Source: Bdellovibrio bacteriovorus (GTDB taxonomy: Bacteria > Bdellovibrionota > Bdellovibrionia > Bdellovibrionales > Bdellovibrionaceae). Taken from it: a stretch of DNA of 64,000 nt. The stretch covers positions 999,384-1,063,383 of the forward strand of contig NZ_LUKD01000001.1 in assembly GCF_001592745.1 (NCBI RefSeq). The letters are read 5' to 3'. Both the position numbers and the translations under genes were made by a program. A model generated the notes under the pieces. It was given only the letters and a program-made list of their open reading frames with translations. It made no database searches and was not told the DNA's origin. The first letter of the stretch is position 1. Every line of letters starts with the position of its first letter. This document shows, one piece after another, positions 1 through 64,000 of this stretch.

Positions 1-1
1 G

Positions 2-883
2 CCTTTGGTTCACGGGATCATCGTTCCTCGTCGCGCTCCTTTTTCGGCCGAAAATTATAAGAAGATCTGGATGGAAAACGAGGGCTCTCCGCTAACCGTA
101 TATACAAATCGTTTTGCCAAGGCTTTGCAGGAGTCCTTGGGCACTGGTTACAGCGTAAAAGTGGGAATGCGCTATTCTGACCCGCTTATAGGCAAAGCTT
201 TGGAAGAGTTTTCGAGCGAAGGCATTTCTTCTCTTTTGATAGTGCCTCTGTATCCCCAATACGCCGAGGCGACGACAGGTTCTTCTGTCAAAGAAGTAAA
301 TCGCTGGTTGAAAAAGCTGAATCTAGACACACCTACCAGCGTTCTTCCTCCGTTTTATGCGGATGATTCTTTCATCAAGCCTTCCGTAAGATTAGTGAAA
401 GAATCCACATCGGGAAAAAACTTTGATCACTACTTGTTTTCTTTCCATGGTTTGCCTGAAAGCCAAGTGCGCAAAGTTCACGGTTGTCTTCGTACGGAAG
501 ACTGCTGTTTTGATCAAGATGCTTGCGCAAAGAATTGTTACCGCGCCCAATGTTATGCCACGGCCACTAAGATGGCCGAAAGCTTGAATCTTCCAGACAG
601 TCATTGGAGCGTTTCTTTTCAATCAAGACTAGGAAGAGCGGAGTGGATTAAACCTGCAACGGATCATACCTTAGAAGTGCTTGCGCAAAAGGGTAAAAAA
701 TCCGTCGCTGTGGTCTGCCCTTCCTTTGTTGCTGATTGCATCGAAACTTTAGAAGAGATTGGCATCGGTGGCCAAGAGATCTTTGAGCACAATGGCGGCA
801 CCGACTATCAGTTAGTTCCCTGTGTGAACGACGATCGCGAATGGATCGAAGGCTTTGCCGGTCTTTTAAGGAATCAAAAATAA
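2..883 (+). CDS. hemH: Ferrochelatase (3' part, cut by window start)
   Basis: Inserts Fe2+ into protoporphyrin IX, the last step of protoheme synthesis. The reading frame is open to the window edge and about 40 N-terminal residues of the family are missing, so the true start lies outside. The visible part opens with the conserved PRRAPFSAENYKKIW stretch and carries the active-site SFHGLP motif (His about residue 148 of the visible chain). Just after it comes a cysteine-dense segment (Cys 161, 167, 168, 174, 178, 183). An internal cysteine cluster that holds a [2Fe-2S] centre is known for the ferrochelatase class found in Myxococcus and Bdellovibrio. The 3' end overlaps the convergent lrgB by 18 nt. 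Confidence 0.93.
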   Translation, partial: PLVHGIIVPRRAPFSAENYKKIWMENEGSPLTVYTNRFAKALQESLGTGYSVKVGMRYSDPLIGKALEEFSSEGISSLLIVPLYPQYAEATTGSSVKEVNRWLKKLNLDTPTSVLPPFYADDSFIKPSVRLVKESTSGKNFDHYLFSFHGLPESQVRKVHGCLRTEDCCFDQDACAKNCYRAQCYATATKMAESLNLPDSHWSVSFQSRLGRAEWIKPATDHTLEVLAQKGKKSVAVVCPSFVADCIETLEEIGIGGQEIFEHNGGTDYQLVPCVNDDREWIEGFAGLLRNQK

Positions 884-1546
884 CAAAAGCGGAATCAAGA
901 TGGCGGTCATAAGTCCATTGAGCGCCATCGCTAATCCCGCAAAAGCACCAGCCATTTCATTCACCTGAAACGCTCTGAAAGTTCCCAAGCCATGGGCCGA
1001 TAGACCCATGGAAAATCCTTTCACCAAAGGATCGTGAATTTTCATAAGCTTCATCACAGTGCCGGCCGCAATCGCTCCAACAATTCCCGTGATCATCACA
1101 AACACGGTCGATAAAGCCGGAGCTCCCCCGATTTTTTCCGCAATTCCCATTGCTATTGGAGTCGTGACGGATTTAGGAGACAGCGACAATAAAATATCGT
1201 GAGGCAACCCCAATGCCGCCCCTATCAAAACCGCACTAAAGATTCCCACAAAAGATCCAACCGCTAAAGCTAAGATTAAAGGTTTCAAAACTCGTTTCAG
1301 TCGGGCCATCTGATTGAACAATGGCAAAGCAAAGCCCACGGTCGCGGGGCCCAACATAAAATGAATGGGTCGAACTCCTGCAAAGTAGTCTTTGTAGGGA
1401 ATATTAAAAACCATAAGCACGCAAACAATGGCAAACATCGTGATGACGGGCGGGCTTAAGAAAGGATGCTCTTTCCCCCACGTGCTAAGGCGTCGCGCGA
1501 TAAGATAAAATCCCAAGGTCATGATTAAAGAGAGGAGCTCAATCAT
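866..1546 (-). CDS. lrgB: LrgB/CidB-family membrane protein
   Basis: A 226-residue, very hydrophobic protein with about six to seven membrane segments. It carries the family's SVTTPIA and GIVGA stretches and a SAHGLGTFRAF segment near the C-terminus. LrgB proteins pair with LrgA as a holin/antiholin-like system linked to murein hydrolase activity or to small carboxylate transport; which applies here cannot be told. It lies directly downstream of lrgA with an 8-nt overlap, so the two are probably translationally coupled. Confidence 0.88.
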   Translation of the reverse strand: MIELLSLIMTLGFYLIARRLSTWGKEHPFLSPPVITMFAIVCVLMVFNIPYKDYFAGVRPIHFMLGPATVGFALPLFNQMARLKRVLKPLILALAVGSFVGIFSAVLIGAALGLPHDILLSLSPKSVTTPIAMGIAEKIGGAPALSTVFVMITGIVGAIAAGTVMKLMKIHDPLVKGFSMGLSAHGLGTFRAFQVNEMAGAFAGLAMALNGLMTAILIPLLLFLIP

Positions 1547-1901
1547 GCTTTGGCTCCTGCTCGGGATGCATCTTGAGAAGCAGATTAAAAAACCATGCGG
1601 TCACACCCAAGGTAATCAGTGTACTGACAATAAGAGTGATGGCCATGGCCCAGCCATAACGACCAAATAAATCAAAGTAATCGATGATTCCTACACCCGC
1701 AGGCACAAAGAATAGCGCCAGGTGAGCATTCATAAAACGGCTGAGTGCTTCCACTTTTTCTTTCAAGGGCGGCCATAACACTAAAGCAATAAAGAAGTAC
1801 ACCATCCCTAAAACCGGCCCCGGGATAAAAAGGTTTAAGAGAGCGACCGTACCCTCTCCTAAGAATTGAAATGTCAGCAGAATCAACAGCGCTAATATCA
1901 T
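1539..1901 (-). CDS. lrgA: LrgA/CidA-family holin-like protein
   Basis: About 120 residues with four predicted membrane helices. The start was set at the ATG that opens MILALLILLTFQFLGEG because the family begins there. An in-frame extension to 1982 would add 27 residues without hydrophobic character and is probably not translated. The family signature around LFIPGPVLGMV and the HLALFFVPAGVG segment are both present. It is the first gene of a two-gene unit with lrgB. No strong ribosome binding site is visible. Confidence 0.85.
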   Translation of the reverse strand: MILALLILLTFQFLGEGTVALLNLFIPGPVLGMVYFFIALVLWPPLKEKVEALSRFMNAHLALFFVPAGVGIIDYFDLFGRYGWAMAITLIVSTLITLGVTAWFFNLLLKMHPEQEPKHD

Positions 1902-2177
1902 GCTTAAAGACTCTAGCGATCCCTCAAGCGTCAGGCAACGAGCTTCCCAAGGATTTCGTGTCCTTTCACATAGCGGGGCCATTTCACTTTATAGAGGCCT
2001 AAAACCGCCCTATACCAATAAGCCGGCTTTGGCGAAGACCCAACCAGGTACCTTTTTCCAAACCGGTCTCAAAATGCGTCAATGTCAAAAATTGAGACAC
2101 TTCAGATCCAATACAGGCAGTTCACAAAGCGCACAGATCTTGTATCTGGGTTACACGTTGTTAAAGGAGTACGTTAG
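1902..2177. other. Divergent intergenic region, lrgA / PBP4-like gene
   Basis: This 276-nt stretch holds the 5' regions of lrgA (minus) and the PBP4-type peptidase gene (plus). The plus-strand gene has a clear AAAGGAG ribosome binding site about 8 nt before its ATG. No confident promoter hexamers or operator repeats were seen. Confidence 0.4.
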
Positions 2178-3545
2178 ATGGCTCAGGCTTCTCTACTAAA
2201 AAATATTGCTGCTAGCATTATCGTTTCTACCGCCGTTGCAAGTACCGCATCTGCGTTCTCTTATAAAATGAATGCCATGTGCTTCATGAAAGATTCGACA
2301 AGTAAAGCCGAAGCTTTCAACCCCACCGCACAAGAAATTAAAGACAGTGGCAGCAGCTTCGTGCGATCGACTCCCACCAACGTGACAGAAACCGATATCA
2401 AAACGAAGTTCCGTGTTGCTTCACTTTCTAAAATTTTAGTTACTCACTGGGCGACGGCGACCCTGGGTCCTGAATACCGTTTTAAAACGCGTCTTTATAT
2501 TACGCCGACAAATCCAGATAAAACTTGTTATGTTCACTTAGCAGGTGACGGCGATATCTTCATGGGTAAAGAGATGCTGTCGACGGTGTTTAAGCAGTTG
2601 AAACCTATTCTTACGGGTCGTGGCTGTACTTCTATCAGTCAGCTTTCTTATGACGAAAAATTCGTCGTTCCCATGGGGCCTGGCAGCGCTTATATCGTTC
2701 AACATCGCGACGATGGCACGTACCGTGGTGCGGATCCGGATTTGTTCTATGGTCCATTGACGACGCAAAAAGCACTGACTCATTTCGTAAGAAACTACAG
2801 TCAGATTCGTGTTAAAACTATCAAGCCTTCGATCTCTTCTGAGTTTAAAAAGTACGCGGAAGAAGTGAAAGTCACAGGCTATTCATTCCAATCACGTCCT
2901 CTTTATATGATGATGCGTGAATTCAATGCTTACTCTTCCAACGTTCCACCGAATATTTTGTTTGAGCGTTTGGGCGGTGTGAACGGTTATAAAGCCTTCA
3001 TCAAAAATCGTTTGGGTATGGATGAAAGCACGGTTGTGATGATGAATGGTTCTGGTTACCCGGTTATGATTAACGATCAAAAAATTTATAACGAAGTAAC
3101 ATGTGAATCTATCGTACGCATCATCCAAGACTTGGATCATATGCTTAAAGCATATAAAGGCTCTAAAGCATTCCAACTGGCGGATGTGATGGCAGTGGGT
3201 GGAGACGGTGAACACTACTCGACATTTAAATCTTTGTACGGTTCAGACACTTTCGACAACACGCTGACGGGTAAAACAGGTTCTGCGGATAAAGCTATCA
3301 CTTTCGGTGGAGCGCTTTCGACGACTGATGGAAACTTGTACTTTGCGGTACTAACAGAGCCAGATATCTATGACCAAAGAAACCTAAACAAGCCACGTAC
3401 CTACATCCGTGACCTTGTCTCTATCCTGGCAGAGCGTGTACGATTGAAGAAGTTTGATTACACTCAAGTGGGCTTGATGAATCCAATCGATTCAGCATCC
3501 ACGCTGGTAGCGGAATCAAACAATCTTTCCTTGAAGATGAAATAA
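2178..3545 (+). CDS. PBP4-type (S13) DD-endopeptidase, Bd3459-like
   Basis: A 455-residue exported serine peptidase. A signal peptide (about 1-26, ending ASTASA) precedes the three penicillin-binding catalytic motifs: SxxK at 82-85 (SLSK), SxN at 253-255 (SSN) and KTG at 366-368. The gap of about 170 residues between the first two is shorter than in classical PBP4, which fits loss of inserted domain material. The family cleaves D-Ala-mDap cross-links. In B. bacteriovorus, Bd3459 and Bd0816 round the prey cell by loosening its wall. The next gene, 11 nt on, encodes an exported ankyrin protein like Bd3460, which protects the predator from this enzyme. Orthology is inferred from motifs and gene order. 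Confidence 0.88.
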   Translation: MAQASLLKNIAASIIVSTAVASTASAFSYKMNAMCFMKDSTSKAEAFNPTAQEIKDSGSSFVRSTPTNVTETDIKTKFRVASLSKILVTHWATATLGPEYRFKTRLYITPTNPDKTCYVHLAGDGDIFMGKEMLSTVFKQLKPILTGRGCTSISQLSYDEKFVVPMGPGSAYIVQHRDDGTYRGADPDLFYGPLTTQKALTHFVRNYSQIRVKTIKPSISSEFKKYAEEVKVTGYSFQSRPLYMMMREFNAYSSNVPPNILFERLGGVNGYKAFIKNRLGMDESTVVMMNGSGYPVMINDQKIYNEVTCESIVRIIQDLDHMLKAYKGSKAFQLADVMAVGGDGEHYSTFKSLYGSDTFDNTLTGKTGSADKAITFGGALSTTDGNLYFAVLTEPDIYDQRNLNKPRTYIRDLVSILAERVRLKKFDYTQVGLMNPIDSASTLVAESNNLSLKMK

Positions 3546-3556
3546 GGTAACTTGTT

Positions 3557-4210
3557 ATGAACCTTTTTAGATTGATCTTAATTGCATGTGTGGTTTTCGC
3601 GGGCTCGATGAGCCCTGCTGCTGGCAGCAAAAAACTTGTCGACGACAAAGCTTTTGAACTGGCTTACGCAGGAAAGACCAAAGAGCTTCAAAAGTCTTTG
3701 GATGCGGGAGTTAACATCAATAAGCCCAATGAAAAAGGCGAAACTCTTCTAATGACGGCAGCGGCTAGCGGCCAAGTCGAGGTTGTAAAATTCCTTCTTT
3801 CTAAAAAAGCCGACGTCACGATCAAAGATAAAGATCAAAAGACGGCTTTGTACTATGCTCTTACCAACGAACAGCCTGAAGTTTCAAAAGCCTTGATTGA
3901 GGCTAACGCGCCTTTGAATGATTTGAATGAACTTGGCGACAACGCCCTGACTCTCGCTTCATCATTGAACGACCACGCCACAATGAAAGTGCTTTTAGCT
4001 AAAGATGCCACTTTAGTGAATAAAGGAAACTCCGAAGGCAAAACTCCTTTGATGGAAGCAGCCCGCCACGGAAACGCCGAAACGATCAAGATTTTGTTAG
4101 ACGCCGGTGCTGATAAAAAAGCCAAGAATTCATCTGGTAAAACAGCTTTAGATATCGCGACAAAAGCGCAAAACCAAAAAGCCGTCACTCTTCTTTCCGC
4201 AAAAAAATAG
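3557..4210 (+). CDS. Exported ankyrin-repeat protein, Bd3460-like self-protection factor
   Basis: 217 residues: a signal peptide (about 1-24) followed by roughly five ankyrin repeats that fill the rest of the chain, with typical cores such as TLLMTAAASG, TPLMEAARHG and TALDIATKAQ. It starts 11 nt after the PBP4-type gene and is almost surely cotranscribed. In B. bacteriovorus the equivalent protein Bd3460 binds and blocks the Bd3459 endopeptidase so that the predator's own wall is not cut during prey entry. That role is inferred here from architecture and neighbourhood. Confidence 0.87.
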   Translation: MNLFRLILIACVVFAGSMSPAAGSKKLVDDKAFELAYAGKTKELQKSLDAGVNINKPNEKGETLLMTAAASGQVEVVKFLLSKKADVTIKDKDQKTALYYALTNEQPEVSKALIEANAPLNDLNELGDNALTLASSLNDHATMKVLLAKDATLVNKGNSEGKTPLMEAARHGNAETIKILLDAGADKKAKNSSGKTALDIATKAQNQKAVTLLSAKK

Positions 4211-4229
4211 GCGCTCGTCCCTGAGCGCC
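4201..4229 (-). terminator. sodC terminator
   Basis: A 7-bp stem GGCGCTC/GAGCGCC at 4210-4229, followed on the minus strand by TATTTTTTT. It overlaps the stop codon of the convergent ankyrin gene. No T-run follows on the plus strand. Confidence 0.7.
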
Positions 4230-4242
4230 CGTGCAATCTAAA

Positions 4243-4803
4243 CTAATTTGCGCGGTCGGGGGTTTTTACGACACCGCAAGCGATTCGTTTTCCCGAGGCT
4301 CCGGCCGGTTGGCTTTTATAGTCGTCACCTCTTTCATGCACGACGACGGAAGTTCCTTCTGCTCTCAGAAGTGAGTTCGGTCCCGATAATAGAGAGATGT
4401 GTTTATTGATCTCTTCTAAATGGCCACGCCCGCTTTTCACTTCGACGTTTTTAAAGTCGCCGGCATGTGGCCCTCCTTTGACTTCACCGTGTTTTTTCTT
4501 ATCGGGATTAAAGTGATCACCGGCAGATTTAAATTCCGGTGGTAAGCAACTGCCTTTTTCATGAACGTGAAACGCATAGGTGCCATCTGGCATACCCGTT
4601 AGATTCACCACGGTCTTTACACCGTCGGCTTCTTGAGTGAAGTTCACATCGCCCACTTGTTTTCCTTGAGCGTCTTTTAAAATCACCGATACGGGAGGCA
4701 TTGGTTTGTTATGTGCAGGTTTTCCAGCAGGACCTTTGGATTCCTGTGCTTTTACTCCGCCTGTTAGTCCAAGTATGAAGAGAAAAAAGATCATGCTTCT
4801 CAC
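4243..4803 (-). CDS. sodC: Cu/Zn superoxide dismutase, exported
   Basis: 186 residues with a signal peptide (about 1-19). The copper and zinc ligands are in their usual order: FHVHEKGSC, GDHFNP, HGEVKGGPHAGDF and VVVHERGDDY, with the disulphide partner in RIACGVV near the end. The enzyme converts superoxide to peroxide and oxygen in the periplasm. The start is GTG, 8 nt after a strong GGAGG. It is convergent with the ankyrin gene. Confidence 0.95.
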   Translation of the reverse strand: MRSMIFFLFILGLTGGVKAQESKGPAGKPAHNKPMPPVSVILKDAQGKQVGDVNFTQEADGVKTVVNLTGMPDGTYAFHVHEKGSCLPPEFKSAGDHFNPDKKKHGEVKGGPHAGDFKNVEVKSGRGHLEEINKHISLLSGPNSLLRAEGTSVVVHERGDDYKSQPAGASGKRIACGVVKTPDRAN

Positions 4804-4983
4804 AAACGACCTCCTTGATTCGATTCAAATATTGGAACACGGACAATGGTGTGAGAAAAGGTCGCGCGCTAATTAACAAATTCTCCAGTGAAAGCATGAT
4901 TCTTAAAAATTTGAAGGACGTGACTTTGAGGCTTCGCTTTGAATTGATAAACTTTAAAAGTGAACGCCGGAAAGGAGAAGCTT

Positions 4984-5427
4984 ATGAGTCGCCTAGGGCA
5001 AAAATCCCGTCGCCGTCAGCCCGATCAATTGGCTGAAGATGAAGCCAAAGATTCTCCTCGTGTTGAAGAACAAGAAAGTCAGCCCGGTGATTTCAATCCG
5101 AAATCCACGTTCAGCGCGATCTATGAGAGTTCACAAACTCCCCGTCGTTCTTACACGGGCCGAGGTCCTAAAAACTACAAACGCAGTGACGAACGCATTC
5201 GCGAAGAGGTCTGCGAAATGCTGACACGCGATCAATACGTCGATGCTTACAACATTGATGTCGATGTCGTCGATGGCGAAGTCATCCTTCGCGGCACCGT
5301 CCCTGACCGTCACATGAAGTATCTTGCCGAAGATTCTGTAGAAAAAGTATTTGGAGTGAAGGACATCTCAAACCGCCTGCACGTCGATCGTCACGAAGAC
5401 CTGATCCGCCGTCACGGGCGCCACTAA
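4984..5427 (+). CDS. BON-domain protein
   Basis: 147 residues. The start at MSRLGQKSRRR is set by AAAGGAG 8 nt upstream. The N-terminal half is polar and probably disordered (Arg, Glu, Pro, Ser). The C-terminal half (about 70-140) is one BON domain: a helix with IREEVCEMLTRD, the sheet VDVVDGEVILRGTVPD, then KYLAEDSVEKVFGVKDISNRL. BON domains are thought to bind phospholipid or other envelope ligands. No signal peptide is visible, so the location is unclear. Confidence 0.75.
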   Translation: MSRLGQKSRRRQPDQLAEDEAKDSPRVEEQESQPGDFNPKSTFSAIYESSQTPRRSYTGRGPKNYKRSDERIREEVCEMLTRDQYVDAYNIDVDVVDGEVILRGTVPDRHMKYLAEDSVEKVFGVKDISNRLHVDRHEDLIRRHGRH

Positions 5428-5503
5428 AAGTAGAAAGATAGTTCGATTTGTGAAAATCGATTTCCGAACCAAATTGGAGATGAGTATTTCTAAGGCTCCC
5501 ATC

Positions 5504-5782
5504 TTATTTGGTAAAGAAATTTTTAACTGCTATCTTACAACTCTCATCACATGCAATTTTATAAAATATCGGGAGCAATACGATCGCTAAAAGTGCGAAA
5601 TACACAGGTTTAATGCGACCTTTTGAGTTACTTAAATTCTCCTTTTTTTGAAATACTTGGGCGATTCGGTCAGTTCCAAAAAAACTACGTTCAATTTTCG
5701 AAAGAAGTACAATAACTGCAATTAACGCAGCTATCACGATTATAACTAAAAATATTCTATTTACTAAAAAATCAAAATTCAT
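5504..5782 (-). CDS. Small two-helix membrane protein, putative immunity protein
   Basis: 92 residues with two membrane helices (about 7-28 and 61-78) joined by a polar basic loop. Its ATG overlaps the stop of the upstream hydrophobic toxin-tip-like fragment by 4 nt (ATGA), the usual coupling of a toxin tip to its immunity gene. Four other small two-helix proteins lie further upstream in the same island. The function is inferred only from arrangement; no family was recognised. Confidence 0.55.
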   Translation of the reverse strand: MNFDFLVNRIFLVIIVIAALIAVIVLLSKIERSFFGTDRIAQVFQKKENLSNSKGRIKPVYFALLAIVLLPIFYKIACDESCKIAVKNFFTK

Positions 5783-6027
5783 GGATTAACGTCCCGAATA
5801 TCCCACTGTATTTCCTGTAGGTGTGTCAGGATTCCTGAGCTTATTCCGAACCCTAATCTTGAGCCTACAGCAAATCCAAGTGTTTCACTGATACCCGCTT
5901 TCAACAAGGTATTTGCTCCGAATGCAGTCAAGGCTCCCGCTGCGCCCGTTAATGCGCTTCCCACACCAGCATCTATCGCTTTTTTGAGATCAACATTACG
6001 AGTAAAAATGATCTGATTGAAGGCGCT
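5779..6027 (-). pseudogene. Hydrophobic Rhs-like C-terminal tip fragment
   Basis: The frame is open from a stop at about 6028 to 5779, giving about 82 residues with no proper start; a GTG at 5964 is the first possible start. The chain is rich in Gly, Ala and Leu (GSALTGAAGALTAFGANTLL, then GFAVGSRLGFGISSG) and ends with a charged IQWDIRDVNP. This resembles the hydrophobic tips ending the two other Rhs-type pieces at 8419-9180 and 9438-9663. It is read as a displaced C-terminal piece of an Rhs protein, but no core motif remains here. Confidence 0.4.
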
Positions 6028-6196
6028 GTCTTAAATATTTTAAGCTTACTTTTATTCTTTCGTAGTTCCATTGTAAAATATATGATTGTCCAACAAAAAC
6101 CAGTGAACTGGCGCATACAATTGCGAGCAGTTGAGTCTCTGTTTCACCGCCCAACGAGGGTTTAGAAAGTTTCACAAAGTATGTGTCGCTTACAAA

Positions 6197-6418
6197 TTAG
6201 CTGTTTTTGGTAATTAATAAATAAATCAAAAAAATACACAAAAAAGGCATACCTAACGAAGAGACACCAAAGTAGGACATTAAGAAGAAACGCATGCCCT
6301 TCGAAACTTTGTTTCCTTCATTTCTATGCGCTACCATAAAATTTTTTATCGTGGGTTTAAGACCAAATATAAAAAGAATAATGAAAGCAACGCATGCTAT
6401 GTTTTCAAATTTCGTCAT
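6197..6418 (-). CDS. Small two-helix membrane protein, putative immunity protein
   Basis: 73 residues with two membrane helices (about 7-27 and 46-69). It resembles the 75-residue product of 7191-7418 in length, helix placement and the shared P-x-I-x-N turn after helix 1. Its ATG lies 2 nt after the stop of a YD-repeat-like fragment (6421-6534), again a toxin-tail-then-immunity arrangement. No known family was recognised. Confidence 0.55.
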   Translation of the reverse strand: MTKFENIACVAFIILFIFGLKPTIKNFMVAHRNEGNKVSKGMRFFLMSYFGVSSLGMPFLCIFLIYLLITKNS

Positions 6419-6420
6419 AC

Positions 6421-6534
6421 TCAGACTTTCTCATCATTGGCACATGAGAGCACTAAGTTTCCAGCATCGGAATAAGAGAATTTGAAACGTCCGTAAGATT
6501 GACCTACAGCCTGGACTTTACAAAATTCCTTTTA
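6421..6534 (-). pseudogene. YD-repeat remnant without a start codon
   Basis: Between two small membrane-protein genes the minus strand holds a start-less open frame that reads QAVGQSYGRFKFSYSDAGNL and ends CANDEKV followed by TGA. The Y-x-Y-x-x-A-G-N-L pattern matches a YD (Rhs) repeat. It begins after a stop just downstream of 6537 and is read as a leftover piece of an Rhs protein. Confidence 0.4.
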
Positions 6535-6536
6535 CT

Positions 6537-7013
6537 CTAATTTTCCCGACTCTTTTCGATGTGAACAGTTAGAAGGTTCTTAATCATCGTCACAGCCCTG
6601 AAATTTGCATACTCGTCGGAAGCGTTAAGGACTTCAACTGCTTCAGGTTCATCACTGTCCATCTGAAATTTCGAACTGATGTGAAACTTAAAGCCATCTT
6701 TAAAGATGATATAAAAACCATCAAAAGTGTGATCCTCAAGACCAACAATATCACTATATCGATATTGTTTTTCATAAAGTCTTATTTTTAGGGTTAGATA
6801 ATGGGTCTCCAGAGATATCTTAGAGCGACTACGAATCGCTCCAAACAAGTAGATGAGTCCCATAATAAAAAAAATGGAAAAAATCCAAATAACTGGCCCT
6901 TTCACTTGAATTGAAAGAGCCCAAAACAAACCGCCACCAAATAAAATAGAACCAAGAATCGATAGAATTATTGCTTCTTTCAAGTACTGTGTGGTGCTAA
7001 AAAGCCCGTTCAT
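6537..7013 (-). CDS. Membrane protein with PH-like domain, island gene
   Basis: 158 residues. Two membrane helices (about 12-33 and 40-60) are followed by a beta-rich domain (about 68-150) of bacterial PH-like type: LETHYLTLKIRLYEKQYRYS, then DIVGLEDHTFDGFYIIFKDG. The piece at 7470-7724 aligns with this domain through Y-(S/D)-x-I, K-(D/N)-G and SDE. PH-like membrane proteins occur among immunity proteins, so this may be one; that is inference. Confidence 0.5.
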   Translation of the reverse strand: MNGLFSTTQYLKEAIILSILGSILFGGGLFWALSIQVKGPVIWIFSIFFIMGLIYLFGAIRSRSKISLETHYLTLKIRLYEKQYRYSDIVGLEDHTFDGFYIIFKDGFKFHISSKFQMDSDEPEAVEVLNASDEYANFRAVTMIKNLLTVHIEKSREN

Positions 7014-7190
7014 ACATCAATCATATAGTAATAAACTCTATATCTGTATTCATTTGATTTTAAATTTCAACTACGGCCGTGCAAGGGACGGATGCCATTT
7101 CGACATCATACTCAAGATTTCGAGCTTTTTAGAAAATTTTTAGATTCCGGCGGCCGCAGAATGGCCGTCGCTACCTCAGAATCTTAATAT

Positions 7191-7418
7191 CTACGAAAAT
7201 AAAGCATCTTGAATTTTATAAATAAAGAATGCGGCTCCTAAAAAAATTCCAAGAAAACCAATTGCATAAAAAATTAAAAGAAGATTTCTTCTGCCTTCGC
7301 TAATTCGAGGAATGAACTCATTCGTATAAATTAATTTTAAATTCCTAATGGCAGGAACTAAAGCAAAGGCCCAAATCAACAATAGGGCTATCATCCCCAC
7401 CAATTCACTAGTTTTCAT
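7191..7418 (-). CDS. Small two-helix membrane protein, putative immunity protein
   Basis: 75 residues with two membrane helices (about 7-27 and 45-67). It is a likely paralogue of the 73-residue product at 6197-6418: both place P-A/T-I-R/K-N after helix 1, a polar loop with N-E and an R/G pair, and then a glycine-bearing second helix. It follows a PH-like fragment (7470-7724). No known family was recognised. Confidence 0.5.
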   Translation of the reverse strand: MKTSELVGMIALLLIWAFALVPAIRNLKLIYTNEFIPRISEGRRNLLLIFYAIGFLGIFLGAAFFIYKIQDALFS

Positions 7419-7469
7419 ACTTTTAATCCGCCTCAGCGCGACAAACGAGACTCAATTTTTTTCTTTAAC

Positions 7470-7724
7470 CTAAGCCTTTCGCCAGGTCTGCCTTAAGCAT
7501 CTACTGGGCCTAATTCGGGAACCGAAAAATTCATCGCTTTCTCTGCGTATAGTCGATCCAAGAGAAATATTTTTTCCATTTTTCAGACGCATAGATAAGC
7601 TCATACCCAAATCCGAGAACGTAACTTCCTGTATTTGATCGTATTGGATCTTAAAAGATTTGTCCCTAAAGGGACTTATTCCCCAATCTGCACCGATAGC
7701 TAATTCAGCAAACGCAAATCCCAT
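7470..7724 (-). pseudogene. PH-like domain fragment
   Basis: 84 codons. Residues 24-67 (KIQYDQIQEVTFSD, LKNGKNISLG, RRESDEFF) align with the PH-like domain of the 158-residue protein at 6537-7013, but the two membrane helices that come before it there are missing. The last 18 residues look like out-of-frame sequence. It is probably a broken copy rather than a complete gene. Confidence 0.35.
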
Positions 7725-7732
7725 CTCTCATG

Positions 7733-8020
7733 TCTTTTACTTCTTTTGGAACCAGCCTAATTCCTTCCGGCACGCGCGAATTAAAAACCAAATCCCAAAT
7801 ATGCAAACAGCCACAACTGAAAACCAAGAAAAGAAATCTTTCTCCCCTGTTTGAAAGTAAATTTTATACTGATCAGTAAGAGCACTGCTGTTGCGATAAA
7901 TCCTATTGCCAGAAAAGGCCGCGCTAACTTTACCAATATTACAGAAAGATTTTTATCTAAATTATTTTCCAACTCATCTTCCTTTCTGGGCATGCAGGTA
8001 TCCATGGCAACACAGAACCT
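7733..8020 (-). pseudogene. Frameshifted small membrane protein gene
   Basis: The open frame starting at MPRKEDELENN gives a first membrane helix (KLARPFLAIGFIATAVLLL) and then runs into poor sequence ending at 7781. Shifting one base near 7880 opens a better continuation: LTDQYKIYFQTGEKDFFSWF, then a clean second helix VVAVCIFGIWFLI, then RACRKELGWFQKK and a stop near 7733. The joined product would be another two-helix protein of about 95 residues, so this gene looks broken by a single-base indel or a sequencing error. Confidence 0.4.
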
Positions 8021-8175
8021 TTGAAAATCAGGTCCCTTTTGGAAAAATCTCCTGTGCAAGAATCGCGGGCGGCCCCAACCCGGAGGGGGGCTGAGGCTGA
8101 ATTTCGAGAATTTTTTGAATTTTTGGCCGCTGCTTGGCCCCTATATGTCTTCAGTTCTTAATACAACGAAGTCAC

Positions 8176-8400
8176 TTAACGAGTTACAAAGAGCACAACC
8201 AAATCGATCAATCCAATCAACAAAAACAATCTAAATCGAAACTTAACTTTCGATGATGCCACCGAAAGTTGAATGCTACTTTCTCCACCTTTGACAGAAC
8301 TACTTTGCTTACGAAGGCTCTTCGCCTTAAATACAGCTGGAATCAGTAGAGCAAACAAGACCACCGTTATAATTAGAAGAAAAATATATATGAAATTCAT
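8176..8400 (-). CDS. Small two-helix membrane protein, putative immunity protein
   Basis: 74 residues with membrane helices at about 3-25 and 57-72 and a Ser-rich polar middle. It starts 18 nt after the stop of the Rhs C-terminal piece at 8419-9180, with an AAAGGA ribosome binding site in the gap. An Rhs tip directly followed by a small gene is the standard toxin-immunity order. No family was recognised. Confidence 0.6.
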   Translation of the reverse strand: MNFIYIFLLIITVVLFALLIPAVFKAKSLRKQSSSVKGGESSIQLSVASSKVKFRFRLFLLIGLIDLVVLFVTR

Positions 8401-8418
8401 TCTCGGTCCTTTCGCATC

Positions 8419-9180
8419 TTAAGGGCATTTTATCGCGTTTGTACTAGGAAGAACAATTGGCGAGTACGGATTTTGATTCTTTGTGTAATCGCCAGCATCC
8501 TTTTTAAAGTTATTGTACTCATCAATAATCATGCTAACACCGGCAAGCGCCGCAGTACCACCGATTACCGCACCGATTGCCCCAAGCGGGCTTGCAGGAG
8601 CAGTAACGACTGCAGCTGCACCAAAAGTAAACAATAGACCGCCGCTAAAAAGATTTCTAACGTTCACATCCCTCCAAGTTGTTCCCTCTGGATCAATGAA
8701 ATTTACCGGATCTTGCAAAACGTATCCACAGAGATTCGTATCGCCACCTCTAAACAGTATTGGATCTTTAGAAGTCCATCTACCAGTCTCCGGATCATAA
8801 TCACGAGCGCCGAAACGCAATAAACTAGTGTCGCTATCGCTAAGCCCTCCAGCAAAACCAAACGGAAGGTATGAGCTGCGTTTACCATCAAGGGACACGC
8901 CAAACTCATCGTAGCTTAATGTCTCAACAATTTTTCCCGTTGAAGACTCCACGATTGCTTTGGGTGTTCCTACTTGGTTGGAAATAACTCGATATTCTTT
9001 CCCACCAGTGACGACGTAATCGGGAATATTTATTTTTGATCCATAAACGAAACGGCGGATGATATTTCCGGCGCCGTCTGTTTCTGCGGCGATTTGATAT
9101 TGAGTTTGGCAGATGAATCCTTGAACTGGTTTGCCGTTTCTTCTTCTCAGGTACTTTCCAAACTCAGACAAAGGATAAGT
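8419..9180 (-). pseudogene. Rhs/YD-repeat protein, C-terminal core plus variable tip
   Basis: About 253 codons remain; the long YD-repeat N-terminal part is absent. The frame opens just after the stop of the 78-residue gene upstream; the only nearby start is a TTG at 9171. Residues 1-145 are a typical Rhs core end: GFICQTQYQIAAETDGAGN, ISNQVGTPKAIVE, and RDYDPETGRWTSKDPI followed by NLCGYVLQDPVNFIDPEG. After this boundary comes a variable tip of about 85 residues with a long Ala/Gly-rich hydrophobic stretch and a polar tail ending AIKCP. Read as an orphan tip that cannot be exported as it stands. Confidence 0.8.
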
Positions 9181-9185
9181 TCAGC

Positions 9186-9422
9186 CTACCTTCTTCCACC
9201 AAACCACCCTAAGCCAATTCGGCATGCTCCAATGCCAATGAAAATACATACGCCCACAAACGCAATCATCCCGAAAATTGTTTTTTTCGAAACGACCTGT
9301 CCTTGCTCCAGGGCTTTCCACACGACCCAGACAAAGCAAAGCGCTATGATTGGGGTACAGATAAAAAGAGCAATTGGTCCACCAACTCTACATATTTGAA
9401 CATACAAATCGTTATTAGACAT
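9186..9422 (-). CDS. Small two-helix membrane protein, putative immunity protein
   Basis: 78 residues with membrane helices at about 13-36 and 48-68 and a C-terminus GLGWFGGRR. It starts 15 nt after the stop of the toxin-tip remnant at 9438-9663, with GAGGAG well placed for initiation. The lysine- and glutamine-rich loop between the helices is short. Read as the immunity partner of that tip; no family was recognised. Confidence 0.6.
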   Translation of the reverse strand: MSNNDLYVQICRVGGPIALFICTPIIALCFVWVVWKALEQGQVVSKKTIFGMIAFVGVCIFIGIGACRIGLGWFGGRR

Positions 9423-9437
9423 TCACCCAACTCCTCA

Positions 9438-9663
9438 CTATGGGCAGCTTTTCTTACCAATACCTTTCGCGACCTCAGCGGCTGTCACCCCTGGGGGTGG
9501 AGAGTTGGTGAGAATATTCAAACCAACATCTGTTAGAATACCTGCAATTACCGATGAAAATGCAGTGCCACCAACATCTACGGCAAGAAGGCCACTAAGC
9601 GTAGTGACCCCTGCAGAAGTTATTGCCGCCCCACTCGCAGCAACTGTAACTGCACCGGTCGCG
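9438..9663 (-). pseudogene. Orphan hydrophobic Rhs-type C-terminal tip
   Basis: About 75 codons in frame to a stop at 9438, with no start codon of their own. The chain is Ala/Gly/Val-rich (ATGAVTVAASGAAITSAG, then LLAVDVGGTAFSSVIAG) and ends KGIGKKSCP. The Cys-Pro end echoes the AIKCP end of the tip at 8419. The frame upstream of about 9663 is only the antisense-free overlap with the end of rhlE and its terminator stem, so the fragment is joined to the chromosome at that point. Confidence 0.45.
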
Positions 9664-9683
9664 AAGGGGCCGTGAAGCCCCTT
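9664..9683 (-). terminator. rhlE terminator stem
   Basis: A 7-bp stem AAGGGGC/GCCCCTT with a 6-nt loop lies 8 nt after the rhlE stop. On the minus strand the run of T expected after it is missing, because the sequence changes at once to the Rhs tip remnant. On the plus strand TTTTCTTT follows. Confidence 0.5.
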
Positions 9684-9690
9684 GTTTTCT

Positions 9691-11307
9691 TTATGAGAAA
9701 AGTCGTTTGAAGAATCCCGAGATCTTTTGTCCCAAGGATTTTTGTGCAACCACGGCTGGTGTTTTCTTGCCTTGGTGGTGCTGATGAGGACCTTTGCGGT
9801 GCTCATGCTTTTTGTGCTCTGGACGCTTACCATGTTGTGGCTTGCGTGGTCCGTCGTGTTTTTTATGTTCAGGACGAGGTCCGCGGTTTTGGCCGCCTTG
9901 AGCTGACTTGTGTTGATCACGTTCACCACGCTCAGGACGAGGTCCTTTGTCATGACGGCGTTGTTCACCATCACGGCGTGGACGATTCGGTCCGCCACCG
10001 CTGCGACGTTCTCCGCCGCCTTGTCTTTCGCCACGCTCTCCGCGAGGTCCACGAGCTCGATCCAAAGATTTTGGATAGTGACCTTCATGATGTCTTGGCA
10101 TCGGCTTGAACTCTTGAATCAATTGATCATTTTCAAGATATCCAACCTCGATTTTGTGCTTCAAATATTCTTCAATACGCGCCAAAGACTCGATGTCTTT
10201 ATCACCCACCAAAGAATATGCATGACCTGTTGTTCCCGCACGGCCCGTACGGCCGATACGATGAACGTAAGATTCACTGTCCATCGGAAGTTCGTAGTTG
10301 ATCACAAGGTCGACACCTTTGATATCCAAACCACGAGCCGCCACGTCAGTAGCCACCAGGATATTCATGTTGTTTTCTGCTTTAAACTGCTCAATCACGC
10401 GGTTGCGCTGCGCTTGAGTCAGAAGGCTTGAAATCGCCATCGCAGGAACACCATTATCCACCAAGAACTTCGCAATCTTTTCTACACTCAACTTAAAGTT
10501 CGTGAAGATGATCGCTTGTTTTGGATTGTTCACTTTTAACAAAGATAAAAGATGCTGAGGTTTTTCATCACTGCCCACATGGAAGATCTGATCTTTCACG
10601 TTTTCAGCTTTAGCTTGATCACGGCTGATGTTGATTTCAACAGGCTCTGAACCGAACTGGTAAGCCGTGTTTAAAACATCAAAGTTCAAAGTCGCACTGA
10701 AGACCAGGAACTGACGCTCACGAGGCACACGTTGCAAAATGTACTTCATGTCGTCTTTAAAACCCATGTCGAACATACGATCAGCTTCATCGAACACGAT
10801 CGCGCGAACTTGTTTCAAGTCCAGCAAGTGTTCTTTGTAAAGATCGATCAAGCGACCTGGCGTTGCGACGATAAATTCGACACCGTTTTTCAAAGCATCT
10901 TTTTGCTTATCGTAACCCGTCCCACCGTAAATCGCAAAGCCCTTAAGGCCTGAGTGCTCGCCCAGTTTTAGGATATTATCCTGAACCTGTTCAGCCAACT
11001 CGCGTGTCGGTACCAAAACTAAAACGAAGTTCTGAGGTTTCCAGTCTTTGAAAGCGCGCTTTTCGATCACAGCTTTTTGTTCTTCTGTGACATCACCTGC
11101 AGCCGGGCGCGCTCTTAAAATGCGCTCCATAAGAGGAATAACAAAAGCGGCCGTTTTACCTGTACCTGTTTGAGCAAGACCAGCAACGTCTTTGCCTTCT
11201 AAGATCACGGGGATAGCTTGCGACTGGACGGGAGTGCAATCCTCATAGTTCATACTATGGATTGCCGAATACAATTGAGAATCTAAATTCAATTCTGAGA
11301 ATTTCAA
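9691..11307 (-). CDS. rhlE: DEAD-box RNA helicase, RhlE type
   Basis: 538 residues. The RecA-like core (about 1-390) has all the helicase motifs in order: the Q motif with TPVQSQAIP, AQTGTGKT, PTRELAEQ, GG, TPGRLIDL, DEADRMFDMGF, SAT, the second-lobe IIFTNF, ARGLDIKGVD and HRIGRTGR. The tail from about 415 is a long low-complexity basic stretch rich in Arg, Gly, His, Lys and Pro, which in this family binds RNA and ribosomal or degradosome partners. The protein unwinds RNA duplexes. A single-gene unit with its own terminator stem. Confidence 0.95.
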   Translation of the reverse strand: MKFSELNLDSQLYSAIHSMNYEDCTPVQSQAIPVILEGKDVAGLAQTGTGKTAAFVIPLMERILRARPAAGDVTEEQKAVIEKRAFKDWKPQNFVLVLVPTRELAEQVQDNILKLGEHSGLKGFAIYGGTGYDKQKDALKNGVEFIVATPGRLIDLYKEHLLDLKQVRAIVFDEADRMFDMGFKDDMKYILQRVPRERQFLVFSATLNFDVLNTAYQFGSEPVEINISRDQAKAENVKDQIFHVGSDEKPQHLLSLLKVNNPKQAIIFTNFKLSVEKIAKFLVDNGVPAMAISSLLTQAQRNRVIEQFKAENNMNILVATDVAARGLDIKGVDLVINYELPMDSESYVHRIGRTGRAGTTGHAYSLVGDKDIESLARIEEYLKHKIEVGYLENDQLIQEFKPMPRHHEGHYPKSLDRARGPRGERGERQGGGERRSGGGPNRPRRDGEQRRHDKGPRPERGERDQHKSAQGGQNRGPRPEHKKHDGPRKPQHGKRPEHKKHEHRKGPHQHHQGKKTPAVVAQKSLGQKISGFFKRLFS

Positions 11308-11360
11308 ATTTTACTACTCCGATCTGAAACCCCAAAGTACTGACAGCAAAGGGAAAAGTC

Positions 11361-11383
11361 AAAGAGGCGGCTTAAAAGCCGCC
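11361..11383 (-). terminator. Terminator of alpha/beta hydrolase gene
   Basis: An 8-bp palindrome GGCGGCTT/AAGCCGCC containing the stop codon, followed on the minus strand by TCTTTGACTTTT. Confidence 0.6.
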
Positions 11384-12187
11384 CACAAACAGGCGCAAAG
11401 CCTCGCTAAAAGCCTGAGGTTGATCTGAGTGGACCCAGTGGCCCGCATTCGGGATTTCGACGCCCTTAATCAAGCGGTTGCTAGCCAACATCTTCTGATA
11501 GTTTTCATGGCTGAGCTCTTGGGAATTGGCCCCGCGAACCAAAAGTGTCGGAACCTCTAAGGCCTCAACTTCATTCCAGCGGTCATCGCCCCGACCTAAG
11601 CGCACGGAATCGATGATGCCTTGCTTTGAAAAGCGCCAGTCCACAAGACCGTTCGGCTTTTCCTCCATGTTGGCGTAAAAATAGTTGGCCATGACCTGCA
11701 CGTTTTCACGGGTCTTTGCGGTTTTAATGAACTCCCCAAAAAAATACTCTTTGGCTTGTTCGCGATTCGCAAAAGGCGCCGGGACTAAATTCAATAAATA
11801 TTCGTAATACTCGTGGGCCTTTGGGTTGCCTTCGGGCCCGATATCTTCAATCACCAGACGTTCCACGTAATCGGGAAAGCGGGTGGCAAAGTTTAAAACA
11901 TTACGGCCGCCCATGGAGTGCCCGACCAGGATGAACTTTTCCCACCCCAACTCGTCGACAATCATTTTCAAGTCGTCCGCATAGTCTTCCGGAGCATAAC
12001 CAGAACCTGGCTGAAATGAGCGGCCATGCCCGCGTTGATCATAGGCCAAGCACCGTTCCGTACCCTCAATGCCAGAAATGATCTTGCGCCAGTTTTGCCC
12101 GTAACCCATCAGGCCGTGCACGAAAACCCAGCGTCTTCCGTTTTCAGGGCCGTAAATGTGATGATAAAAATTGTTGAGATAAGACAT
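11372..12187 (-). CDS. Alpha/beta hydrolase, esterase-like
   Basis: 271 residues with the alpha/beta-hydrolase fold. It shows the oxyanion segment VFVHGLMGYGQNW, the nucleophile elbow GHSMGG (about 96-101), the late acidic strand region TLLVRGANSQ and the catalytic His in NAGHWVHSDQP near the C-terminus. No signal peptide, so cytoplasmic. It resembles YbfF-type esterases. The substrate cannot be read from sequence. Confidence 0.85.
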   Translation of the reverse strand: MSYLNNFYHHIYGPENGRRWVFVHGLMGYGQNWRKIISGIEGTERCLAYDQRGHGRSFQPGSGYAPEDYADDLKMIVDELGWEKFILVGHSMGGRNVLNFATRFPDYVERLVIEDIGPEGNPKAHEYYEYLLNLVPAPFANREQAKEYFFGEFIKTAKTRENVQVMANYFYANMEEKPNGLVDWRFSKQGIIDSVRLGRGDDRWNEVEALEVPTLLVRGANSQELSHENYQKMLASNRLIKGVEIPNAGHWVHSDQPQAFSEALRLFVGGF

Positions 12188-12325
12188 CCTTTTCCTATAC
12201 CCCGAGGCCCTTGGGCATTCAAGCCTCCCTTAATTATTTCAAGGACTTAAGTTCCACAGCCTTTGTTGCGAGTTTTTGTTATTCCAATTTGAATTTTGAT
12301 GCGAAGGGGTATAGATTCAGCGTCA

Positions 12326-13525
12326 ATGATGCCCCAAAAAAGACCCCAGCTCCATGAGGACTGGATTGATTCGTATGCTTTAAGAATTGTGCGCAACCTG
12401 CAGGATGCTGGCTTTGAGACTTACCTGGTCGGCGGCTGCGTGCGTGATTTGCTTGTGGGCATTCATCCAAAAGACTTTGATATCGCGACTAGCGCCCTTC
12501 CCAATCAAGTTCGTAAAAAAGTACCGAATGCCTATGTCATCGGACGCCGTTTCAAACTTGTTCTGGTTAAGCGGGGCGATCACCAGTTTGAAGTCGCGAC
12601 TTTCCGTCGCAACGTCACAGCCGAAGAAATTTCGACTGGAGACGATTCGGTTGAGGGCGATAATTATTTCGGAACTTCCGAAGAGGATGCGCAACGCCGC
12701 GACTTTACCTGCAATGCCGTTTTCTATGATCCCGTTCAACACAAACTGATCGATCATTGCGGCGGACTTCAAGATATCCAAGATCGCGTTCTGCGCATGA
12801 TCGGCGATCCGAAAGGTCGCTTGATTGAAGATCCGATTCGCATTTTGCGCGCGATCCGTCTTTCTCATAAATTGCATTTTTCTATTGAGTCCTCGATGCG
12901 TTCTGCGATCGCCGAATGCAGCCCTGAATTAAAAAAATCCGTTCTGCCTCGCCGTCGTGAAGAGTGGTTGAAGTTCTTGCGTCTTAAAGAGCCGCACTTG
13001 GCTTTCATGGAACTTTTCGATTTGCACATCCTAGAGCAAATTCTTCCGGGCCTGAACTCTGTCTTCATGGATCCGCACCAAATGGAAATCTTTGAAATCC
13101 ATTTAGCGCGCATGAATTCAGCGGGCATTAACAAAGATGATTCCACCGAATTATTCGCAGCTTTCATGATGGCATTTATGAAGGCGAAGTACGGTGAAGA
13201 GCCTTGGAACCACGATGAAATCCTGAATGATCCAAAACTTGCTTACTTCATGCGTGAAGAAATGGGCATCTTCAAACAAGAGGGCGCCATTTTCTTTAAA
13301 GCTTTGCACATTATGCAGGGTCTTCATCGTATCGAAAACTATTCGCGCAAAGGTGAAAGAAGACAGATGGCTTTTGTTCACAACGAAGGTTTCGGTCTGG
13401 CGATGAAACTGGCGTTTATGGATTACTCTTTGTCGGCTTCGCAAATGCACTATTGGTTGCAGCAAGTGGAAAAGTACCGTGGCGGAATGCCGGTGAAGGC
13501 TTCTTCCGAGGAATCCCATCATTAA
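12326..13525 (+). CDS. pcnB: Poly(A) polymerase / CCA-adding nucleotidyltransferase family
   Basis: About 400 residues. The class II nucleotidyltransferase head reads YLVGGCVRDLLVGIHPKDFDIAT, with the catalytic DxD in DFDIAT. It is followed by RRFKLVLV, the RRDFTCNAVFYDP motif and LIEDPIRILRAIRLSHKL. The acidic pair and the spacing fit PcnB-type poly(A) polymerases, which tag RNA 3' ends for decay; a tRNA CCA-adding role cannot be excluded by eye. The start is uncertain: ATGs at 12299, 12326 and 12329 are in frame and none has a strong ribosome binding site. 12326 was chosen because a TATAGAT box lies just before it. Confidence 0.85.
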   Translation: MMPQKRPQLHEDWIDSYALRIVRNLQDAGFETYLVGGCVRDLLVGIHPKDFDIATSALPNQVRKKVPNAYVIGRRFKLVLVKRGDHQFEVATFRRNVTAEEISTGDDSVEGDNYFGTSEEDAQRRDFTCNAVFYDPVQHKLIDHCGGLQDIQDRVLRMIGDPKGRLIEDPIRILRAIRLSHKLHFSIESSMRSAIAECSPELKKSVLPRRREEWLKFLRLKEPHLAFMELFDLHILEQILPGLNSVFMDPHQMEIFEIHLARMNSAGINKDDSTELFAAFMMAFMKAKYGEEPWNHDEILNDPKLAYFMREEMGIFKQEGAIFFKALHIMQGLHRIENYSRKGERRQMAFVHNEGFGLAMKLAFMDYSLSASQMHYWLQQVEKYRGGMPVKASSEESHH

Positions 13526-13662
13526 TTTCTCAAATTAAAACGTGTTGTTTCGTTTTTAGCTCCGAAACTTGCTGAGCGTAAACTCCCATATGATAATAGT
13601 ACTGTCTCGCCATTGACCGGGTCTCAAACAGAGACTGGGTTTAATTAGGGAAGGTTTTAGCG

Positions 13663-14421
13663 ATGGGGCAGGAAAAAAAGAACACGTTCTTGATCGTCAG
13701 CGGAGATAAAACGCGCATCCAGCGTTGCACCGATATTCTAACCCGCAATTTTCCAAACTGCACAGTCTTTCACGGATCTGAGTGGTTTGAGACCAAGTAC
13801 AAACTGGACAACGTTCATCCCAAGGCCATTCTGATAGATGAGTATCTCCCTAAAGGTTCGGGTTTTGATATCGTCAGCAAGATTTTAAAAGAAAAAAATA
13901 ATGACGACATTTCTATTGTCATCATGTCCTACGTAGCAGATCACGATATCTTCCATCACGAAGTCAACTCGGGCCGCATTCAATTTTTGACGGAACCCGA
14001 TCGTGAACAAGCCGTGATTGACTGTATTTCAAAAATCGTTTCACCTAAAAAACAAGAAAACCCACAACAGCAATACGAGTTAAAGCAGTTACAACCAGGC
14101 GAAGTTCTTTTTAAAGAGGGCGATCGCACCGAACTGGCTTACATCGTGAAAAAAGGCAGCTTGCGCGCTTATTGCCTGGATAACGAAGGCGATCGCATCA
14201 TGCTGGGTGAAATCATGGCGGGAGAGTTTGTCGGAGAAATGGGTCACTTCAACCAAGATCCACGCTCGGCCACGGTAGAAGCCATCACTGAAGTAGAGCT
14301 TATTGCTATTCCTAATAGCGCCATTGAAAATGTGATCTTCACGCGCCCTTCATGGGCTAAGGCGTTGGTGAAAACACTTTCTCAGCGACTTAAGAAAGCC
14401 AATAAAGCTTTAACGGGTTAA
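13663..14421 (+). CDS. Degenerate receiver domain plus cyclic-nucleotide-binding domain
   Basis: 252 residues. Residues 8-128 fold like a response-regulator receiver: the phospho-acceptor Asp stands in AILIDEYLPKGSGFDI. However the acidic pair of the first strand is replaced by LIVSGDK, and the usual Lys-Pro is Thr-Glu-Pro (FLTEPD). Residues 140-250 are a cNMP-binding domain: LQPGEVLFKEGDRTELAYIV, GEFVGEMGHFNQDPRSATVE. No DNA-binding helix-turn-helix follows, so it likely acts by protein contact. GGGAAGG precedes the ATG, and a small GTCTC/GAGAC stem sits in the 5' region. Confidence 0.8.
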   Translation: MGQEKKNTFLIVSGDKTRIQRCTDILTRNFPNCTVFHGSEWFETKYKLDNVHPKAILIDEYLPKGSGFDIVSKILKEKNNDDISIVIMSYVADHDIFHHEVNSGRIQFLTEPDREQAVIDCISKIVSPKKQENPQQQYELKQLQPGEVLFKEGDRTELAYIVKKGSLRAYCLDNEGDRIMLGEIMAGEFVGEMGHFNQDPRSATVEAITEVELIAIPNSAIENVIFTRPSWAKALVKTLSQRLKKANKALTG

Positions 14422-15162
14422 TCACGGAAGCAATTCAAAACTTCTCGAAGGCGGAGCATCGTCTTTGAATTTAATTAAGCGCAGTCGCGGAATCTGCACA
14501 TTTTCTTTTAGTTTTGTTACTTTGATAGTGCCGAAACGCCCTTCGACTTTAAGGCCATCAATACTTTCTAAAAAGTCCGTTATGGTTAAATTTCTTTCTG
14601 GCGTACGAATGCTTGTCGCGAAGTTTGTGGCGTGAATATAGAACTCTCCGCCCACGTTCATTAGATCAAATGTTTTTTGCAGGGATGTATGAAGATCGTG
14701 AGTGTAAGAAACGACTCCGAAAACATCCGTCACTAAATCTGCTTTTTTCCACTGAGAAGTATTCTGAGATTCAAAAGCCCCTTCACGTATTTGCAATTTC
14801 CCGTCAAACTTTGGCGGCGAAAACCAGCGATCCAGTTTGAAGGCCACCGCTGTAGCGGAAGCAGCGGAAGAAGAGTTAGAAAACGATTTCAGATAATCGA
14901 TCTGAGCGTTGGCTTTGCCCGCGCCTAGGTCCACCCAATGCTGACTGGGTGTGAGTCGACTTAAACTGACCGAAAAATCTTTGTGTAACATGTACTTGTA
15001 TTCCCAGAGATCCCGACTGGTTGCGAATTTATTCTTTTCAACTCGTGTGGTGATCACCCACGCGGCATCTTCGAAAACGGAGGAGCACGTGACGTTGGCC
15101 CATGTGGGTGTCGCCATGATCGCAAGTGCCAAGACTATGATTGAAGAGCGCAACTGTCTCAA
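14422..15162 (-). CDS. Exported protein with methyltransferase-like fold
   Basis: 246 residues. A convincing signal peptide (about 1-22, ending PTWAN) precedes a Rossmann-type domain with a motif-I-like HWVDLGAGKANAQIDYL, an acidic DLVTDVFGVVSYTHD and LMNVGGEFYIHATN, the layout of SAM-dependent methyltransferases. Export is odd because SAM is not expected in the periplasm, so it may be catalytically dead or reused. It ends directly against the stop of the upstream plus-strand gene (convergent, 0-nt gap). Confidence 0.6.
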   Translation of the reverse strand: MRQLRSSIIVLALAIMATPTWANVTCSSVFEDAAWVITTRVEKNKFATSRDLWEYKYMLHKDFSVSLSRLTPSQHWVDLGAGKANAQIDYLKSFSNSSSAASATAVAFKLDRWFSPPKFDGKLQIREGAFESQNTSQWKKADLVTDVFGVVSYTHDLHTSLQKTFDLMNVGGEFYIHATNFATSIRTPERNLTITDFLESIDGLKVEGRFGTIKVTKLKENVQIPRLRLIKFKDDAPPSRSFELLP

Positions 15163-15372
15163 AATGATACTCCCAAAGATATATATTTATATGATGCAAA
15201 ATCCGCGCGCGTCCGCACCGAGTTTACTAAGACCTTGCCTGTTCAAGCTTCGCGTCTGTGCCAATTTCCGTTGCTTTCAAAGAGTCTAAGCATTCCCTAG
15301 ACACTCGCTACAGCTTATAAGCCTTGTGAGCAGGTCCACGGATTGCTTTAAGAATCTATGTTGAGGTGGATT
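15163..15372. other. Divergent intergenic region
   Basis: Carries the 5' ends of the exported methyltransferase-like gene (minus) and an exported unknown gene (plus). Nothing else recognisable was seen; there are no RNA genes or clear repeats. Confidence 0.35.
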
Positions 15373-16434
15373 ATGGCTTTCCGGAACCACAAGTTTTTTT
15401 ATGTGACCTTCATTTTACTTTTGTCGTTCATTTCTTCGGCGCAGGCCATGGATGAAGACACAAACCTATTGGTTTTTGAGGACAAACCAACCCGCGAGGC
15501 CGTGGTTGAAACTGAAAGCCTAGAGATCAAACTAGATCCTTCAGAAGTGAAGGAATCCGTTAAGGATTTTGATCGTGAGGCTTTCATTCGTGAAGCCCGC
15601 GACAACATGAATCGCGAACCTTCCAAAGAGCAAATTGAAATCTGGAATGGCCCCCGCAACGAAAATGATCTTGTGAAGGTTTTACAGCTGAATGATTCAG
15701 AAATTGCTTCGTTCTTGGCAAAGAAGAATGCGTTTTTGAATAAGTTTGCAAAGTCTTTGGCCTTCTTCCGCATCTCTCCAGCAAAGATCAATAAAGCTCT
15801 TTTAGAGCTGAACAACCGTTTTTATGAAAGTTCACACACCGTTTCGCGCAGTAACGCGAAAATGGGAACAGTCATGTTTTCTCTTTCAGGTGGCTTGGCT
15901 TTACCTCGCAAAATGGTTGAAGCCATGAATAACCGCGGCTTGGGTGGCTACGTCCCTAAATCGGGGGGCTTCGTTTATCTTTTAGGTTTTGGTGCCTCTT
16001 TCGGAAGAAAAGTGGATGGCTCTGGTAAAGGTAAGTTCGTCTTTGAACTTTTCATGGACGTTGAAAGATTGAAATCCACATTAACTGGCGTAGCTGAGGT
16101 TTCGGCCGCCGGCACTTATGGATTGGTCTTTGAACAACGTCCGGATAAATTTGCGACTCAGAAAAACAGCGTTACATACGGTGGCTTAACGGGTGTTTTC
16201 CGCCAAGGTCCGAACCAGTTTGGTTGGGCTGCTTCAACGGGAATGTCATTTCCTCCAGGTATTGGCGCCATCTTGGTTTTCCAAAATGAGGCGACACGTT
16301 TTTATCTTTTCCGCAGCGAAGGCCTAAAGGCCACCCTGCCTGCGCTAGCGATGGTGAAAACCAATGTGCTTTCTTATTTCAGAAATCTTCTGGGCGGAAA
16401 AAACCAGATTGTAAACTGCAGTCACGTCTTCTAA
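15373..16434 (+). CDS. Exported protein of unknown function
   Basis: 353 residues from the ATG opening MAFRNHKFF; an upstream in-frame start at 15358 would add five residues. A signal peptide (about 1-24, ending SSAQA) is followed by an acidic, lysine-rich helical region (about 30-150). The second half (about 165-350) is glycine-rich with alternating beta-like stretches (GTVMFSLSGGLALP, GGFVYLLGFGASFGRK, GLTGVFRQGPNQFGWAASTG), which could be an outer-membrane or surface beta domain. The family was not recognised. Confidence 0.7.
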   Translation: MAFRNHKFFYVTFILLLSFISSAQAMDEDTNLLVFEDKPTREAVVETESLEIKLDPSEVKESVKDFDREAFIREARDNMNREPSKEQIEIWNGPRNENDLVKVLQLNDSEIASFLAKKNAFLNKFAKSLAFFRISPAKINKALLELNNRFYESSHTVSRSNAKMGTVMFSLSGGLALPRKMVEAMNNRGLGGYVPKSGGFVYLLGFGASFGRKVDGSGKGKFVFELFMDVERLKSTLTGVAEVSAAGTYGLVFEQRPDKFATQKNSVTYGGLTGVFRQGPNQFGWAASTGMSFPPGIGAILVFQNEATRFYLFRSEGLKATLPALAMVKTNVLSYFRNLLGGKNQIVNCSHVF

Positions 16435-16459
16435 TAAAAAAGGCACCTTCCGGTGCCTT
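16434..16459 (-). terminator. Bidirectional terminator
   Basis: An 8-bp stem AAGGCACC/GGTGCCTT with TTCC loop. On the minus strand it is followed by a run of six T, serving the prolyl oligopeptidase gene. It lies between two convergent genes. Confidence 0.75.
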
Positions 16460-16462
16460 GAC

Positions 16463-18574
16463 CTATTTCAGTTTCTCCCAGAGATAAGTGTACTCTAAGG
16501 TGTTCCAAAGAATACTTTGTTCGATATTGGCGTTTCCGGCATGCCCGCCTTCCATATTTTCGTAATAGAAAATCGGATGACCCTGTTCGCGCATCTTAGC
16601 CACCATTTTTCTGGCATGGCCTGGATGCACGCGATCGTCTTTTGTACTGGTCATAAAAAAGACTTCCGGATACTTCGTTTCGGCCTTCACGTTTTGATAA
16701 GGAGAATATTTTAAAATCGCTTCACGCATTTTGGGATCATCAGGATTTCCATATTCGTCCATCCAACTCGCACCAGCTAGAAGCTTGTGATAACGGAGCA
16801 TATCCAAAAGTGGAACGCCCACGATCACCGCACTGTACAGATCAGGACGTTGGGTGAACGTCGCACCAGTTAAAAGGCCTCCGTTAGAGCGTCCCGAAAT
16901 TCCTAAATGCTGTGGAGTCGTCACGCCGCGAGCAATCAAGTCCTCGGAAATAGCGATATTGTCTTCATAGACCTTATAACGATTTTCTTTTAAGACTGCT
17001 TTATGCCAAGCGGGACCGAATTCTCCTCCACCACGAAGATTTGTCAGAACATAAACGCCGCCACGCTCTAACCACACTTTGCCAATAGAACCTAGATACC
17101 CCGGTTGCATCGCAGCTTCGAAGCCACCATAACCATACTGAAGTGTCGGGTTCTTTCCATCTAACTTGATATTTTCTTTGGCCACCATGAAATACGGAAT
17201 TTTGGTTCCGTCTTTGCTTGTCGCCAAATGACGAGTGATTTTCAATCCTTGAGGATTAAATCTTTCTGGAGACTTTTTAATAAGTTCTAATTTATTCTGG
17301 GGATCCGCCGCATTTCCCACGAAGGTTGAAAAAGGCGTTAAGAAATCTACGTACTGAGCCAGATAAGTATCACTTTCATCTTCTGTTGAAGTGACGTAAG
17401 CCATCCCATTTCCGCCGAGCTCGACATTTTCAAGCTTCCACTTTTCGCCCTCAAATGACGCCTTCACGATTTTGGAAAGCACGTTATCAATCGTGTACAG
17501 GAAAAGGTAATTCCTTGAAGAAGACACTCCTTGCAGGAAACGAGTCCGTGTCGGAGCAAATATAAGTTGCAAGAATTTATGCGCGTTTTTACCCAAACCG
17601 ACTTTATCCACGGGTAAAGCCACCAGGCTTCCCTCTTTAAATCCGCCTAGATCGGAACGTAATAGATATAAGAACTGATTTTTAAAGACGCCATTAAATT
17701 CCGCATCGTGAGGCATAGGAATTTCCACTCGACTTCCATCAGGAAGTTCGTACCAATCCACACCTTCGTAAAATCCCACACGTTTTGTAAAGAAAGTGTA
17801 GGTCCCTTCCGGCGTGAACTGAGTGTACCCATAGACCGACATGTCTTCTTTCACACCTTCGATCTTTGTTTTGGCTTCGCTTAAAGAAGTCCCACGTTTC
17901 CATTCTTTGACAATACGAGGATACCCAGAATTCGTCATAGAATCGGGACCAAAATTAGTTCCTACTAAAACGGTGTTTTCATCCTTCCAAGAGACATCAC
18001 TTTTTTCTTCGGGAAGCTCGAAGCCCCCTTTGATGAATTGCTTTGTCTTCATGTCAAACTCACGAACAACAACCGCGTCCTTACCGCCTCGAGATAAATA
18101 CACTAAAGCTCTGTCATGATGAGGCGGTAATGTGGAAGCGCCCTTCCAAACCCAATTTTCGCCATCTTTTTTAGCCAGCGCATCGACATCTATAATCACG
18201 TCCCACTTGGGTTGTGCGGTTTTGTAGCTTTCAAGAGTTGTTTTTCTCCAAAGGCCGCGGACATGCTTTTCGTCTTGCCAGAAGTTATAAAGTTCGCCGT
18301 TCTTAAGGCTGACGCCTGGAACGCGATCCTTCGCCAGAAGAATTTTGCGAATATCATTTTCTAAAGTTTTGAACAGAGGATTTTTTTTGAAATGATCTAG
18401 AGTTTTTTTATTCTCTTCTTTGGCGAACTGCAAAGCCTTTGGGCCTTCGACTTCTTCTAACCAAAGATACTTGTCTTCTGCTTCGTAGGGCTTCGCCATT
18501 TCTTTTTGCATGGTATTGGTTTTACAAGCCACTAGAAGAAAGGGCAATAGCAGAATGTATTTCGATAATGTCAT
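16463..18574 (-). CDS. Prolyl oligopeptidase family (S9) lipoprotein
   Basis: 703 residues. The N-terminus is a lipoprotein signal with lipobox LLVAC (Cys about 17). Then come a beta-propeller region (about 70-420) starting KYLWLEEVEG, and an alpha/beta-hydrolase C-terminal domain. The catalytic Ser is in GISGRSNGGLLTG, the Asp in TSTKDDRVHPGHARKM and the His in MEGGHAGN. The family cleaves short peptides after proline. As an envelope lipoprotein it probably degrades prey-derived or periplasmic peptides. Translation starts at the end of an 11-bp stem that contains part of the ribosome binding site. Confidence 0.92.
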   Translation of the reverse strand: MTLSKYILLLPFLLVACKTNTMQKEMAKPYEAEDKYLWLEEVEGPKALQFAKEENKKTLDHFKKNPLFKTLENDIRKILLAKDRVPGVSLKNGELYNFWQDEKHVRGLWRKTTLESYKTAQPKWDVIIDVDALAKKDGENWVWKGASTLPPHHDRALVYLSRGGKDAVVVREFDMKTKQFIKGGFELPEEKSDVSWKDENTVLVGTNFGPDSMTNSGYPRIVKEWKRGTSLSEAKTKIEGVKEDMSVYGYTQFTPEGTYTFFTKRVGFYEGVDWYELPDGSRVEIPMPHDAEFNGVFKNQFLYLLRSDLGGFKEGSLVALPVDKVGLGKNAHKFLQLIFAPTRTRFLQGVSSSRNYLFLYTIDNVLSKIVKASFEGEKWKLENVELGGNGMAYVTSTEDESDTYLAQYVDFLTPFSTFVGNAADPQNKLELIKKSPERFNPQGLKITRHLATSKDGTKIPYFMVAKENIKLDGKNPTLQYGYGGFEAAMQPGYLGSIGKVWLERGGVYVLTNLRGGGEFGPAWHKAVLKENRYKVYEDNIAISEDLIARGVTTPQHLGISGRSNGGLLTGATFTQRPDLYSAVIVGVPLLDMLRYHKLLAGASWMDEYGNPDDPKMREAILKYSPYQNVKAETKYPEVFFMTSTKDDRVHPGHARKMVAKMREQGHPIFYYENMEGGHAGNANIEQSILWNTLEYTYLWEKLK

Positions 18575-18607
18575 ATCAAGACTCCCTTGTTTCCGAGAGT
18601 CTTGATA
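18574..18607 (-). promoter_or_regulatory. Stem-loop over the start of the prolyl oligopeptidase gene
   Basis: A perfect 11-bp inverted repeat TATCAAGACTC/GAGTCTTGATA with a 12-nt loop. Read on the minus strand, AAGGGAG straddles loop and 3' arm and the last stem base is the A of the ATG. Folding would hide part of the initiation region. Confidence 0.55.
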
Positions 18608-18636
18608 TTAAAAGGAAGCCGTCCGACGGTCTACAA

Positions 18637-19434
18637 TTATCGGCTCAGCTCTGCCATGGAATCTGTGATCCAAGTTTGATAAGCATCAACCCGAGTGAAC
18701 ACGGAAAAGAGCATGCACTTTGGAGTTAAGAATCCAGGCAATGAGTCACCACGACTAGCTACGCCCCACACATGCAAACGTCCGTTGATCTCAAGGTAAG
18801 CAGGCCCGCCAGAGTCTCCGCTGCAAATACCTTTGCGCACAGACTGACCCAACATCGCTTCCGTGCGAGAATATTGGGCCTTATCAATTTTTAATTCGGT
18901 TGTTCTTAAAGTTCCGGCGCCACGCTTAAGCGCAATGGTCCAGCTTAAACCATAACCAGCAACAATAGTTTTTGTGCCGTTATAAAGATGTCCACCATCA
19001 AACAAGATCGGTGCAGGAACAAATCCTGGAGCTGCTTCGCCTTCAAAGCGAATTAATGCAAGATCTGCCATATCCGCTTCTTTCATTTCTTCTGTATAGT
19101 CAGGGTGAACAATCGCTCCTGTGACGCGACGAAGTTGATCTTGAGAAGCCTTTTTCATTTCTTGCGCGAAGAAGACAACAAGGTCCTTGGCTTTCGGGTC
19201 CACACAGTGCGCAGCAGTCAGGACTAAATTCTTAGCAACAAGAGTTCCTGAGCAAATATATCCCAATTTTGCTTCGTAAATTCCTACAGTGCTACGACCG
19301 ATAGCGGTGTTCGCTTCGACTTTATCGCCACCTACAATAGCTGTGTCAGGAGATTGGATCGTTGAAATATCATTCTGTGGAGCACATGCAGTGAGCGCCA
19401 AGAATGAAAGAGAAATAAGAAATGTCTTGTTCAT
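18637..19434 (-). CDS. Trypsin-like serine protease, lipoprotein (S1)
   Basis: 265 residues from the ATG opening MNKTFLISL; GAGG lies 9 nt upstream. Lipobox LTAC at about residue 17. The mature chain starts near IVGGDKVEANT. The catalytic triad is His in LTAAHCV, Asp in DMADLALIRF and Ser in CSGDSGGPAYL. Chymotrypsin-fold endopeptidase anchored in the envelope. It is one of three such genes in the window (also 36901 and 37830). The IVGG end suggests activation by cutting. Confidence 0.92.
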   Translation of the reverse strand: MNKTFLISLSFLALTACAPQNDISTIQSPDTAIVGGDKVEANTAIGRSTVGIYEAKLGYICSGTLVAKNLVLTAAHCVDPKAKDLVVFFAQEMKKASQDQLRRVTGAIVHPDYTEEMKEADMADLALIRFEGEAAPGFVPAPILFDGGHLYNGTKTIVAGYGLSWTIALKRGAGTLRTTELKIDKAQYSRTEAMLGQSVRKGICSGDSGGPAYLEINGRLHVWGVASRGDSLPGFLTPKCMLFSVFTRVDAYQTWITDSMAELSR

Positions 19435-19593
19435 AAAAAACCTCATTCGTTTTGATGAAGCCTTTTTAGCCGATCTGAATTTCAGAAACCACGCTATTGG
19501 TTGACACTTTTGTGGGAAATCTGTCGGAAACACCCCGTTTTTCGCCCAAAAGATGAAACATTTGCAAAGTCGAGTGCGAATAAAGGAGGAAAG

Positions 19594-19619
19594 TAAAAAG
19601 AGCCCTTGCGGGCTCTTTT
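19594..19619 (-). terminator. cheB terminator
   Basis: A stem of about 10 bp AAAAGAGCCC/GGGCTCTTTT with GCAA loop directly after the cheB stop, ending in a T-run on the minus strand. Confidence 0.8.
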
Positions 19620-19621
19620 CA

Positions 19622-20680
19622 TTAAGCAGCGTTTCTAACTTGAACTTGTTTCAAGAGATCGCCGGCAATCTTATCGAGAGGAAGAATCTTGTCGGCCGCA
19701 CCCAAAGCTACGGCCGCCGCGGGCATTCCGTACACGACGCAGGTTTCTTCGTTCTGAGCAACAGTGTAAGCACCGGCATTCTTCATTTCCAGAAGACCTT
19801 CGGCACCGTCTTTACCCATCCCCGTCAAAACTACTCCCAAGGCATTCTTACCTACGTACTTCGCGACGGACTTCATCATATAGTCTGCGGCAGGACGCAC
19901 ACTGTGCAATGCCGGCCCTTGATGAAGCTTCACGTGATAGAAGGCACCACTACGATGGATTTCCATATGATAGTTTCCTGGAGCGATCAATACACGACCC
20001 GGAACGACTTGGTCGCCTTCTTGAGCCTCTTTGACTTCAAAAGGAAACATGTTGTTCAAATTATCCGCGAAAGATTTCGTAAATCCGGGCGGCATATGTT
20101 GAACAATCAAAGTACCAGGAATATCCGCTGGCATTCCCGACAAAAAAACTTTCAATGCCTCGGTTCCACCCGTTGAAGAAGCCACTGCGATCAACTGATG
20201 CGTTGTACGCGCCAGTGACGTCGCCACTTTTTGAACAGGAGCTCCCGGCGTCACAACTTTTTTCACGGGATTGATGCGGGCCTTCGCAACCGCTTTCACT
20301 TTCTCGATAATCGAGTGTGAAAGCGTCTCTAAGCTTTGGCTGACGTCAATGGAAGGTTTTTCCATGATTTCAATCGCGCCCGCTTCCAACGCACGCAAAT
20401 AAGTTTCCGAACCCGTTTTAGCTAAGCTCGAAAAGATAATCGTCCGCGTTGGAAAGTGCTGCATGACTTTTTCTAGGAAGCTGATGCCGTCCATACGAGG
20501 CATCTCAACATCCAAAGTCATTACATCGGGCTTCAAAGCCACCAGTTTGTCACGTGCGATGTAAGGATCTGAAGCGGTACCCACGACCTCAATATCCGGA
20601 GAAGAACTGAAGATCTTTTCCAAGAGCTTACGGATCACCGCAGAGTCATCAACGATTAAAACACGAATTTTTTGCGCCAT
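19622..20680 (-). CDS. cheB: Chemotaxis protein-glutamate methylesterase CheB
   Basis: 352 residues: a receiver domain (about 1-120, with DDS at 11-13, phospho-Asp in VMTLDVEMPRMDG and Lys in MEKPS) and a methylesterase domain (about 160-345) with Ser in VASSTGGTEAL, His in QHMPPGFT and Asp in LTGMGKDGAEGL. It removes methyl groups from, or deamidates, chemoreceptors. Third gene of cheA-cheR-cheB, 18 nt after cheR. Confidence 0.96.
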   Translation of the reverse strand: MAQKIRVLIVDDSAVIRKLLEKIFSSSPDIEVVGTASDPYIARDKLVALKPDVMTLDVEMPRMDGISFLEKVMQHFPTRTIIFSSLAKTGSETYLRALEAGAIEIMEKPSIDVSQSLETLSHSIIEKVKAVAKARINPVKKVVTPGAPVQKVATSLARTTHQLIAVASSTGGTEALKVFLSGMPADIPGTLIVQHMPPGFTKSFADNLNNMFPFEVKEAQEGDQVVPGRVLIAPGNYHMEIHRSGAFYHVKLHQGPALHSVRPAADYMMKSVAKYVGKNALGVVLTGMGKDGAEGLLEMKNAGAYTVAQNEETCVVYGMPAAAVALGAADKILPLDKIAGDLLKQVQVRNAA

Positions 20681-20698
20681 AAATGGGGCCTTTACTGG

Positions 20699-21568
20699 TT
20701 AAAGCTTTTGGTAAACAGCTCTGGAAAGGGGTTTCAAACCAGTATGCTTAACGTTTCCAGACTCAGAATGGCCCAAAATCAAATAGCCACCCGGCGCCAA
20801 GCAAGATACCAAATTATCAATGACCTTTTTCGTGGTCTGCTCATCAAAGTAAATCAAGACGTTACGGCAAAAGATCACGTGAAACTTATGCTGAAATTCG
20901 TACTTGGGATTCATCAAATTGAAGGGAGCAAAGCGAATCATCTTGTGGATAGAATCCTTGGCCCTGAAAAACTCGTCGCCATTGGCTTTCACCTTCTCAA
21001 AGTACTTAACTCTTTGAGCTGGAGGAAGACCTTGCATTTCGCGCTCTTCATAAGTACCAACAGAGGCCTTCTTTAAGACCTGCAAATCAATGTCGGTTGC
21101 TAAAAGACGCACTTTTGTAGATGAAGTCTCGCCCAAAGCTTCACAGGCTGTCATCGCAATTGTGTAGGGCTCTTGGCCCGTACTTGCGGCGGCACACCAC
21201 ATGCGAATGTCCGAGCCAAACTTTTTTGCCAGCTCAGGAATAATATTTTGAAGGAAATCGAAGTGATTCGATTCGCGATAAAAAGACGTCATATTCGTCG
21301 TCAACGCCGAAATAAATTCAGACGTTAAGTCCGGTCCGCCTTTTTCTAATAATGTCCAATACTCTTCGTAACTTTTCAAAGAGTGTCTTCTTAAAAGCTT
21401 CACGATGCGATTGCGGATGAGTGCATGATTCTTTGGCGTCAACGGAAGGTCCACACCCGCCAATTGATACATGTGCTCAGCAAACTTCGTAAACATTTTA
21501 TCTGAAAGCTTGATCTCTTCAAAATCGTAAAGAGATCCTACTAATTCATTCTTTTTTACAGCCGTCAT
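20699..21568 (-). CDS. cheR: Chemotaxis protein methyltransferase CheR
   Basis: 289 residues: an N-terminal helical domain (about 15-90, including LIRNRIVKLLRRH) and a SAM-binding domain with WCAAASTGQEPYTIAM, LLATDIDLQVL and VIFCRNVLIYFD, ending LILGHSES. It methylates receptor glutamates. The ATG overlaps the cheA stop by 4 nt, so the two are translationally coupled. Confidence 0.96.
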   Translation of the reverse strand: MTAVKKNELVGSLYDFEEIKLSDKMFTKFAEHMYQLAGVDLPLTPKNHALIRNRIVKLLRRHSLKSYEEYWTLLEKGGPDLTSEFISALTTNMTSFYRESNHFDFLQNIIPELAKKFGSDIRMWCAAASTGQEPYTIAMTACEALGETSSTKVRLLATDIDLQVLKKASVGTYEEREMQGLPPAQRVKYFEKVKANGDEFFRAKDSIHKMIRFAPFNLMNPKYEFQHKFHVIFCRNVLIYFDEQTTKKVIDNLVSCLAPGGYLILGHSESGNVKHTGLKPLSRAVYQKL

Positions 21569-23580
21569 GCCGCCATCTCCCGACCCTTAGCTACGTTATT
21601 CACTAAAGCCCCCGGTTCCAAAATTAGAACGGTACGGCCGTCTCCAAGAATCGCGGCGCCCGCGACTTCTGGAATGTCTTGACCTGTCGTGATTGGTTTC
21701 ACAACCACCTGAGCCTGTCCTAAAACGTCGTCCACGGGGAACGCCATTTGGCCGGTCATAGACTCAATAATCACCAACATTGTTTCTTCACGGCGCGCAC
21801 TCAAAGAGTTCTCGCGGCGTTTTTCCAATTGTTGATCTTTTTTATTCAAACTCCAATTGATCGAACCCAAAGTTTTTGAGACATCAATCACCGGCAATAA
21901 ATGACCGCGAATGCTCGCCACTTTTCCCGCACCAGAAATATTCGTGTAGTCCTTTGGAAGAACGCGCACGATTTCACGGATTGAATGAATCGGAAGGATG
22001 TAACGAGCCCCATCTAGAGCTACAATAATACCGTCCGTGATCGCCGTGCTTAGGGGGATTGTCAGGCGGAACGTTGTTCCCTGTCCCGCTTTGGAATAGA
22101 TGTTGATCTTACCATTGATTTTATCAAGGTTTGACTTAACAACGTCCAAACCAACACCTCGACCGGAAAGATCTGAGATCTTATCTGCCGTCGAAAAACC
22201 GGGATAGAAGATATATTGATAAACTTGTTCATCCGGAATTGTCGCTGGATCCACTCCTTGCGGAACAAAGCCCTTTTCAATCGCCTTACCTAATACTTTT
22301 TCACGGTTGATACCGCCACCGTCATCCGTAATATCAATCGTGACGTTACCGCCTGATTGTTTTGCAGATACGGTCACTTTCGCGGTCGCGGGTTTACCAC
22401 GTTCTAAGCGCACTTCTTTCTTTTCCACCCCGTGGTCCATCGAGTTACGAACCAAGTGAACGAGAGGATCGCCAAGAAGTTCAAAAACGGTTCTTTCAAC
22501 CTCTGTTTCTTCACCAATCAATTGCAAATCAACCGGTTTATCCAAAGTCAAAGACACGTCTCGAACGATACGTTGAATTTTAATGAACATGGATTTTAGC
22601 GGCGTCATGCGAATGCTCAAAGTTTTTTCGTACAACTCGCGCACAGCTTTATCCAATTGATCGACAATGCCTTCAAGACGCAAGTTCACGCCACTGCGAA
22701 CCGTCTCGTCATGCACAAGCTGATTTTTAAGAACCACAAGCTCGCCGACCGCATCAAGAACTGAGTCCACGCGACCGGTGTCAACTTTGATAGTTCCGTT
22801 TAACTTACCTTTATTATTGCCACCGTTAGAGTCCGATGCTGCCGTAGCAGAACTGGCTGCAGGCTTTGACTCTTTCGGAGCTGGTTGAGAAGCCACAACT
22901 TTCAACGCGGGCTTTTCCACAACCGGCGCAGGCGCCGAAGCTGTAGCGACAGGAGCTGGTGCCGCCTTTTTTTGTTCTGCTTCTTTAGCTTCAAATTCAG
23001 CGCGGTCTTCAGGGGACAATTGTCCAAGAAGCTCTGCAAGTAATTCGTGATTAGTGCAATCATCTTCAGGAGCGGCTTCCGCAACTGGAGCGGCCGCTGC
23101 AAAGAAATCATCTGGAGCAGCTTCTTTCACTTCATCATGAGCCGGAGCGGCGGCTTCTTTGCTATGCGAAGATTGTTTGCCAGAAAGTTCTTCGGTGATT
23201 TGAATCAACTGAGCTTTCAGTTCAGCCGGATCCCACGCGCCTGTTTTTCCTTGCTGTAAAAAGGCAATGCGGTTTTTCAATTCGTCACCAGATGTTAATA
23301 GAAGCGAAATTACATTGGAGTTCACTAGCTCTGGACGCGAACGCAAAAGATCTAAAAGGTCTTCCATCACGTGCGCGAACTTAGAAAGATCCGTCAACCC
23401 TACTGCCGCAGCACCACCCTTCACCGAGTGCGCCACACGGAAGATGTCCGTAAGGTCTTTTGCAGGATCTTGACTGTTTTCCAGCCTCATCATGTATTCT
23501 TCGTATTGCTCAAGCATGAACGCAGATTCGTTCAAAAAATCCATCTGCAGTTCTTCAAAAAAGGAATTATCACCGCTCAT
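21565..23580 (-). CDS. cheA: Chemotaxis histidine kinase CheA
   Basis: 671 residues. P1 (about 1-110) carries the phosphorylated His in FRVAHSVKGGAAAVGL. A long Ala/Pro/Glu-rich linker (about 140-270) stands where P2 is usual. P3 dimerisation follows (VDSVLDAVGELVVLKNQL), then the ATPase P4 with N box HLVRNSMDHGVE, G1 DDGGGI and G2 SGRGVGLDVV, and a CheW-like P5 to the end. A typical CheY-binding P2 was not recognised. First gene of the che unit. cheW is divergent. Confidence 0.95.
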   Translation of the reverse strand: MSGDNSFFEELQMDFLNESAFMLEQYEEYMMRLENSQDPAKDLTDIFRVAHSVKGGAAAVGLTDLSKFAHVMEDLLDLLRSRPELVNSNVISLLLTSGDELKNRIAFLQQGKTGAWDPAELKAQLIQITEELSGKQSSHSKEAAAPAHDEVKEAAPDDFFAAAAPVAEAAPEDDCTNHELLAELLGQLSPEDRAEFEAKEAEQKKAAPAPVATASAPAPVVEKPALKVVASQPAPKESKPAASSATAASDSNGGNNKGKLNGTIKVDTGRVDSVLDAVGELVVLKNQLVHDETVRSGVNLRLEGIVDQLDKAVRELYEKTLSIRMTPLKSMFIKIQRIVRDVSLTLDKPVDLQLIGEETEVERTVFELLGDPLVHLVRNSMDHGVEKKEVRLERGKPATAKVTVSAKQSGGNVTIDITDDGGGINREKVLGKAIEKGFVPQGVDPATIPDEQVYQYIFYPGFSTADKISDLSGRGVGLDVVKSNLDKINGKINIYSKAGQGTTFRLTIPLSTAITDGIIVALDGARYILPIHSIREIVRVLPKDYTNISGAGKVASIRGHLLPVIDVSKTLGSINWSLNKKDQQLEKRRENSLSARREETMLVIIESMTGQMAFPVDDVLGQAQVVVKPITTGQDIPEVAGAAILGDGRTVLILEPGALVNNVAKGREMAA

Positions 23581-23855
23581 GTGCGCTCCATTATCATATA
23601 AAAATCACAAGGAATTATCGGACGATAGAGGGTTCTTCTGTTTCCGTCGTTAGTCCAGAATGAGACAAAATAAAATGGGGGACGAAGTTCCTCACATTCA
23701 CCCGACCATTGTCTCAGATTGAGTGGTCCAAAATGTGACTTTGTTAACTTTTTTACTTAATTAGGTCCAGCAACAAAATCTCTTAAAGTTCAAAGCCATT
23801 TTTCTCGAAGAGTTGTTTGAGTGATTTTATTTCTACTACTTGAAAGGCAATTACA
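23581..23855. promoter_or_regulatory. Divergent promoter region cheA / cheW
   Basis: This 275-nt stretch carries the control regions of cheA (minus) and cheW (plus). A spaced 7-bp inverted pair TGAGACA/TGTCTCA stands at about 23661 and 23712. No confident flagellar-type (sigma-28) promoter could be fixed by eye. Confidence 0.35.
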
Positions 23856-24344
23856 ATGAGCGATGTATCTATGAAAGCAAAACCCGGCCAATATCTAACT
23901 TTCCAATTGATGGCTGAACAATATGGCGTGGCTATCGAAACAGTGCGTGAAATCAATCAGTTTGGTGAAATCACTCCTGTTCCTCGTACACCAGACTATG
24001 TAAAAGGCGTGATGAACCTTCGTGGTAAAATCATTCCTGTAGTAAATCTTCGTGTGAAGTTTGGTATGTCTGCACAAGACACTACACGCGACACTTGCAT
24101 CATCGTGATCGACACTGAAATCGGTCAAGTGGGCATGATCGTAGACTCTGTTAAAGAGGTTGTAGATCTTCAAGAAAACCAAATCGAGCCTTCTCCAGTG
24201 CTTGGCAACGAAAATGCAATGTCTTTCGTTCGCGGTATGGGTAAGGTTGATAACAAAGTTGTTATCCTTGTGGATATCGTTTCTGCATTCTCATCAGAGC
24301 AAATGGGCACAATGGCTCAATACTCTCACTCAGAAGCTGCTTAA
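23856..24344 (+). CDS. cheW: Chemotaxis coupling protein CheW
   Basis: 162 residues of one CheW domain (YLTFQLMAEQYGVAIETVRE, GVMNLRGKIIPVVNLRVKFG, IGMIVD-type strand GQVGMIVDSVKEV). It bridges chemoreceptors and CheA. It is transcribed away from cheA and has its own terminator. Confidence 0.96.
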   Translation: MSDVSMKAKPGQYLTFQLMAEQYGVAIETVREINQFGEITPVPRTPDYVKGVMNLRGKIIPVVNLRVKFGMSAQDTTRDTCIIVIDTEIGQVGMIVDSVKEVVDLQENQIEPSPVLGNENAMSFVRGMGKVDNKVVILVDIVSAFSSEQMGTMAQYSHSEAA

Positions 24345-24371
24345 TAGATACTTTAAAAGTAGATCTAAAAG

Positions 24372-24403
24372 AAAACCCGCAGGAAACTGCGGGTTTTTTA
24401 TTT
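24372..24403 (+). terminator. cheW terminator
   Basis: Stem AAAACCCGCAG/CTGCGGGTTTT with a GAAA tetraloop, followed by a T-run on the plus strand. Confidence 0.88.
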
Positions 24404-24455
24404 TGAAATGAGCGGGCTCGCATTTGTGTTAAGTTATCAACACAAACTTAAAAAA

Positions 24456-26495
24456 CTACCAAGCCTGGCTTTTTTGAAAGAAACCGCCTGCTGCTTCAAC
24501 GATTGCGCCGGCATCCACTTTGTGTTTGCGGTACAAATCCATCGCCGTGTAGGCACTTTGTCCGAACTCTCCGTGCACACCTAAGCTTTTCACTTTCAAC
24601 GTAGCCACATCGGCTTGCAACAATGCATGCGTCAGCATTTGTCCGAAGCCACCAATCACTTGGTGATCTTCCACCGTAATCAATTGACTTTGCGTTTTCT
24701 CTAAAGAAGCTTTGAAAGTCGCGACATCAATGTGATTTACACAAGCTGAATTGACAACAATCGCACCCACGCCTTTAGCTTCAAGGTCCTGCGCCGCTTT
24801 CAAAGCTTGCGGCACCAATGAACCCGTCGTTGCAATCGTTACGCATTTGCCGTTCTTACCAGACGTTGTATCGATAAGAATTTGCGCTTTTCTTAAGTCG
24901 TAAGAACTTGGTGTTACATATGACTTAGGGAAGTTTTCACGGCCTAAGAAGAAAATCGAAGAATTTGGCACTTCACCATTTTTACGAGCTTTTGCGAAGT
25001 TCTCGATAGCTGCATAAACCAAAGCATCAGCTTCCTCACTGCAAGACAACGAATAAACGTCCACGTGAGGAATTGATGAAACCATTGCCATATAGCTCAA
25101 CGCTTGATGAGAAGCCCCATCGGCCGCATCTTGGAAACCAGTGTGGGAGAAGATCGCAATAATCGGCGCTTCAGATAACGCCCCCATCGTCAAAGGCAAG
25201 GCCCCTTTCGTCACACCAAATTGCGCAAAGGTATCAACAACTGGGATATAACCTAGTTTAGAAAGACCTGCCGCTGTTGAAACCATGTTGCTTTCTGCGA
25301 TACCCACATCAAAAGAGTCATGAGGGAATTCTTTACGGAAACCCGCGACCCCCGTGGAACCCGGAAGATCCGAAGTCACGCTCAATACAGGAAGACCCGC
25401 TTTGCGAGCGCGAATCATCGCCGCAGAAACACCCGTTTGAATTTTTTCACCCGAATCTTTGACTCCGCTAGCTTTGATTTCAGCTTCCCACTTATGAAGT
25501 TCATCAATCCACATATTGTAAATGGGAAGAAGGGCTTCACCGCCATAGATCTCACCCAAGAAAGCCGCAAGTTCTGTTGGGCTCTTTAAAGGGAACCCGT
25601 GACCACCGGAAGCAGACTCGATGGTTTTCTTAGTTCCGATACCTTTGACCGTCTTTGCATGAATGACGACAGGCATTTTTGGATTTGCCTGAGCTGTTTC
25701 AATCGCATTCACGATAGTGTCGTAACATTTCTGCAAGTCGTTACCTTCTTGCAAAGTGATCACATTCCATCCCAAAGCTTTTAAAGACTCAAATGTCGGC
25801 GTCATCGAGAATGACTCGGCGTCAATACGACCAGAAAGTTTTGTGTTGTTATCACTGATGATCAAAACGAAAGGACCCATCTTTCCTTTTTGCGCCAGGC
25901 CTGGAATAGCGGCGAAAGATTCTTTCGCCTCTCCTTCCATGCAGGCTCCATCAGAAATCGTTGTCACCGTCACGCGGTTTGTGCCAGCAATAGCTTCACC
26001 CATCGCGACACCTTGTGATTGCGGGAAAGCCGAACCCAAAGGACCGTTCGAGATGAATACACCTTCAGGGAAACAATGAACTTCACCGTGACCTGTCAAT
26101 CCGCTTTCGATAGAGCGGAATTTTTTAAGACTGTCTAAAGTCAAACCCGCCATGCCGTAGTTGGCTTTCAAAGCATACAAACCGTTTTCACAGTGACCAG
26201 CATCATTGATCAAATGGAACATGTCGTACCATTGTTTTCTCACGCGAGAAGAAACGTCGAAAACATGGCCGTGAAGAGCCGACATTAATTCTGCCAAAGC
26301 AGCAGGTCCACCGTAGTGAGAAGCCGCTCCGCCGAGGACGGCATTCATGTCCATCAAAGACACAAGCACGCGCGTTGCGCGAGGATCCGCCACAGGAATT
26401 TGGCGTCCGTCTTTGCTTTTGACATAGGTTTTAAATTGAGGCTCCTGTGAAGGATTGCCCGCGAGTTTTGTTTTGATTTGGATGGGTTCTGTCAT
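24456..26495 (-). CDS. tkt: Transketolase
   Basis: 679 residues with the three transketolase regions. The ThDP-binding half has LTGHGEVHCFPEG and SDGACMEGEAKES, followed by LIISDNN at the expected spacing. The pyrimidine-binding half has the catalytic Glu in DVGIAESNM. A C-terminal domain ends the chain. The canonical GDG of the ThDP motif is SDG here. It transfers two-carbon units in the pentose phosphate pathway. Single-gene unit. Confidence 0.88.
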   Translation of the reverse strand: MTEPIQIKTKLAGNPSQEPQFKTYVKSKDGRQIPVADPRATRVLVSLMDMNAVLGGAASHYGGPAALAELMSALHGHVFDVSSRVRKQWYDMFHLINDAGHCENGLYALKANYGMAGLTLDSLKKFRSIESGLTGHGEVHCFPEGVFISNGPLGSAFPQSQGVAMGEAIAGTNRVTVTTISDGACMEGEAKESFAAIPGLAQKGKMGPFVLIISDNNTKLSGRIDAESFSMTPTFESLKALGWNVITLQEGNDLQKCYDTIVNAIETAQANPKMPVVIHAKTVKGIGTKKTIESASGGHGFPLKSPTELAAFLGEIYGGEALLPIYNMWIDELHKWEAEIKASGVKDSGEKIQTGVSAAMIRARKAGLPVLSVTSDLPGSTGVAGFRKEFPHDSFDVGIAESNMVSTAAGLSKLGYIPVVDTFAQFGVTKGALPLTMGALSEAPIIAIFSHTGFQDAADGASHQALSYMAMVSSIPHVDVYSLSCSEEADALVYAAIENFAKARKNGEVPNSSIFFLGRENFPKSYVTPSSYDLRKAQILIDTTSGKNGKCVTIATTGSLVPQALKAAQDLEAKGVGAIVVNSACVNHIDVATFKASLEKTQSQLITVEDHQVIGGFGQMLTHALLQADVATLKVKSLGVHGEFGQSAYTAMDLYRKHKVDAGAIVEAAGGFFQKSQAW

Positions 26496-26561
26496 AAGAT
26501 CTAGTTTTACTCTAAGGGCCTAGCCGCGTAAAGCGCAGGGGCTGCTTACCGGGAGCGTTAA

Positions 26562-27581
26562 ATGGAAAAACTTTATTCCCATAATATTCGCGACATCCTA
26601 AAGGTGGAGTTACACCGCCATCTGGACTGCTCAGTGCGTTGGAGTACACTCATCGAACTGGCCCCGCAGGTAGGGATTCCTTTAGCAAAGACGACTCAAG
26701 GTCAAAAAGATCAATTTCTTATCACAGGTCCCATGAAAGACCTGGGCTCGGTGCTAAACAAATTCCTGAATGCGCAAAAAGTATTAGCCAGTGAAGAAAT
26801 CCTGACTCGCATTGCATTTGAAGCCTGCGAAGACGCTTACAACGATGGCATACGACTTTTAGAGCTTCGTTATGCTCCCACATTTATCGCCGACGGCCAC
26901 AAATCTTTGACTTACGAAAAGATTCACAAGTCTTTGCATAAAGGCATCGAGATGGCTCGCAAGAAATATCCCATGGCCATCGGACTTATTTGTATTATTC
27001 AAAGGATCAAACCTTATGAAGTGGCCGAAGAAGTCGTAGATTTCGCGATTGACCACAAAGACAGTTTCTTGGCTTTGGATCTTGCCGACAATGAAGAAGG
27101 ATTTGATCCAAAAATTTTTGCTCCGCTTTTTCAAAAAGCAAAAAAGGCCGGACTGCATATCACGGTTCATTCTGGAGAGGCGCCAAATTCTGCCAGTTGG
27201 GTTCGGGACAGTATTGAGATCTTAGGAGCCGAACGCATCGGTCACGGGATTCAGATCATTAACAATCCCGACGTGCTGAACTTCGTTCGCGACCGCAAGA
27301 TTCCTTTGGAAGTTTGCCCAATCAGTAACTACCTGACCCAGAGTTTTAAAACCTACGAAGAGCATCCGATTCGCAAACTGATGGAGCAAGGAATTCTCGT
27401 AACCATCAATTCGGATGATCCCGGTGTTTTTGCAACCCAGCTAAGTGACGACTATGAAGTTCTTCATCGTGTTCATGGGTTCAGCAAAGAAGATTTCAAA
27501 CGCTGCAATCAAGTTTCTTTTGATGCCAGTTTCTTTCCTGAAGCCGAAAAAAATCGCTTTATGTCGGAGTTCTTTGGATGA
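26562..27581 (+). CDS. add: Adenosine deaminase
   Basis: 339 residues. Zinc and catalytic motifs are in order: ELHRHLDCSVR (metal His pair), LDLADNEEG, VHSGEAPN (catalytic Glu), RIGHGI, and INSDDPGVF (metal Asp). It turns adenosine into inosine, which suits purine salvage from prey nucleosides. Its stop overlaps the start of the next gene (ATGA). Confidence 0.93.
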   Translation: MEKLYSHNIRDILKVELHRHLDCSVRWSTLIELAPQVGIPLAKTTQGQKDQFLITGPMKDLGSVLNKFLNAQKVLASEEILTRIAFEACEDAYNDGIRLLELRYAPTFIADGHKSLTYEKIHKSLHKGIEMARKKYPMAIGLICIIQRIKPYEVAEEVVDFAIDHKDSFLALDLADNEEGFDPKIFAPLFQKAKKAGLHITVHSGEAPNSASWVRDSIEILGAERIGHGIQIINNPDVLNFVRDRKIPLEVCPISNYLTQSFKTYEEHPIRKLMEQGILVTINSDDPGVFATQLSDDYEVLHRVHGFSKEDFKRCNQVSFDASFFPEAEKNRFMSEFFG

Positions 27582-28168
27582 ACGAAAAGTTAAAAGAAGA
27601 ACTTCTGCACCTGATCCGCGAAGACGAAGCCACCCGCGAAGTCCTGGCCAGCACAGGCGAGTTGTTTCACGGTTATCATCCCGCCATGGAAAAAGTGCAT
27701 CTGCGTAACGCCGATAAACTGAAAAAACTGATCGAAGACAATAAAGGTTTTCCCACTATAGATCAGGTCGGTGAAGATGCCTGTGTCGCCGCTTTAAGAA
27801 TTGTCCTGCATGCGATCAGCTTGCCTGAATTTATGCGCGCCCAAGAACAGGTCTTAGTCGATCTTGCTAAGCAAAACAAGGTGCCCAAATCTTATGTCGC
27901 GATTCTTGTGGATCGCATTCGTTTTTATGAGGGCCGTAAACAAGTCTATGCCACCAATGCTGACTGGGACGAAAACGGAATTCTGCGAATCACTGAAGTG
28001 GAAGATCCAGATAAATTAAATCAACGCCGACATCAAATGGGACTTCCGCCATTGGAAAGTTTGGTTGTGACACCTCGGGACGGAGAATACCATCCGCCCG
28101 ACCCTGCTAAGCGCCATCAAGAGTTTCTGGAATGGACGCGCAAAACAGGTTGGCGCTCTCTAACCTAG
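27578..28168 (+). CDS. DUF6624-like protein
   Basis: 196 residues, soluble, no signal peptide. The middle (about 45-85) is helical with HLRNADKLKKLIEDNKGFPT. The C-terminal part has the family's LVDRIRFYEGRKQVYAT and NQRRHQMGLPPLESL segments. These match my recollection of the DUF6624 family; function unknown. Coupled to add by a 4-nt overlap, which hints at a shared role but does not show it. Confidence 0.65.
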   Translation: MNEKLKEELLHLIREDEATREVLASTGELFHGYHPAMEKVHLRNADKLKKLIEDNKGFPTIDQVGEDACVAALRIVLHAISLPEFMRAQEQVLVDLAKQNKVPKSYVAILVDRIRFYEGRKQVYATNADWDENGILRITEVEDPDKLNQRRHQMGLPPLESLVVTPRDGEYHPPDPAKRHQEFLEWTRKTGWRSLT

Positions 28169-28236
28169 GAGGAGGCTCAGCCTGTCATCCTACTTCCAAG
28201 TTGACTAACAAAGCTCTGGCCTGATTATCTCTATCT

Positions 28237-29517
28237 ATGGAAACACAATACTTATCAGGCTTTGGTAATCACTTTTCGTCAGAAGCTCGTCCCGGCGCGC
28301 TTCCTTTAGAACAAAACTCTCCGCAAGTCGCTCCATTAGGGCTTTATCCAGAGCAACTCAGTGGTTCCGCCTTCACAGCTCCTCGTCATCACAACATGTA
28401 TACTTGGCTTTATCGCATTCGCCCTTCCGTGATGCACAAGGCGTTTAAGCCGCTTAAAGAGCTAACACAAAAAACATTTTTTAAACCTCAGCATATCAAT
28501 CCCAATCAAATGCGCTGGAATGCCACAAACGACACGGCTGGAAATTTCATTGAAGGCATTCGCACTGTGTGCGGCAATGGCTCTGCTTACGAACAACGCG
28601 GCCTTCATGTTCATCTTTATTCCTTCAATCAAGAGATGGGGAATAAGTACTTCATGAACGCCGATGGCGATTTTCTTTTCGTACCGCAAGCCGGTTCCGT
28701 ACAAATCAAAACAGAATTAGGAATTATTGAAGCCGAGCCAGGAGAAATCGTTCTAGTTCCTCGCGGAATGAAGATGCAAGTGAATCCGTTAAAGGGAGGA
28801 AACTGCAAAGGCTATATCGGTGAAAACTTCGGCGCACCCTTCCGTCTTCCCGAGTTAGGACCTATCGGCGCCAATGGCTTGGCACACCGTCGTCATTTCC
28901 TAACACCGGTCGCGGCATTTGAAGACAAAGAAGGTTCTTTTGAATTGATCGGAAAATTCAACAACGACTTGTGGGCGGCGGAGATGGGACATTCTCCTTT
29001 AGACGTCGTTGCATGGCACGGAAACTATGTTCCTTTCAAATATGATCTTCGTAAATTCAACACGGTGAATACGGTCAGTTACGATCATCCAGATCCTTCC
29101 ATCTTCACTGTGCTTACGTCAGCAAGTGATACACCAGGAACAGCGAATGTGGACTTTGCGATCTTCCCGCCACGCTGGATGGTCGCAGAACACACCTTCC
29201 GTCCGCCTTACTTCCACAGAAACTGCATGAGCGAATACATGGGTTTAATCTATGGTGAGTACGACGCAAAAACGGCAGGAGGATTTGTCCCGGGCGGTGG
29301 AAGTTTGCACAACTTCTATTCTGCACACGGACCTGACGTGGATGCTTTTGAAAAAGCGAGCAAGGTCGATCTTAAACCTCACAAGATCGTCGATACGATG
29401 GCCTTTATGTTTGAATCGCGCGCACCGTACATGGTGACAGACTTCGCGATGGGTAAAGGTTTCATTCAAGAAGACTACCAAGACTGCTGGCAAAGTTTTA
29501 AAAAGAATTTTAAGTAA
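28237..29517 (+). CDS. hmgA: Homogentisate 1,2-dioxygenase
   Basis: 426 residues, full length for the family. It opens YLSGFGNHFSSEA. The iron ligands are expected in the segment PPYFHRNCMSEYMGLIYG (His, Glu) and in the following HNFYSAHGPD. It cleaves the ring of homogentisate, from tyrosine breakdown, to maleylacetoacetate. The maleylacetoacetate isomerase and fumarylacetoacetase genes that usually sit beside it are not in the window. Confidence 0.95.
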   Translation: METQYLSGFGNHFSSEARPGALPLEQNSPQVAPLGLYPEQLSGSAFTAPRHHNMYTWLYRIRPSVMHKAFKPLKELTQKTFFKPQHINPNQMRWNATNDTAGNFIEGIRTVCGNGSAYEQRGLHVHLYSFNQEMGNKYFMNADGDFLFVPQAGSVQIKTELGIIEAEPGEIVLVPRGMKMQVNPLKGGNCKGYIGENFGAPFRLPELGPIGANGLAHRRHFLTPVAAFEDKEGSFELIGKFNNDLWAAEMGHSPLDVVAWHGNYVPFKYDLRKFNTVNTVSYDHPDPSIFTVLTSASDTPGTANVDFAIFPPRWMVAEHTFRPPYFHRNCMSEYMGLIYGEYDAKTAGGFVPGGGSLHNFYSAHGPDVDAFEKASKVDLKPHKIVDTMAFMFESRAPYMVTDFAMGKGFIQEDYQDCWQSFKKNFK

Positions 29518-29672
29518 TATTAAGCCGCGGCAACCTTGAAACATCGGGTTGCCGCCAAGTCCTCTCAGAGATCGAATTACCATCCATCCCACTTTGATGT
29601 TTCGTTCTAAGACACGCAATAACCAGAAAAACTTAATAATACGTCTTAAGTAGCCGATAAGTTTCATATCTT

Positions 29673-32600
29673 ATGAACTTCTGTACGTTCTTGTTTTTCA
29701 TAGTTGGCTTTGTGCTGGCCACATCTAATCACGCACAGGCTTCGCCGAATGCGTTGACATACCAGGGTCGCATCCTGAATGTGAATGGCCAACCTTTAGA
29801 ACATAACAATGTCAGCTTCCTCTTTGAAATCACGAGTCCCAATGGAAATTGTGTTATCTATCGCGAACAAAAAGATGGCGTGAGCCTGCTGAACTCTCGC
29901 GGTGTCTTTGATGTCCCGATTGGATCAGGCAACAAACTCTTTCCGACGGACCCTCTTTTTACACTTCTAGACTCGTTCAATAATTCTCAAGCTCAAAACT
30001 GTTATGGCGGAGGAGCACCTTATGTTCCCAGCGCCGGGGACATCCGTCTTTTGAAAGTTCAGTTTCATGATGGCTCCGGATGGAGAGTGATTTCGCCTTC
30101 CAATGAAATTCGCACCGTTCCCTATGCGGCTTACGCACGTTCAGCAGAAAAGCTTGGAACAAAAACAGAGAATGACTTCGTCGTAAAGACTGGAGTTCCT
30201 ACTTGTGCCGCCAATGAATTTTTGAAATGGAATGGTTCTGCACTTATCTGTGCGCCTGTCAGCGGAGCAAGCGGTGGAACGGTGACAACAGTGACGTCCA
30301 CCAACTCTTATGTAACGATTGTTAATAACACCTCAACTCCCCAAGTGACCTTAAATGTTGGCACGACTGCCGGGACAGTTGCCGCGGGCGACGACGCTCG
30401 CCTTAGCGATTCCCGCGTTCCCAAAGGGGCCGCCGGTGGAGATTTGAGCGGCACTTACCCAAACCCTTCTGTCGCAAGAATTCAAAATACACCCATTGCA
30501 AATACGACACCGACTTCAAATCAGTTTTTGAAATTTGACGGCACTCAATGGACCGGTGCCGGTATCAACATCAGCGATGTGACAAATTTAAATTCGACTT
30601 TGAATAATTATCTTTTGAAATCCACTTTCGACGGATATGTCACTTCGGCGGGCTGCTTGCCTCATCAGACCATGTACTGGAGTGCCGTGCTAGGATTTCA
30701 GTGCCAGTCCATCAATGTTTCGGTTGATGGCGATGTCAGCGGGACGATAGGTTCCGTCTCTGTAAATAGAATCAAAGGCGTTGATGTCGATACGACGGGT
30801 TTAACTTCAGGCCAAGTTCTAAAATACGACGGCACAAAATGGGCACCCGCAGCCGATAATAACGGCGGTGGCACAGTCACCAATATCTCTACCGGAACCG
30901 GGCTTAGCGGTGGACCGATTACAGGAACGGGAACAATATCTCTTACGAATACCGCCGTCACAGCAGGTTCATACACTCGCGCAAATATCACTGTGGATGC
31001 TCAAGGGCGCTTAACGGCGGCCAGCAATGGTTCGTCCATCAATCTTGCGACGGAAGTCACAGGCACTTTACCCATTGCAAATGGTGGAACGGGACAGACT
31101 TCGACTTTGGCCGCTTTTAATGCGCTTTCCCCTCTGACTGCGAAAGGTGATATTCTTGTTCGCAACGACACCAACAACTCTCGCCTTCCTGTGGGCGCTA
31201 ACGGACAAATACTTTCTGCCAATTCCGCAGCGGCTTCCGGTCTGGAGTGGATCACCCCTGCTTATGGCACGGTAACCAATGTCAGCGGGACAGCTCCTAT
31301 TTCCGTAGCCACCGGAACAAGCACACCCGTGATCTCAATCAGTGATGCAACGACCGCCGCCAAAGGGGCCGTTCGAGTGGGTGCTGGTATTGCTGTTTCT
31401 TCAGGTACCATCAGCGCGGATCCCGCCAACTTTCCTTCAACAGTTCCCGTCACAAAGGGTGGTACAGGGACGGGCACTTTCACAGCCAACAGATTGATCG
31501 CTTCTGATGGAACTGGTTCCTCGCTTTCGACTTTCAACTGTGCTGTTGGGCAATTGGTTTCTTTCGACGCCACGGGCATGATGACTTGTTCCGCTTTCAC
31601 TACGGGGTCGATTTTTATTAATGCCGGAAATTCTTTTTCTGCCGACGCCATCCTCGGAACTAATGATGGCTTTGCATTGAATCTAGAAACTAACAATCAA
31701 ACGAGAGTGACCGTGTCTGCCGATGGTAACGTGGGAATTGGCACCACCACTCCTCACACTTCGGCTCTTTTAGAAATTTCTTCTGCAGCAAAGGGCTTTC
31801 TTCCCCCACGTATGACTCGTGCGCAACGAAACGCTATTACGGGAGCTCCTCAAGGATTGGTTATTTATAATACCGACGACAACACCGTCGACTACTACAA
31901 TGGCGCCAACTGGTTTTCTTTAAATGGATCACCGAAGTATATGAAACGGGGCATGGCGGGTTATCAAACTGTTGATCAAAACTCTATTGTCGCTTTCTCT
32001 TTAACCACGGCAAATAACGGAATGACCACCACAAGTAACGGGATCAATCTTAAAGCCGGAGTCACTTATCGTCTTGAAGCTTCTTTAAATACGTATCAGA
32101 GCGATGGAAATGGATACCTCGGCTATGTGTTTTACAATGGCACCACCACCTTTGGTGCCCCCGCTTACACAGATGAACCCGACTCAGTGGGTGCGTACGG
32201 CTTTAAGTCCACTCTTCTTGAAATCTACACTCCGGCGACGGATCAGACAGTTTACGTTCGTATCAGCGACGACAATATCGGCGCCGGCCAAGTCACTCCA
32301 AACTACAACACGTACTTTATGGCGACCGAGCTTGTTCCTTCAGGTCCCGGCGGTGGCGGAGCCGACAATCTTGGAAATCACGCCGCCACCCAGAATATCA
32401 ACTTGGGTTCGCACTGGGTGTCAGGGGATGGAACTTCTAATGGGCTTCGCGTGGATAATTCAGGTAATGTCGGTGTGAAAACCGCTTCACCATCGGCCGC
32501 TTTGGAAGTTACCGGAGACGTCAAAATTTCTGGCCAAATCGTCAACAATGCTTGGACGGACATAACCGCTTTCACAAATTCGTGGGCCGCCTATTATCCC

Positions 32601-32882
32601 ATCGCAGGCGTTGCAGCTCCGGGCTATCGCAAAGGAAAAGACGCTCGAGTTTATCTTCGCGGATGTATGGCTCCTGGAACCTGGGGAAACGCGGCCTTCA
32701 CATTTCCAGTTGGATTCAGGCCGACGACGAATATGACGCTAAATCTGACGGCTTATTCTGGCACGGCAGGAACGGCGGTGGCCGTTTATGCTTGGATCTA
32801 CACGGATGGAACTTTTAGACCTTGGATAGCAAACACAGCCACCTGGCTATGTCTGGATGGAACTAGTTTCCCAACGGATTAG
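29673..32882 (+). CDS. Mosaic trimeric fibre / tail-fibre-like adhesin
   Basis: 1069 residues. Signal peptide (about 1-23), then an N-terminal domain (24-155) opening PNALTYQGRILNVNGQPL. A long Gly/Thr/Ser-rich shaft (about 160-690) follows, with repeats such as GDLSGTYPNPSVARI, TLPIANGGTGQTS and VPVTKGGTGTGTF. Next are VGIGTTTPHTSALLEIS (about 687), a jelly-roll-like domain resembling C1q/TNF (755-883), a second VGVKTASPSAALEV linker, and a phage tail-fibre-like tip (about 957-1069: GYRKGKDARVYLRG, FPVGFRPTTN, WLCLDGTSF). This is the plan of the mosaic adhesive trimer fibres by which Bdellovibrio recognises prey. The monocistronic setting and the tip suggest a prey-surface ligand. Confidence 0.82.
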   Translation: MNFCTFLFFIVGFVLATSNHAQASPNALTYQGRILNVNGQPLEHNNVSFLFEITSPNGNCVIYREQKDGVSLLNSRGVFDVPIGSGNKLFPTDPLFTLLDSFNNSQAQNCYGGGAPYVPSAGDIRLLKVQFHDGSGWRVISPSNEIRTVPYAAYARSAEKLGTKTENDFVVKTGVPTCAANEFLKWNGSALICAPVSGASGGTVTTVTSTNSYVTIVNNTSTPQVTLNVGTTAGTVAAGDDARLSDSRVPKGAAGGDLSGTYPNPSVARIQNTPIANTTPTSNQFLKFDGTQWTGAGINISDVTNLNSTLNNYLLKSTFDGYVTSAGCLPHQTMYWSAVLGFQCQSINVSVDGDVSGTIGSVSVNRIKGVDVDTTGLTSGQVLKYDGTKWAPAADNNGGGTVTNISTGTGLSGGPITGTGTISLTNTAVTAGSYTRANITVDAQGRLTAASNGSSINLATEVTGTLPIANGGTGQTSTLAAFNALSPLTAKGDILVRNDTNNSRLPVGANGQILSANSAAASGLEWITPAYGTVTNVSGTAPISVATGTSTPVISISDATTAAKGAVRVGAGIAVSSGTISADPANFPSTVPVTKGGTGTGTFTANRLIASDGTGSSLSTFNCAVGQLVSFDATGMMTCSAFTTGSIFINAGNSFSADAILGTNDGFALNLETNNQTRVTVSADGNVGIGTTTPHTSALLEISSAAKGFLPPRMTRAQRNAITGAPQGLVIYNTDDNTVDYYNGANWFSLNGSPKYMKRGMAGYQTVDQNSIVAFSLTTANNGMTTTSNGINLKAGVTYRLEASLNTYQSDGNGYLGYVFYNGTTTFGAPAYTDEPDSVGAYGFKSTLLEIYTPATDQTVYVRISDDNIGAGQVTPNYNTYFMATELVPSGPGGGGADNLGNHAATQNINLGSHWVSGDGTSNGLRVDNSGNVGVKTASPSAALEVTGDVKISGQIVNNAWTDITAFTNSWAAYYPIAGVAAPGYRKGKDARVYLRGCMAPGTWGNAAFTFPVGFRPTTNMTLNLTAYSGTAGTAVAVYAWIYTDGTFRPWIANTATWLCLDGTSFPTD

Positions 32883-32886
32883 TATT

Positions 32887-34512
32887 TCACTGCAAAAGTT
32901 CTGGCTGACGTGATTGATGACCCAAAGGTTCTTCCGAGAGCCAAGACTGAATCACTGCGACCAATTCTTGCCGACGTGTCGGCTTTGTTAAAACGGCATC
33001 GAAGCCCGCTTTAATACATCTCATGGTTTCTTCTCTCATCGCGTGAGCCGTAAGCGCAACGATAGGCCCCTCATAACCGAGCTTACGAATGCGTTGCACA
33101 GCCTCATACCCATCCATTAAAGGCATTTGTATATCCATGAGGATTAAATCCACGTGAGACTCACAAACTGTCTCTAAGGCTTCAACACCACTTCCCGCTT
33201 GAAGCAGTCGAACTTTATGAGGACGAAGATAACGATCAATAAGAAGTCTGTTATCACTGACATCGTCGACAATCAGGATGACCTTATCTTCTAACGAGTG
33301 AGAAGCTATATCCGAATGCGACACCACAGGTGTTCGTACTTGGGGCGCTCCCTCAACTGTATCCAAAACAAGAGTGATTTCAAAAACAGAACCGACCTGA
33401 ACTTCAGAAGAAATCAGCTTTAAGTCCCCGCCCAGCTTTTGCGCGAGCTGCTGAGAAATCACCAAACCTAAACCCGTCCCACCGAAGCGTCTGGCAGTTG
33501 AAACGTCGGCTTGAGCAAAAGGTTTAAAGAGCTTTTGAACTTCATCCACTGTCAAACCCGCACCCGTATCCCGCACGGTAAAAGTCACACGACGAGCTTC
33601 ACAGGATTCGCGTTCCAAGATCGCGTCTTCAACACGAACTTGAACATCGACTTGTCCCTTGGTGGTGAATTTAATAGCGTTACCAATAACGTTAAAAAGA
33701 ATCTGCTTAATTCGCAAAGGATCGGAAACAAAGGTCAGATTTCTATCGCAGGACTGAATCTTTAGCGAAATACCTTTTTCAGTCGCACGAAATCCCAAAC
33801 TTGCTTCGACATCTTTTAAAAGATCCTTCAAAGAAAATTCTTTCTTTTCAAATTCCAGTCTCTGCGCTTCGATCTTTGTAAGATCTAAAATATCGTCGAT
33901 AAGGCGCAGCAAAAGCTCTCCATTTCGTCGGATGACTGCCAGAAATTCATTTCTTTCAGAGTCACTCAACTTATCTTGAGACAGAATGTCGGCAAATCCT
34001 AAAACCGCCCCTAAGGGTGTGCGAATCTCGTGAGAGATATTGGCTAAGAAATGGCTTTTAGCTACGTTGGCCTCTTCAGCTTTCTTCTTAAGAAACTCCA
34101 TCTCTTGAACTTGTTTATTCAAAAGACGGCGTTGCTGATCCAAAAGTACAAATGTGCGAACTTTACTGCGGACTGCATGAGGATCTAAAGGTTTGAATAA
34201 AAAATCCACCGCGCCCGTATCATATCCTTCAAAAAGAACAGAGCGGTCTTGTTGACGCGAGGTCATCAAAATCATCGGAAGATGACGGGTCTTTTTCAAA
34301 GCCCGAACCAGCCGCGCGAGTTCAAATCCGCTCATCCCTGGCATTTGCACGTCCATAAGCGCCAAGGCGAAGTCGTGGTTCATCAATAGCGACAGTGCTT
34401 CCTCCGCACTTTTCGCTGAAAGAACTTGAATATCTTCGCCTGAAATCAGGTGAGACAGAAATAAAATGTTCTCATGATGATCGTCCACGATGAGTAGCTT
34501 GGTTTTCTCCAT
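32887..34512 (-). CDS. Hybrid sensor histidine kinase, REC-HisKA-HATPase-REC
   Basis: 541 residues from the ATG opening MEKTKLLIVDDHHEN; AGGGG lies 11 nt upstream and the family starts here. An N-terminal receiver (phospho-Asp in LALMDVQMPGMSG, Lys in LFKPLD) is followed by a coiled coil (LNKQVQEMEFLKKKAEEAN), a HisKA domain with FLANISHEIRTPLGAVLG, and an ATPase with NVIGNAIKFT, DTGAGL and GGTGLGLVIS. A C-terminal receiver ends the chain (LILMDIQMPLMDG, LTKPT). No membrane segment, so a cytoplasmic relay kinase. Signal unknown. Confidence 0.93.
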   Translation of the reverse strand: MEKTKLLIVDDHHENILFLSHLISGEDIQVLSAKSAEEALSLLMNHDFALALMDVQMPGMSGFELARLVRALKKTRHLPMILMTSRQQDRSVLFEGYDTGAVDFLFKPLDPHAVRSKVRTFVLLDQQRRLLNKQVQEMEFLKKKAEEANVAKSHFLANISHEIRTPLGAVLGFADILSQDKLSDSERNEFLAVIRRNGELLLRLIDDILDLTKIEAQRLEFEKKEFSLKDLLKDVEASLGFRATEKGISLKIQSCDRNLTFVSDPLRIKQILFNVIGNAIKFTTKGQVDVQVRVEDAILERESCEARRVTFTVRDTGAGLTVDEVQKLFKPFAQADVSTARRFGGTGLGLVISQQLAQKLGGDLKLISSEVQVGSVFEITLVLDTVEGAPQVRTPVVSHSDIASHSLEDKVILIVDDVSDNRLLIDRYLRPHKVRLLQAGSGVEALETVCESHVDLILMDIQMPLMDGYEAVQRIRKLGYEGPIVALTAHAMREETMRCIKAGFDAVLTKPTRRQELVAVIQSWLSEEPLGHQSRQPELLQ

Positions 34513-34898
34513 GCAACTTTTCCCCTGATTCGATGAATGGTGATCCCGCGGACGTGCTATTGAAAATGATCTCATTCTTTTAATATCGAATCTTGGTAAA
34601 GGACTTAACACAACCTATTTAGAATATCCAAAGCAAACAACATAGCGTGTGCTCCTCGCGAACAAGTTCCGGTAAAAAGATTTCTGGAAATTTTATGATA
34701 CAGTTAAGATTCGCTCTGTATTCGAAACTAATCGAAGCCCAACCAAGTGCGTTCGCGTACATGGCCCATATTTTTTGTGAAATTACACCGTTACCATTTT
34801 ACAATTTAAACAGGATTTATCAGCCAAACACTTTGTATAAATCCAGAAGCAAAGCTTTCTTGAAGGACCGACTTCTTCGCCATGATAGCCTTGTTCCT
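34513..34898. other. Intergenic region upstream of yihY-like gene
   Basis: 386 nt between the divergent kinase and YihY-family genes. The plus-strand frame stays open back to 34647, but that extension (84 residues) is not hydrophobic and does not look like the family, so it is left as non-coding. No RNA gene or clear promoter was identified. Confidence 0.35.
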
Positions 34899-35783
34899 AT
34901 GAAAATGAAGATGATGCCATTCATTCATCGGCTGCACAGCGATCGTTTTTTAGATAAGCTCGGGAACGATAAGATCTTAGATCTTGCAGCGGCCCTTTCT
35001 TATTACACAGCCCTTTCCTTGGCGCCTCTGCTTATATTAATGATCACTTTCGTTTCTTTCCTAGGAATGGAATTTAAAACCGAGATGATCAGTGAAATCG
35101 AAAATCTTGTTGGCTCCCAAGCCAGTCAGGCCATCAAGGCTATCGCCATGAATGCTGACAAAACCCCTACGATCCGGGACTGGGCAGGATTAGTGGGTGT
35201 CATCACTTTGCTATTTTCTGCTGGCGCGATTTTTGGTCAATTGCGTGAGTCCTTGAATGTTATTTTTGAAGTAGCAAGTCCCGCGCAGGATCAACAAGAC
35301 GAAGGAATTTTAAAAAGTTCCTGGGCCTTTATTAAGAAAAAAATATTCAGCATGGGAATGGTGCTGGCCTTCGTTTTTATTTCGATGGTGTCTTTGGTGA
35401 TTTCATCAATCATCTCGCTAGTTCTTAGTGGTGCCGCGGCTATTATCGGACAGATCGCCAACTTTCTGATCTCTTTGTTAATCTTCACTTTGCTTTTTGC
35501 GGCTATCTATTACTTTTTACCGCAAAAGAAAATGCGGCCGGCGGAAACTTTAACAGGTGGCTTGATCACTGCGATCTTATTTTCTATTGGTAAAACACTG
35601 ATCGGTCTTTATCTGGGACAAAGCGCTGTAGGTTCACTATACGGCGCCGCAGGATCTTTAATCGTATTACTAATGTGGGTCTATTACTCTTCGATTATCA
35701 TCTTCATCGGTGCTGAAATCGCCAATGAGATTCACAAAGTCGATGATGAAGAGGCTTCGACTTTGACAAAAACGCGCGGCTAA
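34899..35783 (+). CDS. YihY/RbgN-family membrane protein
   Basis: 294 residues from the ATG opening MKMKMMPFIHRL; two more in-frame ATGs follow within 15 nt and no strong ribosome binding site marks one. Six membrane helices. Conserved family features are DLAAALSYYTALSLAPLL, VGVITLLFSAGAIFGQLRESLN and GSLYGAAGSLIVLLMWVYYSS. The family was once called ribonuclease BN, but that activity was misassigned. Envelope role unknown. A polar C-terminal tail follows helix 6. Confidence 0.85.
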   Translation: MKMKMMPFIHRLHSDRFLDKLGNDKILDLAAALSYYTALSLAPLLILMITFVSFLGMEFKTEMISEIENLVGSQASQAIKAIAMNADKTPTIRDWAGLVGVITLLFSAGAIFGQLRESLNVIFEVASPAQDQQDEGILKSSWAFIKKKIFSMGMVLAFVFISMVSLVISSIISLVLSGAAAIIGQIANFLISLLIFTLLFAAIYYFLPQKKMRPAETLTGGLITAILFSIGKTLIGLYLGQSAVGSLYGAAGSLIVLLMWVYYSSIIIFIGAEIANEIHKVDDEEASTLTKTRG

Positions 35784-35818
35784 GAGAAATTTCAATCTCC
35801 AACCACCGCGAGGTTTTT

Positions 35819-36766
35819 ATGCGTGATTTCTATCCTTCAATTGAACCAAATAATTCTGGAATGCTGAAAGTATCCGACATTCACACTTTGTACTGGGAAG
35901 AGTGTGGAAATCCCCTGGGAAAACCTGTGGTGTTTTTGCATGGCGGACCAGGCGGTGGCGTGGCTCCAGATCACCGTCGTTTTTTCGATCCTAAAGCCTA
36001 TCGCATTATTCTTTTTGACCAACGTGGTTCTGGAAAATCCACTCCCTGTGCAGAGCTTCGAGAAAATAACACGTGGGAATTGATCAAAGATATCGAAACG
36101 ATTCGCTCCATGCTCAAAATCGACACGTGGGTTGTTTTCGGCGGCAGTTGGGGTTCAACGCTTGCTTTGACTTATGCGATTTCTCATCCTGAAAGAGTGA
36201 AGGCTTTGGTTTTGCGCGGAATCTTTTTGTGCCGTCCTTCAGAAATCAAGTGGTTCTATCAAGAAGGCGCCTCAGAAATTTTCCCTGACGTATGGGACGA
36301 GTACTTAAAACCCATTCCGGTGGCTGAACGTGGTGACATGGTGACGGCTTATTACAAACGACTGACTCATGAAAATTCAGAGGTGCGTTTGCAAGCGGCA
36401 AAAGCATGGAGCAAGTGGGAAGCGGCTACATCACGCCTGATCGTAGACCAAAACGCTATTGATGAATTCGATGATCCTGAATACGCGTTGAGCTTTGCAC
36501 GCATCGAGTGCCATTACTTCACCAATAATGCCTTCTTCTCGACGAACAATTGGATCTTAGAAAACATCGAAGCCATTCGCAAAATTCCTGCAGTGATTGT
36601 TCAAGGCCGCTATGATGTTGTCTGCCCGGCTCGCTCTGCGTGGGACCTCCATAAAGCTTGGCCGGAGGCAAAATTTACAATCATTCCTGACTCAGGTCAT
36701 GCGGCTGCAGAGCCTGGAACTCGCTCAGCTCTTATTGAAGCCACAGACAGCTTCAAACACCTGTAA
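35819..36766 (+). CDS. pip: Proline iminopeptidase
   Basis: 315 residues, S33 alpha/beta hydrolase. FLHGGPGGG (oxyanion hole), nucleophile in GGSWGSTLAL, LFDQRGSGKSTP, Asp in VQGRYDVVCP and His in SGHAAAEPG are all in place. It removes N-terminal proline from peptides in the cytoplasm and would complete the digestion of prey peptides produced by the prolyl oligopeptidase and the trypsins. Confidence 0.93.
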   Translation: MRDFYPSIEPNNSGMLKVSDIHTLYWEECGNPLGKPVVFLHGGPGGGVAPDHRRFFDPKAYRIILFDQRGSGKSTPCAELRENNTWELIKDIETIRSMLKIDTWVVFGGSWGSTLALTYAISHPERVKALVLRGIFLCRPSEIKWFYQEGASEIFPDVWDEYLKPIPVAERGDMVTAYYKRLTHENSEVRLQAAKAWSKWEAATSRLIVDQNAIDEFDDPEYALSFARIECHYFTNNAFFSTNNWILENIEAIRKIPAVIVQGRYDVVCPARSAWDLHKAWPEAKFTIIPDSGHAAAEPGTRSALIEATDSFKHL

Positions 36767-36780
36767 GAATTTCAGCTACC

Positions 36781-36799
36781 AAGGGGCCTAGCGCCCCTT
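36781..36799 (+). terminator. Stem-loop after pip
   Basis: 7-bp stem AAGGGGC/GCCCCTT with CTAGC loop 14 nt after the stop. No T-run follows, so termination is uncertain. Confidence 0.4.
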
Positions 36800-36861
36800 A
36801 TAGAACGTATAAGTATTATGATGTTGTAAAGTGGTTCCAAATTGGGTTTATTAGCTTTCAC

Positions 36862-36882
36862 GCACCGTGGGGTTTACGGTGC
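36862..36882 (+). promoter_or_regulatory. 5' stem-loop of trypsin-like gene
   Basis: Perfect 7-bp stem GCACCGT/ACGGTGC with 7-nt loop, 18 nt before the GTG start at 36901. A second tiny stem TATCC/GGATA brackets the GGGGGG ribosome binding site at about 36886-36899. Possibly a 5' stabiliser or an operator. Confidence 0.35.
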
Positions 36883-36900
36883 AACTATCCGGGGGGATAC

Positions 36901-37728
36901 GTGAAGTTGAATAAACTTGTTTTGGCGGGGCTAGTTTCAAGTTTGGCTTTAACAGCTTGCTCACCTCAAGCTTCTAATCAAGGTGAAATTCAAACGACAG
37001 GCGAGGGAATCATTGGCGGTAAAGTAGTTGAAGCCGGTGATAAGATTCAAGAAAGCATCGTGGCTGTTTACGATGCCGTTGAAGGACAACTTTGCACAGG
37101 TTCTCTTCTTCCAAACAACCTTGTGCTAACAGCCGCTCATTGCATCGGAAGCGAAACAGAAGCGATGTATGTTTTCTTCGGTAATGAGGTCAACAAGTAC
37201 GCGGTTCGTCGCCAGGTCGACAAAGTAGCTATTTCATCTTTGTGGGAAACACGCCAATACGAAGACTACGACACGGGTGACATCGCTTTGATGCACTTCC
37301 AAGGTGAAGTTCCGGCGGGCTACAAACCAGCCACTTTCTTAAGCGAAGCGAACAAAAAACTTCTTAAAAAAGGCGCGAAAGTCGTTCTTGCTGGTTACGG
37401 CATCACAGATGGCGTAACAGGTGACGGCGCAGGAACTTTGCGTATGACTTCGGTTAAAATCGCAGACCCAAAATTCAGCCTGACAGAGGTAAAGCTGGAT
37501 CAAACTGGCGGCACAGGTGCCTGCCACGGTGACTCTGGCGGTCCAGCTTACATCGAAGTGAAAGGCAAGTACTACCTTTGGGGTGTTACTAGCCGCGGAG
37601 TCGAAGACGCTGAAAACGACTGTTCAAAATACTCTGCATACACGAGCGCATTGGCTCACAAAGTGTGGTTGAACAGAATGGCCAACAAGCTGATCGTTTC
37701 TTTAACAAATCCTGAAATTTCCAAATAG
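36901..37728 (+). CDS. Trypsin-like serine protease, lipoprotein (S1)
   Basis: 275 residues starting at GTG, with GGGGGG 5 nt upstream. Lipobox LTAC (Cys about 20). Mature start IIGGKVVEAG. Triad His in LTAAHCIG, Asp in DTGDIALMHF, Ser in CHGDSGGPAYI. The SPQ after the lipid Cys and the ATG-proximal region resemble the trypsin at 18637, a probable paralogue. Envelope-anchored endopeptidase. Confidence 0.93.
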   Translation: MKLNKLVLAGLVSSLALTACSPQASNQGEIQTTGEGIIGGKVVEAGDKIQESIVAVYDAVEGQLCTGSLLPNNLVLTAAHCIGSETEAMYVFFGNEVNKYAVRRQVDKVAISSLWETRQYEDYDTGDIALMHFQGEVPAGYKPATFLSEANKKLLKKGAKVVLAGYGITDGVTGDGAGTLRMTSVKIADPKFSLTEVKLDQTGGTGACHGDSGGPAYIEVKGKYYLWGVTSRGVEDAENDCSKYSAYTSALAHKVWLNRMANKLIVSLTNPEISK

Positions 37729-37766
37729 ACTCACAAATTTCAGACTAAAAAAATTTTAAAAACACG

Positions 37767-37800
37767 AAGGGCTGCTACAAAAATAGCGGCCCTTTTGTTA
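37767..37800 (+). terminator. Terminator between the two trypsin genes
   Basis: Stem AAGGGCTGCTA/TAGCGGCCCTT with one mismatch and a CAAAAA loop, followed by TTTGTTATTTC. It suggests that the two trypsin genes are transcribed separately. Confidence 0.65.
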
Positions 37801-37829
37801 TTTCATTCCACAATCATGCCTGGGGAACT

Positions 37830-38678
37830 ATGAAAACGAAGTTGTACGTAAGCTCTTTTATCGTTTTGTTGTTGGCAGCCTGTGGGGGACCTTACGGAGT
37901 TGAAAATATCGACATCACTCCGGAAGACGCGATCATTGGCGGCAAAGAGACAACAAGAGACAATGTGCTATCGAAGTACGTTGTGCTTATTCATGACGGT
38001 CCGACGAAAACTTACTGCACTGGAACCTTGATCAAAAAGAATGTGATCCTGACAGCCGCTCACTGCATTCCCAGCGGCGCTGCCACTCTTTCATTGGCAT
38101 TCGGTTTAAAGCCATTGGCGGGGCAGTACATTCTTCGCCAGGCCGTCCGGGCGATTCCTCACCCCGATTACAAAAAGCAAAGTGCCAACGATCGTGATGA
38201 CGTCGCATTGATCCTGATTAAAGGTGATGCGCCGAAAGGTTTTGAACCTGCTCTTCTTCCAGATGACAATTTTCCGTTCAAAGCAGGATTGGGATTCACG
38301 GCGACAGGTTACGGTCGCACGTCAGGAAGAGCTCCGGCGCAAAAAAGTGATACTCAAGGTTCTGGAACTCTTCGCCACGTGGATCTTTTGATCGACAGCA
38401 TCTCTAAAGACGATGCGCAGTTTTACGTAAATCAGAAGTGGAACAAAGGTATTTGTAACGGCGACTCGGGCGGTCCGGCGATGATGCGCTATCAAGGTAA
38501 AGACTATCTTGTAGGTGTCGCCTCTGCGACCTCATGGAGTGTTCCCAGTGAAATCAGCGAAAGCGAACGCGAAGAATACATCCGCAAAAAAGATTTCTGC
38601 TCAGAGAAATCCATCTATATGAGCGTTAAGAAATACCGCCCATGGATTGAACGCGAATCAAAGAAATTGTTGTACTAA
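37830..38678 (+). CDS. Trypsin-like serine protease, lipoprotein (S1)
   Basis: 282 residues. Lipobox LAAC (Cys about 18), then Gly-Gly, which would direct it to the outer membrane if E. coli-like rules hold. Mature start IIGGKETTRD. Triad His in LTAAHCIP, Asp in RDDVALILIKG, Ser in CNGDSGGPAMM. Less like the other two copies and with a longer, charged C-terminal region (SESEREEYIRKKD). Its 3' end overlaps convergent menH by 21 nt. Confidence 0.92.
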   Translation: MKTKLYVSSFIVLLLAACGGPYGVENIDITPEDAIIGGKETTRDNVLSKYVVLIHDGPTKTYCTGTLIKKNVILTAAHCIPSGAATLSLAFGLKPLAGQYILRQAVRAIPHPDYKKQSANDRDDVALILIKGDAPKGFEPALLPDDNFPFKAGLGFTATGYGRTSGRAPAQKSDTQGSGTLRHVDLLIDSISKDDAQFYVNQKWNKGICNGDSGGPAMMRYQGKDYLVGVASATSWSVPSEISESEREEYIRKKDFCSEKSIYMSVKKYRPWIERESKKLLY

Positions 38679-39425
38679 CTGGCGAAGTTTTTCGCCCAGA
38701 ACTTTGGGGCTGTCAAAAAGAACCCGGTGAGAAGAATTCGGAACGACTTCCACCCGCAGCCCCATCACCTCTTCCTGCAGGCGACGAGAAAGCTCCATAA
38801 ATTTTTCATCGCGGTCGCCCACCATCCAGACGATCTTTTGAATATTTTTAAGCAAAAGACTGCGCATGTTTTTTTGCTGAGCCAAAGACCACTGAGTTAA
38901 GGCCAGACTTAAAGATTCACGAGAGTATTCTTTTTCCTGACGAAGAGGTTCGTTTTCGCCACCACCAAAAACCGGTTGAGCGTTCCAATTTCGAAGGACA
39001 CTTTCCCACGGGGCTTTTAAAAATTCTTCAGCCCAATACGAGTCATTCATCCAACGCTGGCGGCGTTCTTCGGAAGTAGGATCCAAATCTTCATGAGGGT
39101 CATTAAAGCCGGGATTGGTCGAAACTAAGACCACCTTGTGCCAAATATTCGGGCGACGCTGAAGAGCATGCAAAGCCAGTCGCCCACCTAAGGAATACCC
39201 TACGAGGATGTTTCTATCCGCCGAACAGCCGTGCGCTTCGATCCACTTGATGAAGTTGTCAGCCCAAGCCTCGAACGCATGCTGGGGACCTAATAGCGCT
39301 TCTTTAAAGTAATCCGGCGTGTAGATCCTGACGCCATCGTGCTGAGGCACGTGGGCTTTGACAATGGCCCAGTCTGAGGGCCGTCCTAGGAATCCATGCA
39401 GGAAAAAGAGATTCACTCTTTCCAC
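38658..39425 (-). CDS. menH: MenH, SHCHC synthase (alpha/beta hydrolase)
   Basis: 255 residues with FLHGFLGRPSDW, nucleophile elbow VGYSLGGRLAL, Asp in MVGDRDEKF and His in NSSHRVLFDSP. It removes pyruvate from the MenD product to give 2-succinyl-6-hydroxy-2,4-cyclohexadiene-1-carboxylate. The assignment rests on the place directly after menD (13-nt overlap) and on the family's short lid. The start is a GTG inside menD. Confidence 0.88.
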   Translation of the reverse strand: MERVNLFFLHGFLGRPSDWAIVKAHVPQHDGVRIYTPDYFKEALLGPQHAFEAWADNFIKWIEAHGCSADRNILVGYSLGGRLALHALQRRPNIWHKVVLVSTNPGFNDPHEDLDPTSEERRQRWMNDSYWAEEFLKAPWESVLRNWNAQPVFGGGENEPLRQEKEYSRESLSLALTQWSLAQQKNMRSLLLKNIQKIVWMVGDRDEKFMELSRRLQEEVMGLRVEVVPNSSHRVLFDSPKVLGEKLRQLVQQFL

Positions 39426-40981
39426 AGAAATTCGTACTCCTTCCAGAATTCTTGAGTCTGCTCCCAGTGGGGGCAGAGTTCGATGATCTGGTGATCAGCA
39501 AAATTGTTCTCTTCAGGAATATTATGCCATTTCTGATAAGACCAATTCCACATCTTTGCCCATGATTCGAAAGAAATCTGGTGTTTGTTTACGAAAATCT
39601 CTTTATTGAACATGCGAGAGAAAATTTGCCCCCCGCCGTTGTTAATGACGACAATACGGAATTTGTTGGCTTCAAGTTGAGAAGTTGCCCAAAGTGACGA
39701 TAAATCATACAGCGCTGTTAAATCTCCAACAAGACACCAGTTTTCTGTCTGCGGCGACGCCCAACCTAAAAATGTAGAAAGCTGTCCGTCGATACCGTTG
39801 GCTCCGCGATTGGCCGCCACTCGCAAAGGCATCGCATCGTGGGAGGAGCAAGAATCCCATTCACGAATCGGCAGTGAGTTCCCTAAATAGACCGAGGCAC
39901 CTTTCATTTTTTTAGACAAAGAATAAATCAGGCCTTGTTCTGACTGAGGGTACTTTTCCAAAAGCGCACGCATCGCTTCAGTGCGGGTGTTGTCTTCGAT
40001 ATTAAGTTTTACGTTTTCACGATGAACATGCGTGAACTCCACTTGGCTTAACAAGTCGATCGAGTTGCAATGATGCACCGGACGGCTTAGGCCCGAGAAG
40101 TGGTTGAAGCTGATATTGAACACCGGAATTTCACGATACTTCACTTCAAGGTCGCGCCAGAAACGCGCCGTGGGAACTCCGCCAATACGCAGAACCGAAT
40201 CACAAAGACCTGAATTTAGCACTCGGTGGATCATCTTTTCGCCAGAGCGAATTTCAATATCTTTGATATCGGGATGACCGCGCAAGCTTGAGATACCTTC
40301 GCAGTACACCGGTGCTTTATATTGTTTCAAGAACTCAAGCACCGTCGTGTGAGCTTTTTCAGGTAAGATCCCCACAATCACCAACGGCTTGTGAGAATTG
40401 ATGAAGTCTTCAACTTCTTTCAAAGTTCCTAATGGCAATTGGCCTGGTAATTTTGTTCTTTCAGATACAGAGAATTCGATCTTAGGGACGGGACCATCAA
40501 TCAACGGCTCTTCAAAACAGATATTCACATGAATAGGCTTTTTCCAAGACAGAGATTTGAAAGAAATATGTGAATTTTCCGCGTCGATGTCGAGTGCGAC
40601 TTCATTGTAGTAAGAAAAAATCCCCACCTGCTCGATGGTCTGAGGAGCTCCCGAGCCACGATAGTGCTTCGGACGATCTGCAGTGACCATAATCAGTGGT
40701 AATGATGAATAAGTTCCTTCAACAGCGGCAGGTAAAAGCTCGGCGACGGCCGTGCCTGATGTTGTGATGATCGCCACCGGGCGACGAGTGCTCGCAATTC
40801 TTCCTAAGGCAAAAAACGCGGCCGAGCGCTCTTCAAAGAAAGAATATACTTTCAGATTTTTATTTTCGTCTAAGATGTGAACCAAAGGGCTGTTGCGAGC
40901 TCCGGCGCATAAAACAAATTCACGAACACCGGTGTGCACCAGTTCCTGAATGACCTTCGCTGCTAATTCCATATTTGTCAT
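39413..40981 (-). CDS. menD: MenD, SEPHCHC synthase
   Basis: 522 residues, ThDP enzyme. It opens with CAGARNSPLVHILDE and carries EERSAAFFALG (catalytic Glu), TTSGTAVAELLPAAVEG and VTADRP. The ThDP-binding part is VGDLTALYDLSSLW followed by INNGGGQIF. It joins isochorismate and 2-oxoglutarate. Its ATG overlaps the menF stop by 4 nt. Confidence 0.94.
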   Translation of the reverse strand: MTNMELAAKVIQELVHTGVREFVLCAGARNSPLVHILDENKNLKVYSFFEERSAAFFALGRIASTRRPVAIITTSGTAVAELLPAAVEGTYSSLPLIMVTADRPKHYRGSGAPQTIEQVGIFSYYNEVALDIDAENSHISFKSLSWKKPIHVNICFEEPLIDGPVPKIEFSVSERTKLPGQLPLGTLKEVEDFINSHKPLVIVGILPEKAHTTVLEFLKQYKAPVYCEGISSLRGHPDIKDIEIRSGEKMIHRVLNSGLCDSVLRIGGVPTARFWRDLEVKYREIPVFNISFNHFSGLSRPVHHCNSIDLLSQVEFTHVHRENVKLNIEDNTRTEAMRALLEKYPQSEQGLIYSLSKKMKGASVYLGNSLPIREWDSCSSHDAMPLRVAANRGANGIDGQLSTFLGWASPQTENWCLVGDLTALYDLSSLWATSQLEANKFRIVVINNGGGQIFSRMFNKEIFVNKHQISFESWAKMWNWSYQKWHNIPEENNFADHQIIELCPHWEQTQEFWKEYEFLWKE

Positions 40982-42066
40982 AACTCAAGCCCCAAAATCT
41001 TTCTTACTGATTGGCGTTTTTGAAAAACCTCACGCCACTCTCGTTCCAATTCACTGTCAGCGACGATCCCGCAACCCGAACCAATCATCGCAAGGTTTTT
41101 ATTCCACTGCAAATTTCGAATGCCGACAAGGCACAAGGCCTCTTCGCCCGCAAAAACAGCGAAAGGTCCCCCATAAGGCCCGCGGTCGTCTTGTCCAGGA
41201 AGCTTGGCCATCCACTTGTAGCCTTGGCTACGTGGAGCGACCCCTAGGGCCGGCGTCGGATGCAGGTCCTTCACCAAAGATAAAAACTCAGGTTTTTTAT
41301 GACAGTGAATCTGAATGTCAGTTTTCAAATGGTAAAGTGTCGGAAGTTCTACGATATAGGGTCCATGAGTTTTCACCTCACCCCAAGGACTTAGGACTTC
41401 TTTGATATCTTGCAAAACCAAGAGGTGCTCTTGCATCTCTTTGGCGTCGTTTAGAAGAGAGTCGCGCTCGGAAGCTTCACTCTTGGGGCATGTCCCCGCC
41501 AATGCCATCGTTTTCAGAATTCCTTGTGAATAGTCAAAAAGTGTTTCTGGAGTTGCTCCCAAAACACCCTTTCCGTTCTGCCAAAGTCCGTAGACGTAAA
41601 GAGTGGGCGGTGCTTTCAAAAGATTCGAAATTATCTGCGCTCTTTCGGTTGCCGATACGGTTTGCGCGGATCGCGAGAACACGACCGGCACGGCCTTTTG
41701 AATTTCATTTTTTCGAATGCGATTTTGAATAACCATCAAGGCTTGCGCGAAGTCTTCTTTTTGAGGCTCTTCCCAAGAAGCTTTCATTACGGGGGCCTCA
41801 GAAGACGGATGCTGAGCCAAGTAAGCCTCACAATGATGGCGCATGTCTTCGGTCGTTAAGCGGTAAGTTTTCGCTCCCCGCAAGGGTTTGCTAGAGCCTA
41901 GGTCATAGAAATCAGGGCAAAATACTGTAATTTCATCACTATTCGCGTCGGAAGCAGGCTCAAAAGGACCTTCAATAAGAATCCATTGATCCTTATGGCG
42001 CAAGAGGGCCCCTGCCTCCAAAAAGTTTGTAATGCCTGAGAGCGTTATGCTATTCTGCCGTTCCAC
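40978..42066 (-). CDS. menF: MenF, isochorismate synthase
   Basis: 362 residues of the chorismate-binding family. Conserved stretches are VYGLWQNGKGVLGATPETLF, LAGTCPKSE, HLKTDIQIH, LHPTPALGVAPR and MIGSGCGIVADSELEREWRE. It converts chorismate to isochorismate, the entry to menaquinone. Operon menF-menD-menH. The start used is GTG, only 15 nt from the divergent aroF start; the true start could be slightly downstream. Confidence 0.92.
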   Translation of the reverse strand: MERQNSITLSGITNFLEAGALLRHKDQWILIEGPFEPASDANSDEITVFCPDFYDLGSSKPLRGAKTYRLTTEDMRHHCEAYLAQHPSSEAPVMKASWEEPQKEDFAQALMVIQNRIRKNEIQKAVPVVFSRSAQTVSATERAQIISNLLKAPPTLYVYGLWQNGKGVLGATPETLFDYSQGILKTMALAGTCPKSEASERDSLLNDAKEMQEHLLVLQDIKEVLSPWGEVKTHGPYIVELPTLYHLKTDIQIHCHKKPEFLSLVKDLHPTPALGVAPRSQGYKWMAKLPGQDDRGPYGGPFAVFAGEEALCLVGIRNLQWNKNLAMIGSGCGIVADSELEREWREVFQKRQSVRKILGLEL

Positions 42067-42081
42067 TAGAGAAGTCGTATT

Positions 42082-42915
42082 ATGGAAATGCTAACTATGC
42101 AAACAACTCCCTCAACCCAAATCGTCAATGTCGGCGGATATGATATCGGCGGACCACAGTTCACTGTGATCGCTGGTCCTTGCTCTATCGAAAGCTACGA
42201 GCAATTCATGGAAACCGCAAAAGGCGTGAAGTCTTCTGGCGCTCACATTCTTCGTGGCGGGATCTGGAAAATGCGCACGTCTTCAAAAGCCTTCCAAGGT
42301 TTGGGTTCTTCATCCTTCGATTTCATCAAAGCTGTTTGCAAAGAGACAAACATGAGCCTGATTTCTGAAGTCACAGATGCTCGTCAAATCGAAGAGATCT
42401 ATGACATCGTAGAATGCTTCCAAGTCGGCTCTCGCAACATGCACAACTACTCTTTGCTTAAAGAGCTAGGCATGCAGAAAAAGCCGGTGATGTTGAAACG
42501 TGGTTTCGCGGCTTTGATCGAAGAGTGGGTGAAAGCTGCTGAATACATCACAAACGGTGGCAACCCGAACGTCATCCTTTGCGAACGCGGTATCCGTACT
42601 TTCGAAACAGCGACTCGCAACACGCTGGATATTAATGCGGTGGCTTTCGCGAAAAGAAACACACATCTGCCTGTGATCGTCGATCCTTCTCACGCTGTCG
42701 GCATTCGCGCTCTTGTGCCGGATTTGGCTTATGCAGCGGCGGCAGTGGGAGCTGACGGTATCATCGTTGAAGTACATCCTCGCCCGGCAGAAGCTCTTTC
42801 TGACGGCATGCAAGCTCTGACTTTGGATGATTTCAAACACATGATGACCAAGATGGATAAAATCTTGAAAGCCGTCGACAGACCTCTTCACAAAGTAGAG
42901 CTTTATGCAAACTAA
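42082..42915 (+). CDS. aroF: 3-deoxy-7-phosphoheptulonate (DAHP) synthase, KDO8PS-like type
   Basis: 277 residues of the short I-beta type without an ACT or mutase domain. Motifs: [66 protein letters not shown]. It joins PEP and erythrose 4-phosphate, the first shikimate step, and so feeds the aro genes 4 kb away. Without a regulatory domain, feedback control must lie elsewhere. It overlaps menG by 11 nt. Confidence 0.94.
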
Positions 42916-43615
42916 GCATTCTCCAAATCCAGAAGTGATTCGCAGCATGTTCTCTAAAGTCGCAGCGAACTACGACAAAGGGAACAACGTTTTGTCGATG
43001 GGCATTCACCACTTGTGGAGAAAAAAATTAGTTAAGTATAGCGGCGCTAAAGCTGGCGATAAAGTTCTAGACTGCGCCACGGGCACGGGCGATCTAGCTA
43101 TCGAATTCAAAAAAACCGTAGGCACAGGCGACGTCGTAGGAACAGACTTCTGCGCGGAAATGTTAATCCCTGCTCCAGGTAAAGCCAAAGAACGCGGCCT
43201 AGAAATCAAATTCGAACAAGCCGACGTCACTCAACTTCAATACGCCGACAATTCTTTTGATATCAGCAGCATCTCGTTCGGCATCCGCAATGTAGGCGAC
43301 CCAGTAAAAGGCCTGAAAGAAATGGCTAGAGTAGTAAAACCCGGCGGCCAAGTGATGGTCCTAGAATTCGGCCAAGTAAATCTGCCTATCTTCGGCGCGA
43401 TCTACAATTTCTACTCGCAAAACATCCTACCAAAAATCGGCGGCCTAGTAACAGGCCAAGGCGAAGCCTACGAGTATCTACAAAAATCCTCAGCCGCTTT
43501 CCCCTGCCGCGAAGGCTTCCTAGATTTAATGAAAGAAACAAACTCTTTCGAAAAAATGGAATACATCAGCCTGACCGGCGGAATAGCCTACATCTACAAA
43601 GGCACCGTAAAATAA
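42905..43615 (+). CDS. menG: Demethylmenaquinone methyltransferase MenG/UbiE
   Basis: 236 residues, SAM-dependent methyltransferase with FSKVAANYDKGNNVLSMGIH, LDCATGTGDLAIEFK, DNSFDISSISFGIRNV and the family's GGIAYIYKGTVK ending. It methylates the ring in the last step of menaquinone synthesis. Cotranscribed with aroF. From about 43240 onward the codon use shifts to many CTA and AAA, a mild oddity. Confidence 0.94.
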   Translation: MQTKHSPNPEVIRSMFSKVAANYDKGNNVLSMGIHHLWRKKLVKYSGAKAGDKVLDCATGTGDLAIEFKKTVGTGDVVGTDFCAEMLIPAPGKAKERGLEIKFEQADVTQLQYADNSFDISSISFGIRNVGDPVKGLKEMARVVKPGGQVMVLEFGQVNLPIFGAIYNFYSQNILPKIGGLVTGQGEAYEYLQKSSAAFPCREGFLDLMKETNSFEKMEYISLTGGIAYIYKGTVK

Positions 43616-43627
43616 AAAGTTTTAATG

Positions 43628-43660
43628 AAAGCACCGACTGAAACACGGTGCTTTTTTATT
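43628..43660 (+). terminator. menG terminator
   Basis: 9-bp stem AAAGCACCG/CGGTGCTTT followed by TTTTATTT on the plus strand. Confidence 0.87.
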
Positions 43661-43739
43661 TCGACGACGTGATGAAATTTCTCCGCATACTTACTCATCT
43701 AAATTTCACTGAACGAAGTTGGCCCTAAGCAACAGCACA

Positions 43740-43903
43740 GATTTGCGCTGGGAAGGGAGTCCTTTGAAATGACTCCGAAGTGAAGGGCCTTCGGTGGCGC
43801 CACGATGGCGCGAACCGAGGCGAAGCCTCGGCACCGACCGAGCCGGGACGGCGTGCCCGAACGAAGCGAGCCATTTCAAAGGACTCCCTTCCCAGCGCAA
43901 ATC
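43740..43903. repeat. 164-nt element with perfect 32-bp terminal inverted repeats
   Basis: Bases 43740-43771 and 43872-43903 are exact reverse complements over 32 bp (arms run GATTTGCGCTGGG ... TTTGAAATG). The 100-nt core is GC-rich and folds into several short hairpins: CCGAAG/CTTCGG, GCGCCA/TGGCGC, CCGAGGC/GCCTCGG and GGCAC/GTGCC. It lies between the convergent menG and a small lipoprotein gene. Candidates are a palindromic MITE or REP-like element, or a structured RNA. Overlapping open frames here are compositional artefacts. No target duplication was seen. Confidence 0.75.
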
Positions 43904-43925
43904 CGTCGCTCGAAGCGAAACCAAT

Positions 43926-44168
43926 CTAAGGTCGAAGTGATTGTTCAGAGGAAGCAAGAAGACGAAGAGGCTCAACACGAACCCCGATATGAGGAGCCCG
44001 CCCCTCAAGACTAAGAAGCTCGTCATAAAAAGCACGAACCTCAAGTCGTGTTGGAATCACCATTTCAGGTTCTGGTGGCGTCGGATCCGGAACATTCTTC
44101 TTCGTCGGACATCCCCAGATGCCCAATCCAAGCGTGCCAGTAATAAGAAGAATGAGTGCGAGTTTCAT
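43926..44168 (-). CDS. Small lipoprotein
   Basis: 80 residues. Lipoprotein signal peptide MKLALILLITGTLGLGIWGC (lipid Cys at 20), then a Pro-rich linker (VPDPTPPEPE) and a short polar tail. GGGGG lies about 12 nt before the ATG. The C-terminus ends 23 nt from the inverted-repeat element, so it could be shortened by that element. Function unknown. Confidence 0.5.
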   Translation of the reverse strand: MKLALILLITGTLGLGIWGCPTKKNVPDPTPPEPEMVIPTRLEVRAFYDELLSLEGRAPHIGVRVEPLRLLASSEQSLRP

Positions 44169-44229
44169 ACATCCATTTTCCCCCGGTTCATTTGCCGGAG
44201 GAACTTGTATTCGTGCAGAAACCCTAAGA

Positions 44230-44269
44230 ACATCCCCGTTTATAAATACATCGTAATAAACAGGGATGT
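44230..44269 (-). terminator. Inverted repeat downstream of menB
   Basis: Arms ACATCCCcGTTTAT and ATAAACaGGGATGT (13 of 14 pair) with a 12-nt spacer, 25 nt after the menB stop. There is no clear T-run, so it could be a terminator, an RNA-stabilising stem or an operator for the lipoprotein gene. Confidence 0.35.
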
Positions 44270-44294
44270 CTGGATGGTCTAATTCATGAGAAAA

Positions 44295-45194
44295 TTAGTA
44301 ATGCCAAGGGAACTTTTTGAAATCTTTGGGACGTTTTTCAACGAAAGAGTTTCGACCTTCGACGGCTTCTTCGGTGCCATAAGCAAGGCGAGTGGCCTCT
44401 CCGGCGAATAATTGCTGGCCTACTAAACCATCGTCAATCAAGTTGAATCCATACTTCAACATGCGCATGGCCGTTGGAGATTTTGAATTCATCTCATAAG
44501 CCCATTCCAAAGCGACTTTTTCTAGGTCCTTATGAGGAACAACGGCGTTGACCATGCCCATATCAAAAGCTTCTTGTGCTGAATAGTTGCGACCTAAGAA
44601 GAAGATTTCACGCGCGCGTTTTTGTCCCACCATGCGAGCCAGATAAGCGGATCCGTAACCACTATCGAAGCTAGCCACATCAGGGTCTGTTTGTTTGAAA
44701 ATCGCATGTTCTTGTGAAGCCAAAGTCAGATCACACACCACGTGCAAAGAATGTCCGCCCCCCACAGACCAGCCTGGCACAACGGCCATGACGATCTTAG
44801 GCATGAAGCGAATCAAACGTTGAACTTCCAGAATATGCAAGCGACCTAGGCGCGCTAAATCCATTTTGCCAACAGCCTCTTTTTCTTCATACTTGTAGCC
44901 ATCTTTGCCACGAATACGCTGGTCACCGCCAGAACAGAAAGCCCAACCACCGTCTTTTGGAGAAGGTCCATTTCCAGTGATAATAACAACACCGACATCC
45001 GCCGTGATACGCGCGTGCTCTAAAGCAGTGTAAAGCTCATCCACCGTTTGCGGACGAAAAGCATTGCGCACTTCAGGACGGTTAAAGGCAATACGAACTG
45101 TGCCTTGATCTTTGGCGCGGTGATAAGTGATGTCTTTGAATTTAAAACCAGGAACTTCAGTCCACCATTCAGGATTGAAAATATCGGAAACCAT
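44295..45194 (-). CDS. menB: MenB, 1,4-dihydroxy-2-naphthoyl-CoA synthase
   Basis: 299 residues, crotonase family. FCSGGDQRIRGKDGY, VVPGWSVGGGHSLHVVCDL and FDSGYGSAYLARMVGQKRARE are the MenB hallmarks, and it closes the second ring of menaquinone. The C-terminus FVEKRPKDFKKFPWHY is characteristic. It is last in the aro run, 11 nt after aroC, which links chorismate supply with its use. Confidence 0.95.
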   Translation of the reverse strand: MVSDIFNPEWWTEVPGFKFKDITYHRAKDQGTVRIAFNRPEVRNAFRPQTVDELYTALEHARITADVGVVIITGNGPSPKDGGWAFCSGGDQRIRGKDGYKYEEKEAVGKMDLARLGRLHILEVQRLIRFMPKIVMAVVPGWSVGGGHSLHVVCDLTLASQEHAIFKQTDPDVASFDSGYGSAYLARMVGQKRAREIFFLGRNYSAQEAFDMGMVNAVVPHKDLEKVALEWAYEMNSKSPTAMRMLKYGFNLIDDGLVGQQLFAGEATRLAYGTEEAVEGRNSFVEKRPKDFKKFPWHY

Positions 45195-45205
45195 TTTTAC
45201 CTCGA

Positions 45206-46231
45206 TTAGATACGATCTGTTTTAGACCACAGCCAGTGATCTGCCAATACCAACCATGTCATCGCCTCAAGCACAGGAATCGCGCGAGTGACAATACAAG
45301 GATCATGACGACCCTTCTTTGCTACATCCAAGATAGAGCTCGTAGGTTTGAAAGACACTTTTAATAAAATACTTTCGCCAGTGGAAATTCCCCCACGGAT
45401 ACCGCCATAGGCCTCTTGAGTGCCTTGATGAAATTCCGTGCCTTTGACTTCGGCAGAGTCAAAACCTAAACCCAGTTCAAAGCCATTCGTCGCGCCAACA
45501 CTTAAAAAAGCTTGTGCTAGATCAGATTTCAATTTGTGAAACACAGGTTGGCCTAAATACGCGGGAGGATTTTCGATCAGAATTTCGGCAACGCCTCCAT
45601 AACTGTCCCCCGAGATTTGCGCAGACTTTAAAAGCTCTGCCACTTCGACATCACGGTTGGAAGGAAAACGCGCCTGGAAAGAATCCACATTTTTTGAAGA
45701 AACCTGTGTGCGCTCATCCGGAGTCAACGAGAAGGGTCCGATTTGCGAGGCATATCCCATCACTCGAGTCTTCGGTGAAGTCTCTTTTAAAAGCATCTGC
45801 GCAACGGCTCCGGCCATCACGCGAGACACGGTTTCTCGGCCAGAAGAACGACCTCCACCGCGATGATCGCTGTGACCGAATTTATTCTTCCACATATCAT
45901 CGGCGTGCCCTGCGCGTGGACTGTTTTTGATTTCTTGATAGTCTTGAGAGCGAGCATCCTGATTGCGCACAATGATTGCAATCGGAGTTCCTAAAGTTTT
46001 CTCTTCAAATACTCCGCTTAACACTTCGGGTATGTCTGTTTCCTGACGACCCGATACGATTTGTCCTGATCCATGATGGCCGGGGCGACGACGTTCTAAT
46101 TCTTTTTTTAGAATTTCTGTATCGAAGCGGACGCCAGCAGGGCAACCGTCAATGACGACTCCTAAAGCCGTGCCATGGCTTTCACCAAAACTTGTAATGA
46201 CGAAGCGAGATCCAAATTGACTTGCGCTCAT
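45206..46231 (-). CDS. aroC: Chorismate synthase
   Basis: 341 residues. FGESHGTALGVVIDGCPAGV, RRPGHHGSGQIVSGRQETD, the HSDHRGGGRSSGRET stretch and RHDPCIVTRAIPVLEAM are conserved. It removes phosphate from EPSP to make chorismate with reduced FMN. The ATG overlaps the stop of the aroK-aroD-aroE fusion by 4 nt. It is the next pathway step after aroA. Confidence 0.95.
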   Translation of the reverse strand: MSASQFGSRFVITSFGESHGTALGVVIDGCPAGVRFDTEILKKELERRRPGHHGSGQIVSGRQETDIPEVLSGVFEEKTLGTPIAIIVRNQDARSQDYQEIKNSPRAGHADDMWKNKFGHSDHRGGGRSSGRETVSRVMAGAVAQMLLKETSPKTRVMGYASQIGPFSLTPDERTQVSSKNVDSFQARFPSNRDVEVAELLKSAQISGDSYGGVAEILIENPPAYLGQPVFHKLKSDLAQAFLSVGATNGFELGLGFDSAEVKGTEFHQGTQEAYGGIRGGISTGESILLKVSFKPTSSILDVAKKGRHDPCIVTRAIPVLEAMTWLVLADHWLWSKTDRI

Positions 46232-48027
46232 ACGTTCTCCTCGCAGTGACGCCAGAACAGGCGTTGTCCTTGGGCTTGGGCTGTAAACATGACCAATCCC
46301 GACTGATAATTAGCTCCACAGGCTTGAGCGTATTCCTTACCCATAGAGTCTTCCTTGTAATTTAAATCAAAGACCATCACCGGATTCCATGAAGCCGGAG
46401 GCATCAGGGTTTCTTGAGCGCGTGGCGCAGCCCAAATAATAATTCTAGGTGTTAGGTCTGCAGAGGCTTCACTGCCTGGGCGAGGTGCTCCCGTTCTGGA
46501 AGAAAAATAACTCGCATGTGGCAAAGCCTTCTGAATCACCTCTAAAGTTCCACCACCGCCCCACACAAAAATTTCTTTTTGCAAAGGGGCAATCATACCA
46601 ACGCCTTCGATAAGTTCGACAAAGCCTTCCTCGTCGGTGGAAGTTCCAAGCCACATCTCTTGTTTTTTATTCCAGTAAAGTGTGTTTAGAGCTTTCAGAT
46701 CTGGGTGGTGGCAAAGCTTTGCGGCGTTTTCTTTGTGAGGAGCCGTTACTGCGGCATAGGTAAGCCCCAGCTTACGCAAAACAGGCAGGGCCTCTTCCCA
46801 CTCGTCCCTGTCGATGTGTACAGCACAGACGGGCATTTCTTTTTTTGCAAAATAATCAGAATGTTCAAGCGGCGTAAAGCTGTGCGCAACCGGCGAACCC
46901 AAAACAGCAGCGAACTCCGGGGACGACGATGGCGTCATCAGCCAAGACCACAGGGAAGGCTGCTCTAAAGCACTGCCGTCACCTTCGCGGATGAAGTTTA
47001 AAAGCTGCTGGCCTTTTTGCAGACGACGATACCATTCCCAGCGTCCATCTTTAGAGCGAGGAAGAAAACTGCGATGCACTTTTTTGGAGCGCTGCCATTC
47101 ATGATAAGTCGAGAGTTCCGCAAACGATGAAATCTCTGGAGCAAACTTCATGTGCGCGGCTTTATCTTCCCAACGGGACCACTCTTGGAAATCAAAACCA
47201 CGATGCAGAGATAAAATAAGTTTCTGCGATCCTATAGCTGTAAGAATATCTGTCGGTTCGCCCAATTCCCATGCCCAATCCACGTAAGTGGCGCGCGATA
47301 AAAAGGCCTGGGAGTATTCGCGCGACTTGCGAATAGAAAAAATAAACTTTTCGCGCGGCATTTCTTGAAGAGCGCGCTCTATTTGCTCATCACTTAAAAG
47401 ATCATCGCGCAGTTCAATAAAGTCGAGATCACGATTGGCGTAGCGAGATTTAAACAAAGACCAACGCAAGTCAGTGGCGAAAATTTCTGGCAGAAGAGTG
47501 ATGATGCCGCCGACACTTTTTAAAGTATGCGACAAGATTTCTTTTTCTATGGCCATCGCCTTGTGATGGTTTTCAAGCTGACCTTCAGGCATCAAATAAA
47601 CTTCATCAGCTCGTTCCTGATAGCGCTGCTCGCGCAGGTGCGCTCGTTTATGAAACTCTTCCAGTGGAGATATATCGGGCTCTAGGCGCGGGCGGTTTAA
47701 AAAAATACGCCCGTCTAAATCCGTGCGTCTTTTCACCCATAAAACAGGAATGCTTTCCGGAATAACTGAAAGATCAAAACCGGCTCCGAGTACAAGGTAA
47801 GTTTTTTTCGAAGGTCTTTGCAAGATTTCGAGGAAAAGCTGTCGTTCCATTTCGCGGAAATAAGCTTCCCCGTGTTCCATAAAAAGTTCGCGGATGGTTT
47901 TACCGATTTTCTTTTCGATTTCTGTATCAAGATCAATAGCGTCAACGTCTTCGCGCCAATAAAGCTGCAAGCGCTTCATCAGTTCTGTTTTTCCAGTGCC
48001 ACGATGTCCGACAACAACAGTAATCAT
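46228..48027 (-). CDS. Trifunctional shikimate kinase - dehydroquinase - shikimate dehydrogenase
   Basis: 599 residues in three domains. Shikimate kinase (about 1-168): P-loop GHRGTGKT at 7-14, DLD at 32-34, FREME near 57-61, RPRLEP near 112. Type I dehydroquinate dehydratase (about 172-365): ELRDD at 205-209, His 275 in LSLHRG, Schiff-base Lys 294 in HMKFAP, Arg near 334-335. Shikimate dehydrogenase (about 370-599): AHSFTP, catalytic Lys 432 in APHKE, LNT at 448, Asp 465 in GTSTDEEG, NADP loop WGGGGT. All key residues are present, so all three steps look active. Separate aroK, aroD and aroE genes are usual in bacteria. Overlaps aroA and aroC by 4 nt each. Confidence 0.9.
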   Translation of the reverse strand: MITVVVGHRGTGKTELMKRLQLYWREDVDAIDLDTEIEKKIGKTIRELFMEHGEAYFREMERQLFLEILQRPSKKTYLVLGAGFDLSVIPESIPVLWVKRRTDLDGRIFLNRPRLEPDISPLEEFHKRAHLREQRYQERADEVYLMPEGQLENHHKAMAIEKEILSHTLKSVGGIITLLPEIFATDLRWSLFKSRYANRDLDFIELRDDLLSDEQIERALQEMPREKFIFSIRKSREYSQAFLSRATYVDWAWELGEPTDILTAIGSQKLILSLHRGFDFQEWSRWEDKAAHMKFAPEISSFAELSTYHEWQRSKKVHRSFLPRSKDGRWEWYRRLQKGQQLLNFIREGDGSALEQPSLWSWLMTPSSSPEFAAVLGSPVAHSFTPLEHSDYFAKKEMPVCAVHIDRDEWEEALPVLRKLGLTYAAVTAPHKENAAKLCHHPDLKALNTLYWNKKQEMWLGTSTDEEGFVELIEGVGMIAPLQKEIFVWGGGGTLEVIQKALPHASYFSSRTGAPRPGSEASADLTPRIIIWAAPRAQETLMPPASWNPVMVFDLNYKEDSMGKEYAQACGANYQSGLVMFTAQAQGQRLFWRHCEENV

Positions 48028-49199
48028 GGTTTGATACCTATCATGTCCCAGAATTCTGGAAAGCTTTTATTTATCGCTTGAGGCTCTTCCAATGTGAACT
48101 GATGACCTTTTAGCTTCATCAATGTGGCCGCCATCACCATGCGGTGGTCTTTGTCAGGATTAAAGCGCCCTGTGGTAATAAGTTTTTGCGAAGACTGACC
48201 GTGAATGATCATACCGTCAGGAAGGCTTTCATGCTCCACACCAATCAGTTTTAAAAGGTCTGACACCTTGGCAATACGATTGCTTTCTTTTTTTGTTAAA
48301 TGAGGAGCCCCATAAAGCTTCGAGGTCCCCGGCGTCCAGCTACAAAGCACAGCCAGAACTGGAAATAAATCGGGCGATTGGGAAAGATTCCATTCCACGG
48401 CGCGAAGGTTTGCACTTTTACGAGTGATAAGATTGCTTCCTTCGAGGGTGAAATCGACATTCATCTTTTTAAAGATCTGTAAGAAGACCAGATCAGGCTG
48501 AGAACTTTGTTCAGGAAAATTCTGAATCACACTTTCCCCGGCCAAGGCACCTGCTGTCGCCATGGTGAAGGCAGAACTAAGATCAGGCTCAACACTCCAA
48601 CTCAGCTTGCTGATTCTTTGCCCTGCGGGAATAAGATAACCCTTTTCCGTTTTTTTCGGACGCATTCCCAGAGTTTTCATCATCTCTAAAGTCAGAAGGA
48701 AATAAGATTCAGATACGTTGTCACCGACAAGCTCAAACTCCAAATCAAAATCCAGAAGCCAGGCGTTTAAAATCAGAGCTGATGCATATTGACTGGATTC
48801 GGAGGTGTCCACGCGCAAAGGTTGGCGAGGTCTTTTCCATCCCTCGCTGACGATAAAAAGTTCATTCGCCTTGATCTGAGTCTGTACGCCCAATTGTTTT
48901 AGCAAATCCAAAAGGCCGGCTTGAGGTCGCTGCATCAGGCGAGGTGCGGCCTCGAGTGTGTGCACACCTTTTTGCCGTGAGGCTCGTAACGCCATAAAAC
49001 GAAACGTCGTACCGCCTTCACCACAGTCAATGCGACTGCGGTCACGAATATCCTTAAGTCCTTCGCGCATGTGAACAACGTCATCACACTCTGAAAAACC
49101 CTGAAGATCTAATACAGGAAAATAACTTTGCACGATCAAGGCGCGATTGAAAACGGATTTAGAACCTGGAATTTCGCCTTGAAACCGAAAATCAGCCAT
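48024..49199 (-). CDS. aroA: EPSP synthase (3-phosphoshikimate 1-carboxyvinyltransferase)
   Basis: 391 residues, shorter than many EPSP synthases. PGSKSVFNRALIV near the N-terminus, GEGGTTFRFMALRA in place of the usual GNAGTA(M/T)R loop, SSQYASALIL, and KDHRMVMAATLM near the end. It joins shikimate 3-phosphate and PEP. The start lies 8 nt inside aroB and its stop overlaps the next gene by 4 nt. Confidence 0.92.
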   Translation of the reverse strand: MADFRFQGEIPGSKSVFNRALIVQSYFPVLDLQGFSECDDVVHMREGLKDIRDRSRIDCGEGGTTFRFMALRASRQKGVHTLEAAPRLMQRPQAGLLDLLKQLGVQTQIKANELFIVSEGWKRPRQPLRVDTSESSQYASALILNAWLLDFDLEFELVGDNVSESYFLLTLEMMKTLGMRPKKTEKGYLIPAGQRISKLSWSVEPDLSSAFTMATAGALAGESVIQNFPEQSSQPDLVFLQIFKKMNVDFTLEGSNLITRKSANLRAVEWNLSQSPDLFPVLAVLCSWTPGTSKLYGAPHLTKKESNRIAKVSDLLKLIGVEHESLPDGMIIHGQSSQKLITTGRFNPDKDHRMVMAATLMKLKGHQFTLEEPQAINKSFPEFWDMIGIKP

Positions 49200-50244
49200 T
49201 CAGTTCATCTTCCTTTTGACGACAGATTTCCATCAACACTTCATCGACCGTCACTTCTTTCACCACACACTGACCCGGCTTTTTTAGAAATACAAAACGC
49301 AATGTCTGCGATTTGGTTTTCTTTTTATCGCTTAGTAAAAGCTGACGGAACTCTTTTAACACCGAAGCCTTCGTCTGTAATAGATCATCGCGCAAAGGTG
49401 ACAAGAGATAGCCCGATACCGGCGCGTGAGATATTTTTTCGTACTCTTTAGAAGACATGATCTTCAACTGAACACTGTAGCGAAGAGCAAAATCCAAACC
49501 ATAGTTGATAGCCACACCATGCGGCAGCTGATAATAAGACTCTAGAACATGGCCCACGGTGTGACCAAGATTTAGAATGTGGCGATGGCCCGACTTTTCT
49601 TCAGGATCTTTCCCCACAACTTTGTATTTAGCATCAATGGCTCGAGCCAAATACTTCCAAAGAACCGCCGAAGTGACCTCAAACTCTTTCGATAATTCCT
49701 GCCAAAGCGTTCCGCCTTGAATCCAAGAAATTTTTAAAAGCTCACCAAAACCTTCAAAGGCGCGAGCCTCTGGCTGCGACATTAAGAGCTGTCGAGATAA
49801 AATCACCTTGTCCGCCGGATAGAAGGTGCCGATTTGATTTTTAGCTCCGCCCACATTCAAAGCTGTTTTACCGCCATGAGCAGAATCAATTGCTGAAAGC
49901 CAGGTGCTTGGCATGTGCACAAGCTTCACTCCGCGCTTTAGAACGCTAGCGACGAAACCACCAAAATCACCCACACTGCCGCCGCCCACCACGACAACCG
50001 TCAAACGGCGACTGGAGGTGTTTTCACAAAGCTGCACGATTTTACGAATGTGTTGGGGAAAATGGTCTACGGATTTTAAAGATTCACCGGCTTTGACACC
50101 ATATTTTAACGAAAACTTTTGCGACCATTTTTTAAAAGCCGTCGATTTTCGTGGCAGGATCTCATCGTAAATAAGCAAAAGCTCTTCACCCAGATCTGTA
50201 AGAGAAGGAAGTGCCGTCGTGAAGAGCAAAGTACTTTTTTTCAT
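49192..50244 (-). CDS. aroB: 3-dehydroquinate synthase
   Basis: 350 residues. NAD-binding GGGSVGDFGGFVASVLKRG, then PSTWLSAIDSAHGGKTALN, the FGELLKISWI segment and the metal-binding HILNLGHTVGHVLE. It cyclises DAHP to 3-dehydroquinate. The ATG overlaps the stop of the preceding exported coiled-coil gene by 1 nt (TAATG), so the aro run may be transcribed from upstream of that gene. Confidence 0.94.
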   Translation of the reverse strand: MKKSTLLFTTALPSLTDLGEELLLIYDEILPRKSTAFKKWSQKFSLKYGVKAGESLKSVDHFPQHIRKIVQLCENTSSRRLTVVVVGGGSVGDFGGFVASVLKRGVKLVHMPSTWLSAIDSAHGGKTALNVGGAKNQIGTFYPADKVILSRQLLMSQPEARAFEGFGELLKISWIQGGTLWQELSKEFEVTSAVLWKYLARAIDAKYKVVGKDPEEKSGHRHILNLGHTVGHVLESYYQLPHGVAINYGLDFALRYSVQLKIMSSKEYEKISHAPVSGYLLSPLRDDLLQTKASVLKEFRQLLLSDKKKTKSQTLRFVFLKKPGQCVVKEVTVDEVLMEICRQKEDELNG

Positions 50245-50657
50245 TATTTGGATTCTTTGAATTCTTCTTTGGCTTTAGCGTAAGATGAAGAAAGAGCATC
50301 CCAAGCTTTGCTCATGCCTGTTTTCATTTCGGCCCAAGCTTTGCCAGAACTTTTCTTAAGCTTTGCCAGATCTTTTTTAAGATCGTCTTGTTGAGCTTCC
50401 AAAGCTTTGATTTGTTCTTTCATTTCTTTTTTGGCATCGCCGGTTTTTTCGGAAGCGGATTTCTTAAGGGCCGCGATTTCTTGCTTCAACTCGGCAAGTT
50501 TAGCGTCCATGTCTTTTTGGAATTGCTCTTTTTGTTCTTTAGAATAATCCACCGCTGCGGCTGCCGCATCACTGGTTTTCTGCTGAACTTCTTCTTTGGT
50601 TGTTGCAAAAGCGGAAAGAGAAAAACAAAGGATGGAAGAGAGAAGAATGTGTTTCAT
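50244..50657 (-). CDS. Exported coiled-coil protein
   Basis: 137 residues: signal peptide (about 1-18, ending SAFA) and then an almost unbroken Lys/Glu/Ala-rich heptad helix (EIAALKKSASEKTG, QIKALEAQQDDLKKDLAKLK). It is probably a periplasmic elongated helix bundle, with no recognised family. Its AGGAG ribosome binding site is inside a 12-bp stem directly before the ATG. It is linked to aroB by TAATG. Confidence 0.7.
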   Translation of the reverse strand: MKHILLSSILCFSLSAFATTKEEVQQKTSDAAAAAVDYSKEQKEQFQKDMDAKLAELKQEIAALKKSASEKTGDAKKEMKEQIKALEAQQDDLKKDLAKLKKSSGKAWAEMKTGMSKAWDALSSSYAKAKEEFKESK

Positions 50658-50688
50658 AAACTGGTCTCCTATTGGCGGAGACCAGTTT
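50658..50688 (-). promoter_or_regulatory. Perfect 12-bp stem-loop covering the ribosome binding site
   Basis: Arms AAACTGGTCTCC and GGAGACCAGTTT pair without mismatch around a 7-nt loop (GCCAATA on the minus strand). The 3' arm contains GGAG and ends right at the ATG at 50657. No T-run follows, so it is more likely a translation control or stability element than a terminator. It heads the unit that leads into the aro run. Confidence 0.65.
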
Positions 50689-50698
50689 ATACAGGGAC

Positions 50699-51013
50699 TT
50701 ATTTCACTTCAAGAATATTGAGCTGAACAGCATCAAACGTGACGCTTACAGGCTTCTTGGCTTTAAAGGCCTCTTCTAATTTCTTACGAAGGCCATCGAA
50801 GTTTTCGACGTCTCGACGCAGGTAATACGATCCCGGGTTTTTCGCGAAAAGCACGACGATTCCCTCGTCGTCTTCACGAATTTTCTTGATTGTATCCTCT
50901 AAAGAACGATGCTCCTCAGCATTTGCCGGTCCGCGAGCCGCAGAACGAGCTAAAGCGGGATTTACACTGACTGTCGCTGTTGTTATCAAGGCTGCGATTA
51001 AAATCCACTTCAT
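50699..51013 (-). CDS. Small exported protein
   Basis: 104 residues: signal peptide (about 1-22, ending ALA), then a charged helical start (HRSLEDTIKKIREDDEG) and a mixed domain with VVLFAKNPGSYYLRRDVENF. AAAGGAG precedes the ATG, and a TCGCC/GGCGA stem lies just upstream of that. Family not recognised. Confidence 0.6.
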   Translation of the reverse strand: MKWILIAALITTATVSVNPALARSAARGPANAEEHRSLEDTIKKIREDDEGIVVLFAKNPGSYYLRRDVENFDGLRKKLEEAFKAKKPVSVTFDAVQLNILEVK

Positions 51014-51096
51014 GAGTCACTCCTTTTTGTCGCCTTATCTTATCGGCGATCTGAAGCAAGCCTAGAGTCCAGGAGGGCGTCGCATTCTGAGATTTA

Positions 51097-51993
51097 TTAC
51101 ACCAAGGTCGCTGCGCACCATTGTAAGGGATTTAATTGAGCATCAGCCTCTTCATTCAGCTGCTGGATTACAATTTGGGCCATCTCAGGAGCCAAAATAT
51201 CATCCGGCTCATGCACCAAAAAGAAAACTTTTTGTAATCCTTGCTGCGACCAAGAGCTCAATCGCACAGCCCAGTCTTGGGAACGTTGGCGATCCGATAG
51301 GTGCAGATCATTTCCGATAAAGCGAAGCATCGTGAAGGGAGCGCTTATAGACACATGAAGAACGTCTCTTCGACCTGCGACATCTGTGATAACTAAGCCG
51401 ATGCCTCGGGATTGCAAATATTTAGTCAATGCCGGAAGCACACATCCGTTTTGAAACCAACTGGGATGACGAAACTCTAAAGCCAGCTCAAAATCGTCGG
51501 TCCACTGCTGCAAAAAATAAAACAACAGAGATTTTTTACTGTAATCAAAGTGCGGAGGAAACTGCGCAAAGCACGGCCCGCGATGCGTTCCCAGGTTTTT
51601 CAAAAACTCGAACCACTCCGCCAAAAGTTTTTTATCTAACATTCCTTGTTCCGAATGCGAAATGCCCTGATAGAGCTTTGGGCAGAAAACAAAATCCGTT
51701 CCCACTTGCGCAAGCCACTTCTGTGTTTGCTCGGCCGTCGGGATACGATAGTGAGATGTGTTGAGTTCGATAGTGTTGAAATTGCGCGAATAATAAGAAA
51801 GAAAATCCGCAGCCTTTGTTTTCTCTGGATATATCTTCCCGATCCATTCTTTATGCCCCCAGGCCGGAGTGCCAATATAGAATTTTGCTGAAGAGGAGGT
51901 TTTGAATTTTTCTAAATACACTGACGCCAAAGGGTCATCAGAAGGAAGATCCCAATTCACACCGTCTACGGAATGCAGCTTTCCAAATTCCAT
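51097..51993 (-). CDS. DUF72 family protein
   Basis: 298 residues of a TIM-barrel-like family. FYIGTPAWGHKEWIGKIYP, the YYSRNFNTIELNTSHYRIP segment, FCPKLYQGISH, FAQFPPHF and ALEFRHPSWF match DUF72. Function unknown; it has been linked by fold to endonuclease-like enzymes. It lies 14 nt downstream of ung and is probably in one unit with it. Confidence 0.82.
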   Translation of the reverse strand: MEFGKLHSVDGVNWDLPSDDPLASVYLEKFKTSSSAKFYIGTPAWGHKEWIGKIYPEKTKAADFLSYYSRNFNTIELNTSHYRIPTAEQTQKWLAQVGTDFVFCPKLYQGISHSEQGMLDKKLLAEWFEFLKNLGTHRGPCFAQFPPHFDYSKKSLLFYFLQQWTDDFELALEFRHPSWFQNGCVLPALTKYLQSRGIGLVITDVAGRRDVLHVSISAPFTMLRFIGNDLHLSDRQRSQDWAVRLSSWSQQGLQKVFFLVHEPDDILAPEMAQIVIQQLNEEADAQLNPLQWCAATLV

Positions 51994-52007
51994 GACAGCC
52001 TTTCTGC

Positions 52008-52709
52008 TTAAAGGCTCCAGTCAATTTCAGAAATACCGTGAGAGCGAAGATAGGCATTGGTTTTTGAAAAAGGTTTCGTTCCGAAAAACCCGCGATGCGC
52101 TGACAGCGGCGAAGGATGAACAGCTTCAATCACTAAATGCTTTTTACGATCCACAAAAGAGGCTTTCTTTTGCGCATAAGATCCCCAAAGAATGAACACC
52201 AGATGTTCGCGCTCTTCATTCAGTAAATGAATAATCTTATCGGTGAATTCTTCCCAACCTTTTTTCTGATGAGCAGCGGCTTTGCCATCTTCCACCGTCA
52301 AAACAGCGTTCAGCAACAACACACCCTGCTCGGCCCATTTGGTTAAGCAGCCGGACTTGGGAATTTGCAAACCCAGATCGGAATTCAGTTCTTTAAAAAT
52401 ATTTTGCAAAGAAGGCGGAAAACGAACTCCGTCACGAACTGAAAAGCACAAACCATGAGCTTGACCTGGTCCATGATAAGGATCCTGCCCGACGATCACG
52501 ACTTTCACTTTGTCAAACGGCGTAAGGTTCATGGCGGCAAACCATTCTTCACCACGCGGATAGATGGTCTTGCCTTTTTTGTATTCCTGCACAAGAAACT
52601 CGCGCAGAGTTTTCATTCGCTCGCTGTCGAACTCGCCCTGCAATCGCTGTTTCCAGCTAGAATCTAACTTAACTTCACTTTTTAAATTTTCCATCTCACC
52701 TTGATACAT
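52008..52709 (-). CDS. ung: Uracil-DNA glycosylase
   Basis: 233 residues. The catalytic Asp stands in VIVGQDPYHGPGQAHGLCFSV, the uracil pocket in LLLNAVLTVEDG, and the DNA-intercalation loop in HPSPLSAHRGFFG. It removes uracil from DNA. First gene of the ung-DUF72 pair. Confidence 0.95.
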   Translation of the reverse strand: MYQGEMENLKSEVKLDSSWKQRLQGEFDSERMKTLREFLVQEYKKGKTIYPRGEEWFAAMNLTPFDKVKVVIVGQDPYHGPGQAHGLCFSVRDGVRFPPSLQNIFKELNSDLGLQIPKSGCLTKWAEQGVLLLNAVLTVEDGKAAAHQKKGWEEFTDKIIHLLNEEREHLVFILWGSYAQKKASFVDRKKHLVIEAVHPSPLSAHRGFFGTKPFSKTNAYLRSHGISEIDWSL

Positions 52710-52841
52710 GACAAAGGTCTAGGTCCCGGATTCTAAATCAATCTTATTGGTTTTCAATTTATTTTTTGATTCCTGCTCAACTTGACCAGACAAAATTCGG
52801 CCACATTGTTACACTATGAGTAGAGGAAAAGGAGGCCGCCT

Positions 52842-53243
52842 ATGACGACCCTTCTCAACCCCACAATACAACTTATCGAGCAGAATCCAGAGGTTAAGTC
52901 CTTCATCTATCAACAGATCGTGGAGTTCGAACCCTTCGTGACACCTCAGACAATCGTCGCAGTGGTCGCACGGGATCCGAAAAAACTAGCGATTCAGTAT
53001 GAAACAGAAGGAAAAGACTTTACCCCTGAAGGTCTCAAAAAACTCTATCGCATTGCGATCGTGTTGCGTGAGGGCGACACGAGTGTCGAAGCCGAAGGAG
53101 TTCACGAAGATATCTTCCAAGCTATTAAGTTAGCCAAAGATTCTTTACTGAAAGAGTTGGTTGCTATCCAGGATTCTGTCATTAGCCAACAAGACAGAAT
53201 TGTCGAGATCAATCACTACTTGCAACACCCAGTTCTTCATTAA
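52842..53243 (+). CDS. Ribosome hibernation factor-like protein (HPF/RaiA fold)
   Basis: 133 residues. The end of the domain, YRIAIVLREGDTSVEAEGVH then DIFQAIKLAKDSLLKEL, matches the strand-helix end of the S30AE fold of hibernation factors, with the usual Asp-x2-x-Ala-Ile-x-x-Ala pattern. The N-terminal part is more divergent. Such proteins silence ribosomes in resting cells, which would suit attack-phase cells, but the call is by pattern only. AAGGAGG precedes the ATG. Confidence 0.5.
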   Translation: MTTLLNPTIQLIEQNPEVKSFIYQQIVEFEPFVTPQTIVAVVARDPKKLAIQYETEGKDFTPEGLKKLYRIAIVLREGDTSVEAEGVHEDIFQAIKLAKDSLLKELVAIQDSVISQQDRIVEINHYLQHPVLH

Positions 53244-53272
53244 GATAATAGGGCTTCCGTGAAGGAGGCCCT

Positions 53273-54232
53273 ATGTTCAATCCTACTATGCCCTATCGCA
53301 ATGCGGGTCGTTGCGGTCTGAAATTGAGTTCGCTTTCTTTAGGAGGCTGGACGACGTTCGGGGGCACCGTTAAAGATTTCACTTCTGTTCGCAGCATTCT
53401 TCGCCTGGCTTATGAAGCCGGGATCAATTTTTTTGATATCGCAGACATTTACGCCAAAGGCGAATCGGAACGCATTATGGGCGGAGCTCTGAAAGACTTT
53501 CCGCGCCATGAGCTCGTGATATCTTCCAAAGTATTCTGGCCGATGAGTGATGACATCAATGATCGCGGCCTTTCGCGCAAACACATTCTTGAATCAGTGA
53601 ATAAAAGTCTGCAAAGAATCGGGACTGACTATTTAGACATCTATTTCTGCCATCGCTATGATCCCGAAACTCCCGTCGAGGAAACTGTTCGTATTATGGA
53701 TGACCTAATTCATCACGGAAAAATTCTTTACTGGGGAACGAGCGAATGGACTGCTGAACAAATCCAAGAAGCCATGGATGTTTGCGACCAAGGTGGTTAC
53801 TACCGTCCGCAAATTGAGCAGCCTCAGTACAGTCTTCTTGCCCGCGAAAAATTTGAAGAGAATGTTCGCCCGAAAGCACAAGAGCACGGCATGGGCTTAG
53901 TAACGTGGTCGCCCTTAGCTTCGGGAATGCTGACTGGAAAATACGACAACGGAATCAGCGAAGGTCGCCTGTCGCGGATTGATTGGCTCAGAGAAACTTT
54001 CTACACAGAGGAAAATTTGGAACGTGTGCGCAATATGAAAGCTCTGGCGGACGAGTTGGGATGCACGCGGGGGCAGTTAGCACTGGCGTGGCTATTGAAT
54101 CAACCGGGAATGACCAGTGTGATTCTCGGCGCGACCAGCATCGAGCAATTGCAAGAAAATCTGAGTTGTTTAAAGGTTCCCATGACAGAAGATATAGATA
54201 AATCTCTGAAAAAGCTTTTCACGTACTCCTAA
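53273..54232 (+). CDS. Aldo/keto reductase
   Basis: 319 residues, (beta/alpha)8 barrel. Catalytic tetrad: Asp and Tyr in FFDIADIYAKGESE, Lys in VISSKVFWP, His in IYFCHRYDP. The NADPH site is in LASGMLTGKYDNG and SVILGATSIEQLQENL. It resembles the potassium-channel beta-subunit / YghZ branch. GGAGG precedes the ATG. Substrate unknown. Confidence 0.88.
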   Translation: MFNPTMPYRNAGRCGLKLSSLSLGGWTTFGGTVKDFTSVRSILRLAYEAGINFFDIADIYAKGESERIMGGALKDFPRHELVISSKVFWPMSDDINDRGLSRKHILESVNKSLQRIGTDYLDIYFCHRYDPETPVEETVRIMDDLIHHGKILYWGTSEWTAEQIQEAMDVCDQGGYYRPQIEQPQYSLLAREKFEENVRPKAQEHGMGLVTWSPLASGMLTGKYDNGISEGRLSRIDWLRETFYTEENLERVRNMKALADELGCTRGQLALAWLLNQPGMTSVILGATSIEQLQENLSCLKVPMTEDIDKSLKKLFTYS

Positions 54233-54423
54233 AGGCTGGAAATGGACAGCGATATTCGTGCTTATTGGCACTGGAGGATTCCGTTCACAAACCACAGAGC
54301 TATACTGAGCATGAAACGACCTCTTGAGAATAAAAGATACCATTGATTGGTTATTTAAGTTCTAAGAGGTTGTCCGAGACGAGACTTAGTCATTAGATTA
54401 AGCCTCGTTTCCATTTTTAGGGA

Positions 54424-55320
54424 TTAGTGTTCTAGCGCGACAGGAAGAAAACTGGTCGGCGATTTTGATTCAGCCGTATTGGCTTTCGTCTTTCCATTTT
54501 CTAATTTCACCAAGCTGCCGATAATATCTTGCAACTTTTCAAACGGAGAAAGATTCGGCGGAAGACTTTCTTTCAACTCCATCGTTAAAACAGGCGTCTG
54601 TCTTTCAAGCCACATGTAACGACCCAGGCTGCCGGGATAATTGCCCAGCGACTTCCAAGGTAAGTAATCAAATTTGGGCGGAGGAGAAACCTTTGGACCG
54701 TCAAAATCCAAAACCTTCAGTGGCGTATGTACAGACACGATGAAATCCGGTTGGAAATCTTCTAAGTGGTGCAGAGCACATTTTGTTTCGGGCTCGCTCG
54801 CAGCGACCTCACCGGGGAATCTGCGTGGATTTGATTTTGTCGTGCGTTTCCAATTTTCGATGGCACCGACATCCCAATCTTTTGTTGGGAAGTTGCGATT
54901 GATATCGATCTTGTTGGCATTCGTACGAGTTTTGTATTTCACACCATCAGGATTTACGACAGGAATCACACGCCAAGAGTTACGCGGATCAATGCCTTCT
55001 AAACGCTCCATCCAATAACGACCGACAGTTCCTGCCGGTGTTTCGTCTCCATGGATCAAGCTGAATACTAAAACTTTCTTAGCGCCTGGTGTGGAAGAGG
55101 GTTTGTCGTAATGGTAAATAGGACGACCTTCCGCGCTCACGCAAAGGGCTTCTACTTTGACTTTTTCACAAGCCTTCGTAAGAAGTTTGTCATCCCACGC
55201 TCCGGGGAATTTTTTTAGATCATTGATGCAGTCTTGTTGGATATTAGAAAAGTCTGCTTGAGCGCCAACAGCTGACATAAACATCAGACCAAATAAGATT
55301 GTCTTCATCATTTTTGTCAT
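54424..55320 (-). CDS. M14 carboxypeptidase, MpaA-like, exported
   Basis: About 298 residues with a signal peptide (about 1-23). The zinc ligands are in IHGDETPAG (His, Glu) and VSVHTPLKVLDFDGP (His). VNPDG, KIDINRNFPTKDW and the catalytic Glu in LTMELKE complete the site. It resembles MpaA, which cuts the gamma-D-Glu-mDap bond of murein peptides. As an exported enzyme in a predator it could trim prey or own murein fragments. AGGGA lies before the start; GTG 55323 or ATG 55320 may be used. Confidence 0.82.
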   Translation of the reverse strand: MTKMMKTILFGLMFMSAVGAQADFSNIQQDCINDLKKFPGAWDDKLLTKACEKVKVEALCVSAEGRPIYHYDKPSSTPGAKKVLVFSLIHGDETPAGTVGRYWMERLEGIDPRNSWRVIPVVNPDGVKYKTRTNANKIDINRNFPTKDWDVGAIENWKRTTKSNPRRFPGEVAASEPETKCALHHLEDFQPDFIVSVHTPLKVLDFDGPKVSPPPKFDYLPWKSLGNYPGSLGRYMWLERQTPVLTMELKESLPPNLSPFEKLQDIIGSLVKLENGKTKANTAESKSPTSFLPVALEH

Positions 55321-55475
55321 CACTTCCCTATTATCTCCGAAGTTTGAAATCTCTCAAGATGAGAAAATGGCTTTTTTTGAATCAAGCTGAGAATCCTTAC
55401 AAATTGACTAAAGTCTTAGTGCCTTTCGTCCGTAATGTAAAGGGTGTGACGAATTAGACTCAGGTCGGAGGTTGT

Positions 55476-55697
55476 ATGGTGAATCGTGGCGGTTTTAGTT
55501 TTGTAGCGATGTTGGTGATTAATCCCATCGTGATACTGTTTTATCAAAACTGCTCCATGGCCCCGGTGAGCTATGCGAAAAATACCACACCTCAAGTGAA
55601 GGTGTCGCGTCAGGTAGCTTCTGAAGCTAAGCCTACAGTAGCGACAATTAAGAAACAGACTTGTGTCGAGAAGAAGGAATGCCCTCAAAAGGAATAG
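55476..55697 (+). CDS. Small membrane or lipoprotein-like protein
   Basis: 73 residues. Hydrophobic segment about 8-24 (FVAMLVINPIVILFYQ) ending Asn-Cys, which only loosely resembles a lipobox, then a basic tail with two Cys near the end (KKQTCVEKKECP). CGGAGG before the ATG supports translation. Family not recognised. Confidence 0.45.
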   Translation: MVNRGGFSFVAMLVINPIVILFYQNCSMAPVSYAKNTTPQVKVSRQVASEAKPTVATIKKQTCVEKKECPQKE

Positions 55698-55752
55698 TAT
55701 TCATTTCTTGAATATCTGAATTCTTTCTATGCCTTTTACTAATCATAGAGTC

Positions 55753-55794
55753 CCTTGTAGAACGAATCATGAAGCATGATTCAGAACAAGGAGG
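55753..55794 (+). promoter_or_regulatory. Long stem-loop covering the ribosome binding site
   Basis: CCTTGT (55753-55758) pairs with ACAAGG (55786-55791), and inside it GAATCAT (55764-55770) pairs with ATGATTC (55776-55782) around a 5-nt loop. The outer 3' arm is the AAGG of the AAGGAGG ribosome binding site for the gene starting at 55800. Confidence 0.5.
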
Positions 55795-55799
55795 CTTCT

Positions 55800-56144
55800 A
55801 TGATTAAGTTCGTTTTAACTCTCTCAACAATCTCCGTTCTTTTTAGCTCCCCAGCATTTGCTTTTGTGTCTCCGCAAGAAGAAAAAGCCCTGATTGAAGC
55901 TATTAACAACGCCAGCCCTGCGCAAACGCACGCGGAAGGCATTCGCTGCTCATTACGCAACCGCATGTGCCTGGTTCGCCTGCACGTGGCAGAACGCCAA
56001 GCCGGTTGCATGATCGAAAGAATCTCGGATGTCTCAGATTTGTATACGGAAGAGTTTGATAGAACAACGGGAAAGAGCGTCTTCACCCTTTCCCGTTATG
56101 CTCAAGACAGCTTGAACCACTGTGTGGCAGAGCTGTCTCGCTAA
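55800..56144 (+). CDS. Small exported protein
   Basis: 114 residues from the ATG opening MIKFVLTLS, set by AAGGAGG upstream; a longer frame from 55776 has no ribosome binding site. Signal peptide about 1-20 (ending AFA), then a mature domain with four Cys (RCSLRNRMC, QAGCMIERI, LNHCVAEL) that could form two disulphides. Family not recognised. Convergent with the deacetylase, 2-nt gap. Confidence 0.62.
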   Translation: MIKFVLTLSTISVLFSSPAFAFVSPQEEKALIEAINNASPAQTHAEGIRCSLRNRMCLVRLHVAERQAGCMIERISDVSDLYTEEFDRTTGKSVFTLSRYAQDSLNHCVAELSR

Positions 56145-56146
56145 GA

Positions 56147-57472
56147 TTATTTTTCGCAAGCCGATGTCATTGGATCAATCGGAGAATTTTGATAACTCAA
56201 TTGAGGGAACATATCACGATAACGGAATCTGTCTGGCTCATAACCTAAAGGTTTTACCGGCTCTCCGTTTTGATCCGCGCGCGGTTTCAAGTCCGTGACT
56301 TTAATATTGTACGTATTCATAAACTTCACCGCCTGAGTCACGACAGCTAAGTTTGAACGATCTTGCATGTCGCGATTTTCAGGTTTCAAAAGAACCACCT
56401 TATAACCGTTGTCCGCCAAGTAGTTCAAAATCAAAGGCAGAGCTTCCGCAGATTGTTTAAACACGTCGTGCATAAGAACGATACCGCGATTTTTACTGCC
56501 TCTGAGAGCCTTCAAGAAGCTTTGTAAGATCAACTGACGGCGCTCTTCATCGTTTTTGTATTTCGATACGCCATACTGCCAGTCAAAGCTATCGACGCTC
56601 CAACCGAAGATTTTTAGACCCAACTCTGTGGCGTTACGGCGCATGTTCTTATTCATGCAACCATTTGGGAAACGGAAGTACGGATCAATGTAACCGGCTG
56701 AAGAAAACACGCCGACGTGACCACCGATCATCTCTGAAAGGAAGTAGTCGTAAGACATTTTGCCGCGATTCACTTCACGCCCCATCATCAGTGTGTGATA
56801 GAACGAGTGAGAACCCAGGATATGGCCTTCTTGTAAAATTCTTTGTGTTAGTGCTTTATTCTGCAATGCTTGACGGCCTGTCGAAAAGAAAGCCGCTTTA
56901 ACGCCCGCTTTTTTAAGTGCATCAAGAATAGGAACCGTGGTTCTTTGCGTAGGACCATCATCAAATGTCAGCATAACTTCTTTGTCGTTCAAGCCCTGCA
57001 TTGAAAGATAATCAATATTAGGAACAATACGCTCTTCAAACGGGATACGACGGATCTTTTGGATGTCCGCATCCAAGTTCAAAGACGCTTTTTTAGTAAG
57101 GTTTGCAATCATGATTTTGCGCTGAAGATCACCGTTACAATCTTTAAGTGCGATAGAGGCGTCGTCAGATTCAATAATAGACTGAACGTATTCAAGTTCA
57201 CCCACAGGCAATGACTTAAGCTGCGTACACAGAGCAAGACTGGAAAACTTGTCATTTCCAGGATTGACGATAAAGGCGCGAAGTTTATGAAAGTGCTCGT
57301 CAAATTCGTTTCCGTTTTTACTCTTGGAAATATCTTGGATGATTTGGTTATAAACGCCCGACACGCGCTCCATTTCGGCGGCAAACTTAGTTTGCTCGTG
57401 AACTTCACCAGCGGCAAAGGCATTTAAACCTACGAAAAGCGACGACATTACCAGCATGTGCTTTCTAAACAT
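56147..57472 (-). CDS. Polysaccharide deacetylase (NodB domain), exported
   Basis: 441 residues. Signal peptide (about 1-21), a helical N-terminal region (about 22-150), then a NodB domain (about 160-360): MLTFDDGPTQR (metal Asp pair), ILGSHSFYHTLM (metal His pair), DPYFRFPNGC and IVLMHDVFKQS. The family removes acetyl groups from sugar polymers. Bdellovibrio uses two such enzymes on prey peptidoglycan; whether this is one of them cannot be told here. Confidence 0.88.
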   Translation of the reverse strand: MFRKHMLVMSSLFVGLNAFAAGEVHEQTKFAAEMERVSGVYNQIIQDISKSKNGNEFDEHFHKLRAFIVNPGNDKFSSLALCTQLKSLPVGELEYVQSIIESDDASIALKDCNGDLQRKIMIANLTKKASLNLDADIQKIRRIPFEERIVPNIDYLSMQGLNDKEVMLTFDDGPTQRTTVPILDALKKAGVKAAFFSTGRQALQNKALTQRILQEGHILGSHSFYHTLMMGREVNRGKMSYDYFLSEMIGGHVGVFSSAGYIDPYFRFPNGCMNKNMRRNATELGLKIFGWSVDSFDWQYGVSKYKNDEERRQLILQSFLKALRGSKNRGIVLMHDVFKQSAEALPLILNYLADNGYKVVLLKPENRDMQDRSNLAVVTQAVKFMNTYNIKVTDLKPRADQNGEPVKPLGYEPDRFRYRDMFPQLSYQNSPIDPMTSACEK

Positions 57473-57637
57473 ATGAACACCTCAAATTATATCAATTGAA
57501 GGTATCGCAAGTTCTGTTCCGGCTGAGCACCGCCTTATTCCGTAACCAGTTTGTTAAAAAGTGAAGAAGGACACATTGTGCGGCGTGGGTGTCGAGAAGT
57601 TCGACAGAGGGTAAAGATGATGAAGTATTATCAGATA

Positions 57638-57665
57638 CAAAAAGCCCCTCTTACGAAGGGCCTTT
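57638..57665 (-). terminator. Terminator after the exported 57678-58499 gene
   Basis: Stem AAAGCCCCT/AAGGGCCTTT with one mismatch and a TTACG-type loop, followed by TTTTTGT on the minus strand. Confidence 0.65.
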
Positions 57666-57677
57666 ACGAGAGTAAAA

Positions 57678-58499
57678 TTATGGTTGAGGCTCAGGTGTTG
57701 GAGCCGGTTTCTCCTCTTCCGGTGTATGAGTCACCAAGTAGGTGGCGATGTCATCCACCATCTGCATGCTACGCGCAACGGACTCTAGGGTGTCTTTGTC
57801 ATCAGCCAAAAGTTTTTCGATAAAATCTTTTAGGCCTGGTTGATCCGCATTGAAACCCTTGAAAGCCGGATTGATGAGAACCTCAATACTGCCGCTAAGA
57901 CCTGTGCGGTCTGCACCTAGACGCGCCTGTAACGACTTAAATTCAACGTCCTCTATTTTCAAATTTGCAGGAAGCTTCTGAAAATCAACAGAGGCCTGCA
58001 GATGAAGTTTTGCCGAAATGATATTTCCTTCGGCGTCCTTTTGCAGTTCATCCATCACTACTTGGACGGAAATAGCCTCGCCATATTTTTGGCCATAGTC
58101 ACCGACCAAAGATTTTACCAAGTCTTCAAGCTGGCCGCCGAATTCGTTCAAGATCGACTGACCGAAGGCTTTTACCAGATCGAACTTCACAGACAAATCA
58201 CCCGCAACACGTGGGGCACTGCCATCGCCATAGTGATAAGAAGCATTATTCAGCTGAAGATTGAGTTCATTCGCGGGGCCTTTTTTGTAAGCCGTCGCCT
58301 TTAATGCGAAATCCAAAGTGCGAACCGCATCGACGCGAAGTTCGGTGAACGCAACATCGAGTTTAGTCGACTCGTTATTGTAGGCAGCGGCAATCGCAGC
58401 CACCTTTTTATTTACTTCTTCCTTATTAATAACGCTGGCAACAGCCACGGAGGAAACGACAAGAACGACGGGCGCTGCCACTTTAAGCCATGATTTCAT
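57678..58499 (-). CDS. Exported protein of unknown function
   Basis: 273 residues from the ATG opening MKSWLKVAAPVVLVVSS; AGGAG 7 nt upstream. Signal peptide about 1-22, then a long domain with alternating strands (LDVAFTELRVDAVRTLDFAL, LHLQASVDFQKLPANLKIED) and helices; a lipid- or polymer-binding sheet is possible. It ends in a Pro/Glu tail (EEEKPAPTPEPQP). Family not recognised. Confidence 0.65.
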   Translation of the reverse strand: MKSWLKVAAPVVLVVSSVAVASVINKEEVNKKVAAIAAAYNNESTKLDVAFTELRVDAVRTLDFALKATAYKKGPANELNLQLNNASYHYGDGSAPRVAGDLSVKFDLVKAFGQSILNEFGGQLEDLVKSLVGDYGQKYGEAISVQVVMDELQKDAEGNIISAKLHLQASVDFQKLPANLKIEDVEFKSLQARLGADRTGLSGSIEVLINPAFKGFNADQPGLKDFIEKLLADDKDTLESVARSMQMVDDIATYLVTHTPEEEKPAPTPEPQP

Positions 58500-58663
58500 G
58501 TGAAACTCCTGTAGTGATTTTTGGTTGAGCCCCATTTTTATCACCGACACATCCCACTGACTCGCGAAACATGAACGGCTTACCCACTCTTAATTTCGCG
58601 TCCATTGCGGCGCTTCTAGACCTTCAAAAATATTTTTAAAAAGCTTATTGACTTACACATTAT

Positions 58664-58674
58664 TTACACTGTAA
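58664..58674. promoter_or_regulatory. LexA operator (TTAC-N3-GTAA) before lexA
   Basis: TTACACTGTAA is an exact TTAC-N3-GTAA palindrome, the form reported for the Bdellovibrio LexA box. It sits 16 nt before the lexA start and 10 nt after TTGACT (58648-58653), a good -35. A wider ACTTACA/TGTAAGT pair encloses it. LexA probably represses its own gene. Confidence 0.75.
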
Positions 58675-58689
58675 GTTCATATGTAAGTT

Positions 58690-59415
58690 ATGACAAAGAA
58701 ATTGCCCCTCCCCCCACTGACACCGAAAGAAAAATCCGTTCTCGAGTTTATCGAGAGCCACATCTTAAGTTCAGGAGTTTCTCCGTCATACCAAGAAATT
58801 AAGGATCACTTCGGCTTGGCTTCGTTTAATTCTGTGCAGAATTATCTGAAGCAATTGACGAGCAAAGGATACATCGAAAATCCATTGGGTCAAAAGCGAG
58901 CGATCCAGGTGCTTCACTCAGCCAGTGCTGTGCAGGAGCATCTTCAATCGAAAAAAGTCTCGACGACGACAGGATCTCACCGCTCACAGCTCCTCCAGGC
59001 ACGTGATGAGGTCCTGTCCCTTCCCCTTCTTGGGAAAGTGGCCGCAGGTCAGCCGATTGAAGCCATCAAACATGACGAATTTGTCGATGTCCCTCCTTCT
59101 ATGATTCGCAATCCTTCCAAATCCTTTGCATTGAAAGTGCAAGGCGACTCGATGATTGAAGATGGCATCTTTGATGAAGATATTATTTTAGTTCAAAAAC
59201 AGGATTCGGCCTCTAACGGCGATATTGTTGTGGCTACGGTAGAAAATGAAGCCACGGTTAAACGCATCTACGTGCGCGCGCGTCCCGACAGCGGTTCTAG
59301 CGAAAAACTAGTAGAACTTCGTCCTTCAAACTCCACAATGAAATCTATGTGGTATTCACCTGAAGAAGTCGAAATCCGCGGTATCGTCGTGGGCCTTATC
59401 CGTAAATTCCAGTAA
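58690..59415 (+). CDS. lexA: LexA repressor
   Basis: 241 residues, longer than the usual about 200 because of a linker rich in Ser, Thr and Gln (about 78-110). The N-terminal winged helix (LTPKEKSVLEFIESHI, SVQNYLKQLTSKGYI) binds DNA. The C-terminal peptidase has the Ala-Gly cleavage site in LLGKVAAGQPIE, the Ser in VQGDSMIEDGI and the Lys in ATVKRIY. It controls the DNA-damage response by self-cleavage with RecA. A matching operator lies upstream. Confidence 0.94.
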   Translation: MTKKLPLPPLTPKEKSVLEFIESHILSSGVSPSYQEIKDHFGLASFNSVQNYLKQLTSKGYIENPLGQKRAIQVLHSASAVQEHLQSKKVSTTTGSHRSQLLQARDEVLSLPLLGKVAAGQPIEAIKHDEFVDVPPSMIRNPSKSFALKVQGDSMIEDGIFDEDIILVQKQDSASNGDIVVATVENEATVKRIYVRARPDSGSSEKLVELRPSNSTMKSMWYSPEEVEIRGIVVGLIRKFQ

Positions 59416-59500
59416 TCCAATTTATGCTTGCGTCAGGGATGACCAAGTTTTTTCTTAAAGATTTTCCCCCGCATTTTGCTTTTTGTGATATCTAAGCGAA

Positions 59501-60004
59501 ATGCAAAGCACACACGCTCGAATCAGCTATAAAGATAAATCTAAATTCTACAAAGAACTTCATTCGGAAGCCTCCGGCATTCTGGAAAAAGAATGGTTTG
59601 TGAATTTGGCAAATATCTCAGCACTTTTAAATCAGCACCTTCCCGATATAAATTGGGTGGGCTTCTATCTTCTGCACAGTAATGAATTGCTGTTGAGTTC
59701 ATTCCAAGGACTGCCGGCGTGTACCAGAATTGCCATGGGTAAAGGTGTTTGCGGTGCGGCCGCTCAAACTTTACAAACACAACTTGTGCCGAATGTGGAT
59801 GAGTTCCCCGGTCACATTGTTTGCGATGCGGCTTCTAAGTCTGAAATTGTGATTCCTTTGATTCACGAAGGAAAACTTTTGGGCGTTCTAGATATCGACG
59901 CTCCTATCTTAAATAGATTTGATCACGAAGATAAAAGTGGTCTTGAAAAACTTGTGGATATCTTGGTGAAGTCCACAGTCTGGCCAACAAATTTTCTTTC
60001 CTAA
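59501..60004 (+). CDS. msrC: Free methionine-(R)-sulfoxide reductase (GAF domain)
   Basis: 167 residues forming one GAF domain. INWVGFYLLHSNELLLSSFQG, the Cys of PACTRIAMGKGVCGAAA and HIVCDAASKSEIVIPL are the family's conserved parts, including its catalytic and resolving Cys. It reduces free Met-R-sulfoxide. It lies downstream of lexA with an 85-nt gap and has its own terminator. Confidence 0.88.
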   Translation: MQSTHARISYKDKSKFYKELHSEASGILEKEWFVNLANISALLNQHLPDINWVGFYLLHSNELLLSSFQGLPACTRIAMGKGVCGAAAQTLQTQLVPNVDEFPGHIVCDAASKSEIVIPLIHEGKLLGVLDIDAPILNRFDHEDKSGLEKLVDILVKSTVWPTNFLS

Positions 60005-60008
60005 GGCG

Positions 60009-60040
60009 AAGGCACAGTTTCCTGTGCCTTTTTTATTTTA
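60009..60040 (+). terminator. msrC terminator
   Basis: 9-bp stem AAGGCACAG/CTGTGCCTT with TTTC loop and a strong T-run on the plus strand. Confidence 0.87.
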
Positions 60041-60793
60041 GATCGTTCGCTTTCCAGGTGCACCTTCTCTGCGATCTATATCCGCGAAATTCATCTGCGT
60101 ATAAATTCTTTTAATCGTCATTAAGTGCTCTTCTTCGGCGGCTAAGGCGCCTTCAAATTTTTCAGCCATAGCATCCAAATTGGCTCGCCTAGCCATCTCT
60201 ATCAAAAGTTCCCATCCCGCATTGTCGGTCATTTCTGCAACCAACAACGCCTGAAGCGTTTGTGGTACGGAGGTTCTAGGATCGGCGGCCACTTGCAACA
60301 ACCCCATGGAAGCCACCGCATTTGCATCCGCGCACGGAGTAACGGCAGTGGGATCCGCTCCGATTTGTTCGATGGCCCCTTTCACGATCTCGAAATGCTC
60401 AAGCTCTTCCTGATGGATACGCATAAGGTCAGGCAAAAATTCCGTCACTGCACAAGCCTGGCACTTCGTAATAACCGCCTCATAAAGCCGTGCGCCCGTG
60501 CGCTCAAAAGCCAAACGCTCTCCTAATTTATCGATCAAGGCTTCAGGTCTTTTACCTTGCAAGAGCTCAGCTCCCGTGGAGGCCATGCCTTTCAAAGTTC
60601 CTGGAGGTGGAACGGTGCCGATATTGTCAGACTCTTGAATATACTCTGTGCGCACTTGCACCAACTCACTTTGCGAAAAATCCGTCATGGGTGTCGTCGG
60701 TGTTTTTTCCGCATTCTGCATCATGCGTTTACTATCTAAAGGGGACATTTGAATTCCCGTACGATTGCTTCCAATATGAACATGCTCTTTCAT
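60038..60793 (-). CDS. Ferritin-like domain protein
   Basis: 251 residues. A disordered N-terminal region (about 1-85) precedes a four-helix ferritin-like bundle: ERLAFERTGARLYEAVI, IHQEELEHFEIVKGAI, LLVAEMTDNAGWELLIEMAR and AAEEEHLMTIKRI. The Glu and Glu-x-x-His pairs fit a di-iron site. It has three Cys (TKCQACAV, TPCADA). It starts 9 nt after its partner at 60803; iron handling or oxidative defence is likely but the substrate is unknown. Confidence 0.75.
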   Translation of the reverse strand: MKEHVHIGSNRTGIQMSPLDSKRMMQNAEKTPTTPMTDFSQSELVQVRTEYIQESDNIGTVPPPGTLKGMASTGAELLQGKRPEALIDKLGERLAFERTGARLYEAVITKCQACAVTEFLPDLMRIHQEELEHFEIVKGAIEQIGADPTAVTPCADANAVASMGLLQVAADPRTSVPQTLQALLVAEMTDNAGWELLIEMARRANLDAMAEKFEGALAAEEEHLMTIKRIYTQMNFADIDRREGAPGKRTI

Positions 60794-60802
60794 TTTTGAC
60801 TC

Positions 60803-61987
60803 CTACTGAGGATAAATGGAATTACGAACTTGTTGATTGTTCAGCTCACCACCCGGTTGCCAGATATAACCCTGCGTGATGATTTCCGTCGGAGAGCCCT
60901 CTGAATTCAAAGTATCGCGATAGCGTTTGGATTTTTCAGACTCTTGAGATTTCTCGACATAGTTTGGTCCGTCCGTGCGCAGATCCACTTCCGCTCGTAA
61001 AGTGTCCATTACAAACTGTCGCTGACTTTTATAAGAAATTGGTGTTGGTAAAGTTTCAGGAAGAATCTCTGCCGGATCTCTGTTTTCATATTTTTTAAAG
61101 AGTTCCATCACGTGATTTAAATGACCTAATTCGTAATCCAAAAAACGTTCCCAAATTTCTTTTAAGCGAGGATCATCTTCGGTTTGCACGCAGCTATAGT
61201 AATTATAAACTTCATTGGCTTCGTGCATGAGCCACTTTTCCATCCACGTCTCTTCGGGATCGATCAAAGACTCATAGTGAGTGACGTGTTGTTCTTCGAT
61301 CGAGGCAATCTCCGCATAAAGAAGTCGAGCCACCGGATCGGTGAACAGAGGGCCAATATTCATATAATAGTTGTGGGTTTGCTGCTCTCCCGAAACCAAA
61401 GTTAAAGCATTCAGCTTCGTGATCGGCGAAGCATTGTTTTTATCGTAAGGGGTCCGCAAATCATCATGCGGATGACGATGCTGAATAATCGTCGGGCGGC
61501 CGGGATGAACATCGGTGTAACTTTGCAGAATGTTGTTAGAGTCTTTGCCCTCTAAACGATCCAACAAAGCCGAGTACCGATACATATGATCGAAGTCTTC
61601 TAAAAGGCCGAAGCGAAAACTTTGCGCAATATAAGGATCAGGCTCTACTTGCGCTAACGCGGCCGTAACTTCAATAGCGACTTGTTCATAGGCGATCGTT
61701 GTCTCCAAAGGGGAATGATCCGCAGGAATCAACCAATTGATCATGGTGTGCTGGTGCTGCTCTACCCGACGAAGCATGGCCAGATCTTTTTGCAAATCCT
61801 GATTCATGCGTGCACAAGAGTGAGAAAAGCGCATGGCTTCTTCTTCAATCCCGTTCATAAGAATCACGCGCACTCGTGTGAATGCATCACAGTCCAATTT
61901 ACTAATGGGTTTGCGAACAAGGTCTTTCCAGGTAAACCCTTGTTTTGCCAACGGTCTGCCTTTTGTCTTAAGTAGGTCCAAGCTCAT
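60803..61987 (-). CDS. Ferritin-like protein, two helical bundles
   Basis: 394 residues with two ferritin-like segments. The first has GIEEEAMRFSHSCARM and FGLLEDFDHMYRYSALLDRL; the second has YAEIASIEEQHVTHYESL, LMHEANEVYNYYSC and FLDYELGHLNHVMELFKKY. The repeated Glu-x-x-His pattern suggests metal binding. A polar tail follows. It is the first gene of a two-gene unit with the smaller ferritin-like protein. No exact family known to me. Confidence 0.7.
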   Translation of the reverse strand: MSLDLLKTKGRPLAKQGFTWKDLVRKPISKLDCDAFTRVRVILMNGIEEEAMRFSHSCARMNQDLQKDLAMLRRVEQHQHTMINWLIPADHSPLETTIAYEQVAIEVTAALAQVEPDPYIAQSFRFGLLEDFDHMYRYSALLDRLEGKDSNNILQSYTDVHPGRPTIIQHRHPHDDLRTPYDKNNASPITKLNALTLVSGEQQTHNYYMNIGPLFTDPVARLLYAEIASIEEQHVTHYESLIDPEETWMEKWLMHEANEVYNYYSCVQTEDDPRLKEIWERFLDYELGHLNHVMELFKKYENRDPAEILPETLPTPISYKSQRQFVMDTLRAEVDLRTDGPNYVEKSQESEKSKRYRDTLNSEGSPTEIITQGYIWQPGGELNNQQVRNSIYPQ

Positions 61988-62128
61988 GTTATGCCCTTTC
62001 CAAAAATAATATTCGTTAGGGCACGGTGAACTTCCTCCACCAAGCTTTCAATTCATTTTCATTTGAACTGCTTCTAATCACGAGAAGCAAAAGAGAGAAC
62101 ACAAACGACATGTGTAGAGAGACAATGA

Positions 62129-62165
62129 CAAAAAAACAAAGGGGAAGCGCATAGCACTCCCCCTT
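62129..62165 (-). terminator. Terminator of the DksA-like gene
   Basis: Imperfect stem AAGGGGAAGCGC/GCACTCCCCCTT followed by TTTGTTTTTTTG on the minus strand. Confidence 0.7.
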
Positions 62166-62208
62166 ATATCCCCTCGAGATAAATCTATTTTAAAGTACGC
62201 GCGAAGAA

Positions 62209-62580
62209 CTAACCGCGAGCGTAACGCTTATTCATGGATTCGCGAATTTCAGCACCTTCGATGCTCAAGCGAGTCCAAGGAATCGCGCGCAAGCGTTCTG
62301 GTTCGATTTCTTCTTCGGTTTCTTCACAGTAACCGAATGAACCGCCCTCGATACGCGCCAAAGCGCTTTCGATTTCCATCAATTGGGAACGAAGTCTTTC
62401 GTGCATGCTCAAGAATTCTTGTTCAGCAAGTACGCGGACAGTTTGGTCGCCCTCATCGCCGCCTTTTTCTTCGTTCTGGTCCAAGTTCAAACGAGCTTCT
62501 TTAACCCTGTTCAGGATGTCTTGCTTCGTTTGCAAAAGCTTTTGTCTACATTCTAAGACTAGCTTTTCAGAGATAGCCAT
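62209..62580 (-). CDS. DksA/TraR-family protein with degenerate zinc finger
   Basis: 123 residues. A coiled-coil of two helices (about 5-80, with a DQTVRVLAEQEFLSMHERL second arm) is followed by the finger region GGSFGYCEETEEEIEPERLR, then LSIEGAEIRE. The family's finger has four Cys, or two in some members; only one (in GYC) is left here, with Thr, Ser and Gly in place of the others. Acidic residues at the coil tip (EKGGDEGD) fit a protein that enters the RNA polymerase secondary channel. AGGGGGG precedes the ATG. Confidence 0.82.
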   Translation of the reverse strand: MAISEKLVLECRQKLLQTKQDILNRVKEARLNLDQNEEKGGDEGDQTVRVLAEQEFLSMHERLRSQLMEIESALARIEGGSFGYCEETEEEIEPERLRAIPWTRLSIEGAEIRESMNKRYARG

Positions 62581-63012
62581 ATTGCCCCCCTGTTCCTTCC
62601 AGCTTAAGTGCCAATTTGGAACTGACCTATTAAGTTCTACCCTTGTAAATTTTGCAACTAAAAAATCTTACATTAACTTAAAATTAAACAAATCCATGAA
62701 AATCTTAATGAATATTTAAATGTAGCCATGGATGCGCCGATCCGAAGTCCTCAAAAATCGTGTTCCCACGTCAGGATCTTACAATTTCAATCCTGTTTTT
62801 GATTAGAGCCATCAGCATTCGCAGCGCGTTATAGTTTAGTGCAAACCTCCTAAAAAGAAAACTCGCAGCCCGCAAACAGGCTCTAAAGTCTCATGTTAGG
62901 ACACACGGGAAGTGATTTTAGGTGAATGGAGAAAACAAAAAAGAAAGGCGACCTTCCTCAGATCGCCTTTCAAAATAAAGACTCTCTCCCCCGAGAGAAT
63001 ATCTTTAAGCCG
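62581..63012. other. Long intergenic region
   Basis: 432 nt between the DksA-like gene and a small exported protein gene, both on the minus strand. Apart from the terminator at 62935-62970 nothing was recognised: short frames on both strands lack ribosome binding sites, and no tRNA-like fold was found. Confidence 0.4.
62935..62970 (-). terminator. Terminator of small exported protein gene
   Basis: 8-bp stem AAAGGCGA/TCGCCTTT with an 11-nt loop; on the minus strand TTTCTTTTTTG follows. Confidence 0.78.
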
Positions 63013-63357
63013 TTATTTCAAACAAGAAGCTACACGCGCCAGAAGATCCCCGGTCGCGGCGTTCAACTTAACAGCCATTTTTTTACCCTGTACTCCGCGA
63101 GTGCGGAAGGCCTGAGCGGACTCATCCATTTGTGCAGTAACGGCATTCACTGAGGACCCCTTTGCCGATGCAACAACGGAAGAATACTCTTCCATGGATG
63201 ATGCGAATGTTTCGTGATTGTTAACCAGACTGAGCATGATCTGCTGTTGCGCCGTCTGAAGGGCTTTAAGTTCTTCCTTAAGCTGCGCACAGTTCGAAGC
63301 GGCAAATGAACCAGAAGTGAAAAGAATCACAGTGAAGAATGTAGCGATGGTTTTCAT
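63013..63357 (-). CDS. Small exported helical protein
   Basis: 114 residues: signal peptide (about 1-19, ending FAAS) and a helical mature chain (NCAQLKEELKALQTAQQQIM) with a Cys near each end (NC at about 22 and SCLK at the C-terminus) that may be disulphide-bonded. The AAAGG ribosome binding site lies in a stem-loop directly upstream. Family not recognised. Confidence 0.62.
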   Translation of the reverse strand: MKTIATFFTVILFTSGSFAASNCAQLKEELKALQTAQQQIMLSLVNNHETFASSMEEYSSVVASAKGSSVNAVTAQMDESAQAFRTRGVQGKKMAVKLNAATGDLLARVASCLK

Positions 63358-63401
63358 GTCGTTGCCTTTCGGTCAGTTGTGATCTGCAACTAAAGCAACG
63401 A
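63358..63401 (-). promoter_or_regulatory. Stem-loop covering the ribosome binding site
   Basis: On the minus strand TCGTTGC pairs with GCAACGA, extended by TTT against AAG, and an inner AGTTG/CAACT closes the loop. The AAAGG ribosome binding site of the gene starting at 63357 is partly in the 3' arm, 7 nt before the ATG. Confidence 0.5.
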
Positions 63402-63450
63402 GTCTGCCACCTAAAAAGCCGTTTAATTCGCTCTCAGGTGACATTTTTGG

Positions 63451-63999
63451 CTAGGACTTGAGAAATTTTTCAAACTCGTCCTTTGTTTCGCCAGAAGTGT
63501 AAGGCAAAAGAAGGCGAGCCACGTGACGGCGACCGCGATCGATACTGCGTTTTCCCGGCTGCTTTTCCGCAGATTCGAAGAACTGCAAGAATGTCGTCGC
63601 CATGGCTAATAAGGATTCCGCAATATACTGCATTTCAGACAATTGCTCGATCTTCGCCATTTTGCCATCCTTCACCCATTGGCGGTAAAGGATCACCATC
63701 AGCTTCATCATTTTTTGGATATGGTTTCTCCACATTTTTGCCAACTGCTGGTCTTTGCGACGAAGGGCATACATCTCGCGGTGGAAGAAGCGATAGCGCC
63801 AGTAAAGCTCGAAATTTTCATTGATGAATTCCAAAGGACTTACTTTTTTCGTGCGACGAGGACGCCAAACATCATAGGTTTCCTTCGCCATGCGCTTAAA
63901 AAGTTCAACGAGAATTTCCTCTTTATTGTCATAGTGGAAATACAGATTTCCGGGACTGATTTCCATCGCTTTTGCGATGTGATTTGTCGTGATCGCCAC
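63451..63999 (-). CDS. TetR-family regulator (5' end outside window)
   Basis: 182 residues visible. The chain opens within the helix-turn-helix: TTNHIAKAMEISPGNLYFHY, then DNKEEILVELF. A ligand-binding helical domain follows, with a basic stretch (RPRRTKKVSP) and a conserved-looking WRYRFFHREMYALRR. The family has about 25-40 residues more at the N-terminus, so the frame continues past 63999. The regulated gene cannot be told. Confidence 0.85.
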   Translation of the reverse strand: MAITTNHIAKAMEISPGNLYFHYDNKEEILVELFKRMAKETYDVWRPRRTKKVSPLEFINENFELYWRYRFFHREMYALRRKDQQLAKMWRNHIQKMMKLMVILYRQWVKDGKMAKIEQLSEMQYIAESLLAMATTFLQFFESAEKQPGKRSIDRGRRHVARLLLPYTSGETKDEFEKFLKS

Positions 64000-64000
64000 G

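Follow-up and report, generated by a model that had tools for sequence, protein, structure and literature searches.

The hairpin at 43740-43903 of a 64-kb stretch of Bdellovibrio bacteriovorus DNA (hereafter the window) is probably a solo member of a family of intergenic DNA hairpins specific to Bdellovibrio; in one clade of IS1-like insertion sequences (IS), relatives of these hairpins make up the tail. This hairpin element represents a previously undescribed, dispersed and genus-restricted family, a variant of the intergenic palindromic repeats of bacteria; our literature search for repeats in Bdellovibrio or for hairpin tails in IS1 found no paper.

Anatomy and copies of the element

Comparison of the arms in the window confirmed the perfect inverted repeat that an earlier note on this DNA had described, with 43740-43771 and 43872-43903 being exact reverse complements over 32 nt. 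When mismatches were tolerated, the arms lengthened to 39 nt with 95% identity, giving a left (5') arm at 43737-43775 (perfect part GATTTGCGCTGGGAAGGGAGTCCTTTGAAATG) and a right (3') arm at 43868-43906, both read on the + strand like the other parts of the element given below. A scan of the 64-kb window revealed no further perfect inverted repeat of at least 20 nt with arms within 1 kb. The arm sequence is particular to the window copy, and a search of its own genome with the arm returned no second match.

Motif counts over the copies placed CGNAG (mostly CGAAG) on both sides of the fold at the inner stem end, forming a conserved CGNAG/CGNAG internal loop; in the window, the left CGAAG lies at 43776-43780 and the right at 43862-43866. 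Between them is the conserved head (43785-43858), defined by covariation and folding, which has a cloverleaf-like architecture of three hairpins and two enclosing stems. The enclosing stems are GGGCC/GTGCCC, within the same interval, and 43791-43796/43832-43837, and the hairpins are located at 43797-43811 (loop ACGAT), 43815-43831 (loop GAA) and 43842-43852 (loop GGGAC). These five covariation-backed helices bear out the earlier suggestion of at least four smaller stems in the core, and its high GC content relative to the flanks was also evident (71% versus 45-47%, with 46% for the window). Folding with RNA parameters gave z scores against dinucleotide shuffles of -10.9 for the + strand and -11.5 for the - strand, and folding with DNA parameters gave -11.5 against shuffles.

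Sequence comparison showed that the outer right end (CGTCGCTCGAAGCGA, 43904-43918, + strand) is common to several other copies and that the outer left end (CAACAGCACA, 43730-43739, + strand) is partly so (..CAGCACAGATTTG). Upstream, a ubiE/menG-type methyltransferase gene (42905-43615, + strand; Pfam PF01209) ends ahead of the element. Downstream is an 80-aa putative lipoprotein ORF (43926-44168, - strand), for which we found no Pfam match; its stop codon and the right end of the element are approximately 20 nt apart. At the same locus in the sister genome G001, the right outer end is kept and the remainder of the hairpin is gone. The G001 interval orthologous to window 43615-43890 (G001:C1:157500-159900, L193) contains a different sequence, about 1.7 kb long, that includes an ORF. 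Also in the window, 3' of an enoyl-CoA hydratase-like gene, is a short near-perfect inverted repeat (44229-44269, ACATCCCCGTTTATa..TAATAAACAGGGATGT) that is conserved in G001 and G009 and resembles a terminator or operator.

The search for further copies that the earlier note had proposed was productive both in this genome and among its relatives. BLAST placed the element at 20 sites in its own genome, and alignment of the copies revealed a core of about 90 nt common to all, with a stem that is not. A covariance model trained on 54 cores identified 23 copies in this genome and between 2 and 30 copies per genome in 22 of 24 Bdellovibrio genomes, with 14 model hits in B. bacteriovorus HD100. Outside the genus but within the class, it matched only 4 of 120 genomes, with at most five matches per genome and a best E value of 1.9e-11. 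A search of phage records gave no match, and plasmid records gave three weak core matches only. Because the copies are many and conserved, a chance palindrome produced by local duplication, the refuting case named in the earlier note, can be rejected.

As judged with a simple ORF caller, the copies are intergenic, and 26 of the 66 classified copies lie between convergent genes and two between divergent genes. Their orientation relative to genes was not consistent. Being intergenic, palindromic, dispersed, rarely found between divergent genes and paired in a preferred orientation, they are similar to REP/BIME elements and to REPINs of the GTAG and CGTC super-families (PMC3733652). The REP/BIME-like reading offered earlier nevertheless failed in its RAYT sense, and movement of such an element by a RAYT tyrosine transposase is barely credible. 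Y1 transposase genes do occur in most genomes examined, including two in this genome, and the palindromes are intergenic, but this reading is contradicted by the 16 RAYT-type loci that we examined, none of which has a core copy. Y1 genes are also present in genomes that lack the element, and G008 carries copies without a Y1 match. In addition, REP stems are short (5-13 bp), conserved and marked by a GTAG or CGTC tag (PMC3733652), whereas the Bdellovibrio hairpin lacks the GTAG tag, shows no link to RAYT genes and carries a conserved head of several hairpins on a copy-specific stem of about 30 bp.

In each of the ten pairs of neighbouring copies less than 3 kb apart, the left ends point at each other (-+, head-to-head), and the 140-645 bp that separate the copies are unrelated in sequence and mostly non-coding; the places are L061, L067, L081, L102, L112, L202, L238 and L239. 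We asked whether such pairs might be elements bounded by an IS end on either side and rejected the idea, as the outer ends did not match in the six pairs inspected.

Arms at one locus evolve in concert

We compared stem arms within and between 83 copies from ten genomes. The median alignment score was 58 for arms of the same copy, compared to 12 for arms of different copies and 12 after shuffling. Only 13 of 6806 between-copy comparisons scored as high as the within-copy median, and the top scorers were mostly orthologous copies. Each stem is thus copy-specific in sequence and matched to itself.

Orthologous arms were compared in 16 cases, 14 of them between this genome and its sister G001 and two between G002 and G006, the last of which we take to be B. 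bacteriovorus HD100. Across these comparisons, 390 stem pairs were unchanged, 35 had changed on one side and 69 had changed on both, the two-sided count being inflated by several false pairs in the partly misaligned L067/L048, without which the conclusion is the same. A single copy, L065, in which the left arm alone differs, accounted for 14 of the 35 one-sided changes. At the observed flank divergence of 8.7%, independent mutation would be expected to give 78 one-sided changes and 3.7 two-sided ones. Some orthologous stems were identical; others had undergone near-complete two-sided rewriting with the flanks still alignable (L064/L050, L069/L049, L060/L040 and L070/L173), and in L071/L183 a 2-nt deletion was matched in both arms. 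These data show that the arms at one locus evolve in concert. At L068/L046, the head type had switched at the same locus with the arms unchanged, which suggests exchange between copies.

Paired multi-base changes that pass through no wobble intermediate, together with indels matched in both arms, are also features of quasipalindrome correction, in which template switching creates and repairs perfect stems and homogenisation of arms is established (PMC8794818, PMC8604942). Those studies concern RNA genes and yeast inverted repeats, whereas here a whole repeat family is involved, at many orthologous loci. Each element comprises a conserved cloverleaf-like head on a stem of about 30 bp whose sequence is free and whose pairing is maintained. 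We propose that one arm is recopied from the other, most likely through template switching during replication or through repair within the extruded hairpin, and that through such recopying the stem at each locus drifts in concert. The head may be kept by selection, by exchange between copies, or by both. The dozens of orthologous stems available here provide a natural record of arm matching, a process otherwise studied with reporters or through scattered examples.

Covariation of the head and the folded form

In the conserved head, 18 of 23 pairs had changed on both sides, with 187 double-changed cells, a value as high as which was reached in none of 500 shuffles. Pairing was retained in 98.3% of cells, and the 1226 pair cells included a single G-U and no A-C. 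As a control, the SRP RNA of the same genomes contained 84 G-U among 658 cells (13%). Compensatory evolution in RNA is commonly thought to proceed via G-U, and arm-to-arm copying in DNA needs no such intermediate. The covariation of the head is therefore shown to be of the DNA type rather than the RNA type. More generally, strong covariation is possible without RNA function, and wobble content can tell the two cases apart. Since the stems are free in sequence yet paired, their arms change in step and the head pairs covary almost without wobble, the paired state is kept at the DNA level.

The structured RNA that the earlier note had offered as an option is disfavoured by this near absence of G-U, and the element is probably not one. 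It is very unlikely that the copies are transcribed as a structured RNA family, with the head as a functional RNA and the long stem as a scaffold shaped by compensatory mutation. Such a family would account for the very stable fold, the significant covariation and the copy that closely precedes the SRP RNA gene in each of four species, but not for the wobble deficit or the inconsistent orientation relative to genes. A search of Rfam gave no match at the gathering score and a single match far below threshold. When the eight HD100 attack-phase sRNAs listed in PMC3627812 were compared with the known HD100 copies, with G006 taken as HD100, there was no overlap.

Two further features bear on the fold. 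The loops of the second head hairpin are GAA, AAA, GCA or GTA across copies. In DNA, PyGNAPu motifs give rise to hairpins of very high stability and to tandem sheared G-A internal loops. As such motifs are possible in RNA too, the CGNAG and GNA-type loop motifs lend a DNA fold support but not proof. Read on the element's strand (+ in the window), arm mismatches were purine-purine in 68 cases and pyrimidine-pyrimidine in 10, and this excess, together with CGNAG/CGNAG at the top of the stem, indicates that the + strand is the one that folds.

We suggest that the + strand hairpin probably acts as folded DNA, either as a cruciform or as a single strand, for the IS or a host protein. Only tentatively, and with rather less than even confidence, do we put forward a fuller reading of the family as folded DNA, in which a protein would read the head and the stem would serve as a sequence-free spacer. 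Copying from arm to arm would continually rewrite this spacer at each locus and leave every copy in a genome with a self-matching stem of its own. If folded DNA is the working form, insertion sequences and a well-studied predatory genus would have gained a structured DNA part of a new kind.

Insertion-sequence tails and long-lived loci

The link to insertion sequences came from G013, in which three hairpin copies have long flanks in common. The corresponding IS unit is 1.23 kb long, is bounded by a 12-bp perfect inverted repeat (TAAACTGATCCA/TGGATCAGTTTA) and codes for a 290-aa transposase that matches the NCBIfam transpos_IS1 profile with E = 2e-11, below the curated cut-off. Within the unit, the hairpin follows the transposase stop codon and precedes the right end, and internally deleted derivatives (L244:7453-8683, L245 and L246) retain the tail hairpin and that end. 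Among 20 homologous transposase loci compared across the genus, one clade (support 1.0) had hairpin arms downstream of the transposase in all six members, with a decayed core in G034; the other 14 had no hairpin, and short ends or simple stems were found there. A core HMM matched the IS-borne hairpins of G013 and G010 with E values of 1e-11 to 1e-14 and those of G014 and G011 more weakly, and gave no match to that of G034.

Transposases of the hairpin units match the IS1 family profile (NCBIfam NF033558) with E values of 3e-9 to 2e-14 and, as in that family, lie between short inverted ends. They differ from it in scoring 37-54 against a curated cut-off of 100 bits and in using a single frame of about 290 aa, and one clade adds the hairpin tail of about 170 nt. 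Head and stem layout are alike in solo and IS-borne copies, and the two represent one type of structure. This genome has two related transposases, both without a hairpin; the hairpin and similar inner ends are found on IS1-like units in other species. No transposase remnant was detected beside the solo copies tested, and the IS terminal repeat was absent from the solo copies inspected. Descent of the solo copies, including that in the window, from IS tails or from a shared origin is the most likely interpretation.

These results also refine the idea of a non-autonomous mobile element. The element is dispersed and probably mobile, given its 23 copies and its IS-borne relatives with terminal inverted repeats, but the 32-bp repeat is not a MITE terminal inverted repeat, because its sequence is not common to the copies. 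The family does resemble MITEs in being small, non-autonomous and related to an IS-encoded transposase. An ordinary MITE, possessing terminal repeats of its own and mobilised by a resident transposase, would fit the dispersed, intergenic copies, the outer ends common to several of them and the internal-deletion derivatives in G013. We nonetheless regard this as unlikely, since the long inverted repeat has an internal position and a sequence that differs between copies, and the solo copies examined have no common terminal inverted repeat. We found no precise insertion, clean empty site or target duplication, relatives showing partial remnants or rearranged sites instead.

Several loci have been occupied for a long time. 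A copy lies ahead of pilM in G000, G001, G002 and G006; G009 and G016 have half-deleted versions of it. Four species have another copy in front of the SRP RNA gene, in the same orientation as the gene and some 75 bp away from it (G006:C1:3606857-3606942, G002:C1:3824306-3824391, G030:C1:209579-209664 and G016:C1:1301672-1301757), and the G016 copy shows matched arm changes. Inspection of flanks indicated that a head-to-head pair of G000 and G001 apparently occupies the same locus in G007, with arms that are unrelated but self-matching. Such persistence, with the head conserved, suggests selection, but exchange between copies could also play a part.

The right arm of the pilM copy overlaps a promoter that is also present in species without the element, so some arms may derive from flanking DNA instead of an IS. 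Extended to the whole family, with arms arising as inverted copies of native flanks when the head inserts (an inverted target duplication), this explanation would also suit the locus-specific arms. As a general account it is quite unlikely: young G013 copies have arm sequence in common, indicating that arms travel with the element, and in many copies the arms are enclosed by conserved outer ends.

Occupation of the same loci in distant species (pilM, the SRP RNA gene and the L061/L102 pair) and the preference for convergent over divergent neighbours could instead reflect a bidirectional terminator or insulator between genes, under selection and with no present mobile role. To this we assign a minor, though real, chance. 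No U-run follows the stem, avoidance of promoters is also seen in other intergenic repeats, and this reading accounts neither for the elaborate head and its conservation nor for the copies borne by IS. For the DNA hairpin family that we favour, a boundary downstream of genes may be a side role.

In G013, a second dispersed repeat of about 105-126 bp occurs near some hairpin copies (L247:7116-7219, L248:10327-10452 and L249:8186-8311).
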